Assembly: GCA_947463445.1 (NCBI GenBank)
Contig: CANHRS010000007.1
Coordinates: 1 to 63,734, forward strand
Length of the DNA: 63,734 nucleotides
Origin: Flavobacteriia bacterium
GTDB taxonomy: Bacteria; Bacteroidota; Bacteroidia; Flavobacteriales_D; Crocinitomicaceae
Direction of reading: 5' to 3'
Below the pieces are notes generated by a model. The model was not told the origin of the DNA, did no database searches, and worked only from the letters and a program-made list of their open reading frames with translations. Both the position numbers and the translations under genes were made by a program. Position 1 is the stretch's first letter. Each line of letters opens with the position of its first letter. Positions 1-63,734 of this stretch are shown piece by piece.

Positions 1-153
1 AAAATACTTCATAATAAACGTATACTGTATGTCCAAGATGGTCAATTAGAAGATTATTCGTTATTTAATTTATTAGATAGCACGAAAACACTAAAATATA
101 GTGCATTTTATCCTCAATGTTTTCAATTCAGTGTTTTCAAACCTCGAATTTAA
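1..153 (+). CDS. C-terminal end of an unrecognised protein (5' end outside window)
   Basis: Frame 1 is open from the first base to a TAA at 151-153, giving 50 residues that end in PQCFQFSVFKPRI. No family is recognised. It may be a genuine gene end or one more remnant, because the next 1 kb is full of gene fragments. Confidence 0.4.
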   Translation, partial: KILHNKRILYVQDGQLEDYSLFNLLDSTKTLKYSAFYPQCFQFSVFKPRI

Positions 154-183
154 TGTAAAAGTTACTTTGGCTAAAGAACATGA

Positions 184-264
184 TTGAATTTGAAATGTTT
201 TCCAATTAAAAAGGCTCTGCAACGGGTGGATGAAATTTGGGATAGAATTTTTGAGTATAATTAA
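184..264 (+). pseudogene. Short remnant of an unrecognised coding region
   Basis: An open stretch without a start codon runs between stops at 181-183 and 262-264 and ends with KKALQRVDEIWDRIFEYN. The amphipathic, Trp-containing tail looks like protein rather than random AT-rich sequence. It is too short to assign and lies beside other gene debris. Low certainty. Confidence 0.25.
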
Positions 265-285
265 TTAACTTTTAAAAATAGCTTT

Positions 286-359
286 TCTTCGTTCAACTGC
301 AAAATTAAATACCTAATATACTCATGTCTCTTACGGATTTAATTTTTGGTTTGCCTCAA
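286..359 (+). repeat. 74-bp dispersed hairpin repeat, copy 1
   Basis: Begins TCTTCGTTCAACTGCAAAA and ends TTTGCCTCAA. The inner arms GCAAAATTAAAT and ATTTAATTTTTG are complementary. Two other copies of exactly the same length lie at 7794-7867 and 7924-7997. This copy ends where recognisable antitoxin sequence begins. Confidence 0.75.
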
Positions 360-472
360 AGATAGAAACGATGCACTTACTTGGTTCTATGAAAAATGCA
401 GCTCGTTTGTATGAATCCATGAAAGAAATTAGAGATCAAAAAGGTCAAACACGCGACTTAATCGAAGATTAA
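353..472 (+). pseudogene. Truncated YefM/Phd-type antitoxin (C-terminal part only)
   Basis: The frame ending at TAA 470-472 reads IETMHLLGSMKNAARLYESM followed by KEIRDQKGQTRDLIED. This aligns with the C-terminal toxin-binding tail of YefM antitoxins. The N-terminal DNA-binding half is absent: upstream the frame runs into the 74-bp repeat and a stop at 314-316. An in-frame ATG at 371 could still produce a 33-residue peptide covering the toxin-binding part. The stop overlaps the start of the toxin gene (TAATG), as expected for the original operon. Whether a working peptide is made is unknown. Confidence 0.7.
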
Positions 473-729
473 TGCGGATCACTTTTTCATCTCACGCTTG
501 GGTAGATTATACAACATGGTTGAAAGAAGACCGAAAAATGTTGGTGGAAATAAACCAATTCATAAAAGAAATTCTGCAAACTCCTTATGACGGAATCAGT
601 AAGCCGGAAGCACTAAAATATGATTTAGCTGGTTATTGGTCGCGCAAGATTGATCGAGAACATCGATTGGTGTACAAAGTCGATAAGGATACCGTGATAA
701 TTATTTCATGTAGGTATCATTATGATTAA
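472..729 (+). CDS. yoeB: YoeB-family mRNA interferase toxin
   Basis: The 85-residue protein has the usual YoeB length. YoeB toxins bind ribosomes and cut mRNA in the A site. The residues known for the E. coli enzyme are all in register here: Glu46, Arg65, His83 and Tyr84, within the motifs KPEALKYDLAGYWSR, EHRLVY and CRYHY. The ORF therefore looks intact and potentially active. Its ATG overlaps the stop of the antitoxin remnant by one base, giving translational coupling. The antitoxin lacks its DNA-binding domain, so normal autoregulation of the pair should be lost. The 3' end overlaps the convergent ilvA fragment by four bases. Confidence 0.9.
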   Translation: MRITFSSHAWVDYTTWLKEDRKMLVEINQFIKEILQTPYDGISKPEALKYDLAGYWSRKIDREHRLVYKVDKDTVIIISCRYHYD

Positions 730-1013
730 TTATTCAAGTACTCGAAGGTAAAATTCAAAGAATTTAGTCTATCACAAATTCCTTGGAAATCTTCTTTGTT
801 TTTTAACTCGATTCCAACAACTACAGGTCCGCTTTCACGGCTGTTTTTCTTGGAAAATTGGAAATAGGTAATGTCATCTTCTTGGCCCAATACTTCGTTC
901 ACAAACGCTTTTAATGCTCCTGGACGTTGCGAAAACTGAATCATAAAATAATGTTTCAATCCTTCTTATACCAGTGAACGTTCTTTGATTTCTTCCGTAC
1001 GTGTAATGCCGTT
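726..1013 (-). pseudogene. Duplicated 3' end of ilvA, with a nonsense codon
   Basis: The minus strand encodes the C-terminal ACT-like domain of threonine dehydratase, nearly identical to the intact ilvA nearby (74 of 77 residues). By hand alignment of 731-1010 with 2761-3040 there are 35 differences in 280 positions, mostly synonymous. Homology starts near 1013 (DITRTEEIKERSLV region, here GITRTEEIKERSLV), where the Tyr codon of the intact gene is TAA, and it ends after EYLNN. The 77-codon reading frame that remains has only a TTG start. It is a gene fragment, not a functional gene. Confidence 0.9.
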
Positions 1014-1018
1014 AAAAA

Positions 1019-1096
1019 CTCATTCAACAATACAAAAAGACAATTGCGGTTTTGGAGGATGAAGTTAGGTTTTTAAAGAGTTTGTTGGGAAATTAA
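1019..1096 (+). pseudogene. Remnant: C-terminal coiled coil of a probable HTH regulator
   Basis: The plus strand reads LIQQYKKTIAVLEDEVRFLK then SLLGN and a stop. This resembles the leucine-rich coiled tail at the end of small XRE-type helix-turn-helix regulators of Bacteroidota. No upstream part of such a gene is present: it is fused directly to the ilvA fragment. The stop overlaps the convergent end of the ATPase gene. The assignment rests on pattern only. Confidence 0.4.
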
Positions 1097-2433
1097 ACCA
1101 CATGTTTTTGAAGCACTTTTTCTAAAATGCAAACATAATAGAATGGTATATTCAACATCGTAAATTTTTTACCTTTAGGAGTTTGTACTTCTTCTTTCAA
1201 AAAAGATTTTGACCATATGCGAATAGCTGTAGTGTGTGAGCATTCGTCCATAAATAAGTGTAATGATTTTAATTTTCCTATCAATCCAGATTTTACCTCA
1301 ATTGGAATCAACATACCTTTATAAGGAAAAACAAAATCAACTTCTGCTTGTGAACCTTCTTTATTTCGTCTCCAAAAATAATGACGTTCTGACACATGAA
1401 AATTAAGGGCTGTTAGTTCTTGCGCAACAACTTGTTCTGCAATTTTACCCCTCCAGGCATCTTGAATATCTTTGGATAAAAAAACTTCCTCTTGTAATCG
1501 CGCAGCAAAATTTACTAAACCAACATCTAATAGTATTAGCTTTGGCTTCTTTCTAAAATCTTGGTTCAAAGGAAATTTTGTTTCCATAATTGGATAGGTT
1601 AATTCTAACAATAAGGCTTTTTCTAATGTTTTAAAAGCAATGCTCATTTCTCTTGATTTAAAGCGACTTGCTCCAAAATTTTCAAAACTGATCTGTTCTC
1701 CTGCATATCCCCAAGCAGTATCAATAATGTGCCTTATAACTTTGGATAATGTATCGGAACTTGCATATTTTTCAATATCATCTTTGTACGATTCAAGTAA
1801 CGATTCATAAATCTCATATAAACTAACAATATCTTTATTTCTTCCATAGTTAGCTACCACAGCTGGCATACCTCCAACCAACGCAAATGAATTAAAATGT
1901 TGAATCATGCGTTCATGCACTAATTGTGCATTCAACTCTTCTATTAAATCTCGATCATAATTTTCTCCGATACCTTCCAAAAATTCTATAAATGAAATTG
2001 GATGTAACATACGATATTCGACTCTCCCAACAGGAAACGAAATTTTCTTCGTATCCATTAAAGTCTCTAGTAAAGAGCCTGCTGCAATAACATAGATTGT
2101 TGGATATTCTTCATAGAAATAACGAAGCATAGCAATCGCTTTCGGTGAAAATTGAATTTCATCAATAAACAATAAAGTAGATTGGTTCGATTGTTTTTGT
2201 TTACAGTGAAAATGAATCGCTCTAATTAGTTGATGAACATCTTCATTTGCTTCAAATAAATTCCTATCAGCGAGTATTTCTAAATTTAAAGATAAAAACA
2301 CATCAAATTGCGATGAAAAATCTTGAACAACTGTTGTCTTGCCAACTTGTCTCGCTCCACGTAAGATCAATGGCTTTCTATCCAATTTATTTTTCCACGA
2401 ATTTAACTCTGTAATTATCTTTCTATGTATCAT
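1093..2433 (-). CDS. AAA-family ATPase with DUF4143 domain
   Basis: 446 residues, the usual size for this widespread accessory ATPase family. Walker A is GARQVGKTT at residues 26-34 and Walker B is LLFIDE at about 87-92. The C-terminal DUF4143 region contains AEVDFVF followed by PIEVKSG, which resembles the metal-binding positions of a PD-(D/E)XK nuclease fold. The biological role of the family is not established. It is a single gene between intact ilvA and the ilvA 3' fragment, so it looks like an inserted cargo gene. A set of three 33-bp-spaced repeats sits in its upstream region. Confidence 0.85.
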   Translation of the reverse strand: MIHRKIITELNSWKNKLDRKPLILRGARQVGKTTVVQDFSSQFDVFLSLNLEILADRNLFEANEDVHQLIRAIHFHCKQKQSNQSTLLFIDEIQFSPKAIAMLRYFYEEYPTIYVIAAGSLLETLMDTKKISFPVGRVEYRMLHPISFIEFLEGIGENYDRDLIEELNAQLVHERMIQHFNSFALVGGMPAVVANYGRNKDIVSLYEIYESLLESYKDDIEKYASSDTLSKVIRHIIDTAWGYAGEQISFENFGASRFKSREMSIAFKTLEKALLLELTYPIMETKFPLNQDFRKKPKLILLDVGLVNFAARLQEEVFLSKDIQDAWRGKIAEQVVAQELTALNFHVSERHYFWRRNKEGSQAEVDFVFPYKGMLIPIEVKSGLIGKLKSLHLFMDECSHTTAIRIWSKSFLKEEVQTPKGKKFTMLNIPFYYVCILEKVLQKHVV

Positions 2434-2467
2434 TTAAAATTAAAATTCTATATGTAAAGATAATTAT

Positions 2468-2553
2468 TTGTAATAAAAAGATGGTAATTTTTCGGTTTTT
2501 TTGTAATGAAAAGACGGTAAAAATTAAGTTTTTTTGTAACAAAAAGACGGTAA
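2468..2553 (-). repeat. Three 20-bp direct repeats at exact 33-bp spacing upstream of the ATPase gene
   Basis: Plus-strand copies are TTGTAATAAAAAGATGGTAA (2468-2487), TTGTAATGAAAAGACGGTAA (2501-2520) and TTGTAACAAAAAGACGGTAA (2534-2553). Starts are exactly 33 bp apart, about three helical turns. Read in the ATPase direction, the last copy ends 35 bp before its start codon. The layout suggests an operator or iteron-like array. The rest of the gap, 2554-2725, shows nothing recognisable. Confidence 0.8.
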
Positions 2554-2725
2554 AATTGATTTCAATGAAGTAATAAACTGATTTTTAAAGTTCTATCAAT
2601 AATTCACAATTGTCGTTTATAGCTGTTGTGTTCTATTGTTTTTCGTTCTAATTATTTGTTACACCAATGTAATGAGATCCATCTGAGCATTCTAAAATAT
2701 AAACAAAATAGGAGCTTATTGAAGA

Positions 2726-3970
2726 CTACCCCACCAACAACCCAAACAAGGTCGGATTATTATTCAAATATTCAAACGTGAAATTTAACGCGTTTAATTT
2801 ATCGCAAATTCCTTGAAAATCTTCCTTGTTTTTTAACTCAATACCGACAACTACAGGTCCGCTTTCACGGCTGTTTTTCTTGGAGAATTGGAAATAGGTT
2901 ATATCGTCTTCTTGCCCCAATACTTCGTTCACGAATGCTTTCAAAGCACCTGGACGTTGTGGAAATTGAATCATAAAATAATGTTTCAATCCTTCGTATA
3001 CCAATGAACGTTCTTTGATTTCTTCGGTACGCGTAATGTCGTTGTTACTTCCAGAAACAATACATACTACATTTTTTCCTTTGATTTCCTCTTTGAAAAA
3101 ATCTAAGGCAGAAATGGTCAATGCACCAGCTGGCTCAACCACCATTGCCTCTTCGTTGTACAAACTTAAAATAGTGCTACATACTTTTCCTTCCGGAATG
3201 GTGATCACTTGATTTAAGACATCCTTACAGATTTCAAAATTTAAATCCCCTGCGCGTTTAACCGCTGCACCATCTACAAACTTGTCAATATGATCTAAGG
3301 TTGTAACGATTCCTTTTTCTATCGATGTTTTCATCGAGGGTGCTCCTTCTGGTTCCACACCGATAATAATAGTGTTAGGACTTAATTCTTTAAATACCGT
3401 ACAAACTCCAGCAGCTAATCCACCACCACCAATTGGTACGAATAAATAATCGATTGGTTCTTCTGCATCTGCTAGTACCTCTAAAGCTACCGTTCCTTGA
3501 CCGGCGATCACCATCGGATCATCGAATGGGTGAATAAATGTTAAATTGTTTGCTTTGCCATATGTTACCGCTTCCTGGTATGCATCGTCAAAGGTATCTC
3601 CCGCCAAAACGATTTTAACTTTCGATTTTCCGAATAATTCTACTTGTCTAATTTTTTGTTTTGGGGTAGTGGAAGGCATGTATATGGTACCTTGAATTCC
3701 CAACACCATACAGGAATACGCTACACCCTGTGCATGATTACCCGCACTAGCACATACAATTCCGTTTTGTTTTTGTTCTTCAGAAAGATTACACATTTTG
3801 TTATATGCTCCACGTAGTTTATAGGAACGCACCAATTGTAAATCTTCCCTTTTTAACAAAATATTCGAAGCAAATCGGTCGGAAAGGTTAAGACTTTTCA
3901 TCAAAGGAGTTTTATACGCTACTCCTTCTAATTTACTTTTTGCTTCTTGAACGTGTTGTAGTGTTACCAT
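2726..3970 (-). CDS. ilvA: Threonine dehydratase (biosynthetic), IlvA
   Basis: A PLP enzyme that converts threonine to 2-oxobutanoate, the first committed step to isoleucine. The PLP lysine lies in SYKLRGAYNK (Lys51) and the phosphate loop GGGGLAAG is in mid-protein. A single C-terminal ACT-like domain of about 85 residues makes this the short biosynthetic form. The start chosen is MVTLQHVQEAKSKLEG (414 residues): the 11 extra upstream codons translate an intergenic GTGACGAGT repeat and are unlikely to be coding. It is the last gene of the ilv operon, 65 bp after ilvC. A second copy of its 3' end lies at 726-1013. Confidence 0.95.
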   Translation of the reverse strand: MVTLQHVQEAKSKLEGVAYKTPLMKSLNLSDRFASNILLKREDLQLVRSYKLRGAYNKMCNLSEEQKQNGIVCASAGNHAQGVAYSCMVLGIQGTIYMPSTTPKQKIRQVELFGKSKVKIVLAGDTFDDAYQEAVTYGKANNLTFIHPFDDPMVIAGQGTVALEVLADAEEPIDYLFVPIGGGGLAAGVCTVFKELSPNTIIIGVEPEGAPSMKTSIEKGIVTTLDHIDKFVDGAAVKRAGDLNFEICKDVLNQVITIPEGKVCSTILSLYNEEAMVVEPAGALTISALDFFKEEIKGKNVVCIVSGSNNDITRTEEIKERSLVYEGLKHYFMIQFPQRPGALKAFVNEVLGQEDDITYFQFSKKNSRESGPVVVGIELKNKEDFQGICDKLNALNFTFEYLNNNPTLFGLLVG

Positions 3971-3971
3971 A

Positions 3972-4019
3972 GTGACGAGTGATGAAGTGACGAGTGACGG
4001 CATATTCGTTGCTCGTCAC
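3972..4019. repeat. Short intergenic repeat between ilvC and ilvA
   Basis: GTGACGAGT occurs at 3972-3980 and 3987-3995, followed by the inverted form CTCGTCAC at 4012-4019. Similar CTCGTCAC wording occurs at about 21.33 kb. Probably part of a dispersed hairpin repeat. No function is evident. Confidence 0.5.
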
Positions 4020-4035
4020 ACGTAACTCGTTGCTT

Positions 4036-5514
4036 TTATAATTGATTTATCGCTTTCATATCTGTCATTGCGGCACGCAATACATCCCCCACTTTTTCGA
4101 TGGTGTGTGCACGTAATACCTTGTTTACAGCAATAATTTCTTTATTATCTACTCCATTGTCTTTTCCATCGTTGAAGTTTTTACCAATAACATCCGTATC
4201 GATTTTTGCCATGAAATCAGCTAATAATGGTTTACACGCGTGGTCGAATAAATAACATCCGTACTCTGCTGTATCCGAAATTACGCGGTTCATTTCAAAC
4301 AATTTTTTACGCGCAATCGTGTTCGCGATTAGTGGTGCTTCGTGTAACGATTCGTAGTAAGCAGACTCTTCTTTGATTCCAGTTTCCACCATTACTTCAA
4401 ATGCTAATTCAACACCTGCTCTTACCAAGGCAACCATCAATAAACCATTGTCGAAAAATTCTTGCTCCGTAATTTTTGCTGTTGCTTCTGATTTCTCAAA
4501 CGCTGTGTTTCCAGTTGCAGCTCTCCACGTCAATAAGTCTTTATCATTGTTAGCCCAATCCTCCATCATAGTTTTAGAGAAATGTCCGCTCATGATATCA
4601 TCTTGGTGTTTTTCAAATAACGGACGCATGATTGTTTTCAATTCGTTAGAAAGTTCAAACGCTTTGATTTTTGCTGGGTTTGATAAACGATCCATCATTG
4701 CAGTAATTCCGCCTTGTTTCAAGGCTTCTGTAATCACTTCCCAACCGTATTGAATTAAAGTAGAAGCATAACCGCTTTCAATTCCTTTTTCGATCATTTT
4801 GTCAAAACAAAGGATAGAACCTGTTTGTAACACCCCACACAAAATGGTTTGTTCTCCCAATAAATCCGATTTTACCTCTGCAACAAACGATGATTTTAAG
4901 ACACCCGCTTTGTGTCCACCTGTACCAGCAGCATATGCTTTCGCCAATTTCCATCCTTTTCCTTCTGGATCATTTTCTGGGTGAACAGCAATCAATGTTG
5001 GTACACCAAAACCTCTTTTGTATTCTTCCCGTACTTCCGTACCAGGACATTTTGGAGCAACCATGATTACCGTAATGTCTTTACGAATTTGCATTCCTTC
5101 CTCCACGATGTTGAAACCATGGGAATATGATAAGGTAGCACCTTGTTTCATCAATGGCATAATTGCAGAAACGACACTTGTATGTTGTTTATCTGGTGTA
5201 AGGTTAATTACTAAATCCGCAGTTGGGATTAATTCTTCGTACGTTCCAACTTCAAAACCATTGTCTGTAGCGTTTTTCCAAGAAGCACGTTTTGTTTCGA
5301 TAGCATCTTTACGTAAGGTATATTTCACGTCCAAACCTGAATCTCTCAAGTTTAATCCTTGGTTTAATCCTTGTGCACCGCAACCAACGATGACAATTTT
5401 TTTACCGATCAAGGCATTCACACCATCCGCAAATTGGTTGATGTCCATAAATTCACAAACCCCTAATTGGTTTAATTGTTCTCTTAATGATAGAGAGTTA
5501 AAATAATTTGCCAT
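4036..5514 (-). CDS. ilvC: Ketol-acid reductoisomerase, class II (IlvC)
   Basis: Catalyses isomerisation and NADPH-dependent reduction of 2-acetolactate or 2-aceto-2-hydroxybutanoate. At 492 residues it is the long class II form, as in E. coli, with a duplicated knotted helical domain. The Rossmann motif VGCGAQG is at about residues 43-49. The metal-site segments LGEQTILCG and the later [17 protein letters not shown] are present. It lies 8 bp downstream of ilvN and should be co-transcribed. Confidence 0.95.
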
Positions 5515-5522
5515 GCTATTTA

Positions 5523-6062
5523 TTAAAAAATGATTTTTTCGTTATTCATATCTTCTATGTGTTCTTCCAATGTTTTCATTGGTTTAGAAATTGCTACACG
5601 TCCTGAGCGAACAAACTCTAACAAACCAAATGGTTTCAATTCGGTGAACAATTCTTTGATCTCATCTGGATATCCTGTCTTCTCCAAAATCGTAAATTCA
5701 GATTCGATTGTCAAGATACGCGCATGGTGTGCACGTACAATACGTTCTGCATCACCACCACTCGCTAAAGCAATGGTTGGTAATTTGTACAACGCAATTT
5801 CTTGGTAAACAACCTCATCATCGGAATGATAAAAAGCTTTTACCACATCGATTTGTTTTTCAATTTGTGAAACCACTTTACGAACTGTTTCTTTCGGTTC
5901 ATTCACCACAATCGTGTAACGGTGGATTCCTTCGATTTCAGATTCGGAAGCAGTAATACTTTCGATGTTAATATTTCTACGTGTGAAAATGATCGTGATA
6001 CGGTTCAACATCCCCACGCTATTTTCTGTAAATACGGATATATTATATGTATTGTTTTCCAT
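5523..6062 (-). CDS. ilvN: Acetolactate synthase small (regulatory) subunit
   Basis: 179 residues, typical of the regulatory subunit that activates the large subunit and confers valine feedback. An N-terminal ACT domain ([21 protein letters not shown], residues about 6-80) is followed by the usual C-terminal domain with [18 protein letters not shown]. It is 6 bp downstream of ilvB and 8 bp upstream of ilvC. The symbols ilvN and ilvH are both used for this family. Confidence 0.93.
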
Positions 6063-6068
6063 CTTTTC

Positions 6069-7757
6069 TTATTTTAAACGAATTTCAGATACAGAAGCAC
6101 CTGTTGCTACCATCGGGAATACATTTTCTTCTTGCTCTACCACTACTTCTAATAAATAAGCTGCTGGACTTGTCAACATAGCGTCTAGCGCTTCACTTAA
6201 TTCGGTACGTTGGTCAATTTTTTTCGCTTCGATGTCGTAACCTTTCGCGATTTGCGTAAAGTTTGGATTCACGATATCTGTAAATGAGTAACGTTTTTCG
6301 AAGAATAATTCTTGCCATTGACGCACCATTCCAAGGAAGTTATTATTTAAGATTAAGATTTTAACATCTATCTTAAATTGTAGAATTGTTCCTAATTCTT
6401 GTATGGTCATTTGGAAACCTCCATCTCCAATAATTGCTACAACTGTTTTGGAAGGGTTACCCAACTTTGCACCAATCGCCGCTGGTAATGCAAATCCCAT
6501 GGTACCTAAGCCACCAGAAGTAATGTTGGTGTTTTGAGCTTTGTATTGGTAATAACGTGAGGTAACCATTTGGTGTTGACCTACATCCGTCACAACAATA
6601 GCTTGTCCGTTTGTTTTTTCAGAAAGCATATTCACTACTTCTGCCATTTGTAAACGGTCGTGTTTAGGATGAATTGCATCTTCGATAACTGCTTCTACTT
6701 CTAATTTTTCAGCATCTCTAAATTCTTGTATCCACGATTCGTGTGTACGTTTTTCCACTTTCGTAGTCAGCAATGCTAATGCCTCTTTTGCATCTGCATG
6801 AATCGAAACCTCGTTCGTAACAATTTTATTTAATTCTGCAAAATCAATATCAATATGAATAATTTTTGCTTGTTTCGCATAACGGCTAACATCTCCAGTT
6901 ACACGGTCATCAAAACGCATACCTACTGCTAAAATTACATCCGCTTCATTCGTTAAAATATTTGGCGCATAATTTCCGTGCATTCCTAAATAACCAACAT
7001 ACAATGGGTGATTTGGTGGAAATGCACCCAATCCTAATAAAGTAGAAGCAACTGGAATTCCTGATTTCTCTGCAAAATCCAATAATTCTTGTTCTGCATT
7101 AGCAAGCGTAATTCCTTGTCCTACTAACAAATATGGTTTTTTAGCGGTATTCAATAACGCAGCTGCATCATCAATTTTCGTAGCATCCATTACCGGATTT
7201 GGGAAATAACTACGAATGTCTTTGCATGCTTCGTAATTAAAATCCATCATTCCAAACTGCGCATCTTTGGTGATATCTACCAATACTGGACCTGGTCGAC
7301 CTGAACGTGCAATGAAAAATGCTTTTGCTAAAGCCGCTGGAATATCTTGCGCTCTTTTTACTTGTACGTTCCACTTCGTAACAGGCATCGAAATACCGAT
7401 TACATCTGTTTCTTGGAATGCATCTGTTCCTAACAAATGAGATGCTACTTGTCCTGTGATACAAACCACTGGTGTAGAATCAATCATTGCATCTGCTAAT
7501 CCTGTAATTAAGTTAGTTGCTCCTGGACCAGAAGTTGCAAAACAAACACCACATGTTTCGGATGTACGTGCAAAACCTTGTGCAGCGTGAATCGCTCCTT
7601 GTTCGTGACGCACCAAAATATGTGTTACTTTATCACTGTAATCATACAATGCATCGTAGATTGGCATGATTGCACCTCCAGGGTAACCAAAAATCGTGTG
7701 AACTCTTTCGGCTACTAGGCTTTTTATTACGGCTTCTGAACCTGTTATCTGACTCAT
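6069..7757 (-). CDS. ilvB: Acetolactate synthase large (catalytic) subunit
   Basis: A ThDP-dependent enzyme that joins pyruvate to pyruvate or 2-oxobutanoate, the first step shared by valine, leucine and isoleucine synthesis. 562 residues. The catalytic glutamate is in LVRHEQGAIHAAQGFAR near residue 50. The ThDP/Mg motif begins GDGGFQMTIQELGT and ends with NNNFLGMVRQWQ. It pairs with the regulatory subunit 6 bp downstream. A 364-bp gap with two hairpin repeats separates it from ilvD, so a secondary promoter or processing site is possible. Confidence 0.95.
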   Translation of the reverse strand: MSQITGSEAVIKSLVAERVHTIFGYPGGAIMPIYDALYDYSDKVTHILVRHEQGAIHAAQGFARTSETCGVCFATSGPGATNLITGLADAMIDSTPVVCITGQVASHLLGTDAFQETDVIGISMPVTKWNVQVKRAQDIPAALAKAFFIARSGRPGPVLVDITKDAQFGMMDFNYEACKDIRSYFPNPVMDATKIDDAAALLNTAKKPYLLVGQGITLANAEQELLDFAEKSGIPVASTLLGLGAFPPNHPLYVGYLGMHGNYAPNILTNEADVILAVGMRFDDRVTGDVSRYAKQAKIIHIDIDFAELNKIVTNEVSIHADAKEALALLTTKVEKRTHESWIQEFRDAEKLEVEAVIEDAIHPKHDRLQMAEVVNMLSEKTNGQAIVVTDVGQHQMVTSRYYQYKAQNTNITSGGLGTMGFALPAAIGAKLGNPSKTVVAIIGDGGFQMTIQELGTILQFKIDVKILILNNNFLGMVRQWQELFFEKRYSFTDIVNPNFTQIAKGYDIEAKKIDQRTELSEALDAMLTSPAAYLLEVVVEQEENVFPMVATGASVSEIRLK

Positions 7758-7793
7758 AGTTTTTATTCTAAACGGATATTAAAATTTGCTTAT

Positions 7794-7867
7794 TCTTCGT
7801 TCAACTGCAAAAAATATCGTTTCATTTACTCTAGTAAACTCAACTCAATTTTTCTTGTTTGCCTCAA
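7794..7867 (+). repeat. 74-bp dispersed hairpin repeat, copy 2
   Basis: Starts TCTTCGTTCAACTGCAAAA and ends TTGTTTGCCTCAA, with the central near-palindrome TTTACTCTAGTAAA. It lies in the transcribed gap between ilvD and ilvB. Confidence 0.75.
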
Positions 7868-7923
7868 CTAATCAAATTTTTCTATCCTTAATTTATATTT
7901 TAATAATTATAAAATGTATTTAC

Positions 7924-7997
7924 TCTTCGTTAGAATTCAAAATTTAAAATCTCATTTACTAGAGTAAACTCGCTATTAAATTTTTTGTCTGCCTCGA
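7924..7997 (+). repeat. 74-bp dispersed hairpin repeat, copy 3
   Basis: Starts TCTTCGTT and ends TTTTTTGTCTGCCTCGA, with the centre TTTACTAGAGTAAA. Same length as the other two copies and only 56 bp from copy 2. The bases between the copies and from 7998 to about 8100 are AT-rich with a C-rich run near 8045-8065, and show nothing else. Confidence 0.7.
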
Positions 7998-8100
7998 TTA
8001 AACACATTTTCTATCTCTATATTTTTCTTTAGTTATTTTTGTCATCCCCCTTTCTCCCCCCCTTCAAATGGGAAAAGAAGAATAACAATTTCTCCATCTT

Positions 8101-8125
8101 GTAGCCTGAGGCTCTCGAAGGCTAC
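8101..8125. repeat. Small hairpin over the ilvD stop codon
   Basis: GTAGCC (8101-8106) and GGCTAC (8120-8125) are complementary around a CTCTCGA-type loop that resembles other short hairpins here, for example near 14.06 kb. It has no T-tract, so it is not called a terminator. It could act as a 3' stabilising or processing structure within the operon. Confidence 0.45.
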
Positions 8126-9795
8126 TTATCTGTAATACATCCTTCAGAAGCAGTTGCAACGCATTTTGCATATTTATACAAAATACCTTGAGATACTTTT
8201 AAAGCTGGTTGTTTCCAATTTTTTCTTCGTTCTGCTAATTCTTCGTCGCTTACTTTTAAGTTTAGCGTGTTGTTGACAGCATCAATCGCGATAATATCTC
8301 CATCTTGCACTAACGCAATATTTCCACCATCAATAGCTTCCGGAGTGATGTGACCTACTACAAATCCGTGTGTTCCTCCTGAAAAACGTCCGTCTGTAAT
8401 CAATGCTACACTATTTCCTAAACCAGCACCCATAATTGCCGATGTTGGTTTCAACATTTCTGGCATTCCTGGTCCACCTTTTGGTCCACACATACGAATC
8501 ACTACTACCGAACCAGCTTTGATACGACCATCGTTTAATCCATCGATTACCGTGAATTCATCTTCAAATACAACTGCTGGTCCTTCAAAAAATTCACCTT
8601 CGTGTCCACTAATCTTTGCAACAGAACCTTGAGGAGCTAAGTTACCATACAATACTTGTAAGTGACCTGTAGTTTTTATTGCTTTATCAATTGGCAAGAA
8701 AATTTCTTGCCCTGCTTGGAAACCTGGTAATTCAGCCAAATTTTCAGCAATTGTTTTTCCTGTTACTGTCAAACAATCGCCATGTAACATACCATTTTCC
8801 AACATGTATTTCATTACCGCTGGAGTTCCTCCTACATTATGTAAGTCTTCCATCAATGATTTTCCAGAAGGTTTTAAATCTGCCAACAAAGGAGTTTTAT
8901 CACTCAATTTTTGAATATCATCAATCGTTAATGTGATACCAACAGAATGAGCCATTGCAATCAAGTGAAGTACCGCATTCGTTGATCCACCTAAAACTAT
9001 CACGATGCGAATCGCATTTTCAAATGCTTTCACGGTCATAATATCACGTGGCTTAATGTCTTTTTCTAACAATACGCGAATAGCTCTACCAGCTGCATCA
9101 CATTCGTGCTTTTTATTTGCACTCAAAGCTGGGTTGGAAGAACTATATGGTAAACTCATACCTAATGCTTCAATTGCAGATGCCATGGTATTTGCAGTAT
9201 ACATACCTCCACAAGCACCAGCACCTGGGCATGCATGTTTAATGATTCCTTTAAAATCCTCCGGGGTAATGGTATTGTTCATTTTTTTACCCAAAGCCTC
9301 AAACGCAGAAACGATGTTTAACTTTTCCCCTTTCCATTCACCAGGAGCAATCGTACCACCATACACCATGATTGCAGGACGATTTAGACGACCCATCGCA
9401 ATTAACGATCCAGGCATGTTTTTATCACAGCCCATCACTGCTATTAACCCATCGTAATATTGAGCACCACAAACCGTTTCTATAGAATCAGCAATAATAT
9501 CTCTAGAAATTAAAGAATAACGCATACCATCTGTACCGTTAGACATACCGTCACTGACACCGATTGTATTAAAAATCAATCCTACTAAATCTGCTTCTTG
9601 CACCGACTTTTTAATGTCTTTTGATAAATCATTTAAATGCATGTTACACGTGTTACCTTCATAACCAGCACTTGCGATTCCTACTTGTGCTTTACGCATA
9701 TCCTCATCTGTCAATCCAATACCATATAACATTGCTTGTCCAGCAGGCTGCGTTTCATCTTGCGTGATCGTTTTACTATATTTATTAATTTCCAT
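8122..9795 (-). CDS. ilvD: Dihydroxy-acid dehydratase (IlvD)
   Basis: An Fe-S dehydratase that forms the branched-chain 2-oxo acids. 557 residues, normal for the family. Cluster-ligand cysteines are seen in [10 protein letters not shown] and [16 protein letters not shown], and the C-terminal signature [11 protein letters not shown] is present. It lies 39 bp downstream of ilvE, in the same operon and under the same leader. Confidence 0.96.
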
Positions 9796-9834
9796 AGAAT
9801 ATATTATTTAGTTGGCCTATATACATTAAACCAT

Positions 9835-10716
9835 TTATGCTAGCTCTAATTCTTTATTTAATACAAGATTCATATAATTACGCTGAATAATAGCTCCTTT
9901 TGTATCTTTCCATGCTTTAGGGAAAACATACGTATCTACCGATTCAATTCCTGCAACTTCCGCTGCTGTTCCACAATAGAATGCTGCATCTGCTGTTTTA
10001 ATTTCTTCTGGTGTGAAGAATTTTTCTTCCACTTCAATTCCTAATTTTTTAGCTAAATCAATCACTGTAGCTCGTGTAATTCCTGCTAGAATATTTCCAA
10101 GAGGTGCTGTAAATAACTTTCCATCTTTTTCTAAGAAGAAATTAGCTCCAGGACCTTCGGCAACATTTCCATGCATATCTGTCAATAAAGCTTCGTCGTA
10201 GCCATTTTGTTTTGCTTCCGTAGATGCTAAAATAGAATTGATATAATGACCTACTACTTTTGCTTCTACGTGACACGATTTAGGGTTTGGACGTTGGTAA
10301 GAAGAAATACCTAAACGCAATAATTTATCTCCTAATAATTTACCCCAATCCCAAGCCATGATAACCACATGTACTTCATCGGTTGGTAATAAAGACATAT
10401 TTGCACCTAAATATACCAATGGACGAATATATGCATCTTTCAAATTATTACGTTTCAATACTTCATAGGTAATTTCTTCCAATTCTTGCCACGTATAATT
10501 TAATTTGATGTGCATTTTCTCTGCAGAATAATGCAAGCGATCGTAATGTTCTTTTGCTTTAAAAATTTTAGTTCCTTCCGCTGTGTCATATGAACGAATA
10601 CCTTCAAACACACCATTTCCATAATGCATAGTTTGGTTGTACAAGTTGACCCCAGAATCCGAAGCTTTTACATATTTTCCATCTAAAAAGATAATTGTTT
10701 CGTCGTTAAAATACAT
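9835..10716 (-). CDS. ilvE: Branched-chain amino acid aminotransferase (IlvE)
   Basis: A fold-type IV PLP transaminase for the final step to isoleucine, valine and leucine. 293 residues. The PLP lysine is expected in CHVEAKVVGHYINSI and the substrate region EALLTDMHGNVAEGPGANFF is intact. It is the first structural gene of the operon. About 20 bp upstream of its ATG lies a strong terminator preceded by a Thr/Ile/Val-rich leader peptide, so expression should respond to charging of those tRNAs. Confidence 0.94.
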   Translation of the reverse strand: MYFNDETIIFLDGKYVKASDSGVNLYNQTMHYGNGVFEGIRSYDTAEGTKIFKAKEHYDRLHYSAEKMHIKLNYTWQELEEITYEVLKRNNLKDAYIRPLVYLGANMSLLPTDEVHVVIMAWDWGKLLGDKLLRLGISSYQRPNPKSCHVEAKVVGHYINSILASTEAKQNGYDEALLTDMHGNVAEGPGANFFLEKDGKLFTAPLGNILAGITRATVIDLAKKLGIEVEEKFFTPEEIKTADAAFYCGTAAEVAGIESVDTYVFPKAWKDTKGAIIQRNYMNLVLNKELELA

Positions 10717-10739
10717 AGTTTAAATTTTAATTTTCTGTC

Positions 10740-10777
10740 AAAAAAAAAGCCTTTCTGTGGTTAGACGAGAAAGGCTT
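10740..10777 (-). terminator. Attenuator terminator upstream of ilvE
   Basis: On the minus strand a perfect 10-bp stem (AAGCCTTTCT / AGAAAGGCTT, 10747-10777) is followed directly by a run of nine U, between the leader peptide and ilvE. It sits upstream of the whole operon, where a plain gene-end terminator would make no sense. Confidence 0.9.
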
Positions 10778-10804
10778 AGTATATCAATAATACCCTATCT
10801 CGTC
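10764..10804 (-). promoter_or_regulatory. Antiterminator of the ilv attenuator
   Basis: In RNA sense GACGAGAUAGG (10804-10794) pairs with CCUUUCUCGUC (10774-10764) at 10 of 11 positions, with one U-U mismatch. The second segment contains most of the 5' arm of the terminator, so the two structures exclude each other. The first segment starts within the leader stop codon. A ribosome finishing the leader would cover it, whereas one stalled on Ile or Val codons would leave it free. Confidence 0.82.
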
Positions 10805-10856
10805 AGGTTGTCCAGACAATAATAGTGTTGTTAATAATGACAGTGTTGTTATACAT
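10803..10856 (-). CDS. ilv operon leader peptide (attenuation)
   Basis: A 17-codon ORF reads MYNNTVIINNTIIVWTT. It holds four Ile, two Val and four Thr codons, six of the 17 being end products of the operon and Thr the substrate of IlvA. It has no Leu, matching the absence of leu genes. It ends at the first base pairs of the antiterminator. In a longer reading frame this segment is only the tail, but the preceding part is upstream of the likely promoter. A cis-acting sensor is expected rather than a functional peptide. Confidence 0.85.
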   Translation of the reverse strand: MYNNTVIINNTIIVWTT

Positions 10857-10882
10857 ACTAATTCTACTTTTTACAAGCGTAG

Positions 10883-10890
10883 CAAATATA
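10883..10890 (-). promoter_or_regulatory. Predicted -7 element of the ilv operon promoter
   Basis: TATATTTG on the minus strand fits the Bacteroidota -7 consensus TAnnTTTG and lies 26 bp before the leader ATG. A clear TTG at -33 is not visible. Confidence 0.6.
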
Positions 10891-10987
10891 TAAAATTTGA
10901 TGGAAATACGAAGAAATTGAGAAAATTTATTTTGATAGTGTTTTGACGAACTCAACTTTTTTACTAACTTAAATAAGAAAAGTGAAC

Positions 10988-11494
10988 ATGGAACTATCAA
11001 TTATTCATGAACGAATCCACAAAATTCGTGGTAAAAAAGTAATTCTAGACAAAGATTTAGCGGAATTGTATGGGGTGGAAACGAAATATTTAAATTTAGC
11101 AGTAAAAAGAAACTTAGAAAGATTTCCAAATGATTTTATGTTTCAATTAACAAATGAAGAATGGGTCTCTTTGAGGTTGCAAATTGCAACCTCAAAGAAA
11201 AAAGGTGGTTTACGTTATCTACCTTATTCCTTCACAGAACAAGGTATCGCTATGCTCTCAAGTGTGCTAAATTCTGAAAAAGCAATCCAAGTAAATATTG
11301 CAATTATGCGTGCTTTTGTGCTAATGAGACAATATGCATTAAATTTCCAAGAACTTGCTCTAAAAATTCAGGAACTTGAAAAAACGTATGACAAAACATT
11401 TGACGATGTATTTGATGTGTTAAATCATTTACTCAAAAAAGACAAGCAACTAGAGCAACAAACGAAAAGGGAAAAGATTGGGTTTAAAAAATAG
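10988..11494 (+). CDS. ORF6N-domain DNA-binding protein
   Basis: 168 residues from ATG (a GTG two codons upstream is an alternative). The N-terminal ORF6N domain (about residues 5-95) has typical wording: IRGKKVILDKDLAELYGVET, LKRNLERFPxDFMFQL-like, and LRYLPYSFTEQGIAMLSSVL. A charged helical tail follows. The domain is phage-derived and common in Bacteroidota accessory genes. Its function outside phages is unclear. It is transcribed away from the ilv leader with the start about 100 bp from that promoter, so the two upstream regions overlap. Confidence 0.85.
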   Translation: MELSIIHERIHKIRGKKVILDKDLAELYGVETKYLNLAVKRNLERFPNDFMFQLTNEEWVSLRLQIATSKKKGGLRYLPYSFTEQGIAMLSSVLNSEKAIQVNIAIMRAFVLMRQYALNFQELALKIQELEKTYDKTFDDVFDVLNHLLKKDKQLEQQTKREKIGFKK

Positions 11495-11510
11495 TTTCTA
11501 CCTTTAACCT

Positions 11511-12629
11511 ATGCAATTCAAAGATATCATTGGTCAAGATGAACTAAAGCAGCACTTCCTACAAGAGGTGAATGAAGATCGTATTAGTCATGCGCAATTA
11601 TTTTTAGGCAACCCAGGTTTTGGTGGTTTACCATTAGCATTAAGCTTTATTCAATATTTATTTTGTCAAAATAAAACACCACAGGATAGTTGTGGGACTT
11701 GCCATTCTTGTCGTAAAATCCAAGAATTACAACATCCTGATGTTCACTTTTCGTTTCCTGTAGTACAAGCGATGGATAAACGAAGTGATGCTTTTTTACC
11801 AGAATGGCGTAAAATGATCAAAGAAAATGCATACTTTAATTTAAATCAATGGTCGAGCTTTATCGATGAAAAAGGTAGAAAACCAATAATAGGTACTGAA
11901 GAGAGCGGAGAAATTATCAAAAAATTGAGTTTAAAATCTTATGAAGGAGGTTATAAAGTCATGGTAATCTGGATGGCGGAAGAAATGAATACAACTTGTT
12001 CCAATAAATTATTAAAGATTTTAGAAGAACCACCAAAAAATACCCTGTTCATTTTACTAGCAGAATCGCAAGATGCGATGCTTCAAACCATTTTATCACG
12101 AACCCAAATTGTAAAAATTCCGCGATTATCCATTGATGAACTAAGTAAACATTTAGCTGCAAATAATCCAGTAACAAGTTCGGATGCTATATCCATCGCA
12201 GCACAAGCAGAAGGAAATTTCATTGAAGCTTTAGACCTAATTGGTACGCACGAAGAAAAAGACCAAAACAGAGAATTGTTTATTAAAATGATGCGTGTAA
12301 GTTATAAAAAGTCAGTGATTGATATGTTGGACTGGGCCAATGAAGTTGCTACATTAGGAAAAGAAAAACAAAAAACCTATTTGAAATATGCCTTACACAT
12401 GTTTCGTCAAAGCTTATTAAAAAACTATACGCAAAACCAATTAACCAGAACTTCTAAAGAAGAAGACGAATTCCTTTCTAAATTTTCAAAATTCATTACT
12501 GGAAATAATATACAAGATTTTATGACACATTTCAACGATGCACATTATCACATTGATCGAAATGCAAATCCTAAAATCTTATTTACAGAATTATGTTTTA
12601 AAACGATGCGCTATATTCACTATGCATAA
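11511..12629 (+). CDS. holB: DNA polymerase III delta prime subunit (HolB-like)
   Basis: 372 residues. A clamp-loader AAA+ protein that helps load the beta clamp. The zinc module Cys52, Cys61, Cys64, Cys67 (CGTCHSC) and the sensor region CSNKLLKILEEPP are present. The P-loop position (GNPGFGG, 33-39) lacks the GKT motif, so it should not bind ATP productively. This fits delta prime and argues against DnaX. It starts 16 bp after the ORF6N gene. Confidence 0.85.
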   Translation: MQFKDIIGQDELKQHFLQEVNEDRISHAQLFLGNPGFGGLPLALSFIQYLFCQNKTPQDSCGTCHSCRKIQELQHPDVHFSFPVVQAMDKRSDAFLPEWRKMIKENAYFNLNQWSSFIDEKGRKPIIGTEESGEIIKKLSLKSYEGGYKVMVIWMAEEMNTTCSNKLLKILEEPPKNTLFILLAESQDAMLQTILSRTQIVKIPRLSIDELSKHLAANNPVTSSDAISIAAQAEGNFIEALDLIGTHEEKDQNRELFIKMMRVSYKKSVIDMLDWANEVATLGKEKQKTYLKYALHMFRQSLLKNYTQNQLTRTSKEEDEFLSKFSKFITGNNIQDFMTHFNDAHYHIDRNANPKILFTELCFKTMRYIHYA

Positions 12630-12631
12630 TT

Positions 12632-12688
12632 ATGAATTATGAATTATGAATTAATCATATTATAATTCATAACCTATAATTTATAATC
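12632..12688. repeat. AT-rich inverted repeat between convergent genes
   Basis: Three tandem ATTATGA units (about 12635-12655) are followed by the inverted form TAATTCATAA. Lying between convergent holB and the LytTR gene, it could fold in transcripts from both sides, but there is no T-run, so terminator function is uncertain. The same wording appears at about 13632-13657. Confidence 0.45.
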
Positions 12689-12689
12689 C

Positions 12690-13445
12690 TTAAATAGTAT
12701 TTATTCTTCCAAATAATTCATCTTTATATGAACCTCCAATTGGTAGAATGTGATTATCATTTTCTAAACGTAAATTTGGTAACTCAATACTTTCAATTTT
12801 ATCTAGACGAACAATAAATGAACGATGGATACGTACAAATTCTTTTGTACCTAATTTACTTTCGATATCTTTCATCGTTGTATGAATCGTAAACTTTTTT
12901 TCATCCGAATGCAAAATCACATAATCTTTTAATGCTTCAACAAATAAGATTTTCTCTTTTTTTATTTTCACTAATTTACTCGAAGCTCGTACATAAATTT
13001 CATTGGAAGAAACATCTCCATTTTCAACAATGGTAGATAATAAATCACGTTCACGTTCTACTTCCATTTCTTTCGTATGTTTATATACCGCTAATTCAAT
13101 AGAAGTTTGTAAATCCACCATTTTAAATGGTTTAATGATATAACCATACGATTCGGCGCGTTTGGCACGTTCTAATGTCGCTGAATCTGCATATGCAGTC
13201 AAGAAAATAACAGGTATCTTAAAATCCTTACGAATAATTTCTGCTGCTTCTATTCCACTTCCCCCTCCACGTAACATGATATCCATCAATACTATGTCTG
13301 GTTGATTTTGTTCTACTAATTCAATTGCTTCAGATACATCACTCGCTAAACCTACAACCTCAAAATTGATGCGCTCCAAACTATGCTTTATATCTTTTGC
13401 AACAATTAATTCATCTTCCACTATTAGTACTTTGTAATTTCCCAT
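12690..13445 (-). CDS. LytTR-family response regulator
   Basis: 251 residues. The N-terminal receiver domain has acidic residues Glu10-Asp11, phospho-acceptor Asp55 (VLMDI), the conserved Thr in IFLTAYAD and Lys in IIKPFKM. The C-terminal LytTR DNA-binding domain (about 150-245) contains EALKDYVILH and VRIHRSFIVRLDKI. No partner LytS-type kinase is adjacent, so it is an orphan here; the kinase at 32.7-36.3 kb is of another type. A 634-bp gap lies upstream of its start. Confidence 0.92.
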   Translation of the reverse strand: MGNYKVLIVEDELIVAKDIKHSLERINFEVVGLASDVSEAIELVEQNQPDIVLMDIMLRGGGSGIEAAEIIRKDFKIPVIFLTAYADSATLERAKRAESYGYIIKPFKMVDLQTSIELAVYKHTKEMEVERERDLLSTIVENGDVSSNEIYVRASSKLVKIKKEKILFVEALKDYVILHSDEKKFTIHTTMKDIESKLGTKEFVRIHRSFIVRLDKIESIELPNLRLENDNHILPIGGSYKDELFGRINTI

Positions 13446-14079
13446 TTTTTAAGTATTTAACTATCTAATAAATAACATATTAAATAAAATTTATATCTAA
13501 GATACACCAAAATTTCAAAAAACAAAACTTTCTGTAAATTTCCTTTTTTAATATAAAAAGAAAAGAAAAAATTTATAAAGATTTACTTCTTCTTTTTATT
13601 AAGCATGTTAATATGTGTATAACAAATCGATTATGAATAATGAATTATGAGTTATGAAGAAAAAATACTGCTTTATACACAATTCAAATTATTTTAATCT
13701 ATTATTAATTAATTAATTATACTGCTATTAACAAATTTATGCATTTCCAACTATTGGATAACTTTTAATGTATATTTTAGTTGTTTCTGTTATTATCTCT
13801 GTGTGCATTTTACCTAAAACTTACCAAAACTTTACTTGTATATGAATAAACTTATGTGGTTTGTAAATATTAATGTAATATGCAAGCTTTATTTTTTAGA
13901 TTCTTTCAACAGCTATTAACATTCTATACATGTTTACTACCCATATCTTTTTTCTATAACCCCTTATATTAGGTTAATTTTTAATAGGATATTTAATAGT
14001 ATGTGAATAACTACCCTTATTTGTTAATTCCATATTTATCATTTCGAAGTTTATCTTGAGCCTCTCGAAGAACTCATTC
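13446..14079. other. AT-rich 634-bp gap with three DnaA-box-like sites (candidate origin region)
   Basis: No coding sequence is seen. Perfect matches to TTATNCACA occur at 13614-13622 (minus, TTATACACA), 13673-13681 (plus, TTATACACA) and 14002-14010 (minus, TTATTCACA). The remainder is very AT-rich, with TTAATTAATTAATTAT near 13705. A short dispersed hairpin (CTTGAGCCTCTCGAAG) lies at about 14056-14071. Origin function is a hypothesis. The region could equally hold the promoter of the LytTR gene. Confidence 0.4.
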
Positions 14080-14862
14080 CTAAAATCTTACTCCAAAAAC
14101 TACATTCCCTTGTAACCATCCAAATTGTTGGGATGCTTTATCTTCTTCGTGCATGGTAGTCCGTATATCTGGCATATTTATATATCCTGTTTTTCCCTCA
14201 GCTTGTATAAAAAAACGATTCCAAAATTCTACATTTAATCCTACCATTATTCCTAATGCAAATCCTGATAAGTGAAATTGATCATAACGTGGATTATTAA
14301 GTAACATAGTGTTTGTTCGTGGTAGTAGTATTCCAGCACCAACACCTTCTATAAAATTGATGCTTATTTTTTTATATTGGTAAAATTTATGTTGTCTACG
14401 TACTTCTAAGTTTAAATAATTTAATCCATCCGTATGTTCGAATCTTAAAAAATTTGTATCAATTAAAAATGGTGATTTTGAATATTTAGTTTCATAAATA
14501 TTTCCATCTATCGTTGTATTTTGAGTTGATACCATCACATATTTCATATGATCAACACCAAATGAAATTGAATATTTTTCTGTTAAAAAATATCCAATAC
14601 GTAAATTATATTGTGGAATAGTGATGTTTTTAAAATAGGTATCAAATGCGAAAGGACTTTGTCTGTCTTTTGCTTGTACATCTTGTAAAGTAAAATCGTA
14701 ATTTGTTCCTTGAAAATGAATGTCTGAATTGGTATACGCTTCGCGATTCCAACCCCAATATACAAAGAAGGTTCCTTTATTTTTGGAGGTACGTTTCACT
14801 AATGTGTCTTGACTAAAAGAAAAGGTACTTACTAATAAGCATAAGAATAGTAGTTTTTTCAT
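14080..14862 (-). CDS. Secreted protein, probable outer-membrane beta-barrel
   Basis: 260 residues. The first 18 residues, MKKLLFLCLLVSTFSFSQ, are a clear signal peptide. The rest shows alternating aromatic/polar strands such as YNLRIGYFLTEKYSISFGVD and FWNRFFIQAEGKTGYIN, and ends with GNVVFGVRF, the terminal-aromatic pattern of outer-membrane barrels. The exact family is not recognised. It follows the ABC transporter permease gene by 8 bp and may be co-transcribed. Confidence 0.65.
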   Translation of the reverse strand: MKKLLFLCLLVSTFSFSQDTLVKRTSKNKGTFFVYWGWNREAYTNSDIHFQGTNYDFTLQDVQAKDRQSPFAFDTYFKNITIPQYNLRIGYFLTEKYSISFGVDHMKYVMVSTQNTTIDGNIYETKYSKSPFLIDTNFLRFEHTDGLNYLNLEVRRQHKFYQYKKISINFIEGVGAGILLPRTNTMLLNNPRYDQFHLSGFALGIMVGLNVEFWNRFFIQAEGKTGYINMPDIRTTMHEEDKASQQFGWLQGNVVFGVRF

Positions 14863-14870
14863 GATGAATG

Positions 14871-16238
14871 TTATTTAAATTTTGAACGAATTATGTAAAA
14901 GATTAGTGCACATTCTACCAAAGGAAAAAGAAAACTTCCGGCAATTGGTAGTGGTATAAAAATTTGAAGTATTGTATGATTACCTAATGTAGATGTCAAT
15001 CCTGGAAAAACTACATAAAGTAAAAATAAGTATAAAATAAATGCTGCTCCAATTCTTTTTTTCTTAGATGAAATTTGTAGAAATAACATGATTAAAAAAT
15101 CACGTACAATAAAAAATATTAAACTTAATAGTATACTTAACGTTTGTAAAGAATTTATTCCTACTTCAATTGAAATGCTATCAATTATTTTTTGAGCAAA
15201 TGAATTATTAGATTTTATTATATTTTCATCAAATAAGCACCATGAGGTTATTAGTCCAACAACTATAAACGGAAAAGTTATTGACCATAATGGTGCATTA
15301 AAATTTAGATAGGTATAATTTTTTTCTTTGATTTTTCGAACTAAAATTTTTAAAGACGATAGTTCATTTTGTTCTATTAATAACAATAAATAGAATAAAC
15401 CGATTGACTGTACACTTAGAATGGCAAAATACACAAATAGATAGTTATCGAAAAATTTATTCATTCCGTCCATCATAACCATAGTTTTAACCAAGGAAGA
15501 TGTTAGTAAAAACAAGATCCATAAATACGATTTATTCTTGTAATTTAATTCTCTTCTTATAACTTGATGTAATCCTATAATTGCCCAAATAGCATAAAAC
15601 AAATTTTCTCCAAAGATTTTCCAAGTGTCAAAATTTTCAACATTAAATGAAAGTCTATTGTACATAAAACTAAATGCACTACTATTGAAAAACATACAAA
15701 AAAGTATCAATAGTATAAATATTTGACCTGTTTTTAATTTATCTCTCCCATTTCCTTCGCTTATCTTTAGTAATGCAAAAAGAATACTTACACTTAATAA
15801 ACTTATTCCAAGTAATAATGTGGAAACACTGTTTACAATAATATCTGCTAGGGAAGAATTATCTCCCATTACACCAAAAACAAAAACGAGAAATAAACAA
15901 ATAAATGCCCCGTACCAATTATAAATGGGTGCTCCTAATAATTTTCCTACCATTAATTGTTTTGGAGTTAAAATACTCATTCGTTGCCAATCCCATGTTC
16001 GATCATTGTATTCATGGATGATGTTTGAATATGCAACTTTACTTCCCCAAAACAATAAGATGACTACCATTCCAAAATAACTAATGTTTGTTAGTTTGTC
16101 GTAGGTATTTCCAATCGGACTCATACTCGCTAATAGTATCACCATTAAAATAATTAGTGGCATCATGATGAGTCGTTGCGTACTTATTTCTAGCCAAATA
16201 TTTTTTTTGAATTCTGGATTTTTTTCAAGTAAACTCAT
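14871..16238 (-). CDS. ABC-2 type transporter permease
   Basis: 455 residues with about ten to twelve predicted membrane segments and few charged stretches, typical of ABC-2 export permeases. The N-terminal cytoplasmic part contains YNDRTWDWQRMSILTPKQLM, as in permeases of the gliding/Gld-type and CcmA-partner families. The ATP-binding subunit is encoded one base upstream. Substrate unknown. Confidence 0.8.
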   Translation of the reverse strand: MSLLEKNPEFKKNIWLEISTQRLIMMPLIILMVILLASMSPIGNTYDKLTNISYFGMVVILLFWGSKVAYSNIIHEYNDRTWDWQRMSILTPKQLMVGKLLGAPIYNWYGAFICLFLVFVFGVMGDNSSLADIIVNSVSTLLLGISLLSVSILFALLKISEGNGRDKLKTGQIFILLILFCMFFNSSAFSFMYNRLSFNVENFDTWKIFGENLFYAIWAIIGLHQVIRRELNYKNKSYLWILFLLTSSLVKTMVMMDGMNKFFDNYLFVYFAILSVQSIGLFYLLLLIEQNELSSLKILVRKIKEKNYTYLNFNAPLWSITFPFIVVGLITSWCLFDENIIKSNNSFAQKIIDSISIEVGINSLQTLSILLSLIFFIVRDFLIMLFLQISSKKKRIGAAFILYLFLLYVVFPGLTSTLGNHTILQIFIPLPIAGSFLFPLVECALIFYIIRSKFK

Positions 16239-16239
16239 A

Positions 16240-17166
16240 TTATTTTTCTTGCATTGTTTTTAAATATTCATCTTGTAAGTTGCGTTTTACCGCTGCGATT
16301 TCTTTTACAGCTACTCCTTGTTGTATTAAAAAAGAAAGTAGTACATGTTGTTTTGTTACTTCTTCATTTAGTTCAAATAGGATTTCGGTAGTTGTTTTTT
16401 CAAGGATTTTTATACTATTATCAAATGTGCTTATGAATGAATTTACTACCTCTTCGCTTAAATATTCGGCTACTAATTTGATGATGTTTTTTGTCGAACC
16501 ACCTGTTTTATGATTGATTAATTGTGTATGTTCAATTAAATTTCCTTCTTTTAGAATGATCATTTCGGTACAGTAATCTTCTAATTCAGCCAATATATGA
16601 GAAGAAACAATCAAGGTCATTCCCTTATTTTTTAATTGAATTATCAATTGTGAAAGTGCGATACGTGCTTCAGGATCTAAACCGGATGCAGGTTCATCCA
16701 ATAATACAATTTTAGGATTATGAATGATTGCTTGTGCGATACCTACACGTTGACGCATACCTCTTGATAAGGTATTAACTGTTTTATCAATAAACTCAAA
16801 AACCCCTGCATCGATCGCTGTTTGTTTGACTATCTCCTCCAAATTTTGCACGTTTTCGATATGACTCATTGCGGTATACTCCAAACATTTACGTACAGTA
16901 AGATCATCATACAAACCAAAATTATCGGACAAGTATCCAATGATTTTATGTACTTCTCTAGGCGACTCTTGGATATCAGTACCATTAATTAGTATCTGTC
17001 CTGTTTGTATGGATTGTAAAGTACTAATACAACGAAGTAAGGTCGTTTTACCAGAGCCATTTGGTCCTATTAACCCTACAATTGCCCCATCTTTTATTTC
17101 AAAAGAGACATTATTTAATGCCAAGGTATTTTGAAATTCATGGGATAAATTAGATACTGAAATCAT
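16240..17166 (-). CDS. ABC transporter ATP-binding protein
   Basis: 308 residues. Walker A GPNGSGKTT is at 34-42, the signature LSRGMRQRVGIAQA and Walker B IVLLDEPASGLD follow, and the H-loop is in VSSHILAELE. A C-terminal extension of about 90 residues is typical for ATPases paired with ABC-2 permeases. Forms an exporter with the permease immediately downstream. Substrate unknown. Confidence 0.9.
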   Translation of the reverse strand: MISVSNLSHEFQNTLALNNVSFEIKDGAIVGLIGPNGSGKTTLLRCISTLQSIQTGQILINGTDIQESPREVHKIIGYLSDNFGLYDDLTVRKCLEYTAMSHIENVQNLEEIVKQTAIDAGVFEFIDKTVNTLSRGMRQRVGIAQAIIHNPKIVLLDEPASGLDPEARIALSQLIIQLKNKGMTLIVSSHILAELEDYCTEMIILKEGNLIEHTQLINHKTGGSTKNIIKLVAEYLSEEVVNSFISTFDNSIKILEKTTTEILFELNEEVTKQHVLLSFLIQQGVAVKEIAAVKRNLQDEYLKTMQEK

Positions 17167-17261
17167 AGTTTATGTGATTGGTTTTTTTGTAAACCAAATG
17201 TAGCTATTTACTCTAGTTTCAATAAAATAGGCTTTAGATAGTTATTAAGGGTAATCTTTGT

Positions 17262-17314
17262 ATAACTTATGTTGTTGACAATTTTAACGGAAAAGGCTTA
17301 TTGGTTAAATTTTT
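17262..17314 (+). repeat. 53-bp direct repeat, copy 1
   Basis: Starts ATAACTTATGTTGTTGACAA. It matches 17417-17469 at 47 of 53 positions by hand alignment. The plus-strand frame reads ITYVVDNFNGKGLLVKFL before a stop. Other bases of the 17167-17467 gap show nothing recognisable. Confidence 0.7.
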
Positions 17315-17416
17315 GGCGTTTTTTTAACGGATGGGGTTACGAAAAGAAACGGTATATATTAATAATCAGTTGATAGGGGTGATTGCGGATAGGTAGGTGT
17401 TTATTTTAAAAGTGGA

Positions 17417-17469
17417 ATAACTTATGTTATTGACAATTTGAAGGGAAAAACCCTATTGGTTAAATTTTT
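17417..17469 (+). repeat. 53-bp direct repeat, copy 2
   Basis: Starts ATAACTTATGTTATTGACAA, exactly 155 bp after copy 1. The plus-strand frame reads ITYVIDNLKGKTLLVKFLKI before a stop, so changes between the copies are conservative or synonymous. It overlaps the last bases of the minus-strand gene that follows. Confidence 0.7.
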
Positions 17470-18188
17470 AAAAATCTGAGATTCGTTTATTTTCTCTTTC
17501 TTTTTCTATATCAAACTCACAATTCATAAAAGAATTAAGATGTCTATCAAAAGAGTAAATGGTTAAATAGTACATTTCAAAATTTTCTATACACCCAGGT
17601 TTGATATAGTTAATTTCAGCATTTGTTAAATATTCATTTTTCCAAACTTCTGATTTATTAATTGTAAATTTTGTTACTTTTTTCCCATTAATAATTTTTT
17701 GACAATCAAATTCTTTTTTTAATTCTACAACACCTTTTCCATACTTTAATCTAATTATTTCTGTCAATTCTTGAGTAATATCACACGAAATATTTGATAA
17801 TGTGTCGTCATAAAAACTAAGTTTTAAATTAATAATTTCCACATCTGATATTTTTAACCCTTTTATGTTAAATGTTTTTCCTTTAGGACATTTAGGTGCA
17901 GTTGCAGGGCTTTCTGATATGTTTTGTTCGTTTTCTATAATCTGAGCAATTTTAACACTATTATCATCATTATTACCTAATCTAAAATATGAGTCGGTTT
18001 TTGCATCATTTATTATTTCTGAGGTCGTATTATATTTTTCTTCTAAAGATTTTATAATTTCAATAGTAGTTTTATCAATAATAAACTCTCCTAATTTATT
18101 GAAAACAGGTTTATTGTTTTGTTTGTGTGTTGTTTTGAGCAAATGAAAAATTTGCAGTCAAAAAAATTAATATTAGTATTTTGTTCAT
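17468..18188 (-). pseudogene. Secreted protein gene with a frameshift after the signal peptide
   Basis: ATG at 18188 opens a frame with an obvious signal peptide (MNKILILIFLTANFSFAQ) that stops after 25 codons at 18111. The long downstream frame, 224 codons, has only a TTG start at 18142 and no signal peptide. Removing one base, for example from the four-A run at 18117-18120 (minus strand), joins the two into a normal secreted protein of about 239 residues. The mature part is not recognised; it contains CPKGKTFNIKGLKISDVEII. Either a real frameshift, slippage or a sequencing error. Confidence 0.6.
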
Positions 18189-18199
18189 GTTTCTATTTT

Positions 18200-18400
18200 T
18201 TAAGAATCTTTTCCTTTTTGTTTTTTTAAAATGTATATCATATACACAAATAGTCCAAATACTATAATTCCTATAATTGAAAATAAAATATAATGTTTTA
18301 TTATATAAAGTATAACTTGTTTTATAAAATATAATATAATAATTAATATTCCTCCTATAACTACAAGCCCTTCTGGAATTCCGTCAATTTTTTTACCCAT
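18200..18400 (-). CDS. Small membrane protein, unknown
   Basis: 66 residues: a short charged start (MGKKIDGIPEG), two hydrophobic segments (about 12-30 and 38-57), and a Lys-rich C-terminus KKQKGKDS. No family recognised. It ends 11 bp before the ATG of the frameshifted secreted protein, so the two probably form one unit. Confidence 0.55.
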   Translation of the reverse strand: MGKKIDGIPEGLVVIGGILIIILYFIKQVILYIIKHYILFSIIGIIVFGLFVYMIYILKKQKGKDS

Positions 18401-18417
18401 TTTATTTATTTTATACC

Positions 18418-18450
18418 AAAAAACCCCAACTTTTCAGTCGGGGTTCTTTT
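18418..18450 (-). terminator. Intrinsic terminator downstream of tRNA-Cys
   Basis: AACCCC (18422-18427) pairs with GGGGTT (18440-18445). On the minus strand the stem is followed by five or more U. It lies 17 bp past the tRNA 3' end. A T-run on the other side could also serve plus-strand transcripts. Confidence 0.8.
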
Positions 18451-18461
18451 CACAAATTTGG

Positions 18462-18532
18462 AGGTCTCGAGCGGATTCGAACCGCTGTAGACGGTTTTGC
18501 AGACCGGTGCCTAGCCGCTCGGCCACAAGACC
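18462..18532 (-). tRNA. tRNA-Cys (anticodon GCA)
   Basis: The minus strand folds into a cloverleaf: acceptor GGTCTTG/CGAGACC, anticodon loop CTGCAAA with GCA, T-arm AGCGG-TTCGAAT-CCGCT, and U at the discriminator position as is usual for tRNA-Cys. 71 nt, CCA not encoded. A terminator follows. Confidence 0.97.
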
Positions 18533-18636
18533 ATTTTCGAATTACAAAGTTAATAAGATTTTTCTTTGGTGCAAATGGTATGAATATTTATTTTTTTATG
18601 TTTTCAGTCTGACTGAATTTAACTTCTAGTCTGACT

Positions 18637-18671
18637 GAGCGGAGTTGAAATTCAGACTTCGACTCCGCTCA
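18637..18671. repeat. Short hairpin repeat downstream of folB
   Basis: TGAGCGGAGTTGAA (18637-18650) and TTCGACTCCGCTCA (18658-18671) are nearly perfectly complementary. TCTGACTGA is repeated just upstream at 18608 and 18630. A degenerate relative (CTTCGACTTCGCTCA) is at about 58830. It may fold in folB transcripts. Confidence 0.6.
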
Positions 18672-18692
18672 ATTGGACTAAAATGTTTAGAA

Positions 18693-19046
18693 CTATCTCT
18701 CAATTATGATCGCAACATTCTCCACATCGCCGTTTATTGGAGGACAAATTTTGGTGATTTTGATACGCACTCCATCCAAGTTTTTTAATTCATTTTCCAA
18801 GCGAACCAAAATACGCTGACCAACATGTTCTATTAATTTACTTGGGATTGCCATTTCTTCTTTTACGATACGATTCACGTCTACATAATCTATCGTATCT
18901 TCCAAGGTATCTTCTTCTGCTGCCTTCTGAAAATTGGTTACCATATGTACATCCACTAAGTAATGACCACCAATTTTTGTTTCCTCAGGAAGACATCCAT
19001 GAAAGGCATAAATTTTAATTCCGTTTACTTCTATTGTGTGTTTCAT
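18693..19046 (-). CDS. folB: Dihydroneopterin aldolase (FolB)
   Basis: 117 residues, the usual size. Converts 7,8-dihydroneopterin to 6-hydroxymethyl-dihydropterin and glycolaldehyde in folate synthesis. The start MKHTIEVNGIKIYAFHGCLPEE carries the family FHGCLPEE motif. The conserved lysine region ITKICPPINGDVENVAI is at the C-terminus. Single gene, between tRNA-Cys and gltX. Confidence 0.9.
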   Translation of the reverse strand: MKHTIEVNGIKIYAFHGCLPEETKIGGHYLVDVHMVTNFQKAAEEDTLEDTIDYVDVNRIVKEEMAIPSKLIEHVGQRILVRLENELKNLDGVRIKITKICPPINGDVENVAIIIER

Positions 19047-19071
19047 TTTTTCTTTTTAGACCTTAGATTTT

Positions 19072-19228
19072 AGACCTCAGACGTGAGACTAATTTATTAT
19101 ATATTTTCTTTTTTCGGTTTCAATTTTTATTTAAAACTATCAATTAATATACCTCAATTTTTTCTATCTTTTTAATAGATATATTAATTTTATAATATAA
19201 ATTTTTACCAGTATTATGTCTGAGGTCT
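19072..19228. repeat. Inverted repeat between gltX and folB
   Basis: AGACCTCAGA (19072-19081) is the exact inverse of TCTGAGGTCT (19219-19228), with further related words (GTGAGACT, GTCTGAAGTCTC) beside them. The enclosed 137 bp are AT-rich without a gene. Likely a dispersed intergenic element. Confidence 0.5.
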
Positions 19229-19260
19229 TATGTCTGAAGTCTCAATTTTTCAAGTCTAAT

Positions 19261-20772
19261 TTACCCCAATTTTTCCACTCCAATTTTCATACGTTCGATC
19301 ACTTCTTCCTTTCCTAAAAAAGTGGCAATTTCAAACATACTTGGTCCCATTCCAACACCTGTCAATAACAATCTAAAAAGTGGAAGAACTGCTCCTATTC
19401 CTAAATTCTTTTCTGTTAAAAATGCTTTGAATGTTGCTTCGATGGTTGGTGCATCAAACGTAGAAATGCTTTCCAAAATGGTTGTCCACTCACCCATTAA
19501 TGCTGGTGAATTTTCGTTCCATTTTTTACTTACCGTTTGTGCATCAAATTCCGTAGGTCTAGCTAACAAATAAGCACCTTCTTTTAAGATGTCATCCGGG
19601 AAGGTAGCACGTTCTTTCATTAAACCACAAATAGCTGTTAATGTTTTTAAATCGTATTTTTCGGTTGAATTTTGCGAAATAATCTCTGCTAAGCGTTCAT
19701 TCGAAGTGATTTTCAAATGTTGTTGCTGGAACCATTTTGTCTTCTCAGCGTCGAATTTTGCACCTGCTTTTCCTACGCGTTCTAGGCTAAAAGCTTCCTC
19801 TAATTCTTCTAAAGAAAATAACTCTTGATGTGTTCCTGGGTTCCATCCAAGGAAGGCCAACATGTTAATAAATGCCTCTGGTAAATATCCTTTTTCACGG
19901 TAACCAGAATACAATTCTCCTTCGGATGTTGTCCAGTTTGTAGGGAACACCGGAAAGCCTAAACGGTCGCCATCACGCTTCGATAATTTACCATTTCCAT
20001 CCGGACGAAGTAATAAAGGTAGGTGTGCAAATTTTGGACAATCCCATCCAAATGCTTCGTATAATAATACGTGTAAAGGAGCAGATGGTAACCACTCTTC
20101 TCCACGAATCACATGACTAATTTCCATCAAATGATCGTCCACAATATTTGCTAAATGGTAGGTAGGCATACCATCACTTTTGAACAAAACTTTATCGTCC
20201 AAATTGTTTGTATTTACCAATACCCATCCACGGATAATATCCTCAAAACGCACGTCGTGATTACGTGGCATTTTCATACGAATCACATATTGATCTCCTG
20301 CCTCTAATCTACGTTGAACTTCATCTGCAGGAAGTGTCAAAGAGTTCTTTAATGACGCTCTTGTTACACTATTATATTGCCAGTTCGGCATACCCATTTC
20401 TTTCGCTTGCTCACGAACTTTGTCTAACTCTTCAGGAGTATCAAATGCATAATATGCTTTGTCATTTGCAACCAACTCTTCCGCATATGGACGATACATT
20501 GCTTTACGCTCGGATTGAACATACGGTCCATAGTTACCTCCAATTCCTGGTCCTTCAGTAGGATTTATTCCACACCAGTTTAAGGCATCCATAATATAGT
20601 CTTGTGCACCCTCCACGAAACGTGTTTGATCGGTATCTTCTACACGAAGAATGAATGTTCCATTGTTCTTTTTAGCGAACAAATAATTATATAAAGCAGT
20701 ACGAACTCCACCCATATGTAATGGTCCTGTTGGAGACGGTGCAAATCTTACGCGAACTGGTTTTTCTGACAT
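19261..20772 (-). CDS. gltX: Glutamyl-tRNA synthetase
   Basis: A class I synthetase that charges tRNA-Glu. The HIGH-type motif is in APSPTGPLHMGG near the N-terminus and the KMSKS-type motif is GKLSKRDGD. 503 residues from the ATG at 20772. The open frame reaches 20790 through a TTG, but that lies inside the predicted promoter, so the ATG is preferred. Confidence 0.95.
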   Translation of the reverse strand: MSEKPVRVRFAPSPTGPLHMGGVRTALYNYLFAKKNNGTFILRVEDTDQTRFVEGAQDYIMDALNWCGINPTEGPGIGGNYGPYVQSERKAMYRPYAEELVANDKAYYAFDTPEELDKVREQAKEMGMPNWQYNSVTRASLKNSLTLPADEVQRRLEAGDQYVIRMKMPRNHDVRFEDIIRGWVLVNTNNLDDKVLFKSDGMPTYHLANIVDDHLMEISHVIRGEEWLPSAPLHVLLYEAFGWDCPKFAHLPLLLRPDGNGKLSKRDGDRLGFPVFPTNWTTSEGELYSGYREKGYLPEAFINMLAFLGWNPGTHQELFSLEELEEAFSLERVGKAGAKFDAEKTKWFQQQHLKITSNERLAEIISQNSTEKYDLKTLTAICGLMKERATFPDDILKEGAYLLARPTEFDAQTVSKKWNENSPALMGEWTTILESISTFDAPTIEATFKAFLTEKNLGIGAVLPLFRLLLTGVGMGPSMFEIATFLGKEEVIERMKIGVEKLG

Positions 20773-20787
20773 TTTTTTAATTTTTGA

Positions 20788-20795
20788 CAAAGATA
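20788..20795 (-). promoter_or_regulatory. Predicted -7 element of gltX
   Basis: TATCTTTG on the minus strand fits TAnnTTTG and lies 15 bp before the chosen ATG, predicting a very short leader. Confidence 0.55.
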
Positions 20796-20800
20796 ATTTT

Positions 20801-21283
20801 TTTTAACCATTAAGAAATTTAGGTCTTATTTATGTGTATAACGTATATAGAAAATTAAAGTTTCTTTTCTATTGTTAACTATGCTTAATGAATTTTTCAT
20901 CTAATTTCCATCCTCTTTTTTTCTTAATTTATAAATGGTAATTTTCACAATAGTTACTTGTTTTAACCATTAAGAAATTTAGGACGTATTCATGTTTGTA
21001 ATCTATATAGAAAATTAAGTTTTCTTTTCAATCGCAAAGCGATTCTAAATGAATCTTTTATCCTTTTCTACTCACCCTTCGTATCTTAATTTCTAAATGG
21101 TAATTTTCACAATAGTTACTTGTTTTAACCATTAAGAAATTTAGGACGTATTTTAGGTGTGTAATGTATATAGAAAATTAAGTTTACTTTTCAATCGCAA
21201 AGCGATTCTAAATGAATCTATTCCCTTTTACCCACACCCTTCGTATCTTAATTTCTCCATATTCTTAATGGTATAATTCACTC
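20801..21283. repeat. Three tandem ~160-bp repeats with internal inverted repeats
   Basis: TTTTAACCATTAAGAAATTT begins at 20801, 20961 and 21123, giving periods of 160 and 162 bp. Units 2 and 3 share long identical blocks, including CAATCGCAAAGCGATTCTAA, while unit 1 is more diverged. Each unit starts with ACCATTAAGAAATT and ends with a near-inverse (AATTTCTAAATGGT in units 1-2, degenerate in unit 3). A TTATACACA DnaA-box word lies in unit 1 (20833-20841, minus). The array fills the gap between divergent gltX and the DUF4175 gene. 21284-21373 holds only a short CTGAGGTTCTCGATGAG hairpin-like piece. Confidence 0.85.
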
Positions 21284-21373
21284 AACCGTCATTAAGTTTA
21301 CCCTGAGGTTCTCGATGAGTCACTCCTTACTCGTCACTTTTTTATATCTTAGTGCATTGTTCACATTTTTACT

Positions 21374-24300
21374 ATGAATTCATACGAATTACTACTAAAC
21401 CAAATAGATGCGTTTATTCGTAAATACTATAAAAACCAGCTTTTAAAAGGCTTGTTTTTAACCTTTTTAGTTCTTTTTATTTCCTTTTTATTGGTCACTC
21501 TTCTAGAGTATTTTGGGAGATTTAATTCTATAATACGGGCAATTCTATTTTTTTCTTTTATACTAGTTAACACTTTTCTTTTTTACACCTATTTAGTAAT
21601 TCCATTATTTAAACTCTTTTCTTTCGGAAAGCGTATTTCTCATAAGCAAGCTGCTGTAATCATTGGTGATTTTTTCCCGCAAATTTCAGATCGTTTATTG
21701 AATACCATTCAATTACATGATACTTTAGCTATAGAAGGTGGAAATTATGTATTAATAAAAGCAAGTATTAATCAACGTTCACAAACAATTTCTGCAATTC
21801 CTTTTTTACAAGGGATTGATTTAAAAAAGAATTTGGTCTATTTTAAGTATTTAGGTCCTGTTTTCCTGCTATTTATAGCAATTGCTGTTTTTTCCCCAAG
21901 TATTATAACACAAGGCAGTAAACGTGTTGTGAATTATTCGAAAGAATTCAAAATGGAGGCACCATTTGATTTTATTCCTATTAATTTTCAAAATACAGTT
22001 GCAGAAGGAGAAGATGTTCGGATTGAAGTAAAAACGATAGGAGATGTTTTACCAGAGAAAGTATATTTAGTTAGTTCGACAGGTAAATACTTGATGCATA
22101 AGTCTTCTAGAGTTTTAAATGTGTATAGTATTCCACGTATTTCTAAGAATTTAGATTTTCATTTCGAAGCGAATGGCTTTACTAGTAATACGTATCACAT
22201 GGAAATGTTGCCAAAGTCTGCCATAGGTACATTTGATGCTTTTTTACACTATCCTACATATATAGGAAAGAAAGATGTTTTGGTACAAAATGCGGGTGAT
22301 CTGGAAGTACCTGAAGGAACAGTAATTACTTGGAAAGTAAAGTCAAAAAATACGGAATTAATTACGATGGATTGGAAGGATGATCGTGATTATTTCAAAG
22401 AAATGGATTTTCAATTATCGAAACGATTTATACATTCTAAAAATCTTACGGTTTTGCTTAAAAATCCACGTTTACTTAAGATTGATTCGCTAAATTATGC
22501 GATTCGTGTAGTAAAAGATGGACAACCAGCAATTCAGGTCCGAGAACAAAAAGATACGATATCGGATGCAATTCGTTTTTTTGATGGTTTAATATCAGAT
22601 GATTATGGCTTACGTAAGTTGCAATTTGTATATACCATCTTTTCTACAGAAGGTAAACCGATTACTAAAAAAGTAGATGTGTTTAATCCCGGAGGTACAG
22701 AGATGCAATTTTCACATGTTGTTGACTTTAGACGCGAAAATTTGAATTTAAATGACCGTATCGAATACTATTTTGAAGTATCTGATAATGATGGTGTAAA
22801 TGGCTCTAAAACTACAAAATCAGAGGTTTTTAACTATAAACTACCTTCACTTTCTGTTTTAAATGAAATTCGTGATCAAAAGCAAGAAAATGTGCGTGAA
22901 AATCTATCCAAATTATTTGATAAAGCTAAAAAGTTTGAAAAAGATGTGGATCGTTTGAAAAAGGATTTGATGAATGAGAAAACATCCGAATGGAATAAGA
23001 TTAATCAAGTGCAACAGTTAAAAGCACAGCAAAAAGCGATTGAGAACGAACTGCAGTCTACCCAACAACAGTTACAAGAAAGTCTAGAGGAAAAAAATCA
23101 GTTATCAGAATTGGATAAGGAATTACTTGAAAAACAAGAGCTTATACAGGAATTGTTAGATAAAGTTATGGATGATGAATTAAAAGAATTACTAAGTAAG
23201 TTAGAGGAGCTTTTAAAGTCGGAGGATAAAGAACAATTGGATAAAAAAATGAGCAAATTAGAGTCTAAATCGGAAGACATGCAAAAGCAATTAGATCGAA
23301 GTATAGAAATGCTTAAAAAAATGCAATTAAATGAAAAAATAGATGATATTGAGAAAGAATTAAAGTCATTAGCCGATGAACAAGAAAAGCTAAAAGATAA
23401 ATTACAAGAAGAAAAGATTTCTGATAATAAGGCTGTAGAGAAACAAGAAGAGATCAATAAGAAATTCGATCAATTGAAGGAGGATATGAAAGAGATGGAA
23501 AAATTGAATGAATCTCTTACAGATCCTATGAAATTGGGCGATAATGAGGATGAAAAAAAATCCATTTCAGATGAATTAAAAGATGCAAAAGAGAATTTGG
23601 ATAAAGGAAGTGAAAAGAAAGCTGCTGCAAATCAACAAAAAGCTGCAAATCAGATGCAAAAACTCGCTAAAGAGTTAGATAAAAAGCAAGAAGAGTCTAA
23701 TAAAGAAGATCAAGGAGAAGACATGAATACAACGCGTGCTTTACTTGAAAATTTGATGTCTATTTCATTTCGTCAGGAAGATATATTACTTGAATTTGAT
23801 AAAGTGTCGCTAACAGACCCATATTACCGTAAATTAGGCCGTTTACAACGCTCTCTCATGGACGAAATGAAAATGGTGGAGGATAGTTTGTCTTTGTTAG
23901 CTAAACGTCAACCTAAGATTGCTTCTTTTGTGGATAAGGAGTTGCGGGATATTAAAACGAGTTTTGAACAAGCTATTGAAGCGGTTGATGAGCATCAAAA
24001 GCGCGACATATCTACAAGTCTACAGTTCGCAATGACTGGTATCAATAACCTAGCGTTGATGTTGAATGAATCCTTGCAGCAAATGCAACAAGACATGAAA
24101 GGTTCAGGGGAAGGTAATGGTTCCTGCCCTAAACCTAAGCCTGGCGCTAAAGGCGCTTCAGGTATGGACGCTAAGTCTATGAAAGACATGCTTAAAAAAC
24201 AGTTAGAAAAGCTTGAAAAAGGCCAAAAAGAAGGCGGTAAAAAACCTGGAGATAAACCTGGAAATGGTTTAGAAGGTTTAGGTGGTAAAGAGTTGGCACA

Positions 24301-24703
24301 TATGGCTGCGCAACAATCACAATTGCGTCAAAAATTAGATCAATTACGCAAAGAAATGAATAAGGATGGAAAAGGTACTGGTAACCAGTTAAATCCTTTA
24401 ATTAAATCACTAGAACAACAAGAAAAGGATTTGGTTAACCGTAACAAAAACGCTGATTTAGTCAAACGTCAAAAAGATATTTTAACACGCTTATTAGAGA
24501 GTGAAGAAGCGCTACGTGAAAGAGGTTTTGATGAAAAACGTGAATCAAAATCTGGAAAAAATTATAATTCTAGTAACCTTAAATCGATTAATCAGTATAA
24601 CCAAGAAAAAGTAAAACAAGTGGAGTTACTTCGATCCTTGGAACCTGATTATCGTAAGTATTATAAGGATAAGGCAAGTAGTTATTTCAACGAGGTTTTA
24701 TAA
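21374..24703 (+). CDS. DUF4175-family large membrane/coiled-coil protein
   Basis: 1109 residues. Three hydrophobic segments lie near the N-terminus (about 23-45, 50-75 and 157-177). A beta-rich region follows to about 490. Long coiled coils rich in Lys/Glu/Gln run to about 800 (QQQLQESLEEKNQLSELDKE and similar). A Gly/Lys-rich linker with KPKPGAKGASGMD and GDKPGNGLEGLGG comes next, then a C-terminal helical part. This order matches DUF4175 proteins of Bacteroidota, whose function is unknown. It heads a rightward cluster with the ATPase, ybeY and mnmG. Confidence 0.85.
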   Translation: MNSYELLLNQIDAFIRKYYKNQLLKGLFLTFLVLFISFLLVTLLEYFGRFNSIIRAILFFSFILVNTFLFYTYLVIPLFKLFSFGKRISHKQAAVIIGDFFPQISDRLLNTIQLHDTLAIEGGNYVLIKASINQRSQTISAIPFLQGIDLKKNLVYFKYLGPVFLLFIAIAVFSPSIITQGSKRVVNYSKEFKMEAPFDFIPINFQNTVAEGEDVRIEVKTIGDVLPEKVYLVSSTGKYLMHKSSRVLNVYSIPRISKNLDFHFEANGFTSNTYHMEMLPKSAIGTFDAFLHYPTYIGKKDVLVQNAGDLEVPEGTVITWKVKSKNTELITMDWKDDRDYFKEMDFQLSKRFIHSKNLTVLLKNPRLLKIDSLNYAIRVVKDGQPAIQVREQKDTISDAIRFFDGLISDDYGLRKLQFVYTIFSTEGKPITKKVDVFNPGGTEMQFSHVVDFRRENLNLNDRIEYYFEVSDNDGVNGSKTTKSEVFNYKLPSLSVLNEIRDQKQENVRENLSKLFDKAKKFEKDVDRLKKDLMNEKTSEWNKINQVQQLKAQQKAIENELQSTQQQLQESLEEKNQLSELDKELLEKQELIQELLDKVMDDELKELLSKLEELLKSEDKEQLDKKMSKLESKSEDMQKQLDRSIEMLKKMQLNEKIDDIEKELKSLADEQEKLKDKLQEEKISDNKAVEKQEEINKKFDQLKEDMKEMEKLNESLTDPMKLGDNEDEKKSISDELKDAKENLDKGSEKKAAANQQKAANQMQKLAKELDKKQEESNKEDQGEDMNTTRALLENLMSISFRQEDILLEFDKVSLTDPYYRKLGRLQRSLMDEMKMVEDSLSLLAKRQPKIASFVDKELRDIKTSFEQAIEAVDEHQKRDISTSLQFAMTGINNLALMLNESLQQMQQDMKGSGEGNGSCPKPKPGAKGASGMDAKSMKDMLKKQLEKLEKGQKEGGKKPGDKPGNGLEGLGGKELAHMAAQQSQLRQKLDQLRKEMNKDGKGTGNQLNPLIKSLEQQEKDLVNRNKNADLVKRQKDILTRLLESEEALRERGFDEKRESKSGKNYNSSNLKSINQYNQEKVKQVELLRSLEPDYRKYYKDKASSYFNEVL

Positions 24704-24757
24704 CATTTTTATAATTATTGGATCATTCTAAGGATTGTCCAAGCAATAAATAATAAA

Positions 24758-25168
24758 ATGAGTAATACAGCTGTAATAGAAAGACTAGTCATACCATCTG
24801 ATTTATCCAATGTTTCTTTGGTTGAATCACTGATTGATAAGGTGTGTGCTGATTTAAGTATCCATGAAGATTTGTATGGTAATGTTTTGATTGCTGTTAC
24901 TGAAGCTGTTAATAATGCCATTATCCATGGTAATACATTCAATGTTGAGAAATCTGTTACTGTTGAGGTCATAAAGGAAGAGCAATCATTTTCTTTTCGT
25001 GTTATGGATGAAGGTAATGGTTTTGATTTTATGCATTTACCAGATCCAACATCTCCTGAAAATATTGAGAAAGAAAATGGTAGAGGAATATTTCTAATTC
25101 AAAATTTATCGGATTCTCTTTCTTTTGAAAGTAATGGTAAAATTGCTGTAATTACTTTCGATAAATAA
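24758..25168 (+). CDS. ATP-binding protein, anti-sigma-factor (RsbW/SpoIIAB) type
   Basis: 136 residues forming a single GHKL ATPase domain. The N-box is VTEAVNNAIIHGN, the G1 box DEGNGFDF and the G2 box NGRGIFLI. Related proteins are serine kinases that bind sigma factors or antagonists. No sigma factor or antagonist is nearby, so the partner is unknown. The gene stop is followed after one base by ybeY. Confidence 0.85.
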   Translation: MSNTAVIERLVIPSDLSNVSLVESLIDKVCADLSIHEDLYGNVLIAVTEAVNNAIIHGNTFNVEKSVTVEVIKEEQSFSFRVMDEGNGFDFMHLPDPTSPENIEKENGRGIFLIQNLSDSLSFESNGKIAVITFDK

Positions 25169-25169
25169 T

Positions 25170-25589
25170 ATGCTTGAAGTAGTATTTGAAGATGTATCAC
25201 CTTTCGAATTAGAGGAATCTTTTTTGTCTAATTGGTACTCTAAAGTTTGTTTACAAGAGGACAAAGAACTTGGTGATTTAACTATTATTTTTTGTTCAGA
25301 TACATATTTGTTAGATTTAAATCGTCAACATTTAGATCATGATTATTTTACGGATATTATCACGTTTGATTATTCCGATTTTCCTGTTGTCTCAGGTGAT
25401 TTATTTATAAGTGTTGATCGGGTTAAAGAAAATGCTTTTGATTTCAAGGTTTCTTTTGAGCATGAATTACACAGAGTAATCATTCATGGTTTCTTACATT
25501 TGTGTGGTTATTTGGATAAGTCTGAAGAGGACGAGTTAATTATGCGTTCTAAAGAAAATCAAGCTTTGAGTTTGATTGGTTTCAAATAA
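25170..25589 (+). CDS. ybeY: Endoribonuclease YbeY
   Basis: 139 residues, typical. A zinc-dependent RNase for 16S rRNA maturation and ribosome quality control. The metal motif H-x3-H-x5-(D/H) appears as HGFLHLCGYLDKSEEDE. The central TDIITFDYS is also characteristic. It is tightly linked to the preceding ATPase gene and followed by a parS-like site. Confidence 0.93.
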   Translation: MLEVVFEDVSPFELEESFLSNWYSKVCLQEDKELGDLTIIFCSDTYLLDLNRQHLDHDYFTDIITFDYSDFPVVSGDLFISVDRVKENAFDFKVSFEHELHRVIIHGFLHLCGYLDKSEEDELIMRSKENQALSLIGFK

Positions 25590-25600
25590 TTCGTTTTTTT

Positions 25601-25616
25601 GTTCCACGTGAAACAT
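25601..25616. promoter_or_regulatory. parS-like ParB-binding site 1
   Basis: TGTTCCACGTGAAACA fits the bacterial parS consensus TGTTnCACGTGAAACA at every position. It lies between ybeY and mnmG, 8 bp before the mnmG ATG. ParB bound here would load the partition complex. Confidence 0.85.
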
Positions 25617-25623
25617 TTTCATA

Positions 25624-27498
25624 ATGCTAAAAAAATATGATGTCATTGTAGTTGGTGGTGGTCATGCTGGTTGTGAAGCTGCAAATGCTGCTGCTAAACT
25701 TGGTTCTTCTGTCTTGTTGATTACAATGAATATGAATACCATTGCTCAAATGAGTTGTAATCCTGCTATGGGTGGTGTTGCAAAAGGTCAGATTGTTCGT
25801 GAGATTGATGCGCTCGGTGGAGGTAGTGGTATTGTTAGTGATTTAAGTGCTATTCAATTTCGAATGTTGAATATGTCCAAGGGTCCTGCAATGTGGTCTC
25901 CTCGAACGCAAAACGACCGTATGCGTTTTGCGGAAGAGTGGCGTTTGATGTTAGAACGCAATCCTAATGTCGATTTTTGGCAAGATATGACTACTGGTCT
26001 TCTTGTTGAGAGTGGAAAGATTCTTGGTGTTAAAACTGGTTTAGGTATTTCAATCTATGCGGATTCTGTTGTTTTAACGAATGGAACATTTCTTAATGGT
26101 TTAATTCACTTAGGTGAAAAACAATTTGGTGGAGGTCGTGTTGCTGAAAGTGCTTCTACTGGTATAACGGAAGATTTAATTAAATTAGGTTTTGAGTCTG
26201 GTCGAATGAAGACTGGTACTCCTCCCCGATTAGACGGTAGGTCTTTAGATTATTCTAAGTTTGAATTACAAGATGGTGATACTATTCCTTCCAAGTTTAG
26301 TTATTCTAAAACCACAAAGCCTTTGGAAAAACAACACGCTTGTCATGTTGCTTATACAAATATAGATACGCATACGATGTTACGAACTGGCTTTGATCGT
26401 TCTCCTATGTTTAATGGAGCTATTCAAAGTACTGGTCCTCGATATTGTCCAAGTATTGAAGATAAGATTAATCGTTTTACTGAAAGAGATCGTCATCAAT
26501 TATTCATTGAACCTGAGGGTTGGAATACTGTTGAGATATATTTAAATGGTTTTAGTACTTCTTTACCTGAAGAAGTTCAATTAGCTGCTTTAAAAACTAT
26601 TCCTGGTTTTGAATATGTCAAAATGTTTAGACCTGGTTATGCTATTGAATATGATTACTTCCCTCCTACTCAACTTAAGCATACCTTAGAAACTAAGTTA
26701 GTAGATGGTTTGTATTTTGCAGGTCAAATTAATGGAACTACAGGATATGAAGAAGCTGCTTGTCAGGGTTTGATGGCTGGTATTAATGCTTCACGAAAAG
26801 TTCAAAATAAAGATCCTTTTATCTTATCACGTTCTGAAGCTTATATTGGTGTTCTTATTGATGATTTAATTACAAAAGGAACCAAAGAACCTTACCGTAT
26901 GTTTACTAGTCGTGCTGAATATCGTATTCTTTTGCGTCAAGATAATGCGGATATTCGTTTAACTCCTCTTGGACATGCTATAGGTTTGGCAGATGATGAT
27001 GCTTTACGTCGTGTTGAGTTAAAAAATGCTGGTGTTGTTAAGTTGAAAGAAATTTTAAAATCTACTGGTGTTAAACCTGAGCTCGCAAATCCAATCTTAA
27101 ATTCTGTTGATAGTACTTCTTTGTCTCAACAAGTTAAAGCTAATACGCTTTTGATTCGTCCGAATGTTACCTTAGATTTAGTTTCTCAAATGAATTCTGA
27201 AATTAAAGATGTTATTCACGAATTGTCATTTATTCATGATGAAATATCGGTTCAAACAGAGGTTCAGATGAAGTATGAGGGTTATATTCAGAGAGAACAA
27301 GATATGGCTTTAAAAATGCATAAATTGGATGAATTGACTATACCTGATGATATAGATTATAGTCAACTTTCTAGCATTTCTTTAGAAGCAAGAGAGAAAT
27401 TTAATGCAATCAGACCAGTTACCATTGGTCATGCTTCTCGTATTAGTGGGGTATCACCTAGTGATATATCTGTTTTATTAATTTATTTAGGGAGATAG
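25624..27498 (+). CDS. mnmG: tRNA uridine-5-carboxymethylaminomethyl modification enzyme MnmG
   Basis: 624 residues. The FAD-binding subunit that, with MnmE, modifies U34 of tRNAs. N-terminal [19 protein letters not shown] is the dinucleotide-binding motif. Family signatures [17 protein letters not shown] and [21 protein letters not shown] are present, as is the C-terminal [14 protein letters not shown]. Historically called gidA because it often lies near the origin, and here it is flanked on both sides by parS-like sites. mnmE is not in the window. Confidence 0.97.
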
Positions 27499-27512
27499 TT
27501 TCACGTGGAACA
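27497..27512. promoter_or_regulatory. parS-like ParB-binding site 2
   Basis: AGTTTCACGTGGAACA is the reverse orientation of the parS consensus with one mismatch at the first base. It spans the mnmG stop codon and the GTG start of the methyltransferase, so a partition site is embedded in two gene ends. Confidence 0.75.
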
Positions 27513-28386
27513 TATTAAAAAATACGATGCTTGCCCTGTGTGTGAAGCAACTCAATTAGAACTACATTTAGATGTAAAAGATTGGATGATTACTAAAGAA
27601 GTTTTTACAATTCAAAAGTGTACTTCTTGTGGTTTTCATTTTACTAACCCTATACCAAGTGAAGATGCCATAGGGGCTTATTATAAAAGTGAAGACTATG
27701 TTTCTCATAGTTCTACAAATAAAGGTTTGGTTAACAAATTATACAATTTTGTTCGTACTATTACTTTAAGTAAGAAAGTTTCTTTGATTCGTGCTTATGC
27801 AAAAGGAAATTCTATACTGGATATTGGTTCTGGTACAGGTCATTTTTTAAATGCTTGTAAACAGAACGGTTTAGATGTACAGGGATTAGAGCCAGACAAT
27901 GATGCACGTGCTTTTGCTAAAGATAATTTTGATGTTGATTTAGAGCCTTTAGATAATTTACTAGCTATTGAGTCAGATTCTAAAGATGTCATTACCATGT
28001 GGCATGTATTAGAGCATGTCTATCATCTTAAAAGAGATATTGGTCAAATCATTCGTGTGTTGAAACAAGATGGTGTTTTATTTATTGCGGTTCCAAATAT
28101 GAACTCTTACGATGCTAAAGTATATAAAGAGTATTGGGCAGCGTATGATGTACCAAGACACTTATATCATTTTCAAGAAGACACTATTAAACAATTGTTT
28201 TCTGAATTTAACATGGTGTGTATAGATGTTCTACCAATGAAGTTTGATGCTTATTATGTAAGTATGCTCTCTGAAAAGTATAAAGGAGGAAGTATTCTTA
28301 GAGCTTTTTTCAATGGTTGGCTTTCAAATATGAAATCGGAATCAAACGGATATAGTTCTCAGATATATATTTTCAAGAAAAAGTAA
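27505..28386 (+). CDS. Class I SAM-dependent methyltransferase with N-terminal zinc ribbon
   Basis: 293 residues. N-terminal cysteines CPVC (about 9-12) and CTSCGFHF form a zinc ribbon as in many sugar/cell-surface methyltransferases. The SAM motif I is ILDIGSGTGHFL, and MWHVLEHVYHLKRDI and VPNMNSYDAKVYKEYWAAYD follow. The only plausible start is GTG within parS-like site 2, giving MEHIKKYDACPVC. Substrate unknown. A terminator follows. Confidence 0.8.
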   Translation: MEHIKKYDACPVCEATQLELHLDVKDWMITKEVFTIQKCTSCGFHFTNPIPSEDAIGAYYKSEDYVSHSSTNKGLVNKLYNFVRTITLSKKVSLIRAYAKGNSILDIGSGTGHFLNACKQNGLDVQGLEPDNDARAFAKDNFDVDLEPLDNLLAIESDSKDVITMWHVLEHVYHLKRDIGQIIRVLKQDGVLFIAVPNMNSYDAKVYKEYWAAYDVPRHLYHFQEDTIKQLFSEFNMVCIDVLPMKFDAYYVSMLSEKYKGGSILRAFFNGWLSNMKSESNGYSSQIYIFKKK

Positions 28387-28403
28387 TTTCTAAATTCTAA
28401 TTT

Positions 28404-28438
28404 AAAAAGGTGGCTAAAATAAATTAGCCACCTTTTTT
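28404..28438 (+). terminator. Intrinsic terminator after the methyltransferase gene
   Basis: AAAGGTGGCTAA and TTAGCCACCTTT form a perfect stem with a short loop, followed by T residues on the plus strand and A residues before it, so it may work in both directions. Confidence 0.85.
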
Positions 28439-28520
28439 GTTCTATTTAACAATAATCTAATTGATTAGAATTCGTTAAAAAATTTTACCTTGGTTTTGGT
28501 TTGGAATACAATGTGGTGTT

Positions 28521-28640
28521 TTTACCTATCTTTCCCGAAAGCTTTATGGACCCTACTCAAAGAGGGATACTTATTGTTTCATTAAATTTATAAAGAAAAA
28601 TTTTTTCTTTTCTTTTTGAGGATGGGGAGTGATACGTGAT
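28521..28640. repeat. CTCC/GGAG dispersed repeat family, copy 1 (degenerate)
   Basis: Contains CTTTCCCGAAAGCTTT, then AGAGGGATACTTATTGTTTC and ATTAAATTTATAAAG, in the same order as the copies at 32322 and 42751. It ends with TTGAGGATGGGGAGTGA. It occupies the gap upstream of the ispG stop codon. Confidence 0.6.
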
Positions 28641-28655
28641 TTAATTTTCCAAAAA

Positions 28656-30578
28656 TCATAAAATAGGTTCTACCCAATCTCCATGTTCTTTAATAAGTTC
28701 TATAAGCGCATCAACAGCATCAGTTTCTGAAACGTTTTTCCGAACTACCTCCTTCTCTTTATACAGATGTATTTTGCCTGGTCCAGTACCTACATATCCA
28801 TAATCTGCATCTGCCATTTCTCCAGGTCCATTTACAATACAGCCCATAATACCAATCTTAATTCCTTTTAAATGAGAAGTTTTGCTGCGTATTTTTGCAG
28901 TAGTTTCCTGCAAATCAAATAATGTTCTTCCACATGATGGACAAGAGATATACTCTGTTTTAGATATACGTGTTCTAGTTGCTTGTAGGATGCCAAATGA
29001 CAAGGAATTGATAGTTTGAAGAGCTTGAGGACCTGTTATCCATATTCCATCACCATAACCGTCTATAAATTGGTTTCCTGCATCGCTAGCAGTGTATAAT
29101 TGAAATTGTTCAAGATCTGAGAATGGATGTGTGTATTTTAATATAACTGGATTTTCAAGCTTATTTTCGTCAAGTAGAGTTCGTATAAATCGATAAATCT
29201 GCGTTTTGTTATCGTAATTTGTAGTTATAACTAAAATTGCAAGTGTATTTTCTTTCAAATAATTAATAGGAATATCTATATTTTCTATTTCTAAAAAAAA
29301 TGGTTTTTCAAAAATGTAACTATTTGTTTCAGAAAGTTTAACGTATGGATAATAATTGTTTTTGCTAGTGTTTTTTTCTTTCCAAGTATTAAAATTTTGT
29401 ACAATTCCAAGTGTACCTGGCGTTTCAAAATCAATAGAATTGTCACCTATAAATATATAGTCTGCTGCTAGATCCTGTAAATTCCATTTATCCAAACTTA
29501 CTGAATAATTATAGCCAAATCCAAAGAAATTTGCTGCCGAAATTTTTTCTTTTTTACTTAAATCTGCAAATACAATAGGAACATTTTTACCTCCAATATT
29601 ATTTAGATTATTTGTCTTTCTTCTATTGTATTCAAAAGGATTATATGAAATATTTTTATTAGTTGTAACTACTAAGTTATTTTTAGTTTCTATTCCTTTT
29701 TCGATTAGTTTTTTTGCTACAGGAATTTCAAATTCTGGATCTTCAGTTAATGAAACACGTATCGTATCACCTAAACCGTCTTCAAGCAATGCGCCTATGC
29801 CAACAGCTGATTTAATTCTTCCGTCTTCCCCATCACCAGCTTCTGTTACCCCAAGATGTAAAGGGTATTGCATTCCTTCTTCTAACATCGTTTTTACTAG
29901 TAAACGGTAAGCTTGAACCATTACTAATGTATTGCTTGCTTTCATCGATATCACCAATTGATGATAATCGTTTTTTCGACAAATACGTAAGAATTCCATG
30001 GCGGATTCTACCATCCCTTCTGGGGTGTCCCCAAAGCGACTAAGGATTCGATCTGATAAAGAGCCATGGTTTGTACCTATACGCATTGCTGTACCGTTTG
30101 TTTTACAAATTTGAACAAGCGGTGTGAATTTCTCTTCTATTCGTTCTAATTCTTCTTGGTAACTTTCTTCCGTAAATTCAATTTCTTCAAATTTCTTTTT
30201 GTCTGCATAGTTTCCGGGATTAACACGTACCTTTTCAATTAATTTAGCGGCAATCTCAGCTGCGTTTGGTGTAAAGTGAATATCTGCAACTAAAGGTTTG
30301 AAGTAACCATCCTTATTTAGTATGGATTTAATTTCTCCTAATTTTTCTGCTTCTTTTTTCGACGGTGCTGTTAGACGTACTAATTCACATCCAGCATCAA
30401 TCATCCGTTTACTTTGCGCAACGGAAGCAGCAACATCTAATGTGTCTGTTGTAGTCATGGATTGTGGTAGAATAGGATTATCACCACCAATTTTAATTGT
30501 TCCAATTGATACTTCTACTGTTTGGATTCTTTTTTTATTGAAATAGTCAATACAATAGGTTTTAGTTTGTTTTTCCAT
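28656..30578 (-). CDS. ispG: 4-hydroxy-3-methylbut-2-enyl diphosphate synthase IspG (GcpE), long form
   Basis: 640 residues, the large insert-containing form found in Bacteroidota, chlamydiae and plants. The common bacterial form has about 370. Reduces MEcPP to HMBPP in the MEP pathway of isoprenoid synthesis. N-terminal TIM-barrel motifs (VADIHFTPNAAEIAA, MRIGTNHGSL) are separated from the Fe-S domain (SCPSCGRTLFDLQ, GIMGCIVNGPGEM) by an insert of about 250 residues. A promoter-like TATTTTTG lies at 30600-30607 on the minus strand. Confidence 0.95.
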   Translation of the reverse strand: MEKQTKTYCIDYFNKKRIQTVEVSIGTIKIGGDNPILPQSMTTTDTLDVAASVAQSKRMIDAGCELVRLTAPSKKEAEKLGEIKSILNKDGYFKPLVADIHFTPNAAEIAAKLIEKVRVNPGNYADKKKFEEIEFTEESYQEELERIEEKFTPLVQICKTNGTAMRIGTNHGSLSDRILSRFGDTPEGMVESAMEFLRICRKNDYHQLVISMKASNTLVMVQAYRLLVKTMLEEGMQYPLHLGVTEAGDGEDGRIKSAVGIGALLEDGLGDTIRVSLTEDPEFEIPVAKKLIEKGIETKNNLVVTTNKNISYNPFEYNRRKTNNLNNIGGKNVPIVFADLSKKEKISAANFFGFGYNYSVSLDKWNLQDLAADYIFIGDNSIDFETPGTLGIVQNFNTWKEKNTSKNNYYPYVKLSETNSYIFEKPFFLEIENIDIPINYLKENTLAILVITTNYDNKTQIYRFIRTLLDENKLENPVILKYTHPFSDLEQFQLYTASDAGNQFIDGYGDGIWITGPQALQTINSLSFGILQATRTRISKTEYISCPSCGRTLFDLQETTAKIRSKTSHLKGIKIGIMGCIVNGPGEMADADYGYVGTGPGKIHLYKEKEVVRKNVSETDAVDALIELIKEHGDWVEPIL

Positions 30579-30599
30579 GAAGATTTACCTTTAGTATAA

Positions 30600-30607
30600 C
30601 AAAAATA
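30600..30607 (-). promoter_or_regulatory. Predicted -7 element of ispG
   Basis: TATTTTTG on the minus strand fits TAnnTTTG, 22 bp before the ATG. No clear TTG upstream. Confidence 0.45.
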
Positions 30608-30713
30608 GGTCATTATAAAACCTTTTATATTCTGTTATTTAAAATTTTGTACACATCTAATACCTTAAAAGTGGTATTTACAATATAGTTATGTAACCTT
30701 TATGCTGTTTTAA

Positions 30714-30743
30714 TTGTTCGCCTAAAAAAATGGCGTATATTTG
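30714..30743 (+). promoter_or_regulatory. Predicted promoter of the desaturase gene
   Basis: TTG (30714-30716) and TATATTTG (30736-30743) are 19 bp apart, matching the Bacteroidota -33/-7 arrangement. The ATG follows 23 bp after the -7 element. Confidence 0.65.
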
Positions 30744-30766
30744 TTACTTAATCTTAAAATATTTTT

Positions 30767-31876
30767 ATGGAACGCCCAATAATTACTTTTGAATCTAATA
30801 CAAATGCTGAGTTTTATAAGACTCTGCAACAAAGGGTTAGGGAGTACTTCAAACAAAATAACATATCCCGTTTTGGTAATGCTGGTATGGTTGTGAAAAC
30901 AGTATTTATGATTTCATTATATGTTGTTCCATTTATATTATTAAATACAGTATTTGCAGATAGCATGTTATTATCTGTTTTAATGTGGGTAATTATGGGA
31001 TTTGGTATGGCAGGTGTAGGTTTGTCGATAATGCACGATGCTAATCATGGTGCGTATTCCAAAAATGACCGTGTTAATAAATTACTTGGTCTTGTAATCA
31101 ACGGTGTAGGTGGTTCCGATGTAAATTGGAGAATACAACATAATGTGCTTCACCATACCTATACGAATGTATCTGGTTATGATGAAGATATTGATCCAGG
31201 AAAAGTTATGCGTTTTTCACCTAGAGCTGAACGTTTGAAAATCCATCGTTTTCAACATATATATGCTTGGTTTTTCTATGGATTGATGACGTTGATGTGG
31301 TGTACTGCGAAAGATTTTATTCAAGCTGCACGTTTTAAACGTCAAAATTTATTAAAAACACAAAATATTACTTACGGTCGTTTGGTTAGAGCGATCATTA
31401 TAACTAAGGTGATTTATTTTGCAATTATATTTGGTGTACCATTTACATTTTCAATCTTACCTTGGTATGGTACAGTTTTATGTTTTTTAACAATGCATTT
31501 TATAGCTGGTGTTACTTTAGCTGCTATCTTTCAACCAGCACACGTAGTTCCAACTTCTACGTATCCTATGCCTAATAATTCTGGTGTTGTAGAAGCAGAT
31601 TGGGCAGTTAATCAATTATATAATACAGCTAATTTTGCTCCTAAATCCACTTGGTTTTCTTGGTATGTTGGTGGTTTGAATTATCAAGTGGAGCACCATT
31701 TATTCCCAAATATTAGTCATGTACACTATAAAAAATTATCTGAAATCGTTAAGAAAACTGCTTCGGAGTATAATTTACCATATTATTCTTACAAGACTTT
31801 CTTTGGTGCAGTAAGAGAACATACTAAGATGTTGCATGATTTAGGTACGAAAGATTACGCTCCAGCAATACATTAA
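30767..31876 (+). CDS. Membrane fatty acid desaturase (acyl-CoA/lipid type)
   Basis: 369 residues. A di-iron membrane desaturase with three histidine boxes: HDANHG (about residue 94), HNVLHH (about 126) and QVEHHLFP (about 308). The Q-VEHH form of the third box is typical of front-end/linoleoyl-CoA-type desaturases, although bacterial specificity cannot be read from this. Four or more hydrophobic segments. It introduces double bonds into acyl chains, probably for membrane fluidity. Own promoter and terminator, so a single-gene unit. Confidence 0.88.
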   Translation: MERPIITFESNTNAEFYKTLQQRVREYFKQNNISRFGNAGMVVKTVFMISLYVVPFILLNTVFADSMLLSVLMWVIMGFGMAGVGLSIMHDANHGAYSKNDRVNKLLGLVINGVGGSDVNWRIQHNVLHHTYTNVSGYDEDIDPGKVMRFSPRAERLKIHRFQHIYAWFFYGLMTLMWCTAKDFIQAARFKRQNLLKTQNITYGRLVRAIIITKVIYFAIIFGVPFTFSILPWYGTVLCFLTMHFIAGVTLAAIFQPAHVVPTSTYPMPNNSGVVEADWAVNQLYNTANFAPKSTWFSWYVGGLNYQVEHHLFPNISHVHYKKLSEIVKKTASEYNLPYYSYKTFFGAVREHTKMLHDLGTKDYAPAIH

Positions 31877-31902
31877 TATTTTAATATCATTTATTAAATT
31901 TA

Positions 31903-31930
31903 CCTCAATCAAAAATGATTGAGGTTTTTT
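31903..31930 (+). terminator. Intrinsic terminator after the desaturase gene
   Basis: CCTCAATC pairs with GATTGAGG across an AAAAAT loop, followed by six T. It ends 8 bp before the start of the S4 protein. Confidence 0.88.
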
Positions 31931-31938
31931 GTTTTTAT

Positions 31939-32310
31939 ATGGCACATAGAATTGATAAATACGCTTGGGCGGTTAGATTAACAAAGACACGTTCCATAGC
32001 AACGGAATTAGTTTCTAAAAGTAAGATTCGTATCAATGAAGTGGAAGTTAAACCTTCTAAAGAAGTTAAAGTCGGCGATATATTAAACTTCCATAAAAAC
32101 AGCGCTGTTTTTTCTTACCGTGTTTTGGAATTGTTAGACAAACGGGTAGGTCCTAAATTGGTTGCAACATACATTGAAGATATCACACCTATCGAAGAAG
32201 TCGAGAAATACCGTATATATCAAGAGTCCCAAAAAGTATATCGCGATATGGGTACAGGTCGACCATCCAAAAAAGATAGAAGGTCGATAGGGGATTTCTT
32301 GGATTTTTAA
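31939..32310 (+). CDS. S4-domain RNA-binding protein (Hsp15/HslR-like)
   Basis: 123 residues from the ATG at 31939. An ATG at 31915 is in frame but lies in the preceding terminator, so it is rejected. The S4 domain occupies the N-terminal half: RIDKYAWAVRLTKTRSIA, then VSKSKIRINEVEVKPSKEVKVGD. The basic C-terminus ends in GRPSKKDRRSIGDFLDF. Related Hsp15 proteins bind stalled 50S subunits carrying nascent chains, but the role here is inferred. Confidence 0.85.
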   Translation: MAHRIDKYAWAVRLTKTRSIATELVSKSKIRINEVEVKPSKEVKVGDILNFHKNSAVFSYRVLELLDKRVGPKLVATYIEDITPIEEVEKYRIYQESQKVYRDMGTGRPSKKDRRSIGDFLDF

Positions 32311-32321
32311 GTAACTAGATT

Positions 32322-32479
32322 GTCACCTCCCTTTCCCGAAAGCTTTCGGGACCAACCTCAAGGAGGGAGACATATGGTTTCATTGAATTATTATGGTTTC
32401 TTAATGATTTGAAGTTTAAATCTTCCCTCCAAGTTTATACTGAGCTATTCGAAGTGAGGAGTGACCGAGGGATGTGATT
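32322..32479. repeat. CTCC/GGAG dispersed repeat family, copy 2
   Basis: Starts TCACCTCCCTTTCCCGAAAG with the hairpin CCCGAAAGCTTTCGGG. Continues CCTCAAGGAGGGAGACATATG, GGTTTCTTAATGATTTGAAG and TTTAAATCTTCCCTCC. A second part, ACTGAGCTATTCGAAGTGAGG, follows. It fills the gap between the S4 gene and a small ORF. Confidence 0.7.
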
Positions 32480-32522
32480 GTTATATATTTATTATTATTT
32501 TTGTTTCAGTTAAAAACTTACT

Positions 32523-32666
32523 ATGAAATATTTCTGGTCAATTATCGGTTTAATTGTTTGTATTATTTTGGCTTTTAATGTGGATAATAAATTGTTCGCT
32601 TGGATTGGTACTCCGTTTTTTTTAGTAATGACTATCATTCAATATATTAGATATACTAAAAAATAA
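32523..32666 (+). CDS. Small membrane protein of 47 residues, unknown
   Basis: An ORF beginning MKYFWSIIGLIVCIILAFNV and ending QYIRYTKK, with two hydrophobic segments (about 5-19 and 28-42) separated by DNKLFAW, and a basic end. It lies alone between repeat copy 2 and the kinase gene. The protein-like composition favours a real gene, but no homologue is recognised. Confidence 0.5.
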   Translation: MKYFWSIIGLIVCIILAFNVDNKLFAWIGTPFFLVMTIIQYIRYTKK

Positions 32667-32679
32667 AATCAGAATATTT

Positions 32680-35600
32680 TTATTCTCCCAACTCCACATA
32701 AAATGTGGTTCCTTCCCCTTCACGTGTCTCAAACCAAATCTTACCACGATGTTGTTCGATGATTTGTTTGGTCATTGCTAAACCTAAACCGGTGCCCGTT
32801 GTTTTAGTTGTAAAATAAGGTACAAAAATGGCATCTTGTGCTTCTTTACTTATTCCAGAACCATTATCTTGAATAGCAATTATGAATCGTTGATCATTAG
32901 CTGTTAAAAACAAGTAAATCTCTCCGTTGCGATCCGAAGGTATCGCTTGAATTGCATTGGTGATCAAATTATTGAAAACACGCAACAATAAATCTTTGTC
33001 ACCATGAATGACTGCTTCTTTTAATGCACTTTCAAAATGAATGGTCACTTTTTCTTCTTGACGAAATACAATAATTACACTTTCTAAAAAAGCTATTAAA
33101 TCTAATTCTTGCTCATTTGCTTTTGGTAGTTTAGCAAAGTTGGAAAATTCATTTGCAATTTTTGCTAAAGCATCTATTTGTTCAATGAGTGAAGCGGAAA
33201 TTTTATTTAATTGTTCTTTTGAAATTGGATTAGTGGGATCGTACACACGCTGCAATTGTTGCAAACTCAATTTCATCGGCGTCAATGGGTTTTTAATTTC
33301 ATGCGCCACTTGTTTCGCCATTTCTCGCCAAGCACTTTCTCGTTCGCTCTGAGCGAGTTTTTGCGTTGTGTGAGCGAGTTCTTCCAGTTTGTTGTTATAA
33401 TCGTCTACAAGGGCTCCAATTTCGTCTTTAGCGCTGTAGGAAATAGGTTTGTTATACTTTCCTAATTGAATGTTCGATAAACTCTCTTGTAAAGAACGAA
33501 GCGGAGCGGTTACCCAAGTAGAAACGAATAACGCAAAGATGACAGATAAAGCCAATAATAAAATCGAAACATTCATAATCGCTTCCAAAAATTGCTTGAT
33601 TTGGAATTCTACTCCTTGCTGTTGACCAAAATGCTGTAAATTGATAAATGCTAATAAATTTCCTTCGTTATTGAACAGAGGTAGGTAAGCGGATTGAAAC
33701 TGTAAATTTCCAATCGTTTCTTCGTGGATGTATTCGGATTTCCGAAATTGATTTAATTCAAACAAGGCTTTCGGGTTGATTTGTTCCGATAATAATCCAA
33801 TGTTAAATAATTTGGGTCTGGAAGAAGCTACTAAAAATCCAGATTGGTCATAGATGTTTATGTCGGTCACAAATACGGTTGCTAATTTTTGTAATACGTA
33901 TTCTAAGGCATCTCCATTTTGTTCAATACTTAAGTTAGTAACACCGCCAAATTTTTGTTTTAAATCCCGTTCCAACGATCGTATTTTTTCTTTGATCATT
34001 TCGTTGGTGTATTCTTTGTATTGATTGGTTACGAAAGATCCACTTCCTAAACCAAATACGAGTAATGCAATAAATACAATTCCTATTAAGATAATTTGAA
34101 TTCGAAGCGCTAGTGAAAATTGTTTGAAATAAAATATTTCATTTCTTCGTTGCACAAACAATGGAATAATTAAAAAGACTCCAAAAAAACTAAATAAGTA
34201 CGAACAGGAAGTAAACCAATGCAACGTGCTATGATTTTCGATTGAGAGAACAATTAGGTCTAAATAGTTTTTGCGTAATAAATAATGATTATACCCTCCA
34301 TTGTTGTAATATCCTTCTTTGATTGGAGTATTATTCGTCAATCCAAAATCTTCGGAAGGGTAGGAGAATTTTCCATTATGACTTACTAACTTTCCTTCAT
34401 AGTATTTTGCGATAGAATATTTTTCGAGTGGTTCAATCACATTTGCTTCTCCGGAAATTAACAAACGTGGGAAACCAATTTTCTCAGGAATCTTTTTCGA
34501 TTTTAAAGCGCAATAAAGTGAACCAATAATTTTGTTGTAAGAATTTTTTATTTCTTGACGGATGATATAACTATATTGACTCGTGTAATCTTTAATGTAA
34601 AACATACGACCATCCAACTTGGAAGGAAGACTATGTCGATTAATAATTACTTCTAAATTTTCTAAGTTGGTTGTTTGAAAATTTGCATAATTGATGCGTG
34701 AATTTTTAGCGTTGTCATAGAGATAAAATTCGGTGTCATAGCGTTCCCAAAATCCGTTAAAAAAACGTCGTTCCATGTTCTCTTTAAATTCGGAAATTCC
34801 CATGATTTTTTCTTCTGCTAAAATGCGTCGAATAAAATCGTCTTCTGCAATTTTTTTGTTTAAGTTAAGGTACTCATTTTCGGAAGCGATATCTTGATCC
34901 GATGCTAAACGTTTTGCCAACAATTCACGTTCGGCATTTTCTTTTTTCACGTGAAACACTTCCAAGTTTAGCGCGACAAAAAATGAAAATAAAAAAAGCA
35001 ACAACATGCCGTACCCAAAATGAATTTTTCCATTCCAATAAAAGGTGAAGTGAAAAATTAAAAGCGAGATGAGTGACAATAAAAGCAACAATAAAATTTG
35101 CTGATTTCCGAAAGTCATGTCGAGTATTACACATCCGATACTAATCCCTAACCAAGCAAAAAATACGATACTCTTTTTTTGTTCTTGCGCTTTTAATAAC
35201 AGTAAAATTTGTCTAAAAAAACGGAAGTAAGATAGAAACAAAACACCCATCGAAATGAAGGTTAAAAAGGAATAGAAATTTAATTCAAATAAGTTCTCAA
35301 TTTTTAAAGGAATGGAGGAATTTTCAATTAATCCGCGATACGCTTCTCCCAAGAAAAACGAGAAAGTAACTGCTAAAAATAGTAAGCTATATGAAGTCCA
35401 GGTTGGAATGCTTTTTAAGTTATTTCGCTTAATATAATTGATTATTGCGAAAATAGACCATGTTGCGGTGATACACGATATAATGTATTCCCCAAAATTG
35501 GGTGACCAATAATTGCTTGAATAGAGTGAAGCGTCGAAGGCTGTGATGCCATGAACAAATACAAACCAATGCCATTTTACACTCGCAATGCGCGCTAAAA

Positions 35601-36321
35601 TAACGGTCGTAAGTAAGATGAAAAACCAGTTCTTTTTGAGTCGTTTTTGGAATTTGTATAGGGCAAAAAACGCACAGGAAAGGAAGAGTAAAAAGGAACA
35701 AAAAAGTAGGTCGCTATCAAAAGATGAGATTACCTGATTTGGAAAAATGTACCATGCAAAAAGGAATTTTTTATCAGAAGAATAAATCGGATAAGCGTTG
35801 TCTTTTTCTAAAATTATGCCTGCACGAAAAGGTAAATTTAGCTCCGAATTGTAGGTGTTTTTAATGGTTGAATTTTCGTAAGGATAATCTTTTTTGATTA
35901 AAAAACTAGCCACTAATTGACAATTTTTTACCCTTAAAATTTTAGAATAATACCATCCATTTTGTAAATGAACGATGCCTTCACTCGGAAAATGGATGTC
36001 TGAAAAACGCGAAATTGGAAGCTGATTTGTGTTCCAAAACAACAAAGAATCGTTGCGATAAATGTGCAGAAAAAAACTGTTTGCTTCTAAATCTTTTCTA
36101 TTCAAAATAGAGATTTTTTCCTCTGAAAAATGCTTCTTTTTATAGGCTAAAAATGCTTCTAATTTGGCAGTTTTTTTTCGAAATTTTTGCTGATAATTTT
36201 CGATGTCGGACGAAAAATCGGAGCGAAAAACAAACTGATTATGGGTCAAAAAAAGGATAAAAGAAAATGCTGTCGCAAGCAACAATCCATTTTTTTTAAA
36301 CACCACTTTTAGTCTTGACAT
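32680..36321 (-). CDS. Large membrane-bound sensor histidine kinase (NtrY-like)
   Basis: 1213 residues. The long N-terminal half has about ten hydrophobic segments in two groups with extracytoplasmic parts between. A HAMP linker (about 930-985) precedes the kinase core: His1007 in AHEIKNPLTPMKLSLQQLQ, the N-box NNLITNAIQA and G-boxes DNGSGI and GTGLGLAMTK. The PLTPM wording is typical of NtrY-type kinases. No response regulator gene is adjacent. An 18-bp inverted repeat lies upstream, and a parS-like site lies inside the coding sequence. Confidence 0.9.
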   Translation of the reverse strand: MSRLKVVFKKNGLLLATAFSFILFLTHNQFVFRSDFSSDIENYQQKFRKKTAKLEAFLAYKKKHFSEEKISILNRKDLEANSFFLHIYRNDSLLFWNTNQLPISRFSDIHFPSEGIVHLQNGWYYSKILRVKNCQLVASFLIKKDYPYENSTIKNTYNSELNLPFRAGIILEKDNAYPIYSSDKKFLFAWYIFPNQVISSFDSDLLFCSFLLFLSCAFFALYKFQKRLKKNWFFILLTTVILARIASVKWHWFVFVHGITAFDASLYSSNYWSPNFGEYIISCITATWSIFAIINYIKRNNLKSIPTWTSYSLLFLAVTFSFFLGEAYRGLIENSSIPLKIENLFELNFYSFLTFISMGVLFLSYFRFFRQILLLLKAQEQKKSIVFFAWLGISIGCVILDMTFGNQQILLLLLLSLISLLIFHFTFYWNGKIHFGYGMLLLFLFSFFVALNLEVFHVKKENAERELLAKRLASDQDIASENEYLNLNKKIAEDDFIRRILAEEKIMGISEFKENMERRFFNGFWERYDTEFYLYDNAKNSRINYANFQTTNLENLEVIINRHSLPSKLDGRMFYIKDYTSQYSYIIRQEIKNSYNKIIGSLYCALKSKKIPEKIGFPRLLISGEANVIEPLEKYSIAKYYEGKLVSHNGKFSYPSEDFGLTNNTPIKEGYYNNGGYNHYLLRKNYLDLIVLSIENHSTLHWFTSCSYLFSFFGVFLIIPLFVQRRNEIFYFKQFSLALRIQIILIGIVFIALLVFGLGSGSFVTNQYKEYTNEMIKEKIRSLERDLKQKFGGVTNLSIEQNGDALEYVLQKLATVFVTDINIYDQSGFLVASSRPKLFNIGLLSEQINPKALFELNQFRKSEYIHEETIGNLQFQSAYLPLFNNEGNLLAFINLQHFGQQQGVEFQIKQFLEAIMNVSILLLALSVIFALFVSTWVTAPLRSLQESLSNIQLGKYNKPISYSAKDEIGALVDDYNNKLEELAHTTQKLAQSERESAWREMAKQVAHEIKNPLTPMKLSLQQLQRVYDPTNPISKEQLNKISASLIEQIDALAKIANEFSNFAKLPKANEQELDLIAFLESVIIVFRQEEKVTIHFESALKEAVIHGDKDLLLRVFNNLITNAIQAIPSDRNGEIYLFLTANDQRFIIAIQDNGSGISKEAQDAIFVPYFTTKTTGTGLGLAMTKQIIEQHRGKIWFETREGEGTTFYVELGE
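34943..34958. promoter_or_regulatory. parS-like ParB-binding site 3 (inside the kinase gene)
   Basis: TTTTTCACGTGAAACA matches TGTTTCACGTGAAACA except at the second base. It lies within the coding region of the NtrY-like kinase. parS sites are often intragenic. Confidence 0.65.
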
Positions 36322-36393
36322 GGTTTTTTAAACGGAATTTTAAGGAATAAGTTTCAGAAGAAAAATTATTGTTTGTCGTGAATACTGTCCGGC

Positions 36394-36441
36394 ATATTAT
36401 ACTTTAGGTATAGGGCATATCACATACCTACAGTATAATAT
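36394..36441. promoter_or_regulatory. Long inverted repeat between the kinase and lepA (operator or hairpin)
   Basis: ATATTATACTTTAGGTAT (36394-36411) and ATACCTACAGTATAATAT (36424-36441) are inverse at 17 of 18 positions around a 12-base spacer. The gap separates two divergent genes. It could be an operator for a dimeric regulator or form a hairpin in the leader of either gene. A -7-like TATTTTTG for lepA is at 36481-36488. Confidence 0.65.
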
Positions 36442-36517
36442 AGCTCACAAAAAAAATCATAATATATCCGTGAATTGTTATATTTTTGTATAACAAACAA
36501 AATTCCAACCTATTTAG

Positions 36518-38314
36518 ATGAAGAACATACGTAATTTTTGCATCATAGCTCATATTGACCATGGTAAAAGTACCTTGGCAGATAGATTATTACAAACTAC
36601 TGGAACTATTGCGGATCGCGACATGCAAGCACAAGCATTAGATGATATGGATATTGAACGCGAACGTGGGATCACCATCAAGAGTCATGCGATTCAAATG
36701 AATTATAAATACGAAGGGGTTGAATATGTTTTAAATTTAATTGATACCCCAGGACACGTGGATTTCTCCTACGAAGTTTCTCGTTCGATTGCTGCATGTG
36801 AAGGTGCGTTATTGATCGTAGATGCATCCCAAGGAATCGAAGCACAAACAATTTCCAACTTGTATTTAGCCTTAGAACACGATTTAGAAATTATTCCAAT
36901 TTTAAATAAAATGGATCTTCCTGGGGCAATGCCAGAGGAAGTGAGCGATCAAATTATTGAATTAATCGGCTGTAAAATGGAAGACATTATCCCTGCATCT
37001 GGTAAAACAGGTTTAGGAGTAGAAGCTATTTTAAAAGCGGTTATTGAGCGTATCAAACCACCACAAGGAGATGAATCAGCACCATTACAAGCGATGATTT
37101 TTGATTCTGTTTTTAATCCATTCCGTGGAATTATTGCCTATTACCGTATCAAAAATGGTACAATCAAAAAAGGAGATAAGGTTAAATTCTTCAACACAGG
37201 TAGAACCTATAACGCCGATGAAATAGGAATTTTAAAAATGGATTTGGTTCCTAAAAATGAAGTAAAAGCGGGTGACGTTGGATATATTATTTCCGGAATT
37301 AAACAAGCCAATGAAGTAAAAGTTGGAGATACAATAACGAATGCTGCAAATCCTTGCTTGACTTCCATCAAAGGGTTTGAGGATGTGAAACCGATGGTAT
37401 TTGCTGGAATTTATCCAGTAGAAACGGATGATTACGAGGAATTGCGTTATTCCATGGAAAAATTACAATTAAACGATTCTTCTTTGGTGTTTGAACCAGA
37501 ATCTTCTGCTGCACTTGGTTTTGGTTTCCGTTGTGGTTTCTTAGGGATGTTACACATGGAAATTATTCAAGAACGTTTGGAGCGTGAGTTTAATATGACC
37601 GTGATTACTACGGTTCCTAACGTTTCGTACTTCACGTATTTGACGAAAGATCCTGAAAAAGCAATTATTGTAAATAATCCTTCGGAATTACCTGATCCAT
37701 CACACATGGCTAGTATCGAAGAACCATATATTAAAGCACAAGTAATTACAAAATCAGAATATACTGGTCAGGTAATGAGCCTGTGTATTGAAAAACGTGG
37801 AGAATTAAAAAATCAAGTGTATTTAACTCAAGATAGGGTAGAGCTGTCGTTTGAAATGCCATTGGCAGAAATCGTATTTGATTTTTATGACCGTTTGAAA
37901 TCGGTATCTCGTGGTTATGCATCCTTTGATTACCATCCAATTGGATATAAAAAATCGGATTTGATTAAGTTAGACATCATGCTGAATGCGGAACCTATCG
38001 ATGCACTTTCAGCTTTGGTTCACCGATCAAATGCTTACGAACTCGGTAAGAAAATTTGTGTGAAGTTGAAGGAATTAATCCCAAGACAACAGTTCGAAAT
38101 TCCAATTCAAGCTGCGATTGGAGCGAAAATTATTGCTCGTGAAACCATCAAAGCTTTACGTAAAGACGTTACCGCAAAATGTTATGGTGGAGATATCTCG
38201 CGTAAACGTAAATTATTGGAAAAACAAAAAGAAGGTAAGAAACGTATGCGTCAAGTTGGTCGTGTAGAAGTACCTCAAGAAGCGTTTATGGCGGTATTGA
38301 AATTGAATGATTAA
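36518..38314 (+). CDS. lepA: Elongation factor 4 (LepA)
   Basis: 598 residues, a standard length. A translational GTPase that back-translocates or assists ribosomes. G1 is [10 protein letters not shown]2/G3 are [10 protein letters not shown] and DTPGHVDF, and G4 is NKMDLP. The C-terminal LepA-specific domain has [20 protein letters not shown]. tadA starts 3 bp after its stop and may be co-transcribed. Confidence 0.97.
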
Positions 38315-38317
38315 GCA

Positions 38318-38761
38318 ATGATCAATCCGTTTGATGATAACTATTTCATGAAACAAGCGTTTCAGGAAGCACAAAAAGCATACGACTTGGGAGAAATTCC
38401 AGTGGGTGCTGTTGTTGTTGCAAACAATCAAATCATTGCCCGTGCACATAATCTTACCGAAAAACTAACAGATGTTACTGCCCATGCAGAAATGCTTGTA
38501 ATCACCGCGGCAGCAAATTATTTAGGTGGCAAATATTTACACGGATGTACTTTGTATGTTACCCTAGAACCGTGTTGTATGTGTGCAGGTGCGCTTTACT
38601 GGTCACAAATAGATAAGATTGTGTATGCTGCACGTGACGAAAAACGCGGAGCATGTAAGGTGTATCCATCCTTATTTCACCCAAAAACATTGGTTACTAA
38701 TGGTGTGATGGAAGAGGAATGTGGAGATTTGATGAAGGCTTTTTTTGTGGGAAGGAGGTAG
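38318..38761 (+). CDS. tadA: tRNA-specific adenosine deaminase (TadA)
   Basis: 147 residues. Deaminates A34 to inosine in tRNA-Arg. The zinc and catalytic motifs HAEM (with the proton-shuttling Glu) and PCCMCAGALYWSQI are intact, and the N-terminus carries GEIPVGAVVV. Placed directly behind lepA. Confidence 0.94.
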   Translation: MINPFDDNYFMKQAFQEAQKAYDLGEIPVGAVVVANNQIIARAHNLTEKLTDVTAHAEMLVITAAANYLGGKYLHGCTLYVTLEPCCMCAGALYWSQIDKIVYAARDEKRGACKVYPSLFHPKTLVTNGVMEEECGDLMKAFFVGRR

Positions 38762-38762
38762 T

Positions 38763-39542
38763 TTATAGTTCCACTTGTTCCAAATATACGCTAAATAGTT
38801 CCACTTTTTTTGCATCTGTTGGTTGAAACAAATATGGAGAAACATCTTCTGCCATTTCTTTCATTGAAATTGTATTACACACATCTAGAATTTTTTCTTT
38901 GAGCATAATTCCATTCTCAATACCTATTTTTTGAGTTAGAAATTTATAATCGATTTTTATGCTTTTACCGAGTAAGTACACGATATCGTAAAAATCTCTT
39001 CCTTTGTTTCGTTTTCGATTGAGTACAGCATAAAACTTTTGTGCTAATAATAAAGATTCAGGCGCTATAAAGATTTGGGTAAAAACATCGAATTTGTTGA
39101 GAATAAAGCGCTGTGGTGTGAATGCATACCCTTGCGATTCAGTGTCTAATTGAATCAGAATTTTTTCTTCTTCATAACCGCTCAAACCTTCTTGAAAAAG
39201 TAGTTTCGGAAAACGAACATAACAATGAAAAGCTCCGCGTAGGACTTCTTTACATTCAACTTGATAGCCTTCTTTTGATAATTCTTTTTCTATTTGTTTG
39301 GATATTTCTGAAAATTCTTTTTCGGTTAAATTAAAATTATCAAAGTCCAAATCTTCTGAAAATCGTTGTTGATTGTGGACAATACGTAGACATGTTCCAC
39401 CAATAAAACATAATTTTTCTGCATGTGGACCAGAGAAAATGATCTCAAGAATTTTGTGTTGCAAGTATTCACGTAAGATAAATCGTTGATAGACTTGTAA
39501 ATTTTGAGGATAAAATGTGGAGATTTCCGTTAAACTAAGCAT
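38763..39542 (-). CDS. AbiEii-family nucleotidyltransferase toxin
   Basis: 259 residues. The fold is that of the MNT/DNA-polymerase-beta nucleotidyltransferases: FIGGTCLRI (46-54) and FSEDLDFD (61-68) with the metal-binding Asp pair, then RDFYDIVYLL toward the C-terminus. AbiEii is the toxin of the type IV toxin-antitoxin and phage abortive-infection system AbiE. Known members use GTP. The start overlaps the upstream antitoxin gene by 8 bp. Confidence 0.88.
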   Translation of the reverse strand: MLSLTEISTFYPQNLQVYQRFILREYLQHKILEIIFSGPHAEKLCFIGGTCLRIVHNQQRFSEDLDFDNFNLTEKEFSEISKQIEKELSKEGYQVECKEVLRGAFHCYVRFPKLLFQEGLSGYEEEKILIQLDTESQGYAFTPQRFILNKFDVFTQIFIAPESLLLAQKFYAVLNRKRNKGRDFYDIVYLLGKSIKIDYKFLTQKIGIENGIMLKEKILDVCNTISMKEMAEDVSPYLFQPTDAKKVELFSVYLEQVEL

Positions 39543-40164
39543 GGATGTAGGCTATTAAAAGTTGAACACGTTTTTCTAAGGTTTTGGATTGAATGATGGA
39601 AAGATATTCTTGAATACGTTTAAAGTTTAAAGTCTTAAGTATTTCTTTATTCCAACGTAATGCTTTAAAATCTTCCAACGATTTAATGTTTTCAGATAAA
39701 TAGAGAATGTCTAAAATTGCTTTTTCTTTTGTTGCAATTTTGTAGGTTAACTCATTTTTTTGAACCAAGTGATATCCAAAATACAATGCATTTTTAATTT
39801 TTTTATACGAAAAGTCTCCTACGCTTGTTTTGAAATAATTTGTTTTTAAGGTCGTAGCAGAAGTTTGAAGAAAAACACCTTCTGGAATTATTCCGTAATA
39901 TGCTAAGGCATTTTCAAAGGAAATATAGGATGGAGCATAGATTTTGTTTGCCGTATAAAATAAAAATTCCTCACTTTTTAGAGAGTTTGAAAATACATAG
40001 TATCCATTTCGTATGCGTTGAATATATCCTTTACTTTGCCAGTTAACCAATGCCTTTTTATCAAACTTTGGAAATGATTTTGTGATTTCTTGCATTGAAA
40101 TTATAGGGAAATGTGCAAACGTTCGTTGAAAATCTAGGTACATTTTATTTCTATTTATTACCAA
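39535..40164 (-). CDS. AbiEi-type antitoxin (winged-helix) protein
   Basis: 209 residues. N-terminal winged-helix-like region (about 15-55, FDKKALVNWQSKGYIQRIRNG), then a C-terminal domain with SYISFENALAYYGIIPE and the TKEKAILDILYL motif of the AbiEi antitoxin C-terminal domain. It should repress its own promoter; TATATTTG at 40162-40169 on the minus strand overlaps its start. Translationally coupled to AbiEii. Confidence 0.85.
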   Translation of the reverse strand: MVINRNKMYLDFQRTFAHFPIISMQEITKSFPKFDKKALVNWQSKGYIQRIRNGYYVFSNSLKSEEFLFYTANKIYAPSYISFENALAYYGIIPEGVFLQTSATTLKTNYFKTSVGDFSYKKIKNALYFGYHLVQKNELTYKIATKEKAILDILYLSENIKSLEDFKALRWNKEILKTLNFKRIQEYLSIIQSKTLEKRVQLLIAYIHA

Positions 40165-40169
40165 ATATA
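40162..40169 (-). promoter_or_regulatory. Predicted -7 element of the AbiE operon
   Basis: TATATTTG on the minus strand fits TAnnTTTG. It touches the annotated ATG at 40164, so if it is used, translation would need a later start. The next in-frame ATG (MYLDFQRTF) is six codons downstream. Confidence 0.45.
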
Positions 40170-40282
40170 GTAATTTTTAGAAATAAAAAAAGCGTTTAGT
40201 ATATGATAATCTGAAATTATTGGATTCTCTGTTTAAAATTTTACAATAAAAACGAGCAAATCTAAATCTCTTGGAGTTTGGT

Positions 40283-40290
40283 TATATTTG
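40283..40290 (+). promoter_or_regulatory. Predicted -7 element of the acyltransferase gene
   Basis: TATATTTG ends 6 bp before the ATG at 40297. A near-leaderless message would result. Confidence 0.4.
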
Positions 40291-40296
40291 TAAACC

Positions 40297-41379
40297 ATGA
40301 ATTTAAATAATACACAAAATCGTATCTATGGACTTGATGTTTTCCGAGCAGTTGCAATATTAATTGTCTTATATAGTCATGGAAAATTAGTAAGTGGAAA
40401 TGCTTTTTCATTTATACCAGATATTCCTTTAATAGATGGTGTAGAATTATTTTTTGTGTTAAGTGGATTTTTGATAGGCGGGATTTTAATTTCGACTATA
40501 GAAAAAGAAAAGAAATTTGATATAAAAAGTTTATTAATTTTTTGGAAAAGGCGCTGGTTTAGAACATTACCTACCTATTATTTGATTTTATTTGTAAATA
40601 TTTTTCTTACAAAAACTTCTTTAATAGGTGGTGACTTTAAACAATTCAATTATCGTTTTTTTATTTTTTGTCAAAATTTTTCAAAAGGTTTTTTCGAGTT
40701 TTTTTGGGAGAGTTGGAGTTTGTCTGTGGAAGAATGGTTTTACATTTCATTACCAATTATTATTTTGATTTTATCTCGTATATTATCTCTTAAAAAAACA
40801 ATTATAGTTTCAATTTGTATTTTAATTATAACTCCTTTTGTCTATCGGATTAATATTTCAGATTATAAAGTTGATCAGTTTTGGTGGGATGTTGAGTTTA
40901 GAAAGGTTGTACTTACAAGATTAGATGCTATAAACTATGGAGTTTTAGCTGCCTTTTTAAAGTTTTATTATCCTCTTATTTGGTATAGATATAGAAAACT
41001 GTTATTTGCCTTTGGTATGATAGTTTTGTTTTTTATGGTTTTTTTACCTAAAAATTATAATGCGTTATTCTTCAAAACATTATATTTCAATTTTATTGCG
41101 ATAGGAGTAATGTTTTTGTTACCATTAGCTGATTCTATAAAGGAATATAAAAACAAATATATTGGTCTGTTTTTTACGTTTTTTAGTAAAATTTCTTACT
41201 CTTTATATTTAATTAATTTGGGTGTAGTTATAAATCTTATTGTAACTAATTTTAATTTACAGACAACTTCCCAACATATTATTGCTTATTTCAGTTATTG
41301 GATAATTGTTGTGGTTTTATCATCGTTAATATACACTTATTATGAACATCCAATAATGAAATTGAGGGATAAGATCTAA
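40297..41379 (+). CDS. Acyltransferase 3 (OafA/YrhL) membrane protein
   Basis: 360 residues with about ten hydrophobic helices. The N-terminal GLDVFRAVAILIVLYSHGK contains the family R-x10-H catalytic arrangement, and FFVLSGFLIG and the later WSLSVEEWFY are family motifs. Such enzymes acetylate or acylate surface polysaccharides. It is a single gene beside the AbiE pair and is visibly richer in A and T than lepA or tadA, so recent acquisition is possible. The 3' end overlaps rpiB by 4 bp. Confidence 0.88.
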   Translation: MNLNNTQNRIYGLDVFRAVAILIVLYSHGKLVSGNAFSFIPDIPLIDGVELFFVLSGFLIGGILISTIEKEKKFDIKSLLIFWKRRWFRTLPTYYLILFVNIFLTKTSLIGGDFKQFNYRFFIFCQNFSKGFFEFFWESWSLSVEEWFYISLPIIILILSRILSLKKTIIVSICILIITPFVYRINISDYKVDQFWWDVEFRKVVLTRLDAINYGVLAAFLKFYYPLIWYRYRKLLFAFGMIVLFFMVFLPKNYNALFFKTLYFNFIAIGVMFLLPLADSIKEYKNKYIGLFFTFFSKISYSLYLINLGVVINLIVTNFNLQTTSQHIIAYFSYWIIVVVLSSLIYTYYEHPIMKLRDKI

Positions 41380-41804
41380 CAAGGAATCTTCTCAATACGT
41401 TTTTGGTGCCTTCCACCTTCAAATGCTGTACTAAAGAATATATCCACGATTTCTAATGCAACTTCTACTGTTAAGAAGCGAGCAGGTAAAGTCAAAATAT
41501 TTGCATCGTTGTGTTCACGTGCTAATTTCGCGATTTCAGGCGACCAACATAATGCACTTCGAACACCTTGGTGCTTGTTAGCTGTCATGTTAATCCCATT
41601 TCCACTACCACACAATAAAATTCCTTTCATACCCGGTGTTGACTCTACTAAGGAAGCTACAGGGTGCGCATAATCTGCGTAATCAATGCTGTCTTCCGAA
41701 TAACAACCTTTATCCTCCAAGGTAAAACCTTTCGCTTCTAAATGTTGCATAATTTTAGTTTTTAGTTCAAAGCCAGCGTGATCGCTCCCGATAGGAATTA
41801 ACAT
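41376..41804 (-). CDS. rpiB: Ribose 5-phosphate isomerase B
   Basis: 142 residues. Interconverts ribose 5-phosphate and ribulose 5-phosphate. N-terminal IGSDHAGFELK and the active-site Cys in ILLCGSGNGINMTANK are present, followed by the anion-hole region ALCWSPEIAKLAREHNDANIL. Convergent with the acyltransferase gene. Confidence 0.94.
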   Translation of the reverse strand: MLIPIGSDHAGFELKTKIMQHLEAKGFTLEDKGCYSEDSIDYADYAHPVASLVESTPGMKGILLCGSGNGINMTANKHQGVRSALCWSPEIAKLAREHNDANILTLPARFLTVEVALEIVDIFFSTAFEGGRHQKRIEKIPC

Positions 41805-41855
41805 AATGTTGAGGTTTAAATATTGCAGAACAAATAAACGAAAAAAGAATGGGAT

Positions 41856-42653
41856 TTAAATCCCATCCCCATCAAATAAATTTCCTAATCCTCCAAGAAT
41901 TCCTCCTTCTTCTTTACGTCCACCTACACTTCCATAGGCTAACACCCGTGAAGCTAACCGTGAAATAGGTAGTGTTTGTAGCCAAATTTTTCCAGGACCT
42001 CGTAAGGTTGCAAAAAAGACTCCTTCACCACCAAAAAAGGTGTTCTTAATTCCACCTACGAATTGTATGTCGTAATCGATGGTTTGTGTATAGGCAACGA
42101 TACAACCCGTATCCACTTTTACTACTTCTCCTGGATTTAATGTACGCTCAATGATGTGACCACCAGCGTGACAAAAAGCCATACCATCTCCTTCGATTTT
42201 TTGCATAATGAATCCCTCTCCTCCAAATAATCCTGTTCCTAATTTTCGTTGAAATTCAATACCAACTGCAGCGCCTTTTGCAGCACACAAGAAAGAATCT
42301 TTTTGACAAATAATTTTCCCTCCTAATTGGTACAAATCCAATGGTATAATTTTCCCAGGATATGGGGATGCAAAGGCTACGTTGGCTTTTCCATACCCTT
42401 GGTGTGTATAGGCAGTCATGAATAAATTTTCTCCTGTCAATAATCGTTTTCCTGCACTGAATAGTTTATTGAATAATCCACCTCCACTTTGAGTGGAACC
42501 ATCTCCAAAAATAGTTTCCATTTGGATGGCTTCATCCATGTACATAAACGCTCCAGGCTCTGCAATGACCGTTTCGTTTGGATCTAATTCAATTTCCACG
42601 CATTGCATTTCTTCGCCGCGGATGATATAGTCTATTTCATGATTTGTTCTCAT
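41856..42653 (-). CDS. TIGR00266/AIM24-family protein
   Basis: 265 residues. A beta-rich, glycine-rich protein with family wording: [44 protein letters not shown] and the C-terminal [22 protein letters not shown]. The family is widespread and related to yeast AIM24, but its function is not known. It lies 51 bp upstream of rpiB on the same strand. Confidence 0.88.
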
Positions 42654-42750
42654 AGTATTTATCGTTTATTTACATCTAAATTTAGAGAATTTATCAAATA
42701 GAAGAATTTCATTATCAATTTTTAACAAAAAAGTTTAGTAGAAATTTTTG

Positions 42751-42867
42751 TCACCTCCCTTTATCCCTCCTCAAGGATGGAAACCTATGGCATCCATAAA
42801 TTAGTATGGTTTCAAAATGATTTAAAGTGTAAATCTTTCCTCTTTGAGGAGGGACTGATGGAGGTGA
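42751..42867. repeat. CTCC/GGAG dispersed repeat family, copy 3
   Basis: The arms TCACCTCC (42751-42758) and GGAGGTGA (42860-42867) are exact inverses, and inside them CCTCCTCAA pairs with TTGAGGAGG. The interior contains AGTATGGTTTCAAAATGATT and AAGTGTAAATCTTTCC, shared with copy 2. It fills the gap before the LtaS-like gene, whose -7-like TACTTTTG is at 42888-42895. Confidence 0.75.
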
Positions 42868-42902
42868 ATTTTTACCAAAAAATACCTTACTTTTGTTAAT
42901 CA

Positions 42903-44819
42903 ATGAATACAATTTTTAAGCATCTATTCCCAACAAATTTGTCTGTTTTACTTAAACGTTTAACTTGGGTGTTGGTATGCATGCAGCTTTGTCGTGTGGT
43001 TTTTTATTTTTCAAATCAAGCTGATTTTTCATTGGTAACTAGTAAAGATTGGTTTGTTGGTGCAGGGTTTGATGTATTAACAATTTGTTTATTTTTCTTA
43101 CCATTTATTTTTCTTTCCTTGCTACCTGGGAGTTTTATTAAACAACGTTGGTATCAATGGATACTCAGAGGTGTATACATTATTCTAAATAGTCTTTTCG
43201 TTTTTTTAAATCTGATCGATGTTGAATATTTTCGATTTACTAAAAAACGTTCTACGGTCGATGTTTTTGAAATGGTACAAGGCGGGAACGATTTGAGTCA
43301 ACAGTTAGTCTCTTATTTTCGTGATTTTTGGTTTGTAATGTTAGTGTTTATTGGCTTTTTAGTCTTGACTAATTTTATTTTTTCAAAGACCTTAACAAAA
43401 TATGAATATCAACCTGCAAAATGGTATAAACAACTAATAACGTTAATTATAAGTATTGGATTAACCATTTTTATTGGTCGCGGTGGATTTGTATTGAAAC
43501 CTTTTAGTCCTATTGATGCATCTCAATTTACCCGCATTGAAAATACAGCTTTTGTATTAAATACGCCTTTCACGATGGCTAAGTCTTGGTCGAAAGAAGG
43601 TGTTCAAGAGAAACATTATTTTACATTAAAAGAAGAAAAATCTATTTTTAGTCCAATTCATACCAGTGTTCCACAACACATCTTACCCAATAAAACGAAT
43701 GTCGTGGTATTGATTGTTGAGAGTTTTGGCAATGAATGGCTAGGTGCTGCAGGTGCTAAAAAGTCTTTTACACCATTCTTAGACTCCTTAACTACCGAAA
43801 GTCTATACTTTAAAAATGGCATTGCAAATGGGAAGAAATCCATTGAAGCGGTTCCATCTATTTTTGCTTCTCTTCCATCCTTATTGGAAATCCCTTATAT
43901 TTCATCGCAATATGGGAATAACCGCATCGAAGGATTACCGCGTATTTTGAAAAAAGAAGGTTATACTTCCGCATTTTTTCACGGAGCAACCAATGGTTCG
44001 ATGAAGTTTGATGGTTTTGCAGCACAAGCGGGTTTCGACCACTATTATGGAAGAACAGAATATAACAATGAAAAACATTACGATGGAAGTTGGGGGATTC
44101 TAGATGAATATTTTAATCCTTGGACCGCACGTAAACTAAGTACGCTTAAACAACCATTCTTAGCAAGTTTGTTTACACTTTCATCGCACCATCCTTTTTA
44201 TATTCCTCCTCATATGCGTGGAAAACTTCGTAAAGGACCACAACCTATTTGTGAAGCAACGCATTATGGAGATTACAGTTTGCGTAAGTTTTTTGAAACA
44301 GCAAAAAAGCAACCTTGGTATAAAAATACGGTGTTTGTTCTATGTGCTGATCACACGGCTGCTACTAACAATCCGAAGTATAACCAACGTACGGAAATGT
44401 ATAAAATTCCAATTGTGTTTTTTGATCCAAGGTCGCGCTTGAAAAAAGAAAAAAATGAAGCGATTTTTCAACAAATTGATATATTACCCACGCTACTAGA
44501 TGTGTTAAATATAAAAACGAAGTATTATTCTTTTGGAAATTCTTACTTTCAAAAGAATCAAAAAGAAGCAGTTGCATATTTAGATGGTTCGTATTACTAC
44601 TTTAATAATCACTTTTTATTATCTTTTTCACAAGAAAAGGCACGGTATTTGTATAGTCTAGATTCGAGAGCAAATAAGGTTGTCGATTCGATGAAAAACC
44701 ATTCCAAAGAATCTAAAAAAATGGTGCGCAGATTGAAAGCAATGGTGCAGCGTTACAACCGAGATTTGATCCACAATCAAACTACGGTATATGAAAAAGA
44801 GAATATATTTCATCATTAA
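42903..44819 (+). CDS. LTA synthase-family sulfatase, membrane-anchored
   Basis: 638 residues. About five N-terminal membrane segments (to about residue 200) precede an extracytoplasmic sulfatase domain: VVLIVESFGNEW (metal), ANGKKSIEAVPSIFASLPSL (nucleophile region), GFDHYYGR, LFTLSSHHPFYIP and VLCADHTAATNN (metal). This architecture matches LtaS/OpgB-type phosphoglycerol or phosphoethanolamine transferases. In a Gram-negative relative the acceptor is unknown. Overlaps the lipid kinase gene by 29 bp, suggesting a joint role in envelope lipids. Confidence 0.85.
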   Translation: MNTIFKHLFPTNLSVLLKRLTWVLVCMQLCRVVFYFSNQADFSLVTSKDWFVGAGFDVLTICLFFLPFIFLSLLPGSFIKQRWYQWILRGVYIILNSLFVFLNLIDVEYFRFTKKRSTVDVFEMVQGGNDLSQQLVSYFRDFWFVMLVFIGFLVLTNFIFSKTLTKYEYQPAKWYKQLITLIISIGLTIFIGRGGFVLKPFSPIDASQFTRIENTAFVLNTPFTMAKSWSKEGVQEKHYFTLKEEKSIFSPIHTSVPQHILPNKTNVVVLIVESFGNEWLGAAGAKKSFTPFLDSLTTESLYFKNGIANGKKSIEAVPSIFASLPSLLEIPYISSQYGNNRIEGLPRILKKEGYTSAFFHGATNGSMKFDGFAAQAGFDHYYGRTEYNNEKHYDGSWGILDEYFNPWTARKLSTLKQPFLASLFTLSSHHPFYIPPHMRGKLRKGPQPICEATHYGDYSLRKFFETAKKQPWYKNTVFVLCADHTAATNNPKYNQRTEMYKIPIVFFDPRSRLKKEKNEAIFQQIDILPTLLDVLNIKTKYYSFGNSYFQKNQKEAVAYLDGSYYYFNNHFLLSFSQEKARYLYSLDSRANKVVDSMKNHSKESKKMVRRLKAMVQRYNRDLIHNQTTVYEKENIFHH

Positions 44820-45675
44820 TCCAATTTCTGGAACAGGTAAGAAGAAAGACTTGCCTAAAATGATACAAGACAATTTAGATCATTCTATTTTTGATTACGA
44901 AATTAAATATTCCGAATACTGTAAGCACGCCAAAGAAATTGCTGCACAAGCTGCACAAGACGGGGTAGATGTTGTATGTGCTGTTGGTGGAGATGGATCG
45001 GTGCACGAAGTAGGCACAGCATTGATTGGAACTAAAACAGCTTTAGCGATTTTACCCGTTGGTTCTGGTAATGGTTTGGCTCGACACTTACAAATTCCTT
45101 TAAATATTAAAAAAGCAATCCAATGTATCAACGAACAAAATCATTTGTTGATGGATACAGGTTTAGTAAACGATAAACCTTTTTTAGGCGTTGGTGGTTA
45201 TGGTTTTGACGCTTTGATTGCAGATAAATTCAATAAATCGAAAAAACGTGGTATGTGGAATTACGTGAAGTTAATCACAAAAGAATTTTATTCCTTTAAA
45301 CCAATTACAATTACGATAGAATTGCCACATTTTAAACGAGAATTACCAGTTGTATTATGTACGTTAGCAAACGCTTCTGAGTTTGGTAATGGCTTTTGTA
45401 TCTCACCTACTTCGAGTGTGAGTGATGGTAAATTAGAATTGTGTCTGTTAAAGCCATTTTCCATGTGGAAAGCACCTTCAATCGCGTATCACTTTTTCAA
45501 AAAAACAAGTTATAAGTCTAAGTTTACCGAAACAATATCCTTGGAAAAGGCGCGCATTACCTTAAACCAAAAAATGGCACATTATGATGGTGAACCATTT
45601 GAAGTAAGAAAAGAATTAAATATTCAAGTTATCCCAAAAAGTCTTAATATCTTAGCAGGAAAAACTCTTGCGTAA
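44791..45675 (+). CDS. Diacylglycerol/lipid kinase family protein (YegS-like)
   Basis: 294 residues. DAGK catalytic domain: INPISGTGKKKDLP at the N-terminus, the nucleotide motif VGGDGSVHEV, and LPVGSGNGLARHL. The C-terminal beta domain contains TLANASEFGNGFCISP. Phosphorylates diacylglycerol or a related lipid. Because phosphoglycerol transferases release diacylglycerol, the overlap with the LtaS-like gene suggests recycling. It overlaps the next gene by one base. Confidence 0.9.
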   Translation: MKKRIYFIINPISGTGKKKDLPKMIQDNLDHSIFDYEIKYSEYCKHAKEIAAQAAQDGVDVVCAVGGDGSVHEVGTALIGTKTALAILPVGSGNGLARHLQIPLNIKKAIQCINEQNHLLMDTGLVNDKPFLGVGGYGFDALIADKFNKSKKRGMWNYVKLITKEFYSFKPITITIELPHFKRELPVVLCTLANASEFGNGFCISPTSSVSDGKLELCLLKPFSMWKAPSIAYHFFKKTSYKSKFTETISLEKARITLNQKMAHYDGEPFEVRKELNIQVIPKSLNILAGKTLA

Positions 45676-46124
45676 TGTTTGTAGATACAGAATTAGAGGT
45701 AGTATTACCCATTTTTGATAAATTAACAGAAACAACACCAGCGCTTTGGGGAACTATGTCTTCCCAGCGTATGGTAGAACATTTAGTAGATGTTATTCGA
45801 ATTGCGACAGGTGAAAATCCACAAGCTTTATTGATAGATGAAGAGAAATTGCCTTCTATGTTGCGTTTTTTGGAGTCTGATAAACCGATGGCAAAAGAAA
45901 TTCAAGTGCCGTTCGCAACAGCGGATATGCCTTTACGCCACGAAGAAATTGAGTTGGCGATTGATGAATATATCGATGTTTACTTAACATTCGAAGAATT
46001 GTATGAAAACAATCCTGAATTAACGAACGTTCATCCATACTATGGTTCGTTGAACTATGCGCAATGGAAGCGTTTACATGCGAAACACCTAACGCATCAT
46101 TTACAACAATTTGGATTGCTCTAA
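45675..46124 (+). CDS. DUF1569/DinB-like four-helix protein
   Basis: 149 residues. The start codon overlaps the kinase stop. Conserved polar pattern: LWGTMSSQRMVEHLVDVI near residue 30 and W-x-x-LHAKHLTHHLQQFGLL at the end, with His residues placed as in DinB/DUF1569 metal-binding four-helix proteins. The biochemical role is not known. Confidence 0.7.
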   Translation: MFVDTELEVVLPIFDKLTETTPALWGTMSSQRMVEHLVDVIRIATGENPQALLIDEEKLPSMLRFLESDKPMAKEIQVPFATADMPLRHEEIELAIDEYIDVYLTFEELYENNPELTNVHPYYGSLNYAQWKRLHAKHLTHHLQQFGLL

Positions 46125-46134
46125 TTTCTCAGTT

Positions 46135-46380
46135 ATGAAGAATTGGCTTTTTTTATGTTTGCTGGTTTTACTATTTGTAAATCAAGAAATGTTTGCACAA
46201 GGTTGTGCTCAATGTAAAGTAGTTGCAGAACAAGCCGCATCCGAAGCAGATGAGTCTTCGTTTGGTTCAAATATCAATTCAGGTATTTTATACTTGATGC
46301 TTATTCCTTATTTTTTATTAATTTTTCTTTTTCGTAAAAAGATTGTTAGCATACTACGTATGGTATTTTTAAAGAAATAA
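46135..46380 (+). CDS. Small secreted/membrane protein with CxxC motif
   Basis: 81 residues from the ATG at 46135. An upstream in-frame ATG at 46111 overlaps the previous gene and would spoil the signal peptide. The signal peptide MKNWLFLCLLVLLFVNQEMFAQ is followed by GCAQCK (Cys24 and Cys27). An acidic linker and one membrane segment (about 49-68) with a basic end follow. No domain recognised. The CxxC could bind metal or haem or act in redox. It is part of the rightward run from 42.9 to 47.2 kb. Confidence 0.7.
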   Translation: MKNWLFLCLLVLLFVNQEMFAQGCAQCKVVAEQAASEADESSFGSNINSGILYLMLIPYFLLIFLFRKKIVSILRMVFLKK

Positions 46381-46389
46381 ATTTTAGGT

Positions 46390-47244
46390 ATGCTAGCGCG
46401 TTTAAAGAAATTAGTTAAATTTCTGTCTCCTAAATGGCAAAAATTATACATGGAGTATCCTGTGCAATTTTCACCACGTTATGGACATGGAAATCCTCCC
46501 CATGGTCAATTATACGAAATCATTCAAGCTAATAGACAAACGTACAGTGATTTATTGCAAGAAGCACTTAGTTACACTTCTGTTTTTCATGGAATAAAAA
46601 AACAAGTAGCTGAGACAGATACTTTGCAACCAGCGTACAATAATGATTTTTTACCAGGATTAGATATTGTAGGTATTTATACCATATTAGCAAAGTATAA
46701 TCCAGAACGTTATATAGAGGTTGGTTCAGGTAATTCAACCAAGGTTGCGCATAAAGCGATTAAAGAGCAAGGATTACAAACAAAGATTATTTCAATTGAT
46801 CCGAATCCTCGTGCTGAAATTGATATCATATCTGATGAGGTAATTCGTCAACCTTTTGAGAATATAGATGTTGATTTTTTACTTTCTCTGAAGAAAAACG
46901 ATGTACTCTTTATCGATAATTCACACCGTGTACTTCCAAATTCGGATGCAATGGTTTTCTTTATGGAAATCTTGCCGCGTCTTCAACCAGGTGTAATTGT
47001 GCATATCCATGATATTTACTTGCCCTATGATTACCCGCCATTTATGTGTGATCGTTTTTATTCGGAGCAATATACGCTAGCTGCATTTATCTTAGCAAAT
47101 CCAACGCGTTATGCAACATTGCTACCTAATTATTTTATCAGTGAGGATACAGAGTTGCGCAAAATTTTAGCACCAATTTGGAATCATCCAAACTTAAAGG
47201 ATGTAGAACAACATGGAGGTTCGTATTGGATTAGAATATATTAA
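46390..47244 (+). CDS. Class I SAM-dependent methyltransferase-like protein
   Basis: 284 residues. The Rossmann core is seen as YIEVGSGNSTKVAHKAI (motif I), IISIDPNPRAEIDI (motif II), VLFIDNSHRV and VIVHIHDIYLPYDYP, similar to methyltransferase family 24. Substrate unknown. Last gene of the run; its end overlaps convergent ileS by 4 bp. Confidence 0.75.
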   Translation: MLARLKKLVKFLSPKWQKLYMEYPVQFSPRYGHGNPPHGQLYEIIQANRQTYSDLLQEALSYTSVFHGIKKQVAETDTLQPAYNNDFLPGLDIVGIYTILAKYNPERYIEVGSGNSTKVAHKAIKEQGLQTKIISIDPNPRAEIDIISDEVIRQPFENIDVDFLLSLKKNDVLFIDNSHRVLPNSDAMVFFMEILPRLQPGVIVHIHDIYLPYDYPPFMCDRFYSEQYTLAAFILANPTRYATLLPNYFISEDTELRKILAPIWNHPNLKDVEQHGGSYWIRIY

Positions 47245-50200
47245 CTCTTCACCAACCCGATCTTCGCATCTCCTTCTTCGACTAAATCTACGATTAACGC
47301 TTCTCCATCAAAAGAACCAAATGAAATTTCAGTTGCTAGCACTTCATTGCAAACATACTCTTCGTTTTGTGCAATAGCCGCTTGAATTTCACTCGCACAT
47401 TCTACGGTCAAACGAATTTTATCCGTCACTTCCAAGCCTGAATCTTTACGTAAATTTTGTACGCGGTTTACTAACTCACGCGCAATACCTTCCGATTTTA
47501 ATTCTTCAGAAATCGTAATGTCTAAGGCAACGGTTAATCCTCCTTCGGTACTTACCAACCATCCTGGGATGTCTTGCGCTAAGATTTCAAAGTCGTTGAT
47601 GTCTAATACGATGTTTTCTCCATCGATATCACCTGACCAACCTTGGTTTTTCTCAACAATAGCAATATCATCCGCCGTCATTTTACCTACCAACGCAGCA
47701 ATAGACTTCATTTGTTTACCGTATTTAGGACCAATCGTTTTAAAGTTTGGTTTGATGCTTTTTACCAGTACGCCACTTCCTTCTTCTAGTAAACGTAATT
47801 CTTTCACGTTCACTTCTGATAAAATCAACTCTTTCACATGCGTAATGTTGTCGGAGAATGTTTGATTTAAGGTTGGAACCATAATCGTTTGAAGAGGTTG
47901 ACGGACACGAATACGTTCTTTCTTACGAATACCTAAAACTAAGGAAGAAACACGTTGTGCGATGTCCATTTGTGCTTCTAATGCTTTATCAATCAACGCT
48001 GTATTTACTTTCGGGAAATTTGCTAAATGTACTGAAATCACATCGTGACGTTTCGTAACGGCATTTAAATCGCTGAATAGTTGATCCATAAAGAAAGGTG
48101 CAATTGGTGCTCCCAAAATAGATACTGTTTCCAAACAGGTATACAATGTTTGGTAAGCCGATAATTTATCTTTCGAATCATCGCTTTTCCAGAATCTTCT
48201 ACGACATAAACGTACATACCAATTCGATAATTGATCTGTTACGAAATCTTGAATCAAACGACCTGCTTTTGTTGGTTCGAATGTTTCATACGCCTCATCC
48301 ACATTTTGTATCAAGGAATGCAATTGCGAAATAATCCAACGGTCAATTTCTGGTCGCTCGTTAATGTCTAAATCTGCCGCAGCATAATCAAATCCATCGA
48401 TATTCGCATACAATGTAAAGAAGGAATAAGTGTTGTATAAAGTACCGAAGAACTTACGTTGTACCTCTGTAATTCCGTCTAAATCGAATTTTAAGTTATC
48501 CCAAGGTTGTGCATTGGTAATCATGTACCAACGTGTAGCATCCGGACCAAATTTGTCTAAAGTTGTAAAAGGGTCAATAGCATTTCCTAGACGTTTCGAC
48601 ATTTTTTGACCGTTTTTGTCTAATACTAATCCATTAGAAATAACGTTTTTGTAAGCTACTTTGTCGAATACCATCGTCGCGATTGCATGTAGAGTATAGA
48701 ACCATCCACGTGTTTGGTCAACACCTTCTGCGATAAAGTCTGCTGGGAAACTCGCATGATTGTCGATATATTCTTTGTTTTCAAATGGATAATGCCATTG
48801 TGCATAGGGCATCGAACCAGAGTCAAACCAAACATCGATTAAGTCTGATTCGCGTTGCATTGGTTTTCCAGTTGCAGAAACTAAGGTAATTGTATCTACA
48901 TAGTTTTTATGTAAATCGATTTTCGCATAGTTTTCGTTAGACATGTCCCCTACCACAAAGTCAGCCAAAGGATTAGATGTCATAACACCTGCTTGTACCG
49001 CTTTATCACATTCGTTTTTCAATTGCTCTACCGAAGAAATGATGATACGCTCATCGCCTTCTTTTGTCGACCAAATTGGAATTGGAATACCCCAATAACG
49101 GGATCTAGAAAGGTTCCAATCATTTAAGTTTTCCAACCATTTTCCAAAACGACCAGTTCCAGTAGATTCTGGTTTCCAGTTGATTGTTTTGTTTAATTCC
49201 ATCATGCGTTCTTTCGCAGCTGTTGCTTTGATGAACCATGAATCTAATGGGTAATACAATACTGGTTTGTCTGTTCTCCAACAGTGTGGGTAACTGTGTT
49301 CATATTTCGCTACCGCAAATGCTTTATTTTCTTCTTTCAATAAGATGGCAATCTGAACATCCGCTGAACGCTCAGGTGCTTCTCCATCGTTGTAGTATTC
49401 GTTTTTCACGTACATTCCCGCAAAAGGACCAACTTCTGGACGGAATTTACCTTGTAAATCCACCAGTGGTACTAAATTTCCATGTACATCTTTTACCAAC
49501 ATTCCTGGTAAACCTGCATCGGCAGCTACACGCGCATCGTCCGCACCAAAAGTAGGTGCAATATGTACAATACCCGTACCGTCGGAAGTAGTTACGAAAT
49601 CACCACTGATTACTCTAAAAGCTTCTTCAGGAGTTTCATCCGGAAGTACGAAAGGCAATAATTGTTCGTATTTGATTCCTACTAACTCCGTTCCTAAACA
49701 TTCTCCAGCAACGAAGAAAGGAATGGTTTTATCACCTTGTTTGTAGGACCCCAATTCTTCAACAGAAGTTACTGCGGTAAATCCTTTTCCAAATTGGTAA
49801 CTTACCAAGTTTTTCGCTAAGATAACATTGATTGGTTCGAACGTATATTGGTTAAATGATTTCACCAATACGTATTCGATTTTTGGTCCAACACATAAGG
49901 CGGTATTGGAAGGTAAAGTCCAAGGGGTTGTCGTCCATGCCAGTAGGTGCATCTCGCGGTGCGCATCTACGGCATTTCCTCCAATAATTTCATCAAACGG
50001 TGTTTTTTCACCATCCTTTACTTTAAACTGTGCAACCACCGTTGTATCTTTCACATCGCGGTAACACCCTGGTTGATTGATTTCATGTGATGATAAACCT
50101 GTTCCCGCTTTTGGCGAATACGGTTGAATCGTATAACCTTTGTAAATTAAATTTTTCTCGTACAATTGTCCCAACAACCACCAAACAGATTCCATGTATT

Positions 50201-50666
50201 TGGAATCGTACGTGATGTATGGGTCGTTCATGTCTACCCAGTACCCCATTTGTTGGGTCAAGTTGTTCCAAATATCGGTGTAACGCATAACAGTTTCTTT
50301 ACACGCTTTGTTGTAATCTTCTACCGAGATTTTTGTTCCGATATCTTCTTTGGTAATTCCTAATTCTTTCTCCACACCTAATTCGATTGGCAAACCATGT
50401 GTATCCCAACCAGCCTTACGTTTTACTTGAAACCCTTTTAAAGTTTTATAGCGACAAAAAATATCTTTGATTGAACGTGCCATTACGTGGTGAATACCAG
50501 GAAGACCATTTGCGGAAGGAGGTCCCTCGAAAAACACGAAAGGTTTGTGGCCTTCGCGTGTCGACATGGATTTCTCAAACACTTGCTGATTTTCCCATTT
50601 TTCTAGTACGTTTTTAGCGACTTCTGGTAGATTCAATCCTTTGTATTCGTTGTATTTTGTGCTCAT
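47241..50666 (-). CDS. ileS: Isoleucyl-tRNA synthetase, type 2, with GxHH signature
   Basis: 1141 residues, a class I synthetase with CP1 editing domain. The signature normally HxGH reads GIHH (57-60, in PPSANGLPGIHHVMARS), so first and third positions are swapped. KMSKR is near residue 688. The WDTHGLPIELGVEKELGI wording and the C-terminus belong to the eukaryote-like type 2 (IleRS2), which is generally insensitive to mupirocin. A swapped motif has been linked to very high resistance. The ATG is 53 bp downstream of the glycosyltransferase stop codon. Confidence 0.95.
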   Translation of the reverse strand: MSTKYNEYKGLNLPEVAKNVLEKWENQQVFEKSMSTREGHKPFVFFEGPPSANGLPGIHHVMARSIKDIFCRYKTLKGFQVKRKAGWDTHGLPIELGVEKELGITKEDIGTKISVEDYNKACKETVMRYTDIWNNLTQQMGYWVDMNDPYITYDSKYMESVWWLLGQLYEKNLIYKGYTIQPYSPKAGTGLSSHEINQPGCYRDVKDTTVVAQFKVKDGEKTPFDEIIGGNAVDAHREMHLLAWTTTPWTLPSNTALCVGPKIEYVLVKSFNQYTFEPINVILAKNLVSYQFGKGFTAVTSVEELGSYKQGDKTIPFFVAGECLGTELVGIKYEQLLPFVLPDETPEEAFRVISGDFVTTSDGTGIVHIAPTFGADDARVAADAGLPGMLVKDVHGNLVPLVDLQGKFRPEVGPFAGMYVKNEYYNDGEAPERSADVQIAILLKEENKAFAVAKYEHSYPHCWRTDKPVLYYPLDSWFIKATAAKERMMELNKTINWKPESTGTGRFGKWLENLNDWNLSRSRYWGIPIPIWSTKEGDERIIISSVEQLKNECDKAVQAGVMTSNPLADFVVGDMSNENYAKIDLHKNYVDTITLVSATGKPMQRESDLIDVWFDSGSMPYAQWHYPFENKEYIDNHASFPADFIAEGVDQTRGWFYTLHAIATMVFDKVAYKNVISNGLVLDKNGQKMSKRLGNAIDPFTTLDKFGPDATRWYMITNAQPWDNLKFDLDGITEVQRKFFGTLYNTYSFFTLYANIDGFDYAAADLDINERPEIDRWIISQLHSLIQNVDEAYETFEPTKAGRLIQDFVTDQLSNWYVRLCRRRFWKSDDSKDKLSAYQTLYTCLETVSILGAPIAPFFMDQLFSDLNAVTKRHDVISVHLANFPKVNTALIDKALEAQMDIAQRVSSLVLGIRKKERIRVRQPLQTIMVPTLNQTFSDNITHVKELILSEVNVKELRLLEEGSGVLVKSIKPNFKTIGPKYGKQMKSIAALVGKMTADDIAIVEKNQGWSGDIDGENIVLDINDFEILAQDIPGWLVSTEGGLTVALDITISEELKSEGIARELVNRVQNLRKDSGLEVTDKIRLTVECASEIQAAIAQNEEYVCNEVLATEISFGSFDGEALIVDLVEEGDAKIGLVKS

Positions 50667-50718
50667 TCAATCAAAAATTTGGTAACAAGTAACAAAGATA
50701 AGAAATTTGAGGGGAATT

Positions 50719-51861
50719 TTATAAAATCTCCAAAAGTCGAGCGACCAACTTTTTCTCTTCTTTTTCCCAACAATATTCTTCACTAGCTTTTCGGGTATTT
50801 TCTTTCCAGATTGCCAATTGATTTTGGTTAGCAAAGATAGATTCAATAGTCTCAGCAATGACTTTTGGTTCATGAGAAGGTAGAAGTTGTCCTACATCGT
50901 ATTTGTCTAAAATAGCGCACAATTCTGTTAATGGACTCACTAAAATTGGAATACCTGAAGCGATGTAATCAAACACTTTATTGGGCAAGGCATAGCGGTA
51001 ATTTAAGTTGGTCGATTTTTCCAAGGAAACACCTAAATCCGCCTGAATTGTATAGGCTGCAAGTTCACAAAATGGCATTTGTCCTGTAAAATGTATATGG
51101 TTTAATTTCAATTCCATAGTTTTTTCTACCAACCTTTGATGCACATCACCGGAACCGATAATTAAAAGATGATAAATTTCAGGTAAATAACTAAATGCCT
51201 CAATTAATTCTTCTAAACCGCGATCTTTATTGACTGCACCTTGATAAATCAAAAGGAAGTCTGTTGGTGCTATGCTATATTTTGCGCGGATATTATGGAT
51301 GTTTTCATTCTTTTTGTAACCATCTAATTTTGGAACGTTTCGAACAGCATGCACTGGAATATGGTATTTTTCGGAATATATTTTTGCTAATGTTTCGTTG
51401 ACGGTAAACATCGTTTTAAGTTTGGGTAAAATGTACGATTCGATCCGTAACCAAATGGCACGCACTTTATCACGACCAATTAATTCTGGGACTTCCGTGA
51501 AGTATTCATGGCTATCGTAAATTAACGCACTCCCTTTGATTTTTGAAAGTAAAAAGTTTGGTAGCAAAGTGTCTAAATCATTGGAAAAGTAAACACATCG
51601 AGGTTTGAATAATAAATATAAAAACAACCGCAAATTGTATTCTGCATAAAATGTAAACCCTTTTTCAAAACGTAATGACATACGACGTACGTTGTAAGCA
51701 CGCTGATTTACAGGTTTACTGTCTTTTTTTAAGCGTCCTATTAAGGTGATTTTATATTCTGGGAAATTAGAACAAATTGTTTCACATACCTTATGAACAC
51801 GCTGGTCAGTTACCAAGTCGTTACTTACAGAAATATAGATATGTTTGCATTTGGAGGTCAT
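50719..51861 (-). CDS. Glycosyltransferase, GT4 family
   Basis: 380 residues, GT-B fold. N-terminal ISVSNDLVTDQRVHKVCETI is typical of group 1 transferases of Bacteroidota. C-terminal motifs are LIYQGAVNKDRGLEELIEAF, LLIIGSGDVHQRLVEK and the donor-binding ALPNKVFDYIASGIPILVSP. Likely adds a sugar to a surface polysaccharide or lipid. It shares its orientation with the phosphatase gene upstream and ileS downstream. Confidence 0.85.
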   Translation of the reverse strand: MTSKCKHIYISVSNDLVTDQRVHKVCETICSNFPEYKITLIGRLKKDSKPVNQRAYNVRRMSLRFEKGFTFYAEYNLRLFLYLLFKPRCVYFSNDLDTLLPNFLLSKIKGSALIYDSHEYFTEVPELIGRDKVRAIWLRIESYILPKLKTMFTVNETLAKIYSEKYHIPVHAVRNVPKLDGYKKNENIHNIRAKYSIAPTDFLLIYQGAVNKDRGLEELIEAFSYLPEIYHLLIIGSGDVHQRLVEKTMELKLNHIHFTGQMPFCELAAYTIQADLGVSLEKSTNLNYRYALPNKVFDYIASGIPILVSPLTELCAILDKYDVGQLLPSHEPKVIAETIESIFANQNQLAIWKENTRKASEEYCWEKEEKKLVARLLEIL

Positions 51862-51882
51862 CTTAACTAATCACTTAATTTT

Positions 51883-52584
51883 TTATAGTGTTGTAAGTAA
51901 ATAAGGTAATTCTCCTAGGTTTTTAATTTTATGTTGTCCTGCTGATTTTCGGTGTTTTTCTTTTGGATCAAATAAAATAGCTTGCATGCCTACTTGTATT
52001 GCTCCAAGAATATCGGTAGTATGGTCATCACCAATCATCACACTTTCTTGGGGAGTCGCTTTTGCTTGAGCTAATGCATAGTGAAAAATGTCGCGATGCG
52101 GTTTCGTTTTACCCACCATTTCCGAACAAACAATCACATCAAAAAAATCAAACAGGTTGGATGCTTTTAGTTTTACAAATTGCGCTTCTGCAAATCCATT
52201 CGTGATGATGTGTAATTGATAGCGTTTTTTGAGTTCAATTAATGTTTTTGCTGCATTTGGAAATAAGATGGTTTCTTTAGGTGCTGTTGCAACGTAGTCA
52301 ACGTTTAGTCTTTCAGCAAATTCTAAATCAAATACTTCTACTCGTTCTAATGTTTTTTGAAAACGAACTATACGCAACGCATCTTTGGAAATTTTTCCTT
52401 TCCCATATTTCTTCCATAAGTCATTATTAATGTTGTGGTAGACTTTGTGAAAATGTAAAAAATGGTCGAAATGTTTTGATAATTCGTGTTGATCGTAAAT
52501 TTTCTGCAAGGCATTTCGAGAATTTTGTTCGAAATCCCATAATGTTCTATCTAAATCAAAAAATACGTGTTTGAGAAAAATCAT
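51883..52584 (-). CDS. YjjG-type HAD phosphatase (noncanonical pyrimidine nucleotidase)
   Basis: 233 residues. HAD motif I is FFDLDRTLWDFEQNS (Asp nucleophile), motif II is IITNG, and motif IV is MIGDDHTTDILGA. The motif I wording with DFEQNS matches the YjjG subfamily, which removes phosphate from non-canonical pyrimidine nucleotides. It overlaps the upstream membrane-protein gene by one base. Confidence 0.85.
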   Translation of the reverse strand: MIFLKHVFFDLDRTLWDFEQNSRNALQKIYDQHELSKHFDHFLHFHKVYHNINNDLWKKYGKGKISKDALRIVRFQKTLERVEVFDLEFAERLNVDYVATAPKETILFPNAAKTLIELKKRYQLHIITNGFAEAQFVKLKASNLFDFFDVIVCSEMVGKTKPHRDIFHYALAQAKATPQESVMIGDDHTTDILGAIQVGMQAILFDPKEKHRKSAGQHKIKNLGELPYLLTTL

Positions 52585-53054
52585 TAGAAGAAAGAAGCAA
52601 TTGCAAACGCAATGCCTGTTGTTAACAATCCATTACATACCATTCCGAGTACGATGAGGGGATAGGTGAATTTATTTTTTCCGAAAAATTTAGCACTTAC
52701 GATTGTTCCAACCGGCACGGACATAAATAGTGGTGCAAAAAACGAAATTCCTACAATGCCAAGTTTACGTTTCATTTTGACCACCCCTTTATTGAGAGGA
52801 GTAAACGTCTTTTTTTGTTTTAAAGGAATGCCTTTGTTTATAGAATCTTGGTATACAGCTAGTTTTTTCTCCCTTGCTTTTTTTAATAGAAATTCTCCTA
52901 GAAAATAGAAAATAGTTCCACTAAACACACCACCTGCTAGGCACGAAAAATAGGTTTCGAAAAATGTCAAACCTGCAGCTGGTCCACCGAAAGGAGTAAA
53001 TAAAAATTTTACTGTCGAAAGTAAAAAGAAGGTACTGTAGGTTGCGAAGTTCAT
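52584..53054 (-). CDS. Polytopic membrane protein, unknown
   Basis: 156 residues from MNFATYSTFF. The open frame extends 16 codons into upp, which is unlikely to be used. Four or so hydrophobic segments flank a basic cytoplasmic loop (KKAREKKLAVYQDSINKG). GGPAAGLTFFETYFSCLAGG and FFAPLFMSVPVGTIVSAKFFG hint at a small transporter fold, but no family is assigned. Couples to the YjjG-type gene (ATGA-type overlap). Confidence 0.65.
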   Translation of the reverse strand: MNFATYSTFFLLSTVKFLFTPFGGPAAGLTFFETYFSCLAGGVFSGTIFYFLGEFLLKKAREKKLAVYQDSINKGIPLKQKKTFTPLNKGVVKMKRKLGIVGISFFAPLFMSVPVGTIVSAKFFGKNKFTYPLIVLGMVCNGLLTTGIAFAIASFF

Positions 53055-53064
53055 CGATAGATTA

Positions 53065-53712
53065 CTAACATTTAATTCCAAAAGCCAAATCTCCTGCGTC
53101 ACCCATACCTGGTACTATGTAAGCATGCGCGGTTAATTCTTGGTCAATCGCACCAACAAAATATTGTGTAGATTCTGGTAAGTAGGTTTTTAAGTATTCC
53201 AATGCTTCTGGTGATGCTATTGCGGAAACGATAAATAATTTACCTGGATTTCCTTGCTTTAATAGTGCTTTGTATACACTCACCATTGAACTTCCTGTAG
53301 CCAACATTGGGTCTACGATGATTAATGCTTTACCTTCAAACGTAGGTGCAGCAACATATTCCACATGAATTTCAAATTCATCGTTGTGAACATGTTTACG
53401 GTATGCAGAAACAAATGCAGAATCCGCTTTATCAAAGACATTTAAAAATCCTTGATGCATTGGTAAGCCAGCACGTAGTATTGTTGCTAAAATAGGTTGT
53501 TCAACCAATTGGTATTCATTGGATTGACCTAGAGGAGTTGTTATAACTTCGGTTGTGTAATCTAATTTTTTAGAAACTTCATACGCCAAAATCTCTCCTA
53601 AACGTTCTAGATTTTTTCTGAAACGCATAGAATCTTTCTGAATCTGTACATCGCGTAATTCCGCTAAAATTGGACCAACGATGGATTTGTTTTCGCTAAA
53701 ATTGATAATCAT
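53065..53712 (-). CDS. upp: Uracil phosphoribosyltransferase
   Basis: 215 residues. Salvages uracil to UMP with PRPP. The PRPP-binding motif is IIVDPMLATGSSM, the uracil region GAIDQELTAHAYIVPGMGDAGDLAFG is at the C-terminus, and ILRAGLPMHQGFLNV is in the middle. It leads a short leftward unit with the membrane protein and the pyrimidine nucleotidase, a plausible pyrimidine salvage/clean-up group. Confidence 0.94.
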   Translation of the reverse strand: MIINFSENKSIVGPILAELRDVQIQKDSMRFRKNLERLGEILAYEVSKKLDYTTEVITTPLGQSNEYQLVEQPILATILRAGLPMHQGFLNVFDKADSAFVSAYRKHVHNDEFEIHVEYVAAPTFEGKALIIVDPMLATGSSMVSVYKALLKQGNPGKLFIVSAIASPEALEYLKTYLPESTQYFVGAIDQELTAHAYIVPGMGDAGDLAFGIKC

Positions 53713-53799
53713 AACTATGCTTTTTGTAAAGGTAAAACAAAAAAGACAACAATTTATTCTTGAACCTACATTATTAGAAAATCAACCAATCTTTTCTAT

Positions 53800-53807
53800 T
53801 AAATTTG
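53800..53807 (+). promoter_or_regulatory. Predicted -7 element of the ABC exporter operon
   Basis: TAAATTTG fits TAnnTTTG. Transcription would start at about 53812, exactly at the first in-frame ATG, which is why the ATG at 53830 is preferred as start. Confidence 0.55.
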
Positions 53808-53829
53808 TACTATGCGCAAGGAATCTAAA

Positions 53830-55581
53830 ATGGATTTTAATGTCTTTAAACGTCTTTTGCAGTTCGTTAAGAACTACAAGCGTTTGATGATTTACTCCTT
53901 TATTTGTACCATAACTCTATCTATACTAGGTCCTATGCGACCAAAATTAATCGGACAAATGGTAGATAAATATATTATTTCTACCAAAAATCCGGATGCG
54001 TTATTACATTGGTCTTTATTGATTTTAAGTTTGTTGATTTTAGAAGGGGTGTTTCAATTCTTTAATGCTTTGGTTAGTAATTTATTAGCGCAATCCATCA
54101 TTCGTGACATTCGTCAAAAGTTATTTAAGCATATGCTTTCGTTTCGTATGAAGTATTTCGATCAAACCCCAATAGGTTCTTTGGTTACGCGATTAATTTC
54201 TGATATTGAAGCGATTGCGGAAGTTTTTTCTTCAGGAATGATAGAAATTGTTGGCGATTTATTGATGTTATTTTTCGTAATTTTCATCATGTTTTATAGT
54301 AATTGGCAATTGACCTTATTGACGTTAATTCCAATTCCACTCTTACTTATCGCTACCCGTATTTTTGCGAATGCGATGAAAAAATCGTTTCAACAAGAAC
54401 GTTTGCAAGTCACTCGATTAAGTTCTTTTGTGCAAGAACACATTTCAGGTATGGCAATCGTGCAACTTTTCTCTAGGGAAAAACAAGAAGAAAAATTGTT
54501 TGATGAAATCAATCAAGATCATAAAAAAGCACACGTAAATGCAGTATGGGCGTTTTCCATTTTCTTTCCAGTTGTTGAAATTTTAAGTTCGCTTTCTATT
54601 GCGTTTTTGTTGGTGTGGGGTGCGTTTCAGTTCATGGGTGATGTTCCTCCGAATCCCGAGCAAATGTACGGAGAAATCATTTCCTTCACTTTATGGGTAA
54701 ACATGCTGTTTCGCCCGATTCGGCAATTAGCCGATAAATTTAATATTCTACAAAGAGGTATTGTTCGTGCAGAACGTGTCTTTGAAATTTTGGATTTGAA
54801 CGAACATACCCAAAAAGATGGTACGATTACCCAATTGAATTTTCATCAAGATATTCACTTCCAAAACCTGCATTTTGCTTATAAAAATGAAGAGTGGGTA
54901 TTGAAAAATATTAATTTGCATATCGAAAAAGGGAAAACAGTTGCTTTTGTTGGAGCGACAGGCGCCGGAAAATCAACTATTGTAAACTTATTAGGTCGTT
55001 TTTACGAATACCAACAAGGCGATATTTTCATTGGAACTACGAATGTACAAGACATTCAATTGGATGTTCTCCGAAAAAACATTGCAATCGTATTACAAGA
55101 TGTATTTTTGTTTTCCGATTCGATTTATCACAATATTACCCTGCGTGATCCATCTATTAGTTTAGAGCAAGTCATGGATGCTGCAAAAGCGGTTGGCGCG
55201 CACGATTTTATACTGAAATTACCGAATGGTTATAATTACCACGTCGGCGAACGTGGAGGCGTGTTGTCGGTGGGTCAGCGCCAATTGCTTTCGTTTATTC
55301 GTGCGTATGTCTATAATCCATCCATTTTGATATTAGACGAAGCAACTTCTAGCGTAGACAACGAATCGGAAGAAATGATACAGCGCGCTACGGAAAAATT
55401 AACGGAAGGTAGAACGTCAATTGTTATTGCACACCGACTTTCCACCATCCAAAAAGCGGATAAAATAGTTGTAGTAGACAAAGGAGAAATAGTAGAACAA
55501 GGTTCGCACAACGAGTTATTACAGATCGATGGATTTTATAAGAAGTTATATGAAATTCAATTTTTAAAACGAGAGAAATAA
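53830..55581 (+). CDS. ABC transporter, fused permease/ATPase (ABCB/MsbA type)
   Basis: 583 residues. An N-terminal six-helix domain (to about 315) is followed by the nucleotide-binding domain: Walker A GATGAGKST, signature LSVGQRQLLSF, Walker B ILILDEATSSVD and H-loop IVIAHRLST. The homodimeric exporter may move lipid or drugs. An in-frame ATG at 53812 coincides with the predicted transcription start and is less likely. hldD follows after 8 bp, pointing to an envelope role, as with MsbA. Confidence 0.9.
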   Translation: MDFNVFKRLLQFVKNYKRLMIYSFICTITLSILGPMRPKLIGQMVDKYIISTKNPDALLHWSLLILSLLILEGVFQFFNALVSNLLAQSIIRDIRQKLFKHMLSFRMKYFDQTPIGSLVTRLISDIEAIAEVFSSGMIEIVGDLLMLFFVIFIMFYSNWQLTLLTLIPIPLLLIATRIFANAMKKSFQQERLQVTRLSSFVQEHISGMAIVQLFSREKQEEKLFDEINQDHKKAHVNAVWAFSIFFPVVEILSSLSIAFLLVWGAFQFMGDVPPNPEQMYGEIISFTLWVNMLFRPIRQLADKFNILQRGIVRAERVFEILDLNEHTQKDGTITQLNFHQDIHFQNLHFAYKNEEWVLKNINLHIEKGKTVAFVGATGAGKSTIVNLLGRFYEYQQGDIFIGTTNVQDIQLDVLRKNIAIVLQDVFLFSDSIYHNITLRDPSISLEQVMDAAKAVGAHDFILKLPNGYNYHVGERGGVLSVGQRQLLSFIRAYVYNPSILILDEATSSVDNESEEMIQRATEKLTEGRTSIVIAHRLSTIQKADKIVVVDKGEIVEQGSHNELLQIDGFYKKLYEIQFLKREK

Positions 55582-55589
55582 TTTTTAAT

Positions 55590-56555
55590 ATGATTATAGT
55601 AACAGGAGCAGCAGGATTCATAGGTAGCTGTTTAGTAAGCAAACTAAACCAAGCAGGATTTAACAACGTAGTAGTTGTAGATGATTTTACCAAACATGAA
55701 AAAGATAATAACTTAGAAGGTAAAATCTTCGAGGCAAAAGTGGAACGGGCGGTACTTGGGGATTGGTTAGCGACAAACCAACAAAAAATTGACATCATTT
55801 TTCATATTGGTGCGCGAACAGATACTACGGAGTTTGATAAGGCAATTTTTGATGTGTTGAATGTTGCTTTCACACAAATGCTTTGGAATTTCTGTGCAGA
55901 GCATAATCTTCCTTTGGTATATGCCAGTTCTGCAGCGACTTATGGTTTAGGTGAATTTGGTTACGAGGATAATCACGAAGTGATTGCTAAATTAAAACCA
56001 TTGAATCCGTATGGAGATTCTAAAAATGACTTTGATATTTGGGCTTTACAACAAGAAAAACAACCACCATTTTGGGCTGGTTTAAAATTCTTTAACGTGT
56101 ATGGTCCAAACGAATACCACAAAGGAAGAATGGCTTCAGTAATCTTCCATGCGTTTAATCAAATTAAAGCAAATGGTGGCATGAAATTGTTCCGTTCGCA
56201 CAATCCTGATTTTACGGATGGCGGACAATTACGTGATTTCGTTTATGTAAAAGATGTGGTGGAAGTGTGTATGTATTTGATGAACGAAAAACCAACTTCC
56301 GGGATTTACAATTTAGGTTCTGGAAAAGCGCGTACTTTTTTAGATTTAGCTACAAATACTTTCCAAGCATTGCACTTAAAACCAAACATTGAATTTATTG
56401 ATACACCAATTGATATACGCGATAAATACCAATATTTCACGGAAGCAAACATGAACAAGTTAGTTTCTTCAGGATACAAAACACCATTTCATACCCTAGA
56501 GGAAGGTGTGAAGGATTACGTTGAAAATTACCTAACCGACCATAAATACTATTAA
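55590..56555 (+). CDS. hldD: ADP-L-glycero-D-manno-heptose 6-epimerase
   Basis: 321 residues, an SDR-fold sugar epimerase. N-terminal IIVTGAAGFIGSCLVSKL binds NADP. VDDFTKHEKDNNL, the YGDSK catalytic pair, and FNVYGPNEYHKGRMASV are specific to HldD (RfaD). Provides the heptose precursor for lipopolysaccharide core. It sits between the ABC exporter and the SRPBCC protein in a tight rightward operon. Confidence 0.93.
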   Translation: MIIVTGAAGFIGSCLVSKLNQAGFNNVVVVDDFTKHEKDNNLEGKIFEAKVERAVLGDWLATNQQKIDIIFHIGARTDTTEFDKAIFDVLNVAFTQMLWNFCAEHNLPLVYASSAATYGLGEFGYEDNHEVIAKLKPLNPYGDSKNDFDIWALQQEKQPPFWAGLKFFNVYGPNEYHKGRMASVIFHAFNQIKANGGMKLFRSHNPDFTDGGQLRDFVYVKDVVEVCMYLMNEKPTSGIYNLGSGKARTFLDLATNTFQALHLKPNIEFIDTPIDIRDKYQYFTEANMNKLVSSGYKTPFHTLEEGVKDYVENYLTDHKYY

Positions 56556-56556
56556 C

Positions 56557-57006
56557 ATGCATCAATTTATTAGAAAACAATTTGTTAAAACTGATTTGCA
56601 AACATGTTGGGATTTTTTCTCTTCTCCAGCAAATTTGAAACGTATTACTCCATCGTACATGGGATTTGATGTAAAAACAGAAGTTCCTGCACAAATGTAT
56701 GAAGGGTTAATTATTGCGTATACGGTGAAACCTTTATTAGGAATTCCGGTAGAGTGGGTGACTGAAATCACACACGTGAAAGACAAATCGTTTTTCGTAG
56801 ATGAACAACGCAAAGGTCCTTATACGATGTGGCACCACGAGCATCACTTTAAAGAAGTGGAAGGTGGAGTAGAAATGACGGACATTGTCTCGTACATTAT
56901 ACCACTTGGATTTCTTGGAAAATTAGTTGAACCATTTTTAGTGAAACCCAAATTAGAAGAAATTTTTGCCTACCGATTCAAAATCGTAGAGGAAGTTTTT
57001 GCATAA
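56557..57006 (+). CDS. SRPBCC-family ligand-binding protein
   Basis: 149 residues. The opening, FIRKQFVKTDLQTCWDFFSS followed by PANLKRITPSYMGFDV, is typical of START/SRPBCC cell-division-inhibitor-like proteins, and the middle has GPYTMWHHEHHFKEVEGGVEM. Function and ligand are unknown. Follows hldD by one base. Confidence 0.8.
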   Translation: MHQFIRKQFVKTDLQTCWDFFSSPANLKRITPSYMGFDVKTEVPAQMYEGLIIAYTVKPLLGIPVEWVTEITHVKDKSFFVDEQRKGPYTMWHHEHHFKEVEGGVEMTDIVSYIIPLGFLGKLVEPFLVKPKLEEIFAYRFKIVEEVFA

Positions 57007-57016
57007 CAACTTTAAT

Positions 57017-57451
57017 ATGAGTAAAACTGTCTATATCATCCGAAAAGAACATTTCAATGCAGCACATAAATTGTGGCGTAATGATTGGTCTGACGAAAAA
57101 AACGAAGAAATTTTTGGAAAATGTGCTAATAAAAATTGGCATGGGCATAATTTTAACTTAATTGTCACCGTAAAAGGCACTCCAAACCCAGACACTGGGT
57201 TTGTAATTAACCTTAAAGACTTGAGTAAAATTATTAAAACAGAAGTGGTAGATATTTTTGACCATAAGAATTTGAACCTCGACGTGGATTGTATGAAAGA
57301 CATTCTTGCTTCGACAGAAAACATGGTTATTAAAATTTGGGAAATTCTTGAACAACCTATTTTAAATGCGGGTGGTATCCTTGCAAAAATTCGATTGGAA
57401 GAAACAGAAAACAATTTCGTCGAATATTTCGGTGGAAATGAACCTTATTAA
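57017..57451 (+). CDS. queD: 6-pyruvoyltetrahydropterin synthase / QueD family protein
   Basis: 144 residues from MSKTVYIIRKEHFNAAHKL. An in-frame ATG 18 bp upstream overlaps the previous gene. Zinc histidines are in FNAAHKL and WHGHNF, with the catalytic Cys region GKCANKNWHGHN; DHKNLNLD and EETENNFVEYF are also conserved. It acts on dihydroneopterin triphosphate, the product of the folE gene 47 bp downstream. This may supply queuosine or a pterin; the two cannot be separated here. Confidence 0.88.
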   Translation: MSKTVYIIRKEHFNAAHKLWRNDWSDEKNEEIFGKCANKNWHGHNFNLIVTVKGTPNPDTGFVINLKDLSKIIKTEVVDIFDHKNLNLDVDCMKDILASTENMVIKIWEILEQPILNAGGILAKIRLEETENNFVEYFGGNEPY

Positions 57452-57498
57452 TTATTTTAGTCTTTTATTTAGAATTAATCTAATTTAACATTTATAAC

Positions 57499-58086
57499 AT
57501 GGATAAATATTACAAACAAGAAATAACTGACAAAATTTCAACTGCTTACACGGAAATCTTGTCCGATTTAGGAGAGAATGCACAACGGGAAGGACTATTA
57601 AAAACACCAGAGCGTGTAGCGAAAGCATTACAATTTTTAACCCATGGATATGATATCAATCCTTCGGATATATTAAAGTCTGCGCTATTTCATGAAGAAT
57701 ATTCCGAAATGGTATTGGTGAAAGACATTGAAGTATATTCTTTGTGTGAGCACCATATGTTACCATTTTTCGGTAAAGCACATGTTGCATATATTCCTGA
57801 TGGCACGATTGTTGGACTAAGTAAAATACCGCGTGTAGTAGATGCCTTTGCGCGAAGATTACAGGTTCAAGAACGCTTGACTATTGAAATTCGTGACTGT
57901 ATTCAGGAAACTTTGAAACCAAAAGGCGTAGCTGTCGTAATAGAATGTTGTCATATGTGTATGCAAATGCGAGGTGTACAAAAACAAAATTCGGTAACAA
58001 CATCTAGTGCTTTTACAGGTTTGTTTTTACAAAACGATGCTACACGTAAGGAGTTTATTAGCTTGGTGCAAGCCAAATTACATTAA
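57499..58086 (+). CDS. folE: GTP cyclohydrolase I
   Basis: 195 residues. Makes 7,8-dihydroneopterin triphosphate from GTP. Zinc-binding Cys/His are in [16 protein letters not shown] and [15 protein letters not shown], with [20 protein letters not shown] between. Neighbouring queD uses the same product. folB is about 39 kb away in this window. Confidence 0.95.
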
Positions 58087-58103
58087 TTTAAAAACGTTAA
58101 ACT

Positions 58104-58820
58104 ATGTTTGAAAATTTATTAAATCGTCAAGAGTACGATGCAAATGCAAAGACGATGTCGTCTGAGTTCTTTAGAAATGTGTATTCCTATATGTTTGCTG
58201 CTTTAGGTATTTCCGGAGCAATTGCATATATGTGTGGTACCCCTGAATTTGTAATGAAATATTTCATTACTAATGGAGGTTTAACAGGTTTGTTTTACCT
58301 AGTAGTTTTTGCTCCAGTTGGATTAGGTTTATTAATTCAAATGGCATATAATCGTTTGTCTCTACCAGTTTTATTATTATTATTTGGAGGATATTCTGCA
58401 TTAATGGGATTGAGTTTGAGTACCATATTTTTGGTATATGATATCGCATCTATTTATACTACATTTTTGGTAACTGCTGGTGCGTTTGCTGGGATGGCAA
58501 TACTTGGATATACTACTAAAACGGACTTAACTAAATTTGGAAGTTTATTGTACATGGTATTTATCGGGATGATTATAGCAACAATTGTAAACATCTTTAT
58601 GAAAAGTGATACAATGGATTTTGTTGTTTCTGTATTGGGGGTGTTTGTATTTACAGGCTTAACTGCGTATCAAATGCAACAATTAAAACACATTAGCAAT
58701 GATCCAAATTTACAAGGTGTAGAACGCAACAAATTAGCTCTAATTGGTGGTTTGATGTTGTACATCCTTTTCATCAATTTATTTCTTTCGTTATTACGTT
58801 TGTTAGGAAACAGAGATTAA
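58104..58820 (+). CDS. Bax inhibitor-1/YccA-family membrane protein
   Basis: 238 residues with seven hydrophobic helices. N-terminal SSEFFRNVYSYMFAALGISG and the C-terminal GGLMLYILFINLFLSLLRLLG are family features. Bacterial members include YetJ-type pH-sensitive calcium channels and the FtsH-interacting YccA. The exact role here is unknown. Last gene of the rightward operon before a terminator. Confidence 0.88.
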   Translation: MFENLLNRQEYDANAKTMSSEFFRNVYSYMFAALGISGAIAYMCGTPEFVMKYFITNGGLTGLFYLVVFAPVGLGLLIQMAYNRLSLPVLLLLFGGYSALMGLSLSTIFLVYDIASIYTTFLVTAGAFAGMAILGYTTKTDLTKFGSLLYMVFIGMIIATIVNIFMKSDTMDFVVSVLGVFVFTGLTAYQMQQLKHISNDPNLQGVERNKLALIGGLMLYILFINLFLSLLRLLGNRD

Positions 58821-58861
58821 ATAACACTTCGACTTCGCTCAATGTGAAGTTTGAATTTTTT

Positions 58862-58895
58862 AAAGTCCTGGTAGAATTCTATCAGGACTTTTTTG
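58862..58895. terminator. Bidirectional terminator between convergent genes
   Basis: AAGTCCTGGTAGAA and TTCTATCAGGACTT form a long stem (one mismatch) with six T after it on the plus strand and an A-rich start, between the Bax-inhibitor gene and the nitrilase gene. Confidence 0.88.
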
Positions 58896-58897
58896 TT

Positions 58898-59674
58898 TTA
58901 GATATCTTTTAAAAATTGCAATTGCGTTCGAATTTCGTTCAAATGATCCGCAGATAAAACCACTGTTTTTACTCTTTCTTTGTGTGCTTTTATTTTTGCG
59001 ATAGATTCGCCATACGCATTGATTGCTGCCGAATCACCACTATATGTCAACCCTTTGCCGTCTTCGCCTACGCGATTTACACCAACAACATAACATTGAT
59101 TTTCAACCGCTCTAGCTGTTAATAATGCTTTCCAATGTGTATTGCGTTTTTCAGGCCAGTTTGCAACGTATAATAATGCGTCAAACTTTGCTGATTTATG
59201 GTCTTGTAAGCCGTTTCTTGTGATTTCTGGAAAACGTAAATCGTAACAAATTTGCAATTGGATTTTCCACCCTTTATAATGGATACGAGTTTTGACATGT
59301 CCTGCTTTGAATACTTTTTCTTCTCCGGCTAAGGTGAATAATTTGCGTTTGTCGTAATGGGTATATTTTCCAGATGGCTCCACAAATACACCGCGATTAA
59401 AGTAATAATCGTCTTCTTTCGCAATAAAAGAAGTATAAATTGCTGCATTTTTTTTAGCCGCCATGGATTGTAACCAACTAATTGCTGCCGATTTTTTCAT
59501 TTCTTCTGCAAATTTCTTCGCATGCATGGTAAACCCGGTATGAAACATTTCAGGTAGAACGATGATATCCGTTTCTTCCACTTCTGCTAAGAGTTCTTCG
59601 AAGTGACGCATATTTTCTTTTTTATCTTCCCAAACTTGGTTTGCTTGTACTAGAGTAACTTTTAAATCTTGCAT
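58898..59674 (-). CDS. Nitrilase-family omega-amidase
   Basis: 258 residues. The Glu-Lys-Cys triad is in VLPEMFHTGF, HYDKRKLFTLAGE and QICYDLRFPE. The wording matches the YafV/Nit2 omega-amidase branch, which hydrolyses 2-oxoglutaramate or 2-oxosuccinamate. It overlaps the aminotransferase gene upstream by 13 bp, so the two are coupled. Confidence 0.9.
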   Translation of the reverse strand: MQDLKVTLVQANQVWEDKKENMRHFEELLAEVEETDIIVLPEMFHTGFTMHAKKFAEEMKKSAAISWLQSMAAKKNAAIYTSFIAKEDDYYFNRGVFVEPSGKYTHYDKRKLFTLAGEEKVFKAGHVKTRIHYKGWKIQLQICYDLRFPEITRNGLQDHKSAKFDALLYVANWPEKRNTHWKALLTARAVENQCYVVGVNRVGEDGKGLTYSGDSAAINAYGESIAKIKAHKERVKTVVLSADHLNEIRTQLQFLKDI

Positions 59675-60792
59675 AATTTTTCAGCTGCGTTTATTAAGGT
59701 TTGATCGTCTTTGGCAAAGCAAAAACGAATGGTATGTGTATCTGTTTGATCTGCATAAAATACGGAAAGCGGAATTGCTGCAACACCATATTCTTTCACT
59801 AAACGTTCACAAAATACTACATCTCCTTCTATTGAGATAGCATCGTAGCGAACGGTTTGAAAATAGGAACCTTCCGAAGGTAATAGGGTAAATCTACTTT
59901 TCGCTAGTAGTTTTCGAAAGAAGTCACGCTTTTCTTGGTAGTAATTTCCAAGCGTTTGTACATCTTTTTCACGTAAATATTTCGCTAAAGTAATTTGAGC
60001 CACGCTATTCACACAAAACACCAAAAATTGATGTACTTTTTTAATTTCTACCATAATAGATTCTGGTGCAATTAAATATCCCATTTTCCAACCGGTAATA
60101 TGAAAGGTCTTTCCAAAGGAAGAAACAATTACTGTTCGGTCCAACAATGAATTGCGTGTATTAGCAGAAATGTGTTTTTGCTCAAACGTAATGTATTCAT
60201 ACACTTCGTCTGATAACAAAATGATGTTAGGATATTTTGCTAATATAGCTTCAATTGACTGGATGTCTGATTCTTGAAAGATACGACCAGATGGATTATG
60301 TGGATTATTAACAAATAAAATTTTTGTTCGGTTGTTACAAGCACGTTCAATTTTATCCCAATCTGCTGTAAAATCTGCTTCTAAAGAAACATGTACAGGT
60401 TTACCTCCAGCTAATATAACAGATGGCGCATAGCAGTCATACGCAGGGTCTAAAATCACTACTTCGTCGTTGGTGTGAACCAATGCTTGAAGAATCGTAA
60501 AAATCGCTTGTGTTGCTCCAGCAGTTACCAATACTTCAGTATTTGGATTTACTCTACGACCATAACTTTTCTCAGTTAGTATCGCAATTTCTTGTAATAA
60601 CAAGGGATGACCAGCCATTGGGGCATATTGGTGTGCGTTTTCAGTGCTTGTTTCTTGCAATAGTTGGATAAGACGTTCATCCACCGGAAAATTTGGAAAT
60701 CCTTGTGCTAAGTTAATCGCTTGATAATCATTGGCCATTTTCGACATCGTAGTAAAAATGGTTGTTCCGATATGTGGTAATTTTGATTGCAT
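59662..60792 (-). CDS. Methionine/glutamine aminotransferase (YbdL-like)
   Basis: 376 residues, class I PLP aminotransferase. N-terminal NLAQGFPNFPVDERL, the aromatic stacking region DPAYDCYAP, NNPHNPSGRIF, and the PLP lysine in SSFGKTFHITGWKMGY are present. YbdL/MtnE-like enzymes transfer the glutamine amino group to 2-oxo acids such as 4-methylthio-2-oxobutanoate, giving 2-oxoglutaramate, the substrate of the coupled omega-amidase. Confidence 0.9.
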   Translation of the reverse strand: MQSKLPHIGTTIFTTMSKMANDYQAINLAQGFPNFPVDERLIQLLQETSTENAHQYAPMAGHPLLLQEIAILTEKSYGRRVNPNTEVLVTAGATQAIFTILQALVHTNDEVVILDPAYDCYAPSVILAGGKPVHVSLEADFTADWDKIERACNNRTKILFVNNPHNPSGRIFQESDIQSIEAILAKYPNIILLSDEVYEYITFEQKHISANTRNSLLDRTVIVSSFGKTFHITGWKMGYLIAPESIMVEIKKVHQFLVFCVNSVAQITLAKYLREKDVQTLGNYYQEKRDFFRKLLAKSRFTLLPSEGSYFQTVRYDAISIEGDVVFCERLVKEYGVAAIPLSVFYADQTDTHTIRFCFAKDDQTLINAAEKLCKI

Positions 60793-60882
60793 AAATGAAA
60801 TTCGTGTTAAAATTATATCAATCGTAAATATAATACATTACAATTTTTATTACCAAATAATTAACCTTGCTAAACATTCTGT

Positions 60883-60890
60883 TAATTTTG
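60883..60890 (+). promoter_or_regulatory. Predicted -7 element of the lipoprotein gene
   Basis: TAATTTTG fits TAnnTTTG and lies 24 bp before the ATG. Confidence 0.4.
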
Positions 60891-60914
60891 GGGTGAAATT
60901 TAAATTCCACAATT

Positions 60915-61178
60915 ATGAAATCTCTTATCCTTGGTGTTAGCATATGTATCCTTATATTAAGTTTGAATGCTTGTTCTTCGAATACAAAAATCTGTTCGTG
61001 TCTTACATCTGGAAAAAAATTAGAAACTTTCTCTTCTGAATTATTGCAACGCGAGGCAACTGCCAAAGACTTAAAAAAAATGCAGAAATTAAAAGCGGAG
61101 CAAGAAAAAAATTGTGCTGATTTTCAAACGATGGACGGAGCTCAAATGCTTGAATTGAAAGAAGCGTGTGGGGAATAG
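60915..61178 (+). CDS. Small lipoprotein, unknown
   Basis: 87 residues. The signal peptide MKSLILGVSICILILSLNAC ends in a lipobox with Cys20 as the lipidated residue. The mature part is short, with CSC and a helical Lys/Glu-rich stretch (KKMQKLKAEQEKNCADF). No family recognised. Confidence 0.65.
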   Translation: MKSLILGVSICILILSLNACSSNTKICSCLTSGKKLETFSSELLQREATAKDLKKMQKLKAEQEKNCADFQTMDGAQMLELKEACGE

Positions 61179-61183
61179 TTTAA

Positions 61184-61420
61184 CACAAAGTCACAAAGCG
61201 TTTTCACAATGTACACAAAGATTTTTTTTGCGCATAGTTATAAAGTTTTTAACGTAACACCCTTTGAGAATGCAGAGATTTTTGACAAAGTCAAAAATGA
61301 ATATACTTGATTTTCTACTAAAAGTACAAACCTCTGTGTCCTCAATAATTTTGTCAAATACTTCACTTTCTCCAGATTCTTAGCGGATATCTTTGTGTTT
61401 CTTTGCGTCATTGTGACCTC
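61184..61420. repeat. Imperfect inverted repeat upstream of mgtE
   Basis: The left arm (AACACAAAGTCACAAAGCG then CACAATGTACACAAAGAT) and the right arm (ATCTTTGTGTTTCTTTGCGT then CATTGTGA) are imperfect inverses; ACACAAAGAT/ATCTTTGTGT is exact. The enclosed bases contain a second small hairpin, TTTTTGACAAAGTCAAAAA. No gene is visible. It looks like a dispersed intergenic repeat. Confidence 0.55.
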
Positions 61421-61464
61421 TATGTTACTAAATCACAAATTCTACAAAACGTAACAAATTTAAG

Positions 61465-61472
61465 TACCTTTG
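61465..61472 (+). promoter_or_regulatory. Predicted -7 element of mgtE
   Basis: TACCTTTG fits TAnnTTTG. It lies 20 bp before the ATG at 61493 and supports that start over the longer open frame. Confidence 0.55.
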
Positions 61473-61492
61473 TACCTTCAATTCTTACCGCC

Positions 61493-62839
61493 ATGCGTTT
61501 CAACCTTACGAAAGAATTTTTAGAGCAAGTTCATATTGCAATCCAAAACAACGATGTAGAGTGGATTGACAAAAATGTCTTGGAACTTCACTTCGTGGAT
61601 ATTGCTGAAATACTAGACGAACTTCCCAACGAAGATGCGAAAGTGATTTACTTCCGTATGGACGAAGAAACTCAAGCGGATGTTTTGATGGAGTTGGAAG
61701 AAGAGGTCCGTGATCGTTTCTTAAAGTCGCTTTCTAAGAAGGAAATCGCAGAACAATTAGAAAACTTGGATTCCGATGATGCGGCGGATATCTTATATGA
61801 GTACGACGATACCGAGATTCAGGAAGTAATCTCCCACATGGAGGATGATGAAGCGGCTGACGATATCGTTGACCTACTAAATTACGATGAAGATACGGCA
61901 GGGGGACTCATGCAAAAAGAGTTTCTGCATGCAGAGATAGAGTGGACGGTTGAACAGTGTTTAACGGAAATTAGGGAACAAGCAAAAGAGGTAGATAAAG
62001 TGTATACAATCTACGTGGTAGATTCACTTAATAAATTAGTTGGAGTTTTATCTTTAAAGGCTTTATTCTTTTCTGAACCTGGGTTTAAGATTCGTGATTT
62101 GTACCAATCTAAAAATATTATTTCGGTAAAGGTAACCGACGATCAAGATGAGGTAATGCGTTTGTTTGATAAATATGGGTTGGTTTCGATTCCTGTATTG
62201 GATTATCAAAATAAGTTGGTTGGTCGTATTACGATTGATGATGTAGTAGATATTATTCGGGAAGAAGCAGATCGTGACTTCCAATTAGCAACGGGTATTT
62301 CTGAAAAAGTAGAAGACAATGCAAGTATATTCCGTATTACCAAGGCACGTTTACCATGGTTAATTATCGGAATGTTAGGAGGAACCCTTGGCGCTAAAGT
62401 TATTTCTTCTTTTGAAGGGAGTATTAGTCATGTGCCTGCATTGGCTTTCTTTATACCAATGATAACAGCTATGGGTGGAAATGTTGGGGTACAATCGTCC
62501 GCAATTGTGGTGCAATCTCTTGCGAAGGGAAATCAGTTTAAAAGTATTTTCGCTAAGTTAGGAAAAGAGGTATTGGTAGGGCTTTTTAATGGTCTTATTT
62601 GTTCCTCACTAATTTTTGGAATTGCAAGTATTTTTGGAACGATAGATTTAGGTATAGTTGTGAGTGCTTCCTTATTCGTAGTCATTGTTTTCGCTGCTGT
62701 TATGGGGACTTTAATACCATTGATTTTAGATAAATATGATATCGATCCAGCGCTTGCTACAGGTCCATTTATCACCACATTGAACGATGTCCTTGGCTTA
62801 TTTATCTATTTTAGTATTGGAATGTTAATGTATGCTTAA
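61493..62839 (+). CDS. mgtE: Magnesium transporter MgtE
   Basis: 448 residues from MRFNLTKEFLEQVHIAI, the usual length. The 30 codons upstream in the same frame lie over the promoter and repeat and are rejected. MgtE N domain (acidic helical repeats, LDSDDAADILYEYDD), then paired CBS domains (about 135-250, VSIPVLDYQNKLVGRITIDDVVDII), then five membrane helices with the pore motif FFIPMITAMGGNVGVQSSAIVVQ. Cytoplasmic Mg binding gates the channel. The ArsC-like gene starts directly after its stop. Confidence 0.94.
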   Translation: MRFNLTKEFLEQVHIAIQNNDVEWIDKNVLELHFVDIAEILDELPNEDAKVIYFRMDEETQADVLMELEEEVRDRFLKSLSKKEIAEQLENLDSDDAADILYEYDDTEIQEVISHMEDDEAADDIVDLLNYDEDTAGGLMQKEFLHAEIEWTVEQCLTEIREQAKEVDKVYTIYVVDSLNKLVGVLSLKALFFSEPGFKIRDLYQSKNIISVKVTDDQDEVMRLFDKYGLVSIPVLDYQNKLVGRITIDDVVDIIREEADRDFQLATGISEKVEDNASIFRITKARLPWLIIGMLGGTLGAKVISSFEGSISHVPALAFFIPMITAMGGNVGVQSSAIVVQSLAKGNQFKSIFAKLGKEVLVGLFNGLICSSLIFGIASIFGTIDLGIVVSASLFVVIVFAAVMGTLIPLILDKYDIDPALATGPFITTLNDVLGLFIYFSIGMLMYA

Positions 62840-63193
62840 ATGAAACGAATTTATCACCTTTCTACATGTTCTACATGTAAACGTATTTTAAAAGAAATTA
62901 ATCCAGATGCAACAGTTGAATTAGTGGATATAAAAGTCACTAATATCGATGCTTCTACACTAGATTGGATACAATCAAAAGTAGGTTCGTATGAAGCCTT
63001 ATTTTCTAAGAAAGCGCAAAAATTTCGTTTGCAAGGCCTGCATGAAAAACAATTGACTGAAGATGATTATCGTGCTTTATTGTTAGAAGAGTATACATTT
63101 TTGAAACGACCATTTTGTATTAACGGCGAAAACGTAACCATAGGAAACACCAAAGACCAGGTTGCGAAAGCTAAGGATCTATTTAGTTCTTGA
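62840..63193 (+). CDS. ArsC/Spx-family thioredoxin-fold protein
   Basis: 117 residues. N-terminal STCSTCKRIL places a CxxC pair at the active site. The RLQGLHEKQLTEDDYRALLLEEYTFLKRPFCINGE region fits ArsC-like proteins, including the conserved proline loop KRPF. Arsenate reductase activity is possible, but many members have other redox roles. It starts immediately after mgtE. Confidence 0.85.
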   Translation: MKRIYHLSTCSTCKRILKEINPDATVELVDIKVTNIDASTLDWIQSKVGSYEALFSKKAQKFRLQGLHEKQLTEDDYRALLLEEYTFLKRPFCINGENVTIGNTKDQVAKAKDLFSS

Positions 63194-63204
63194 GTAACAT
63201 AAAT

Positions 63205-63239
63205 AAAAAACGGGCAATAATTAAAAATTATTACCCGTT
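63205..63239 (-). terminator. Intrinsic terminator after the CoA-transferase gene
   Basis: AACGGGCAATAATT and AATTATTACCCGTT form a long stem with one mismatch. Reading leftwards it is followed by U residues (A-run on the plus strand before 63211). It separates the convergent ArsC-like gene. Confidence 0.82.
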
Positions 63240-63259
63240 ACTATAATTTTATATTCTAT

Positions 63260-63734
63260 TTATAAGACCATTTCAGGAACAGTATCTGGAATAACTAAAT
63301 CTCCTTCAGTTTTAGAAATAATTTCTTCCACACTAACTCCTGGTGCACGTTCAATCAGGTGGAATTTACCATCTTTGATTTCCATTACTGCTAATTCAGT
63401 AACTACTTTTTTAACACAACCAACACCAGTTAACGGTAAAGTACATTCTTTAAGAATTTTAGATTCACCAGCTTTGTTTGAATGCATCATTGCCACGATG
63501 ATATTATCTGCAGAAGCAACTAAATCCATTGCTCCACCCATTCCTTTTACCATTTTACCTGGAATTTTCCAATTTGCAATATCTCCGTTTTGAGAGACTT
63601 CCATAGCACCAAGTACAGTAAGTTGTACGTGTTGACCTCTAATCATCGCAAACGATGTTGCAGAGTCAAAAAACACAGCGCCTTTGGTTGCCGTAATGGT
63701 TTGTTTGCCTGCATTAATTAAGTCAGCGTCTTCT
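63260..63734 (-). CDS. 3-oxoacid CoA-transferase subunit B, 5' end outside window
   Basis: The frame is open to the window edge. An internal Met at 63676 is not the start, since homology continues upstream ([20 protein letters not shown]). Family wording: [24 protein letters not shown], then [14 protein letters not shown], then the C-terminal part. Subunit B of the succinyl-CoA or acetoacetate-type CoA-transferase, moving CoA between acids in ketone-body or fatty-acid metabolism. Subunit A should lie just beyond the window. A terminator follows its stop. Confidence 0.9.

Follow-up and report, generated by a model that had tools for sequence, protein, structure and literature searches.

A ribosome-mediated transcription attenuator very probably controls the ilvEDBNCA operon of a flavobacterial genome (Flavobacteriia bacterium, Crocinitomicaceae; assembly GCA_947463445.1), with a response that is presumably directed to isoleucine and valine. 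The window, by which the whole stretch of DNA analysed is meant, comprises positions 1-63,734 of contig CANHRS010000007.1 (63,734 nt). The original prediction of a ribosome-mediated attenuator for the ilv operon is supported by comparison of upstream regions (62/79 against 0/240 controls), by covariation of the antiterminator, by the spacing between leader codons and antiterminator arm, and by a folding model.

Organization of the locus and its competing helices

The operon, ilvE-D-B-N-C-A, lies on the minus strand, and all six genes were named by NCBIfam models above their curated cut-offs: ilvE, the first structural gene, at 9835..10716 (TIGR01122 ilvE_I, 292.9 bits against a cut-off of 245.55); ilvD at 8122..9795 (TIGR00110); ilvB, the acetolactate synthase large subunit, at 6069..7757 (TIGR00118); ilvN, the acetolactate synthase small subunit, at 5523..6062 (TIGR00119); ilvC, ketol-acid reductoisomerase, at 4036..5514 (NF003557); and ilvA, threonine ammonia-lyase, at 2726..4003 (TIGR02079). 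The gap between ilvD and ilvB measures 364 nt in the window (7758-8121); judged by tblastn ends, it is about 230-375 nt in the related loci L012, L014, L015, L017, L018, and L028, and no more than about 15 nt in L016, L019, and L020.

Along the minus strand, the candidate promoter element TATATTTG (10883..10890), the leader, the antiterminator, the terminator, and ilvE follow in this order, the terminator ending 30 nt before ilvE. The promoter element was named by its match to TAnnTTTG, the Bacteroidota -7 element; 18 of the 62 leaders have this motif no more than 80 nt from their ATG, against 4.2 expected from shuffles, a count in which near relatives figure several times. The leader ORF, MYNNTVIINNTIIVWTT with a TGA stop, occupies 10803..10856 on the minus strand (ATG at 10856, stop ending at 10803), and its 17 codons include four for Ile, two for Val, four for Thr, and none for Leu. 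Its frame also belongs to a longer ORF with a TTG start. The promoter element, the length and composition of the leader, and an antiterminator arm starting inside the stop codon had all been predicted, and each was found in its place on the minus strand.

The antiterminator is formed by 10804-10792 with 10775-10764 (minus strand; 12 pairs, U10797 bulged). Its 5' arm (10792..10804) begins with the second nucleotide of the leader's stop codon, and its 3' arm (10764..10775) overlaps the 5' arm of the intrinsic terminator hairpin (10747..10777, minus strand; 12 pairs, dG -12.8), at the 3' end of which stands a run of nine U (10740..10748). Antiterminator and terminator are mutually exclusive, because 10775-10765 is common to both; competition for one arm was thus borne out as predicted, and the predicted count of 10 of 11 pairs was corrected to 12 pairs with the bulge. 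The antiterminator duplex was calculated at -17.1 kcal/mol (z -4.7), with none of 200 dinucleotide shuffles as good, and the 159-nt leader fold gave z -2.69, with 1 of 200 shuffles as good. Folded as hairpins, the antiterminator reached -14.2 versus -13.3 for the terminator. A simple terminator scan of 10600-11100 listed no site, probably owing to its loop limit of 3-8 nt, which the loop closed by the uninterrupted stem exceeds. In the folding model, no strong anti-antiterminator was predicted and no enterobacterial pause hairpin was evident in the window leader. A UUGU/ACAA stem around codons 13-16 was considered as a 1:2 hairpin and not adopted, since inspection showed it kept in L016 and broken in L017 and L018.

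Conservation of the leader in related genomes

A protein search of named genomes yielded 80 ilvE relatives. According to tblastn, ilvD comes after ilvE in 79 of these loci, the remaining one, L025, stopping too early to show it; ilvB and ilvN come next in the longer loci. The 400 nt before ilvE were scanned for an ATG ORF rich in Ile/Val in any 12 residues and followed by a terminator, with a threshold score of 6, in a set made up of the window and 78 of the 80 relatives (L028 and L085, in which the ilvE start is absent, were left out). A leader and terminator scoring at least 6 were found in 62 of 79 ilvE upstream regions versus none of 240 control starts, for which the top score was 5; the controls were a random draw from 487 first-Met positions of ORFs of at least 150 aa in the same loci, some of which are not real genes. 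The 17 regions scoring under 6 include one that is truncated (L015) and three in which a leader can be made out by eye (L016, L030, and L042); in 11 of the 17 no leader-terminator pair was found. When the scan was extended to 900 nt with a threshold of 5, and L015 was also left out, at least one module was found in 65 of 77 loci, with an opposite-strand match in 1 of 77 (L041). The positive regions belong, judging by the source labels, some of which are metagenomic, to families that include Crocinitomicaceae, Flavobacteriaceae, Weeksellaceae, Chitinophagaceae, and Sphingobacteriaceae, and to one Fulvivirga.

For a sample of the phylum, 118 genomes were searched and IlvD was found at E<=1e-150 in 48, the window's own genome included; 48 stretches before ilvD were taken from the other 47, two of them from one genome. 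A module was present on the sense strand in 19 of these 48 stretches (that of L098 looks spurious) versus 0 of 48 on the opposite strand, and none was found in 29 by a scan that is strict and may miss some. Of 64 leaders, 55 have an antiterminator that beats its shuffles at p<=0.05, and nine do not. Relatives without the leader codons or the competing stems had been named beforehand as evidence against the attenuator; the relatives compared retain leader, terminator, and antiterminator and show compensatory changes. At the level of sequence, these results point to an ilv attenuator that is conserved in Flavobacteriales, Chitinophagaceae, Sphingobacteriaceae, and one or more Cytophagales (Fulvivirga), and that has no Rfam match in the tested loci.

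Covariation of the stems

Covariation was assessed in an alignment (A1) of the window and 15 relatives, which were chosen for arms near the stop codon; out of 18 listed relatives, L013 and L025 were omitted as near duplicates and L067 for its weak antiterminator. MAFFT misplaced the arm in some rows (e.g. L023 and L070) and gapped it in L024, and these rows were kept in the counts. In these 16 chosen sequences, 91.4% of the cells of the seven core antiterminator pairs were paired, compared with 30-67% when the partner was slid by 1-3 columns as a control, and three pairs were changed on both sides, in 12 cells. Three of five covariation measures (cells paired, double-changed cells, and the covariation score) were each equalled in 1 of 500 column shuffles, and the other two were not above shuffles (both-side-changed pairs, 105/500; further pair types, 496/500). 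Related sequences inflate the shuffle statistic, and the slid controls and pair types were relied on instead. The three double-changed pairs fall beyond the ten-pair terminator stem that was counted; in the window, 10766 and 10765, which are 3' bases of double-changed pairs, also make two extra pairs at the terminator tip. Terminator pairs were formed in 96.9% of cells of the same alignment, with two pairs changed on both sides. As judged from A1, the antiterminator is kept through compensatory changes.

These data bear on a first alternative, in which the hairpin is just a terminator, or a stable structure of the 5' UTR, and the short ORF before it is accidental. Small ORFs are common in AT-rich DNA, and the terminator structure is favoured at equilibrium, as such an alternative would have it; against it stand the antiterminator, which covaries, and the Ile/Val-rich leaders, which occur in 62 of 79 regions and at none of the 240 controls. 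Moreover, the upstream neighbour ORF (10982-11494) lies on the plus strand, divergent from the ilv operon, so the terminator at 10777-10747 closes no transcript from that ORF, and none coming from it needs an end here. A plain terminator is accordingly given next to no credence, and the attenuator is retained as the reading of the locus.

Probable signal amino acids

After the first Met, residues in 59 distinct leaders are 26.5% Ile, 12.6% Val, 5.4% Leu, and 6.5% Thr; the leaders are enriched, as those of attenuators should be, for codons of the end products of the operon. Read from these leaders, the conserved control codons are those for Ile and Val, and the main signal would be Ile, with Val second. 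Within the window, the ribosome-geometry model gives Val6, Ile7, Ile8, Ile12, Ile13, and Val14 (10815..10841, minus strand) as candidate control codons.

The leader had been described as a Thr/Ile/Val leader, of which the Ile/Val part holds and the sensing of Thr is doubtful. Thr5 is replaced by Ala in L017 and L018 and Thr11 by Ser in L017, both of the same genus as the window, and Thr16-17 lie in the masked zone, where they would not serve as control codons because a ribosome stalled there already covers the arm in the model. Thr5 and Thr11 could signal, yet they vary within the genus, and Thr was not favoured as the main signal given this variation and the inability of Thr16-17 to signal in the model. 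The relatives' leaders show a Thr peak (0.25-0.36) ahead of the Ile/Val run, 42-47 nt from the arm.

The codon content was also said to suit an operon with ilvA and without leu genes, and this agrees with what was found: ilvA is present, and the LeuA dimer domain was detected in none of 13 genomes from the genus, 6 of which are at least 90% complete and several of which are incomplete. HisG and the TrpE N-terminal domain, sought in a search for further hisG/trpE attenuators, were likewise detected in 0 of these 13 genomes. The absence of the HisG, TrpE, and LeuA domains, in a set with several incomplete genomes, suggests auxotrophy for His, Trp, and Leu in the window's genus, with Ile/Val synthesis retained.

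Spacing between candidate control codons and antiterminator arm

For the spacing analysis, L026 and L027 were dropped (doubtful ORF or hairpin) and rows with identical peptide and arm were merged, which left 59 of 62 leaders. Measured from its first base, the last Ile/Val codon ahead of the arm lies a median of 14 nt from it (interquartile 11.5-15, sd 3.2), whereas the distance from this codon to the stop codon has an sd of 7.7. Relative to the first base of the stop codon, the arm starts at positions between 19 nt upstream and 9 nt downstream, and in many Chitinophagaceae it lies inside the ORF and encodes a recurrent Gly-rich tail. The last Ile/Val codon stands 13-15 nt from the arm in 35 of 59 leaders, versus a shuffled mean of 18% and a maximum among 200 shuffles of 32%; the shuffling was applied to the terminator half alone, which controls for base composition and not for descent, and many rows are related by descent, which leaves fewer independent events. 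The combined share of Ile and Val is 81-92% at 15-32 nt upstream of the arm, 53% at 12-14 nt, 22% at 9-11 nt, and 3% at 6-8 nt; in the few ORFs that continue past the arm start, it rises again at the last two offsets (0.21 of 19 and 0.36 of 11). The drop near the arm is the edge expected if a stalled ribosome must leave the arm uncovered.

Two further alternatives were weighed against these observations. Stalling could be caused by arrest of the nascent peptide instead of by hungry Ile/Val codons, since hydrophobic Ile/Val runs make unusual peptides and some tails recur, such as PALNGGGA in several Chitinophagaceae. The recurrent tail, however, is explained without a peptide function because the antiterminator arm is encoded there, and the leader sequences differ widely among clades while Ile/Val content and arm distance persist; arrest by the peptide itself is considered very unlikely. 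A ligand or protein sensor (riboswitch, T-box, or binding protein), to which the leader ORF would be secondary, is conceivable in that other bacteria have T-boxes or riboswitches at such operons. A ppGpp riboswitch at ilvB is also mentioned in a passage of PMC10272879. At gathering score, however, no Rfam cis-regulatory family was matched in the window or in 10 relatives, the window giving only a distant tRNA and the relatives no match, and a permissive search of 10690-10960 returned four sub-threshold matches, all far under their cut-offs. What is conserved tracks codon identity and arm spacing, not a fixed aptamer, and a sensor of this kind is hardly believable here.

Folding models and proposed mechanism

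In the truncated-transcript model, the RNA ended at the terminator loop and no pairing was allowed within the ribosome footprint, which extended 12 nt downstream from the A site; the model was run on a set of 62 leaders, L026 and L027 being dropped. With a stall at any codon as far as Val14, the window antiterminator had a probability of about 0.70; this fell to 0.06 at Trp15 and to about 0 at Thr16, Thr17, and the stop codon. Varying the footprint edge from 9 to 15 nt shifted this step by one codon either way, with Ile13 remaining free and Thr16 covered. A probability above 0.5 at an Ile/Val stall together with one below 0.2 at the stop codon was obtained in 60 of 62 leaders.

The same model was applied to five E. 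coli leaders as positive controls, of which thrL and hisL behaved as expected and leuL largely so; ilvL was irregular, and trpL failed, apparently through the choice of a wrong arm. Without a ribosome, the antiterminator reached a probability of 0.60 in the window and exceeded 0.5 in 40 of the 62 leaders, by a method that gave irregular results for ilvL and failed for trpL; the E. coli values were 0.00 for leuL, 0.00 for hisL, 0.37 for thrL, and 0.97 for ilvL. Since the antiterminator forms without a ribosome in the window, termination requires translation in the truncated model. Full-length equilibrium folding favoured the terminator in the window at every ribosome position (lowest P 0.51, at Asn10) and gave the expected difference between stall and stop in only 6 of 62 leaders. 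With the terminator favoured at equilibrium in the window, the switch would have to be kinetic and decided during RNA synthesis.

From the elements of the leader and their conservation, covariation, and geometry, we infer that the leader is translated, that transcription can terminate before ilvE, and that the outcome depends on Ile and Val. Transcription would start about 20 nt before the leader, as placed by the promoter motif, and a ribosome would translate the leader behind RNA polymerase. Under a shortage of charged tRNA-Ile or tRNA-Val, the ribosome would stall at Val6-Ile8 or Ile12-Val14 with its leading edge short of 10804, so that the antiterminator arm could take the newly made 5' half of the terminator and polymerase would read through into ilvE. 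When charged tRNAs are available, the ribosome would reach the stop codon and cover the arm, the terminator would form, and transcription would stop before ilvE.

Serial modules in relatives

The window has one module in the 900-nt scan, and at least two modules were found in 9 of 77 loci, an extra module in L016 having been judged spurious. Three modules are present in Flavobacterium limnosediminis (L034), Aequorivita sinensis (L041), and Myroides phaeus (L059), and two in L029, L031, L032, L052, and L055; two are also present in L102, L105, and L123 of the phylum sample. The serial modules are all Ile/Val-rich. Among the 11 serial loci, the antiterminator is always weakest in the module farthest upstream, which misses p 0.05 in L031, L034, and L052. 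The Salmonella mgtCBR leader, as described in a part of PMC3641672, resembles these loci in carrying more than one leader-ORF attenuator, but its two modules respond to different signals, whereas the modules of the serial relatives are all rich in Ile and Val.

Comparison with known attenuators

Leader-peptide attenuation is a textbook mechanism in Proteobacteria. The enterobacterial leaders thrL, ilvL, leuL, hisL, and trpL share with the window codons for the product of the pathway and an antiterminator and terminator with a common arm, and in the model a ribosome at the stop codon of thrL, leuL, and hisL masks the antiterminator, as it does in the window. The window differs from them in phylum, in its 17-codon leader, and in an arm that starts in the stop codon; unlike the enterobacterial type, it has no strong predicted anti-antiterminator (compare the probability without a ribosome given above). 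The E. coli ilvL leader (MTALLRVISLVVISVVVIIIPPCGAALGRGKA) is much like the leaders of Chitinophagaceae, and those leaders, for example IIIVVVIIIPALNGGGALM, in turn resemble E. coli IlvL (VVVIIIPPCGAAL, L152); IlvL-like leaders were seen in L040, L043, L045, L047, L064-L066, L069, L071, and others. Convergence under the same constraint seems the likeliest explanation of this likeness.

The Corynebacterium ilvBNC attenuator, or ilvB-II motif, as portrayed in parts of PMC11857589 and PMC10272879, resembles the window in having a short uORF rich in branched-chain amino acids (usually 15-17 residues), a terminator and antiterminator, and an ilv operon downstream; it differs in phylum, in having ilvB as the first gene, and in an extra hairpin, H1, which overlaps the leader ORF and is described as an anti-antiterminator whose role is uncertain or one of pausing. 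Among Bacteroidota, PMC9723704 reports strong clues to leader-peptide attenuation upstream of amino acid biosynthesis operons in Flavobacterium psychrophilum; the elements named there are pheA and hisG, the term 'ilv' is absent from the main text, and no phylum-wide comparison was seen there. Small ORFs reminiscent of leader peptides are mentioned for Bacteroides thetaiotaomicron in a section of PMC7366714. A 2010 survey states that before its own case in Firmicutes no leader-peptide attenuation had been shown beyond Proteobacteria and Actinobacteria, the atypical ermC leader apart (PMC2965389).

No paper on an ilv attenuator in Bacteroidota was found in the open-licence PMC literature. Earlier work (Lopatovskaya 2010) may already predict some Bacteroidetes leaders. 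The class of mechanism is known, and what appears to be new, on the basis of these comparisons, is strong comparative evidence for it in the ilv operon across Bacteroidota, the rule of arm spacing, and the serial arrangement in relatives.

As a broader and more tentative proposal, which we hold to be possible but somewhat short of probable, Bacteroidota may have an old and widespread family of Ile/Val attenuators of their own that use the ribosome as a ruler. Such a family would work with two helices and without an anti-antiterminator, its arm would lie one ribosome half-footprint past the final control codon, and several lineages would combine two or three modules with the same signal on a single leader, multiplying termination into a steep switch. 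Serial attenuators with the same signal would provide a testable case of multi-step termination control. As a natural collection, the leaders allow ribosome footprint, arm position, and codon placement to be deduced from their sequences, and they predict how the synthesis of Ile and Val may be controlled in a major phylum.
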